Origin: Pseudomonadota bacterium
GTDB lineage: Bacteria; Pseudomonadota; Gammaproteobacteria; Xanthomonadales; Rhodanobacteraceae
NCBI GenBank assembly: GCA_018241165.1
Contig: JAFEEK010000062.1
Location: 1 to 11,594 of the forward strand
Direction: 5' to 3'
Length of the DNA: 11,594 nucleotides
Shown: positions 1 to 11,594 of the stretch, one piece after another
Layout of the letters: each line of letters starts with the position of its first letter
How positions within the stretch are numbered: the first letter of the stretch is position 1
Made by a program: the position numbers and the translations under genes
Notes under the pieces: generated by a model
Databases searched by the model: none
What the model saw: the letters and a program-made list of their open reading frames with translations, nothing else
What the model was told of the DNA's origin: nothing

Positions 1-48
1 AAAAGGCCCAAGGAGGTGTCATTGGGGGAACACACCTGCCTTGGGCCT
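1..48 (-). terminator. Rho-independent terminator, minus strand (cut by window edge)
   Basis: A long hairpin has arms 4-19 and 32-48. AGGCCCAAGG pairs perfectly with CCTTGGGCCT, AGGTGT pairs with ACACCT, and there is one bulged base at 38. Read on the minus strand it ends in at least four U residues (complement of 1-4), as an intrinsic terminator does; the plus-strand exit is not U-rich. It lies about 145 nt past the stop of the M56 peptidase gene, so it probably ends that transcript or a separate small RNA. The tail continues beyond the window. Confidence 0.72.
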
Positions 49-192
49 AAAGCTACTGCCCCGATTACCGTAATCTGCCTGTCACCTGACCTGACCTTAG
101 GAGTGTCGAGCAGCCTACAGTGGGGTCGATACTAGGTGCGTCCCGATTAAATCGACGTTAAATCCGGCGCGGACTTTCGTTAATCGCCCGAT
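49..192. other. Intergenic region without a recognisable gene
   Basis: These 144 nt separate the M56 stop codon from the hairpin at 1-48. No credible reading frame is visible. A short inverted repeat (GATTAC, one base, GTAATC) lies at 63-75, and a near-repeat of the form TTAAATC occurs twice around 147-163. On the minus strand the stretch followed by the terminator could be a 3' UTR or a 3'-UTR-derived small RNA. I could not match it to 6S RNA, SRP RNA, tmRNA or RNase P RNA. Confidence 0.4.
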
Positions 193-1770
193 TCAATCCC
201 CAGGATGGCGGCAGATCAGGGTACCGGTTGGCGATTGGCACTTGTCGTCCTTGCCGCGCAGGGCGAACGCAAAATTCTGGGTACGCTCCTGGCCTGCGGC
301 CGCTGCCGGGAAACGCCACGCGCCAAGCGCCGCCCTGGCCGCGTCCTCGAACAAGCCGGCGGGGCGGGCATGCAGCACGCGTATCTGGGTCACCGCGCCG
401 TCGGCGCCGATGCGATAGGACAACTCCACATTGCCCTGGATGCCGCCGAGCATGGCGCGCTGCGGATACACCGGTTGCACGACTTGTGTCGGTGCGATTT
501 CGGCAAGCGGCGCACGAATGGGCTGCGGCGCAAAAACCGTACGCACCGGTTCCGTCGCCAGATCGCGCACGCGTTCCATGGCGACACCTGCAAGTGTGGT
601 GTGCACCGGATCGATGCGCACGGAATCTTGTGCATCGGTTTGCGCCGCGGTGGCCTCCACCAACGGCGCGATGTGCGGAGCGGGTAGCGCAACGACAAAT
701 TCCGGCGCGGCGATCAATTGCGGATTGCCGCTGATAACGGCCAGTGCCTGCGCCGGCAAGGTGTCGAGCACGATCGCGATATCGGCATTGCGCTGTTGCA
801 CGCGCCATGCCCCGAACGCCAGCGTTGCCGCAGCCAGCACCATGGGCAGCCAGACGTTGCGCGGTGCCGGTTGCGCCATTGCATCGACGCCGACGATGCG
901 GCGGATTCGCACCAGCAGTTCGCCGCCGCCGGCGCCGAGCGCCGCACCGGCGAATCCCGGGTCGTGACGCAATTCCTCCAACCCGGCAAGCGCGTGCGCA
1001 TACACCAGCTGCTTGCCGGAAGCCACCTGCAGGACGAGGTCGTCGCAACATTCCTCGCGGGCGTTGCGCACGTCGCGCGAAATCCAGTGCACGACCGGGT
1101 GATAGAACAGCACGGTTTCGACGACGACCTGGGCCAGGTTGACGAGGTAATCCCAGCGCCGGATGTGGCCCAGTTCATGGGCGATGATCAGTTCCACCTG
1201 TTGCGGCGGAAAACCGCTGAGCAGGCTCGCCGGCAACAGGATCGCGGGCTTGATCCAGCCGACCAGCATCGGCGTGAGCACGCGCGCACTGGCCAGCAGG
1301 CGCACCGGACGGGTGATTCCAAAGCGCTCACTCAGGTGTGTCAGGCGCGATTCCCAAACCGCACCTGCGCTTCCGGCATCACGCACCAGACGCTGCAAAT
1401 TGCGCCATTGCCACAGCGAACGTGTCGCCATGGCCAGCATGCCGCCAAACCAGAACGCCACCAGCCATGGCAGCAACGCGCGCAGTTGCCAGCGCGGCAA
1501 TTCCTGTGCGGCGACCGCAGCGATGGTTCCGAAACTGCCGGACGCGGCCGCCGAATCCACAGTGGGCCACAGCCAGATCAGGGTCAGCAGCGGACTCAGC
1601 GCCAAGCATGCGATCAGGCAAAGTCCGAGTCGATAACGCGCACGCGCCGTCGCGCACAGCGGCCGCAACACGAAATACAACAGCCCCAACGCGGCACCCT
1701 GCCACAGGAAATGCAGCAAGGCAGCGCCGATCGTGTCGATCGCGGCCATCCAGTTCATCGATGCGATCAT
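193..1770 (-). CDS. M56-family (BlaR1-like) membrane zinc metallopeptidase with TonB-type C-terminal domain
   Basis: This 525-residue inner-membrane protein is the proteolytic partner expected for the BlaI-type repressor encoded just upstream. Hydrophobic segments lie at about residues 11-35, 47-69, 97-115 and 307-322. The zinc-protease motif HELGH is at 198-202, followed by a conserved-looking REECCDD block at 238-244 that probably supplies the third ligand. The periplasmic part (about 325-525) has no penicillin-binding sensor domain. It ends instead in a TonB C-terminal-like fold (about 425-508, with VQPVYPQRA, GNVELSYRIGADGAV and AARAALGAWRFPA). The start overlaps the repressor stop codon (ATGA), with AGGGGG about 6 nt ahead, so translation is probably coupled. 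In the BlaR1 family an external signal activates the protease, which inactivates the repressor; the signal here is unknown. The TonB-like domain could contact envelope proteins or peptidoglycan (inference). Confidence 0.9.
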   Translation of the reverse strand: MIASMNWMAAIDTIGAALLHFLWQGAALGLLYFVLRPLCATARARYRLGLCLIACLALSPLLTLIWLWPTVDSAAASGSFGTIAAVAAQELPRWQLRALLPWLVAFWFGGMLAMATRSLWQWRNLQRLVRDAGSAGAVWESRLTHLSERFGITRPVRLLASARVLTPMLVGWIKPAILLPASLLSGFPPQQVELIIAHELGHIRRWDYLVNLAQVVVETVLFYHPVVHWISRDVRNAREECCDDLVLQVASGKQLVYAHALAGLEELRHDPGFAGAALGAGGGELLVRIRRIVGVDAMAQPAPRNVWLPMVLAAATLAFGAWRVQQRNADIAIVLDTLPAQALAVISGNPQLIAAPEFVVALPAPHIAPLVEATAAQTDAQDSVRIDPVHTTLAGVAMERVRDLATEPVRTVFAPQPIRAPLAEIAPTQVVQPVYPQRAMLGGIQGNVELSYRIGADGAVTQIRVLHARPAGLFEDAARAALGAWRFPAAAAGQERTQNFAFALRGKDDKCQSPTGTLICRHPGD

Positions 1771-2174
1771 GACCTGCCCCCTTCCGCCTCGATCTTGTTG
1801 AGCAAGGCGCGGATCTGCGCAAGTTCCTCGCGCGAAGCGCCGGGATGATTGCCCAGCGCGTGCAGCACCATCTGCGAGGTCGAGCCGTTGAACAGGCGCC
1901 GCGCCATGTCGGTGAGGTAGCGCTTCTGCGTGCGCTGCTTGTTGATGCCGGCGCGATACACATGCGCACGCTGCGAATCGTCGCGCTCGACCAGACCCTT
2001 GCCATGCATGACCTGCATGAGCTTGAGCGCGGTGGTGTAACCGGCGCCGTCGTCCGCATACAGCGTGTCGTGCACTTCGCGCACGGTGCAGGGCCCGCGA
2101 TCCCACAACACGCGCAGGATGCCGAGTTCGGCACTCGTGGGCCAATGCGAATCGGAAGCGTGGCGCGGACTCAT
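1767..2174 (-). CDS. BlaI/MecI/CopY-family transcriptional repressor
   Basis: This 135-residue protein has the length and layout of BlaI/MecI repressors. An N-terminal winged-helix domain (about 10-80) begins WPTSAELGILRVLWDRGPCTVREVHDTL and continues with GYTTALKLMQVMHGKGLVERD. A C-terminal dimerisation helix region (about 85-130) contains LTDMARRLFNGS. In the family, a dimer blocks promoters until the partner membrane protease causes it to be cleaved. That partner is the M56 gene overlapping its 3' end by 4 nt. A GC-rich Shine-Dalgarno-like run (AGGGGGG) lies about 10 nt before the ATG. The perfect dyad at 2199-2226, just upstream, is a possible autoregulatory operator. The targets are not known, and nothing in the window points to beta-lactam resistance specifically. 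Confidence 0.93.
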   Translation of the reverse strand: MSPRHASDSHWPTSAELGILRVLWDRGPCTVREVHDTLYADDGAGYTTALKLMQVMHGKGLVERDDSQRAHVYRAGINKQRTQKRYLTDMARRLFNGSTSQMVLHALGNHPGASREELAQIRALLNKIEAEGGRS

Positions 2175-2198
2175 TTTGACAGACCCCCCTGGAAATCA

Positions 2199-2226
2199 GC
2201 CTGCACACCGCTCGCGGCGTGCAGGC
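2199..2226. promoter_or_regulatory. Perfect 28-bp dyad upstream of the BlaI-type repressor gene
   Basis: GCCTGCAC (2199-2206) and GTGCAGGC (2219-2226) form a perfect inverted repeat, with 12 nt between them that themselves hold a CCG/CGG pairing. The half-site centres are 20 bp apart, about two helical turns, as expected for a dimeric repressor. The site lies in the 65-nt gap between the small secreted-protein gene and the repressor gene. As RNA it would be a strong hairpin, but no U-run follows, so it is not a canonical terminator. Operator function is inferred. Confidence 0.45.
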
Positions 2227-2239
2227 GCGACACCCCTGA

Positions 2240-2731
2240 TCAGCCGCCGGACTTGAATTGCGGCGTGGCCTGCATGCGCTGCATGTCGTGCTGGGTACGC
2301 TCGCGCTGTTCCATGATTTCGGCGTAGGTATGGCACGTGGTGATCGGACGGTGCGAGCCGACCGGCGCCACATGCTCGCAAACCAGACGGTTGTTGTCGT
2401 TGTGTTCGAGAATGCCGTTGACTTCTTCCTGTGCATTGACCAGCGCAACCTTGTCCGACTCGGACATGTCCGCCTTGGACTTGTTCGCGGTCAGCAGGTT
2501 CTGCATCTGGGCCAGGCTCGCTTCCACGCGATTTTTTTCGAGGTTCGAAATGTATCCGTACTGGCCGCCCGGCTGCATGTCCTTGCGGATGCGCGCCTGA
2601 TCCTGCATGAACGAATCCAGCGACTGCGCCACCAGCGGTTTGGCGACCGGCGGCGCGGCGTGCGCGGCGGGAATGCATGCTGCGCACGAGACCAAGGCCA
2701 GCGCGGCGGAGAATGTGACGAAACGGTTCAT
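2240..2731 (-). CDS. Small secreted/periplasmic protein of unknown function
   Basis: I do not recognise a named family. The 163-residue product begins with a signal peptide (MNRFVTFSAALALVSCAAC), with likely cleavage after AHA at residue 25. LVSC at 13-16 also resembles a lipobox, so a lipoprotein cannot be excluded. The mature part is polar and mostly helical in appearance (about 36-115, rich in Q, N, E and K). It then has a Cys pair, C118 and C133, in RLVCEH and ITTCHTYAE, followed by a Q/R/M-rich tail. Cys-flanked segments like this occur in many xanthomonad periplasmic hypotheticals (recollection, not a search). The start is supported by AGGAG 6 nt upstream and a good promoter at 2774-2803. 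It lies 65 nt upstream of the BlaI/M56 pair on the same strand and could be co-transcribed with it. Confidence 0.85.
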   Translation of the reverse strand: MNRFVTFSAALALVSCAACIPAAHAAPPVAKPLVAQSLDSFMQDQARIRKDMQPGGQYGYISNLEKNRVEASLAQMQNLLTANKSKADMSESDKVALVNAQEEVNGILEHNDNNRLVCEHVAPVGSHRPITTCHTYAEIMEQRERTQHDMQRMQATPQFKSGG

Positions 2732-2773
2732 TGCAGGCTCCTGTTTTGTTCGGGATCAAGATGTACGGCAAGT

Positions 2774-2803
2774 ATCGTAGACATAACAACCGATGCCTGT
2801 CAA
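2774..2803 (-). promoter_or_regulatory. Sigma-70-type promoter for the small secreted-protein gene
   Basis: On the minus strand, a perfect -35 hexamer TTGACA (2798-2803) is followed after 18 nt by TACGAT (2774-2779), a 4/6 match to the -10 consensus. Transcription would start near 2767, giving a leader of about 35 nt that contains AGGAG before the ATG at 2731. The promoter sits between the rimK stop and this gene, so it makes the downstream genes independent of rimK. Confidence 0.6.
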
Positions 2804-2817
2804 CGATGACTTTCGTA

Positions 2818-3711
2818 CTATTTGCGGACGCGGCGCTTGCGCACGCGCCGCACCAGGTATTCGACCACTTCGCCGGCCACGTCGACGCCGGTGGCGGCCT
2901 CGATGCCTTCCAGTCCGGGCGAGGAATTGACTTCCAGCACCAGCGGTCCGCGGCGCGAGCGCAGCAAGTCCACGCCGGCCACGTTCAGACCCATCGTGCG
3001 CGCAGCGCGCAGCGCGGTGTCGTTTTCGGCCTGGCTGAGTTTCACTGCCGTCGCCGAGCCGCCGCGATGCAGGTTGGAACGAAATTCCCCGGCGCGCGCC
3101 TGCCGGCGCATTGCCGCGATCACCTTGCCGCCGACGACGAAGCAACGGATGTCCGCACCGCGCGCCTCGCGGATGAATTCCTGCACGAGGAAATTCGCGT
3201 ACAGCCCGCGAAACGCCTCGATCACACCCTGCGATGCCGATCGCTTTTCCGCCAGCAGGACGCCCTGCCCTTGCGCGCCTTCGTTGAGCTTGATCACGTG
3301 CGGCGGCTCGCCGAGCATGGCGAGCAGGTCCGCGGTGTCGTCGGGGTAATCGCCGAATACCGTGGTCGGCAAACCGATGTTCTCGCGCGCGAGCAACTGC
3401 AGGCAGCGCAATTTGTCGCGCGCGCGCAGGATTGCATCCGACGAATTGGGCGTATAGACACCCATCATTTCGAACTGGCGCAATACCGCCGTGCCATAAA
3501 ACGTGATCGACGCGCCGACGCGCGGGATCACCGCGTCGAAGCCGGCCAACGCGCGACCCTTGTAGTGCACGGCGAAATCGCCCGGCGCGATGCGCATGTA
3601 GCAGCGCAGCGGATCGAGCACGCGCACGCGATGCCCGCGCGCGCGCGCCGCTTCGACCAGGCGCGCGGTCGAATACAACTTGGTGTTGCGCGAGAGGATG
3701 GCGATTTTCAT
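2818..3711 (-). CDS. rimK: RimK: ATP-grasp ligase, ribosomal protein S6 glutamylation
   Basis: This 297-residue protein is co-linear with E. coli RimK over nearly its whole length. RimK is an ATP-grasp enzyme that adds glutamate residues to the C-terminus of ribosomal protein S6 and also makes poly-alpha-glutamate. Visible motifs are the N-terminal [18 protein letters not shown], the ATP-grasp segment [17 protein letters not shown] (139-155, K141 contacting ATP), LVQEFI (175-180), [15 protein letters not shown] (187-201), FRSNLHRGG (210-218) and the metal-binding D248, E260 and N262 in GVDLL and [11 protein letters not shown]. The start was set by homology and by a 4-nt ATGA overlap with the upstream protease gene, implying translational coupling. 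The C-terminus ends in a strongly basic repeat (residues 288-297) unlike the E. coli tail. Family identity is secure; the physiological target here is inferred. Confidence 0.95.
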
Positions 3712-4157
3712 GCGGCCATCCCCGGCCTGCGGCGACGCCCGCAAGCCCATGACAAATCCGGGTCGACGCGAAAGCGCCCGCGCAGCGCGGTGCGCCCCAG
3801 CAACATCGGAAACAGCATGCCGCCGCGGTCGCTCAGGTTGATCTCCGCGTCGAAACGGTTGCTTCCCAGCGCGATCGTGCTGCGGATGAACCAGCGCTCG
3901 GCCGAATTTCCCGAAGAATCGGTCACCCGGCGACGCTCCAGCGCCGGCGCTTCGCATTCCACGCTGCGCGCGCTGCGCCGCCGCGGCGCAACCGCGAATC
4001 GCAACCAGGTGCGGCCATCGCGTTCGAACGCTTCGAGTGCGGCTACATGCAATGACGATGAACGCGCGCCGGTATCGATCTTGGCCTTGATCGCCGCCAG
4101 CCCCAACTGGGGCAGGGACACCCATTCGCGCCAGCCGATCACAAGCGGTTCTTGCAT
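3708..4157 (-). CDS. RimK-associated retropepsin-like protease (ATP-dependent zinc protease family, RimB-like)
   Basis: This 149-residue protein belongs to the family usually named putative ATP-dependent zinc protease, found beside rimK-type ATP-grasp genes; the Pseudomonas counterpart is called RimB. It begins with the family opening [14 protein letters not shown] (7-20). Next comes the aspartic-protease-like signature [14 protein letters not shown] (23-36), with D28-T29-G30 as the likely catalytic triplet. A C-terminal [18 protein letters not shown] (116-133) fits the second conserved block. No zinc-binding HExxH motif is present, so the family's zinc name is probably misleading. Its stop overlaps the rimK start by 4 nt. 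The ATG is only 18 nt from the 3' end of tRNA-Gly, and I see no good Shine-Dalgarno sequence. It may process or regulate RimK-modified proteins (inference from the gene pair). Confidence 0.88.
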
Positions 4158-4175
4158 GACGCGGGTCCGTACGAT

Positions 4176-4249
4176 TGGAGCGGGTGAAGGGAATCGAACC
4201 CTCGTCAGTAGCTTGGGAAGCTACAGCTCTGCCATTGAGCTACACCCGC
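4176..4249 (-). tRNA. tRNA-Gly (anticodon CCC)
   Basis: The minus strand folds into a complete 74-nt cloverleaf with an encoded CCA (complement of 4176-4178). The acceptor stem is GCGGGTG/CACCCGC with discriminator U. The D-arm is GCTC/GAGC. The anticodon stem GTAGC/GCTAC encloses the loop TTCCCAA, giving anticodon CCC. The T-arm contains GGTTCGATTCC. This tRNA reads the GGG glycine codon. A promoter-like pair lies upstream at 4261-4289. No terminator separates it from the protease and rimK genes 18 nt downstream. Confidence 0.97.
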
Positions 4250-4260
4250 GCAGGGACGCT

Positions 4261-4289
4261 ACTTTACGAATCGCCATCGCAACCGGCAA
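4261..4289 (-). promoter_or_regulatory. Promoter of tRNA-Gly and probably of the downstream rimK operon
   Basis: On the minus strand, TTGCCG (4284-4289) is followed after exactly 17 nt by TAAAGT (4261-4266). Each matches its sigma-70 consensus hexamer at 4 of 6 positions. The -10 element ends 11 nt before the mature 5' end of the tRNA, leaving a short trailer for RNase P to remove. No other promoter is evident before the protease gene. Confidence 0.5.
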
Positions 4290-4307
4290 GCGCCGCCGTT
4301 CACGCCG

Positions 4308-4365
4308 GCTGAATGGCGGCTAATGCAACATGCGCGCATGCTGCGGGGGAAGGCGGCCATTCAGC
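4308..4365. repeat. Nested inverted repeat upstream of the FecR-domain gene
   Basis: GCTGAATGGC (4308-4317) and GCCATTCAGC (4356-4365) are perfect inverted arms. Between them lies a second palindrome, CATGCGCGCATG (4329-4340), extended by GCA/TGC on both sides with one mismatch. The structure occupies the 228-nt gap between the tRNA promoter and the start at 4478. It could form a cruciform or two-stem RNA, or bind a dimeric regulator. Apart from this and a weak TAAAGT box around 4399-4404, I see nothing else in the gap. Confidence 0.55.
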
Positions 4366-4477
4366 TTCACCGCGCAAAGATTCATGGCGTAAAGTTAGGG
4401 ATCCGGCAAGGTCATTCGGCAACCCCGGCCAGCCGGCAGTTTTTCAACCACCGCGTGACGCGCCAAGGAGCGCTGCC

Positions 4478-6895
4478 ATGTTCCGACTCTCTCGAATCGC
4501 TGTCCTACTGGCCGGTATCGGCCTTGCCTTCGCCGTGTTGGCGCAAGACAACGGTACGCCGGTCGACCCGCCAGGCCGCGTGGCCCGGCTTTCCTACATG
4601 CAAGGCGATGTCAGCTTCGTGCCGGCCGGCGAAAACGACTGGGTGCAGGCGCAACTGAATCGCCCGCTGATCACAGGCGACAAGCTGTGGACCGACCGCG
4701 GCTCGCGCGCGTCGCTGGAAATCGGCGCCGCCGCCGTGCGCATGGATCAGAACACGAGTTTCGACTTCCTCAATCTCACCGACAACACCGCGCAGATGGA
4801 ATTGACGCAAGGCACGCTGAACCTGCGCGTGCGCCGCCTGTACGACGGCCAGAGCTACGAGATCGACACGCCTACGCTTGCATTCGTGGTCAATCGCGTC
4901 GGCGTGTTCCGCATCGACGTCGAACCCGACGGCCGTTCGACCGTCGTCACCGTGCTCAGCGGCGGCGGCGACGTTTACGGCGAGGGCGGCGCGCGCTTTG
5001 CCGTCGACGAGGGCCAGTCGGTCACGTTCCATGACGCGCAATTGCGCGACTACCAGGTCAACGACTTGCCGCGCACCGATGCGTTCGACGATTTCTGCCA
5101 CGACCGCGATACGCGCTGGGACAATTCGTCCTCGCGCCGCTATGTGTCCGAAGACGTAATCGGCTACCAGGACCTGGACAGCTACGGCTCGTGGAGCGAC
5201 GTGCCCGAGTACGGCAATGTCTGGTATCCGACGTCCGTCGCCGTGGGCTGGTCGCCGTACCACTCCGGCCATTGGGCCTGGGTCGGCGCCTACGGCTGGA
5301 CCTGGATCGATGATTCGCCATGGGGCTTTGCACCGTTCCATTACGGACGCTGGGCCTACATCGGCAACCGCTGGGGCTGGTGCCCGGGCCCGGTCGCGGT
5401 GCGCCCGGTCTATGCGCCTGCGCTGGTCGCCTTCGTCGGCGGTCGCGGCGGCTTCGGCGTCAGCGTCTCGATCGGCGGCCCGATCGGCTGGTTCCCGCTC
5501 GGTTATCGCGACGTCTACATCCCGCCGTATCGCGTCAGCCAGAATTATTTCACCCGCGTCAACGTCAGCAACACGGTGATCAACAACACCGTCATCAACA
5601 ACTACTACGGCAACTACTCGCGCGGCGACGTCGATTACGCGCGCATCAGCTACGCCAACCGCAACATCGCCGGTGCGGTGACCGCGGTGCCGGCGGCGGC
5701 ATTCGTCGCTTCGCGTCCGGTTGCCGGCGCGGCCATCGCCGTCAATCGCGAAACCTTCGCCAACGCCCGCGTCTCCGGTTTCGCCGCGATCGCCCCGACC
5801 CGCGCCAGCCTTGCGCCGGCCGTCGCGGCACGCGCAGTACCGGCGGCGACCGTGGTCAATCGTCCGATCGTCGCGGCAACGGCTCCGCCCGCCCGAGTCG
5901 CTTCGTTCGCGCAACGCCAGGCCGTGCTGGACAAGAATCCGGGCCGGCCGTTGAGCGAACACCAGCTGCGCACCACGGCGGTTGCCGCGGGAGCCGTCGC
6001 CGGCGGCGCCGCGGAGGCGCGCGCGATCGGTGCGCGTCCGAATGTGCGCGTGGTCACCGAGCGTGGCGCGCCGACCTTCACGCCCGCCAAGGCCTTGCCG
6101 GCGCGCGCGGAGCCTGCGACAGGCGTATCCCGTGCGGACCAGGGCCTGCGTGAAAACGCGCGCCCCGAAGGGTCCTCCGATCGCGGCATGCCCGCCGTCA
6201 ACCGCAATGCGCCGACCGTGCAACGCGCGGCGCCCGCGGCGACCGGCAACGCCGGCGAGCAACCGCGTCATCTTGACTCGTCGCGATTCGCACATCCGCA
6301 GGAAACCGGGGTGCGCGCAGCACAACCGGAGCGCACCGCGCCGAACCGGGAAATCCAGCGCACCGTGCCGGCAAACAAGCCAACGTCCAACGAGGATCGC
6401 GGCAATGCCAACGGCAACGGGCGTGCGGCCACCAATTTCGGCAACCGCACGGTGGCGCCGGCGCAAACCCAGCCCGAATACCGGGCCCCGCAGCGCAACG
6501 TGCAGGAGGACCGGGCCCCGCAACAGGAATACCGTGCCCCGCAGCGCAACGTGCAGGAGAATCGGGCTCCGCAACAGGAATACCGCGCACCGCAGCGCAA
6601 CGTGCAGGAGAATCGGGCTCCGCAACAGGAATACCGCGCACCGCAACGCAACGTGCAGGAATATCGCGCACCGGCACAACCGCAGCAGGAATACCGCGCA
6701 CCGCAGCGCAACGTGCAGGAATATCGCGCACCGGCACAACCGCAACAGGAATACCGCGCACCGCAGCGTAGCGTGCAGGAATACCGCGCGCCGCAGGGCA
6801 ACGCCCAGCCGAACGCACGCGTGGCGGAACCGGTGCAGCGCGGCAACGCGCCCGAACACAAGAAGAACGACGACAACAAGGATCATCGCAATTGA
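4478..6895 (+). CDS. Secreted FecR-domain / DUF6600-like protein with C-terminal YRAPQ tandem repeats
   Basis: The start is set by AAGGAG 7 nt before the ATG and by a signal peptide (MFRLSRIAVLLAGIGLAFAVLA, cleavage near 22). The 805-residue protein has several zones. A FecR-like beta domain (about 33-185) contains ARLSYMQGDVSFVPAGE, GDKLWTDRGSRASLEIG and VLSGGGDVYGEG. A Trp/Tyr/Gly-rich domain (about 222-345) contains WAWVGAYGWTWIDDSPWGFAP and HYGRWAYIGNRWGWCPGP. An Asn/Val/Tyr stretch lies at about 355-380, and then a long Ala/Arg/Pro-rich, probably disordered region. Tandem repeats occupy about 666-773, and the tail is basic with many Lys and Asn (EHKKNDDNKDHRN). The FecR fold here lacks the anti-sigma helix and a nearby sigma factor, so iron signalling is unlikely. 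A periplasmic or surface structural role is inferred. A strong terminator follows. Confidence 0.88.
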   Translation: MFRLSRIAVLLAGIGLAFAVLAQDNGTPVDPPGRVARLSYMQGDVSFVPAGENDWVQAQLNRPLITGDKLWTDRGSRASLEIGAAAVRMDQNTSFDFLNLTDNTAQMELTQGTLNLRVRRLYDGQSYEIDTPTLAFVVNRVGVFRIDVEPDGRSTVVTVLSGGGDVYGEGGARFAVDEGQSVTFHDAQLRDYQVNDLPRTDAFDDFCHDRDTRWDNSSSRRYVSEDVIGYQDLDSYGSWSDVPEYGNVWYPTSVAVGWSPYHSGHWAWVGAYGWTWIDDSPWGFAPFHYGRWAYIGNRWGWCPGPVAVRPVYAPALVAFVGGRGGFGVSVSIGGPIGWFPLGYRDVYIPPYRVSQNYFTRVNVSNTVINNTVINNYYGNYSRGDVDYARISYANRNIAGAVTAVPAAAFVASRPVAGAAIAVNRETFANARVSGFAAIAPTRASLAPAVAARAVPAATVVNRPIVAATAPPARVASFAQRQAVLDKNPGRPLSEHQLRTTAVAAGAVAGGAAEARAIGARPNVRVVTERGAPTFTPAKALPARAEPATGVSRADQGLRENARPEGSSDRGMPAVNRNAPTVQRAAPAATGNAGEQPRHLDSSRFAHPQETGVRAAQPERTAPNREIQRTVPANKPTSNEDRGNANGNGRAATNFGNRTVAPAQTQPEYRAPQRNVQEDRAPQQEYRAPQRNVQENRAPQQEYRAPQRNVQENRAPQQEYRAPQRNVQEYRAPAQPQQEYRAPQRNVQEYRAPAQPQQEYRAPQRSVQEYRAPQGNAQPNARVAEPVQRGNAPEHKKNDDNKDHRN
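6473..6796 (+). repeat. In-frame tandem repeats (51-nt then 60-nt units) in the FecR-domain gene
   Basis: The codon for the Glu of EYRAPQ recurs at 6476, 6527, 6578 and 6629 (51-nt spacing), then at 6689 and 6749 (60-nt spacing). The short unit encodes QEYRAPQRNVQENRAPQ and the long one QEYRAPQRNVQEYRAPAQPQ. Adjacent copies are almost identical at DNA level, including synonymous sites, which suggests recent duplication. A last partial unit ends near 6796. Both unit lengths are multiples of three, so copy-number change keeps the frame. Confidence 0.92.
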
Positions 6896-6918
6896 TCGCG
6901 AGCATCCGTGATCCCGCA

Positions 6919-6951
6919 AACCGCGCCCGGCAAGTCCGGGCGCGGTTTTTT
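6919..6951 (+). terminator. Rho-independent terminator after the FecR-domain gene
   Basis: AACCGCGCCCGG (6919-6930) pairs perfectly with CCGGGCGCGGTT (6936-6947) around the loop CAAGT. A run of six T residues (6946-6951) follows. It begins 23 nt after the stop codon at 6895 and separates this gene from the thiamine operon. Confidence 0.93.
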
Positions 6952-6986
6952 GCGCCATCCGAATTTCGCCGCGACGGTCAACCGGC

Positions 6987-6992
6987 TAAACT
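6987..6992 (+). promoter_or_regulatory. -10 box directly abutting thiS (possible leaderless transcript)
   Basis: TAAACT at 6987-6992 resembles a -10 hexamer and ends 6 nt before the thiS ATG. A transcript starting at the usual distance would begin at or next to the start codon. The 6 nt between hold no Shine-Dalgarno sequence. The -35 region is weak (TTTCGC at 17-nt spacing). Only 47 nt separate the previous terminator from thiS, so there is no room for a TPP riboswitch. Confidence 0.4.
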
Positions 6993-6998
6993 AGCGCA

Positions 6999-7202
6999 AT
7001 GATCGCGATCGTCCTCAACGGAGACTCCCGCACCTGCGCCGCCGGGCGCACGCTGCGCGATCTGCTCGACGAGGCCGGCTACGCGCAACGCCGCGTCGCC
7101 GTGGAAATCAATCGTGAAATCGTGCCGAAGAGCGAGCACGCGCAGCGCGAGATCCGCGATGGCGATCGCATCGAAATCGTCCATGCATTGGGCGGAGGGT
7201 GA
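6999..7202 (+). CDS. thiS: ThiS, sulfur carrier protein of thiamine biosynthesis
   Basis: This 67-residue ubiquitin-like protein starts MIAIVLNGDSR and ends in the family's Gly-Gly tail (ALGGG). In the pathway the C-terminal glycine is adenylated by ThiF, converted to a thiocarboxylate, and delivers sulfur to ThiG for the thiazole ring. The motif VAVEINREIVPKSEH (28-42) and the acidic RDGDRIEIVHALGGG end are typical. Its stop codon is separated by 3 nt from the GTG start of thiG, so the two are co-translated. Neither thiF nor the glycine or tyrosine oxidase (thiO/thiH) is in this window. The ATG has no ribosome binding site in front of it. Confidence 0.94.
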   Translation: MIAIVLNGDSRTCAAGRTLRDLLDEAGYAQRRVAVEINREIVPKSEHAQREIRDGDRIEIVHALGGG

Positions 7203-7205
7203 ACC

Positions 7206-8015
7206 GTGAATGCGCAACTGAAAACCGCCACAACTTTCGACGACGCCCTCGTGATCGCCGGAAAGTCCTACCGTTCGCGCCTGCTCACCGGCACCGGCAA
7301 GTACAAGGATCTGGATGAAACCCGGCGCGCCACCGAAGCGGCCGGCGCGCAAATCGTCACCGTGGCGATCCGGCGCACGAACATTGGCCAAGACCGGAAT
7401 GCGCCGAACCTGCTCGACGTGCTGCCACCGCAAAAGTATACAATTTTGCCGAACACGGCCGGCTGCTACACCGCCGACGATGCCGTGCGCACCTGCCGGC
7501 TCGCGCGCGAACTGCTCGACGGCCACAGCCTGGTCAAGCTCGAAGTCCTCGGTGACCAGAAGACGCTGTTCCCGGACGTCGTGCAAACGCTCAAAGCCGC
7601 CGAAACCCTGGTCGCGGAAAAATTCGAGGTGATGGTCTACACCAGCGACGATCCGATCCTGGCCAAGCGCCTGGAGGAAATCGGCTGCGTCGCGGTGATG
7701 CCGCTGGCCGCGCCGATCGGCTCGGGCTTGGGCATCCAGAACCGCTGGAACATCCTCGAAATCGTCGAAACCGCCAAGGTGCCGATCATCGTCGACGCCG
7801 GCGTCGGCACCGCGTCGGATGCCGCGATCGCGATGGAACTGGGCTGCGACGGCGTGCTGATGAACACTGCGATCGCCGGCGCGAGGGATCCGGTGCTGAT
7901 GGCCGCGGCGATGCGCAAGGCGGTCGAAGCCGGGCGCGATGCATTTCGCGCCGGCCGCATCCCGCGCAAACGCTACGCTTCCGCGTCGAGTCCCATCGAT
8001 GGCACCATCGGCTAA
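7206..8015 (+). CDS. thiG: ThiG, thiazole synthase
   Basis: This 269-residue cytoplasmic TIM-barrel enzyme condenses deoxyxylulose 5-phosphate, dehydroglycine and ThiS-thiocarboxylate into the thiazole phosphate of thiamine. K111 in [16 protein letters not shown] is the imine-forming lysine. Phosphate-binding and barrel motifs include LLTGTGKY (26-33), VTVAIRRTN (51-59), NTAGCYTA (83-90), [13 protein letters not shown] (170-182) and [28 protein letters not shown] (196-223). The C-terminus has the family ending [15 protein letters not shown] ([10 protein letters not shown]). It begins at a GTG codon 3 nt after thiS, inferred to be coupled to it. Its last 17 nt overlap the upstream candidate start of trmB. 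Length and motifs are normal for the family. Confidence 0.97.
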
Positions 8016-8820
8016 GCCCGTGCGCCGAGTGCGCAGTCTTTTCCTTCCCCCGCCTGCGGGGGAAGGTGCCGAAGGCGGAAGGGGGGAAAACATGGAGCGC
8101 GCTTGCACGACTTCCCCTCACCCCAGCCCTCTCCCGCAAGCGGGAGAGGGGGAAAAGCGCCACATCCGCAGTTTCGTACTGCGCCAGGGCCGCTTCACGC
8201 CCGCGCAGCAACGCGCGTTCGACGCGCACTGGCAGCGTTACGGCCTCGATCCGCAGACGCCGCTCGACGCCGCCGCGGTGTTTGGCCGGCGCGTGCCATT
8301 GGTTCTGGAAATCGGCTTCGGCAACGGCGAGCAGTTGCTGTGGTCGGCGCAGCGCGAGCCGGACAAGGATCTTCTTGGCGTGGAAGTGCATCGCCCCGGT
8401 GTCGGCCGCCTGCTCAACGCGCTGGCCGCGCACAATGTGGACAATGTGCGTTTGTATAATTCCGACATCATTACCGTACTGGACGCGGCGATCGCACCTG
8501 CGGCCCTGAGCGAAGTGCGCATCTATTTCCCCGATCCGTGGCCGAAGAAGCGCCAGACCAAGCGCCGCCTGATCCAGCCGGAATTTGCCGCCCGTCTCGC
8601 CACCCGCGTCGCGCCCGGCGGACGCTTGCATCTGGCCACCGACTGGGCGGACTATGCCGCGCAGATGCGCGACGTTCTGGACAACGCGAGCGGCTGGCGC
8701 AACCTGGGCGGCGCGGATGGTTTCGTCGTGCAGCCGCCATGGCGCACGCAGACGCATTTCGAGAAACGCGGACGCAAGCTCGGTCACGGCGTCTGGGACC
8801 TGCTGTATGAACGCCGTTGA
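7999..8820 (+). CDS. trmB: TrmB, tRNA (guanine-N7)-methyltransferase, with repeat-derived N-terminal insertion
   Basis: TrmB methylates G46 at N7 in tRNA using S-adenosylmethionine. The SAM-binding motif [11 protein letters not shown] (103-113), [16 protein letters not shown] (127-142), [15 protein letters not shown] (176-190), TDWADYA (214-220) and the C-terminal [21 protein letters not shown] are all present, so the catalytic core is intact. The N-terminus is odd. The family normally has one [14 protein letters not shown] segment, but here KPVRRVRS (6-13) and [14 protein letters not shown] (54-67) are separated by 40 residues translated from palindromic repeats ([20 protein letters not shown]). 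From ATG 7999 the protein is 273 residues; without the extra 45 it would be 228, a normal length. An alternative ATG at 8092 (242 residues) has GGAAGGGGGG in front, itself part of the repeat. The stop is certain; the start is not. Confidence 0.9.
8032..8172 (+). repeat. Doublet of inverted palindromic repeats (REP/REPIN-like) inside the 5' end of trmB
   Basis: Two perfect 11-bp hairpins with 2-nt loops lie at 8043-8066 (CCTTCCCCCGC/GCGGGGGAAGG) and 8127-8150 (CCCTCTCCCGC/GCGGGAGAGGG). The second half, read in reverse complement, resembles the first, so the pair is in inverted orientation. CTTTTCC (8038-8044) and GGAAAAG (8151-8157) are terminal inverted arms. The sequence CGCAGT occurs at 8032-8037 and again at 8167-8172, exactly 135 nt apart. 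This is the structure of a REP doublet of the kind mobilised by RAYT transposases. The palindrome type encoding [10 protein letters not shown] is a familiar intergenic repeat in many proteobacteria (recollection). Confidence 0.82.
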
Positions 8821-8872
8821 CCTTCACCGCTGACGCCGCCGAACAAGAACAAGCCCCGATGAACGGCCCGAC

Positions 8873-10717
8873 ATGAACACTGGACTCGTCCTCAGCCACG
8901 ACATGATGCTCGTGCTGGGCCTGGTCGCGTTCACGGTGTTGATGCTGGTGCTCGAATGGATCCGTGCCGACCTGGTCGCGCTGCTGGTCATCGTCGTCAT
9001 CGGCATCACGCGCCTGATTCCGGTCGAGCGCCTGTTCGACGGCTTTGCCGGCAACGCGGTAATTTCCCTGCTCGCGATCATGATCATGGGCGCCGGACTG
9101 GATCGCACCGGCGTGCTGAACAAGGCGGCGTCGTTCATCCTGCGCCTGGCCGGCGGCATCGAGTCGCGCCTGGGTTTGCTCATCAATTCCATGGCCGGTG
9201 CGTTGTCGTCGATCATCCAGAGCCAGGCACTGGCGACGTTGTTCCTGCCCGTGGTCAGCCGCGTCAGCGCCCGCACCGGCGTACCGATATCGCGCCTGCT
9301 GCTGCCGATGGCGTGCTGCATCCTGGCCGGCACCAACATGACGATGATCAGCAATTCGCCGCTGATCCTGCTCAACGACCTGATCGCGAGCGCGAACCGC
9401 AACCTGCCGCCGGGTGCGCAGACCATCGAACCGTTTTCGCTGTTCGCGATCGCGCCGGTAGGATTGCCGCTGCTGATCGCCGGCCTGGCCTACTTTGCGC
9501 TGTTCACGCGCAAATTGCTGCCGGGGGATGATGATTCGCAGGGCGTCACGCCCGGCCGCACCGAAACCTATTTCGCCGAGACCTATGGCATCGACGGCGA
9601 AGTGTTCGAGCTCACCGTCACCGCCGAAAGCCCGCTGGTCGGCATGAGCATCGCCGAAACCGAGGCGCTGCGCGGCGCGCCATTGATGCTGGCGATCAAG
9701 AACGGCGACGAGACGCGCCTGGCGCCGCCCGCGGACACCATGATCTGGGTCGGCACCGTGCTCGGCGCGCTCGGCAAGCGCGAGGCGGTGAACGAGTTCG
9801 CCAACCTGAACCTTTTGCGCGTGCAGTCGCGCCTGCGCGTGTTCCGCGACATGTTCAACCCGAACCGCGCCGGCATCGCCGAAGCGGTGGTGCCGCCGAC
9901 CTCGCGCTTCATCAAGCAGGAGGTCGGCGAGCTGCGCCTGCGCAAGCGTTTTGGCATCAGCGTGCTGGCCGTGTACCGCGGCGAGGAAGTGTTCCGCGAA
10001 GACGTGCGCAAGACCGCACTGCGCGCCGGCGATACCCTGGTGCTGCACGGGTTCTGGCGCGATTTGGCGATGGCGTCGGAAGAGCGCGACATCGCCGTCA
10101 TCACCGACTACCCCAAGGAAGACCACCGCCCGGCCAAGATCTGGCACGCGGTCGCGTTCTTTGCGCTGGCCATGGGCCTTGGCCTGTTCACCGAAATCAA
10201 ATTGTCGGTCGCGATGATGACGGGCGCGGTCGGCATGCTGCTGGCCGGCGTGCTCAACATGGACGAGGCCTACCGCGCGATCAACTGGAAGACGATTTTC
10301 ATCATGGCCTGCCTGATTCCACTCGGCTGGGCGATGGATTCCACCGGCGCGGCGGCATGGCTGGCGCAGGAACTGATGCGCTACGCCGGAAACTTGCCGA
10401 TCTGGGCGCTGGAAGCGTGCGTGGCAGTGATCACCTTGCTGTTCTCGCAGGTGATCTCGCACGTCGGCGCCGCGGTGATGATGGTGCCGATCGCGATCAA
10501 CATCGCGCTGGCCTCGGGCGGCAATCCCGCCGCGTTCGCCATTGTGGTGGCCATTTCCACGTCGAATACCTTCATCATTCCCGGCGCCAGTCCGACCATC
10601 CTCATCGTCGCCGGCCCGGGCGGCTACAGCAGCCGCGATTTCCTGCGCGTGGGCCTGCCGCTGACGCTTCTGATGCTGGTGGTGATGCTGGTGGCGGTGA
10701 ACCTGGTGTTCCACTGA
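8873..10717 (+). CDS. SLC13/DASS-type permease with two internal TrkA-C (RCK_C)-like domains
   Basis: This 614-residue inner-membrane transporter has two hydrophobic halves (about 11-215 and 422-614) around a soluble insert. The insert holds two TrkA-C-like domains, about 236-312 (ELTVTAESPLVGMSIAE...GTVLGALGKREAV) and about 330-410 (EAVVPPTSRFIKQEV...AGDTLVLHGFWRDL). That layout is typical of the SLC13 anion/sodium symporter branch. The second half keeps a clear Ser-Asn-Thr signature (ISTSNTFIIPGASPTILIVAGPGGY, 561-585). The matching block of the first half is GTNMTMISNSPLILLND (153-169), a divergent version. The substrate cannot be read from the sequence; sulfate or a dicarboxylate is possible. 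It begins 52 nt after trmB and probably belongs to the same operon. The ATG lacks a clear Shine-Dalgarno site, and a five-codon ORF (8859-8876) ends across it. Confidence 0.92.
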   Translation: MNTGLVLSHDMMLVLGLVAFTVLMLVLEWIRADLVALLVIVVIGITRLIPVERLFDGFAGNAVISLLAIMIMGAGLDRTGVLNKAASFILRLAGGIESRLGLLINSMAGALSSIIQSQALATLFLPVVSRVSARTGVPISRLLLPMACCILAGTNMTMISNSPLILLNDLIASANRNLPPGAQTIEPFSLFAIAPVGLPLLIAGLAYFALFTRKLLPGDDDSQGVTPGRTETYFAETYGIDGEVFELTVTAESPLVGMSIAETEALRGAPLMLAIKNGDETRLAPPADTMIWVGTVLGALGKREAVNEFANLNLLRVQSRLRVFRDMFNPNRAGIAEAVVPPTSRFIKQEVGELRLRKRFGISVLAVYRGEEVFREDVRKTALRAGDTLVLHGFWRDLAMASEERDIAVITDYPKEDHRPAKIWHAVAFFALAMGLGLFTEIKLSVAMMTGAVGMLLAGVLNMDEAYRAINWKTIFIMACLIPLGWAMDSTGAAAWLAQELMRYAGNLPIWALEACVAVITLLFSQVISHVGAAVMMVPIAINIALASGGNPAAFAIVVAISTSNTFIIPGASPTILIVAGPGGYSSRDFLRVGLPLTLLMLVVMLVAVNLVFH

Positions 10718-10748
10718 GACGCGCCGCGCCGCCATGATCGGGTTGCGC

Positions 10749-10754
10749 TAGAAT
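10749..10754 (+). promoter_or_regulatory. Possible -10 box of the small secreted protein gene
   Basis: TAGAAT at 10749-10754 matches the -10 consensus at 5 of 6 positions. It lies 54 nt before the ATG at 10809, giving a leader of about 48 nt. No convincing -35 hexamer is present at 16-18 nt spacing, so this is tentative. Confidence 0.3.
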
Positions 10755-10808
10755 CGCCACGGGACTACTTCCTCCGCAAGGATGCTTGCCATCAATCGGA
10801 GGTTCGCC

Positions 10809-11162
10809 ATGATCCGTCTCGCCGTGATTCTGGTTCTTTGCGTTCCCGCCATCGCTGCGGCAAACACATGCAGCGTATCCGGCACTGCCTATGGCTACCA
10901 CGGCCAGCCGCTGCGCGCAGCCGTGGTGCGCCTGACCGACACGCACACCCAAAGCACCGCGTTTCTCGTCACCAACGCCAGTGCCGGCTTTGCCTTTGCC
11001 GATCTTGCGCCGGGCACGCGCTATCGCGTCGACCTGCTCAGTGCACCGACTGCCGTCACCGGCTCGCGCCTGCCGACGCGCTCGATCGTGGGCATGTCGC
11101 CCGCGTTCACCTGCGTGGCGGGAAACACGGCGCGCGCCGACGTCCGCGCACAGGTGTATTGA
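10809..11162 (+). CDS. Small secreted protein with carboxypeptidase-regulatory-like beta-sandwich domain
   Basis: The start at 10809 is preceded by GGAGG at 6-nt spacing and opens a typical signal peptide (MIRLAVILVLCVPAIAAA, cleavage near residue 18). An in-frame upstream ATG at 10782 would spoil it. The mature protein of about 99 residues has the pattern of a carboxypeptidase D regulatory-like or Cna-B-like domain: CSVSGTAYGYHGQPLRAAVVRLTD, then TNASAGFAFADLAPGTRYRVDLL. Such domains are binding or structural modules on secreted proteins. C21 and C102 are the only cysteines in the mature protein and could form one disulfide. It stands alone after the transporter, and its stop is only 6 nt from the stop of the convergent Rieske gene. 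No specific function can be assigned. Confidence 0.8.
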   Translation: MIRLAVILVLCVPAIAAANTCSVSGTAYGYHGQPLRAAVVRLTDTHTQSTAFLVTNASAGFAFADLAPGTRYRVDLLSAPTAVTGSRLPTRSIVGMSPAFTCVAGNTARADVRAQVY

Positions 11163-11168
11163 AGCGGC

Positions 11169-11501
11169 TCAGGGCAGGCAGACTTGTCCGTCGATGACTT
11201 CGACGGGTACCGAGCGCAGGGACGCGCCGCGGCACGGACCTCCATGGCAATGGCCTGATTGGAGGCCAAACACCGCGCCGTGCGCCGCGCAGATCAGCGT
11301 GCCGTTGTCGATCAGGAACTTGCCGGGTGCCCAATCAAGGCGCCGCCCGGCATGCGGGCATTCGTTGTGAAAGGCCGCAACGGTTTCGCCGGCACGCACA
11401 AGAATGAGGTCGAAACCGCCAGTGCTGGAGTCCACGCGCACGGCGATGGCACCGCCATCCGGGATGTCGTCGACGTTGGCTAACGATTTTCTAACGTCCA
11501 T
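11169..11501 (-). CDS. Small Rieske [2Fe-2S] protein
   Basis: This is a compact single-domain Rieske protein of 110 residues from the chosen ATG. The cluster ligands are seen as C-P-H in NECPHAGRRLDW and C-x2-H in LICAAHGAVF, 21 residues apart from His to Cys, with the usual QSGHCHGGPCRGASLRSVPVEV ending. Proteins of this type resemble the ferredoxin subunit of Rieske dioxygenases and NirD-like proteins, and transfer electrons in the cytoplasm; the partner is not in view. An earlier in-frame ATG at 11531 would add 10 residues. I prefer 11501 because a possible -10 box (CAGAAT, complement of 11543-11548) would leave almost no leader for the longer form, and MDVRKSLANVDDIPDGGA is a natural family start. 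No signal peptide or membrane segment is present. Confidence 0.88.
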   Translation of the reverse strand: MDVRKSLANVDDIPDGGAIAVRVDSSTGGFDLILVRAGETVAAFHNECPHAGRRLDWAPGKFLIDNGTLICAAHGAVFGLQSGHCHGGPCRGASLRSVPVEVIDGQVCLP

Positions 11502-11568
11502 TGGCGTATCTAGCCCTTCCACGACCCGCATTCGCGGTCATCATTCTGCCACAGGGAGCGACACGGCC

Positions 11569-11594
11569 ATGTTTCACTGGCGCTGGATCAATCG
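11569..11594 (+). CDS. Start of an unidentified plus-strand gene (cut by window end)
   Basis: An ATG at 11569 opens a frame reading MFHWRWIN up to the window edge. AGGGAG lies about 10 nt upstream (11553-11558), a usable though distant ribosome binding site. It would be transcribed divergently from the Rieske gene across a gap of about 67 nt. Too little is present to name a product, and the frame may not stay open. Confidence 0.35.

Follow-up and report, generated by a model that had tools for sequence, protein, structure and literature searches.

The window, a stretch of 11,594 nucleotides, carries on its plus strand a gene (7206-8015) which we take to be thiG (thiazole synthase); its start is that given in the list of open reading frames, and the name was assigned from its C-terminal motif. 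The TAA stop codon of this gene (8013-8015) is overlapped by the trmB frame, which extends on the same strand from ATG 7999 to 8820 (273 amino acids) and begins like the M[AE]PS-like predicted starts of its relatives. The frame is open throughout: a lead of 13 codons is followed by an insert and then by the entry of the conserved core. Comparison with relatives, together with a by-eye match to the segment around R26 in the E. coli enzyme, placed the TrmB core at 8158-8820 (plus strand). A start-site scan found an alternative frame of 242 amino acids (8092-8820, plus strand), whose ATG lies within the insert and is preceded by GAAGGGGGG at a spacing of 5 nt. The product matched PF02390 (Methyltransf_4) with an E value of 7e-46 and PDB entry 3dxx, a tRNA m7G46 methyltransferase, with an E value of 1e-51. 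The preliminary description of this DNA was thus correct in stating that the frame is kept, that it contains no stop codon and that the enzyme core is intact. It had also called trmB an essential-type gene, but TrmB is termed nonessential in bacteria in a passage of PMC10130221.

The insert is an inverted repeat doublet of 119 nt (8039-8157, plus strand), whose limits were set by a search of its own genome and by placing the copies side by side. Unit A (8039-8086, plus strand) contains the palindrome CCTTCCCCCGC-CT-GCGGGGGAAGG at 8043-8066 and ends with a purine-rich tail, a possible Shine-Dalgarno sequence. Unit B (8114-8157, plus strand), which follows after a loop, contains the palindrome CCCTCTCCCGC-AA-GCGGGAGAGGG at 8127-8150 and encodes 15 residues in the trmB frame. 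The presence of two palindromes in the N-terminal part of trmB had been noticed before. The ends of the doublet are roughly inverted (TTTTCC..GGGGGAAAA), and the predicted folding energy of the whole element is -62.3 kcal/mol. All three forward and two of the three reverse frames of the element lack stop codons; with five of six frames open, we did not accept the open frame and the length divisible by three as proof of coding. A length that preserves the frame would occur by chance in one case out of three. A structured RNA was considered and rejected: the five Rfam matches (E up to 1), each to a microRNA precursor family and each on the minus strand, stayed short of the gathering scores (best 33.7 versus 72 bits), and any long hairpin may give such matches. 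Among plasmid records 18 had a match, none covering 80%; one reached 71% coverage with 74% identity, the others 25-32% coverage.

The source genome of the trmB site (G000, 2.45 Mb) contains 62 palindrome cores, whereas the reversed control pattern was not found at all, thus the palindromes occur far beyond chance. A search of this genome with positions 8030-8165 of the window, which follows the suggestion to look there for the same repeat pair, revealed five further near-full-length places with 75-87% identity: on contigs C413 (query positions 10-128, 87%), C17 (10-125, 85%), C76 (9-131, 81%), C32 (10-129, 75%) and C513 (14-121, 76%). The remaining matches consisted of isolated units, or of fragments of pairs composed differently. 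As judged by eye, the ATG of the inter-unit loop is not a consensus feature of the other doublets. The site set of G000 comprised 59 cores with at most two mismatches, located at 42 sites, 17 of which have two cores within 250 bp; the inverted arrangement was seen by eye among the copies placed side by side. Palindromic units of 20-40 bp in many copies and inverted pairs, both characteristic of REP sequences, are therefore present in this genome.

Matches to the palindrome were found in 32 of the 60 genomes searched. Within the genus the copy number was highest in G007 (65 cores) and G000, followed by G011 (29), G013 (28), G015 (20) and G003 (19); the other ten genomes had 0-13 cores. Four genomes of the same order but outside the family (G047, G048, G049 and G057) carried 56-166 cores. 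On two contigs of G049 (C5 and C7), the genome with 166 cores, the palindrome stands in series with a spacing of about 160-170 bp. A RAYT gene, which had been named as a possible companion of the repeat, did not appear in G000: the Y1 transposase family (PF01797) gave no match in this assembly, which is 89.55% complete, and therefore a RAYT may have been missed. PF01797 was also without match in the five remaining members of the genus that have at least 19 cores (G003, G007, G011, G013 and G015). Among the ten members with at most 13 cores, G004, G008 and G014 scored over the cut-off, G002 and G010 had sub-threshold matches, and G001, G005, G006, G009 and G012 had none. As the Y1 transposase is missing from poor and rich genomes alike, it is often absent in this genus, regardless of how many cores a genome carries.

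The trmB copy is one of many that lie in reading frames. From the 42 sites, 86 frames extend 45 codons or more to either side of an element; 38 translations from 28 of the sites, the trmB site included, were scanned with Pfam. At 12 of the 28 scanned sites the frame of a single protein continues through the element, with Pfam domains on either side of it or spanning it, which is the behaviour known from the protein-coding palindromic elements of Rickettsia (RPE). The names of these proteins were taken in part from Pfam; presumably they are a ThiL-like AIR synthase (L037), LpdA, with the element in the lipoyl-to-FAD linker (L038), two E2 acyltransferases, with the element in the linker (L039, L049), an S9 peptidase (L040), GcvP (L046), valyl-tRNA synthetase (L048), a POR/DUF6537 oxidoreductase whose POR side scored below the cut-off (L051), a multicopper oxidase (L055), a KMO-like monooxygenase (L056), the HrpB helicase (L158) and DnaE, with the element in the finger domain (L174). 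A thirteenth candidate, an NTP transferase (L047), has a domain to just one side of the element; the trmB site itself is N-terminal, and at the 14 other scanned sites Pfam gave no domain support for an in-frame element. These copies bear out the likeness to in-frame palindromic elements that had been suggested for the trmB insert. They do not agree with the opinion that either outcome at trmB, a translated insert or a restart, would be unusual: since in-frame copies are found at 12 of 28 sites and peptides resembling that of unit B recur in TrmB relatives, the trmB insertion is not unique.

Alignments within ten genus genomes revealed relatives without the insert for all three genes that were aligned (HrpB, ThiL-like and KMO-like). 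The HrpB comparison comprised nine genomes, because G015 yielded only a 37% identical relative, and the loop at the insert site varied in length among the nine. In the ThiL-like gene the element takes the place of part of a variable loop, and is not a clean addition. The insert of the KMO-like gene (element at about 1500) occurs with identical length and frame in G000, G007, G013 and G001 (L056, L199, L200 and L202), with the palindrome broken by substitutions in some of the carriers; in the alignment it is absent from G015, G006, G011, G003, G008, G002 and G014. The KMO-like matches of G013 and G006 contain one TAA each. On the evidence of these alignments, the in-frame REP unit common to four genus members appears to be a long-lived intragenic insert.

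The trmB site was compared with 120 TrmB relatives, the ones listed out of 7999 matches; P0096 and P0101, which do not have the core motif, were excluded from the tail counts and the trees. In a FastTree tree of 130 TrmB cores, including 11 additions from genus genomes, the window TrmB grouped with P0001 and the G015 protein (support 92; order inside the group 39). These are also its two nearest relatives among the listed and genus proteins, with core identities of 94% and 93%, respectively. Neither of them shows such a doublet at the site. The predicted tail of P0001 is 16 amino acids long (MEPSPDSARGAAPATT), contains no repeat and, in the protein sequence that is available, no Met, Val or Leu that could serve as a later start. 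The thiG-trmB spacer of G015 is different, lacks the A and B palindromes as judged by eye, and is followed by a start near the core. The alignment with close relatives that had been proposed thus speaks for an inserted doublet, which is most simply explained as a recent gain in the lineage of the window. The differences between P0001 and G015 at this site also indicate that the thiG-trmB junction is variable in the genus. The first four trmB codons from 7999 have counterparts in relatives, whereas none were seen for codons 5-13. Of the 120 listed relatives, 34, including P0001, have predicted starts of the form [MV][AE][PRIL][SL], like the MAPS of the window, but the M[AE]PS likeness is in part a consequence of the overlap with the thiG frame. 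Three loci of the family (L094, L099 and L101) have, by eye, repeat-like stretches in the thiG-trmB spacer followed by an ordinary start, from which it follows that N-terminal repeats are often not coding. A thiG-trmB spacer of similar sequence was seen in three genomes (L002, L008 and L011); a GCGGCC..GGCCGC palindrome is present in L002 and L011, thus the junction collects several kinds of repeat.

A core was recognised in 118 of the listed relatives, and in 81 of these the tail is 15 amino acids or longer. Directly before the core, 20 of these 81 tails contain an ungapped match to the unit B peptide with p<0.01 against shuffles, the best being P0025, P0084, P0097, P0092, P0052, P0038 and P0040. 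In these relatives the predicted start lies a few residues ahead of an SPHP-like peptide, and P0084, P0092 and P0097 form a supported clade. For a separate tree, which did not include genus genomes, 15 B-tail rows were picked by hand: 13 of the 20 with p<0.01, to which P0047 and P0020 (p about 0.04) were added; the seven other p<0.01 tails, of unlike shape, were left out. The B-tail label (16 rows) required 12 changes, of which supported branches force 6; shuffled labels required 15.3, and a count this low was reached in 2 of 500 shuffles. With rows picked by hand, this count is indicative only. The distribution suggests that B-like tails were gained repeatedly and in part inherited, as in the clade of P0084, P0092 and P0097. 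A wider view, in which REP units in this lineage act as portable N-terminal modules of trmB, unit A providing a ribosome site, the loop a start and unit B a Pro/Gly-rich tail, introduced repeatedly at one spot and then inherited as coding sequence, is offered tentatively and has perhaps less in its favour than against it.

The following history would account for the locus. A dispersed inverted doublet of the REP type would have entered trmB in the hypervariable N-terminal tail, 13 codons past the start that overlaps thiG. The insertion would have survived, with TrmB still made, because it spared the core and preserved the frame, and we infer that it was neutral. Unit B would then have become an extra N-terminal peptide, with initiation either at the old start, which would add both units (about 45 residues), or at ATG 8092 by means of the purine tail of unit A. 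We consider it likely that a REP-type doublet was inserted in the tail in this way, leaving core and frame intact, and that unit B is translated from 7999 or from 8092; between the two starts we lean slightly to 8092.

The in-frame ATG, GTG and TTG codons between 7939 and the core are at 7939, 7999, 8020, 8029 and 8092; the next one after 8092 is GTG 8278, beyond the core entry. Only ATC 8164 and CTG 8179 stand between these two, and initiation at either would leave unit B untranslated; such start codons are rare. As the in-frame stretch from ATG 8092 to the core contains no further ATG, GTG or TTG, it is very probable that unit B is translated, whereas unit A would be so only if ATG 7999 is used. 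Residues 1-36 of E. coli TrmB are unresolved, yet R26 is described as important for tRNA binding in the part of PMC10130221 that deals with this region, and the segment containing it (FVRRQGRL, read from a primer sequence) was matched by eye to the window core. The start should therefore lie upstream of RSFVLRQGR, at or before 8092.

Restart at ATG 8092, with unit A as ribosome site, the loop as start, unit B as the new N-terminal tail and the earlier codons dead, comes close to an even chance in our judgement. The predicted pairing with the anti-Shine-Dalgarno sequence is -11.3 kcal/mol at this ATG, near the -10.0 kcal/mol of the thiG start (GTG 7206), compared with -2.5 kcal/mol at ATG 7999, and this stronger ribosome site is the reason why 8092 is slightly favoured over 7999. 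It also agrees with the earlier suggestion that the repeat can supply both a ribosome binding site and a start codon. The B-tailed relatives, including the clade of P0084, P0092 and P0097, have their predicted starts just before the SPHP-like peptide, but these starts are predictions on protein sequences. The ribosome site is built from the purine tail of unit A and can also be locked in hairpins, that of unit A among them, and the lack of a consensus ATG in the loops of other doublets likewise speaks against a restart.

Initiation at ATG 7999, coupled to the termination of thiG, would result in translation of both units as a 45-residue insert; this is plausible, if rather less than an even chance. 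It is favoured by the M[AE]PS-like predicted starts of the relatives, above all by P0001 with its tail without another start, and by the preserved frame across the element. In G011 a related but different doublet follows an ATGA-overlap trmB start and precedes the core, in frame, and the frame from that start continues through the doublet, although there is a weak GTG inside it. Against ATG 7999 stand its weak ribosome site, the two GC-rich hairpins in the path of the ribosome, and the part that the thiG overlap has in imposing the M[AE]PS residues.

The hexamer CGCAGT is present at 8032-8037 and again at 8167-8172, exactly 135 nt apart as previously noted, and the entry motif had been described as split and repeated. 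A 6-mer common to both flanks (within 20 nt on each side) occurred in 10.6% of 19810 random pairs, a best 16-nt flank match of at least 11 within 6-nt offsets in 3.1%, and a match of at least 12 of 16 in 2.0% of 3000 random pairs. When the flanks of the 42 sites, which may include element arms, were compared, the trmB site reached 12/16, one other site 13 and another 11. The repeated CGCAGT is thus not beyond chance across 42 sites, and a split and repeated motif is not established. That the insertion made a target-site duplication, leaving the core entry motif (RRVRS/RHIRS) on both sides of the element, we regard as unlikely. Exactly abutting 16-nt segments do match at 11 positions, a result obtained with 0.14% of random and 0.32% of 50000 phase-matched pairs; none of 1064 codon starts matched the right-hand flank copy equally well, and none of the 118 tails of listed relatives contains a motif of this type. 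However, the best flank match is about what chance predicts for 42 sites, and neither the 42-site comparison nor inspection of copies by eye revealed general flank duplication at other element copies. Compared with a MITE, which would carry terminal inverted repeats and a target-site duplication, the doublet offers its roughly inverted ends, beside flanks whose match is not beyond chance over the 42 sites.

Least probable, and in our view very unlikely, is that the element is an ordinary 5′ spacer, a terminator or mRNA-stability hairpin, with TrmB starting after it at a rare codon: relatives do show repeat-like stretches followed by ordinary starts, and many N-terminal REPs may be extragenic according to the section of PMC3733652 on REPs in genes, but in the window there is no in-frame ATG, GTG or TTG from 8092 to the core, and GTG 8278 lies beyond the tRNA-binding motif.

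In-frame REPs in genes have been described before. The same section of PMC3733652 reports GTAG/CGTC REPs inside open reading frames: short palindromes, inverted dimers among them, in frame in conserved genes including DnaE and tRNA enzymes, with N-terminal cases that are ambiguous and may be extragenic. The trmB-type units differ from these, as they end with TGAGGG-like or AAGGGGG sequences and by eye lack the unpaired terminal tag GTAG or CGTC, and no RAYT was found in G000. REPINs with a RAYT transposase, as outlined in PMC3116915, are likewise dispersed inverted doublets of REP units, but the trmB doublet is composed of two unlike units, and no Y1 transposase was found in G000. The Rickettsia palindromic elements, cited in PMC3733652, are also palindromic repeats in frame in protein genes; the host is unrelated, and the likeness is one of behaviour. 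The enterobacterial RU repeats, to judge from the description in PMC2759123, are small and mobile, and genes that contain them retain the encoded peptide; their lengths are 103, 127 and 168 bp, and they are likened by description. Literature searches with the insert peptides gave no match, most subscription papers being outside their scope; a search on trmB with palindromic, REP or N-terminal extension returned, by title among the matches listed, nothing about repeats in trmB. With similar copies inside other genes of G000, the trmB doublet is a good but not unprecedented example.

The copies in G000 mean that 'extragenic' palindromes can enter and persist in many conserved proteins of one small genome, in tails, linkers and loops. 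The trmB site raises the question of a translation start supplied by a repeat, and its tail lends itself to testing whether a mobile hairpin can provide both a start and a new protein end. Repeat-derived N-termini proposed by gene finders should be treated with caution before they are discarded, as they may be real.

Two other features of the window were noted. The open reading frame at 4313-6895 contains tandem peptide repeats, EYRAPQRNVQE-like, near its C-terminal end. On the minus strand, 193-2174 holds a pair of genes that appear to resemble a repressor of the BlaI type and a membrane peptidase of the M56 (BlaR1-like) type.
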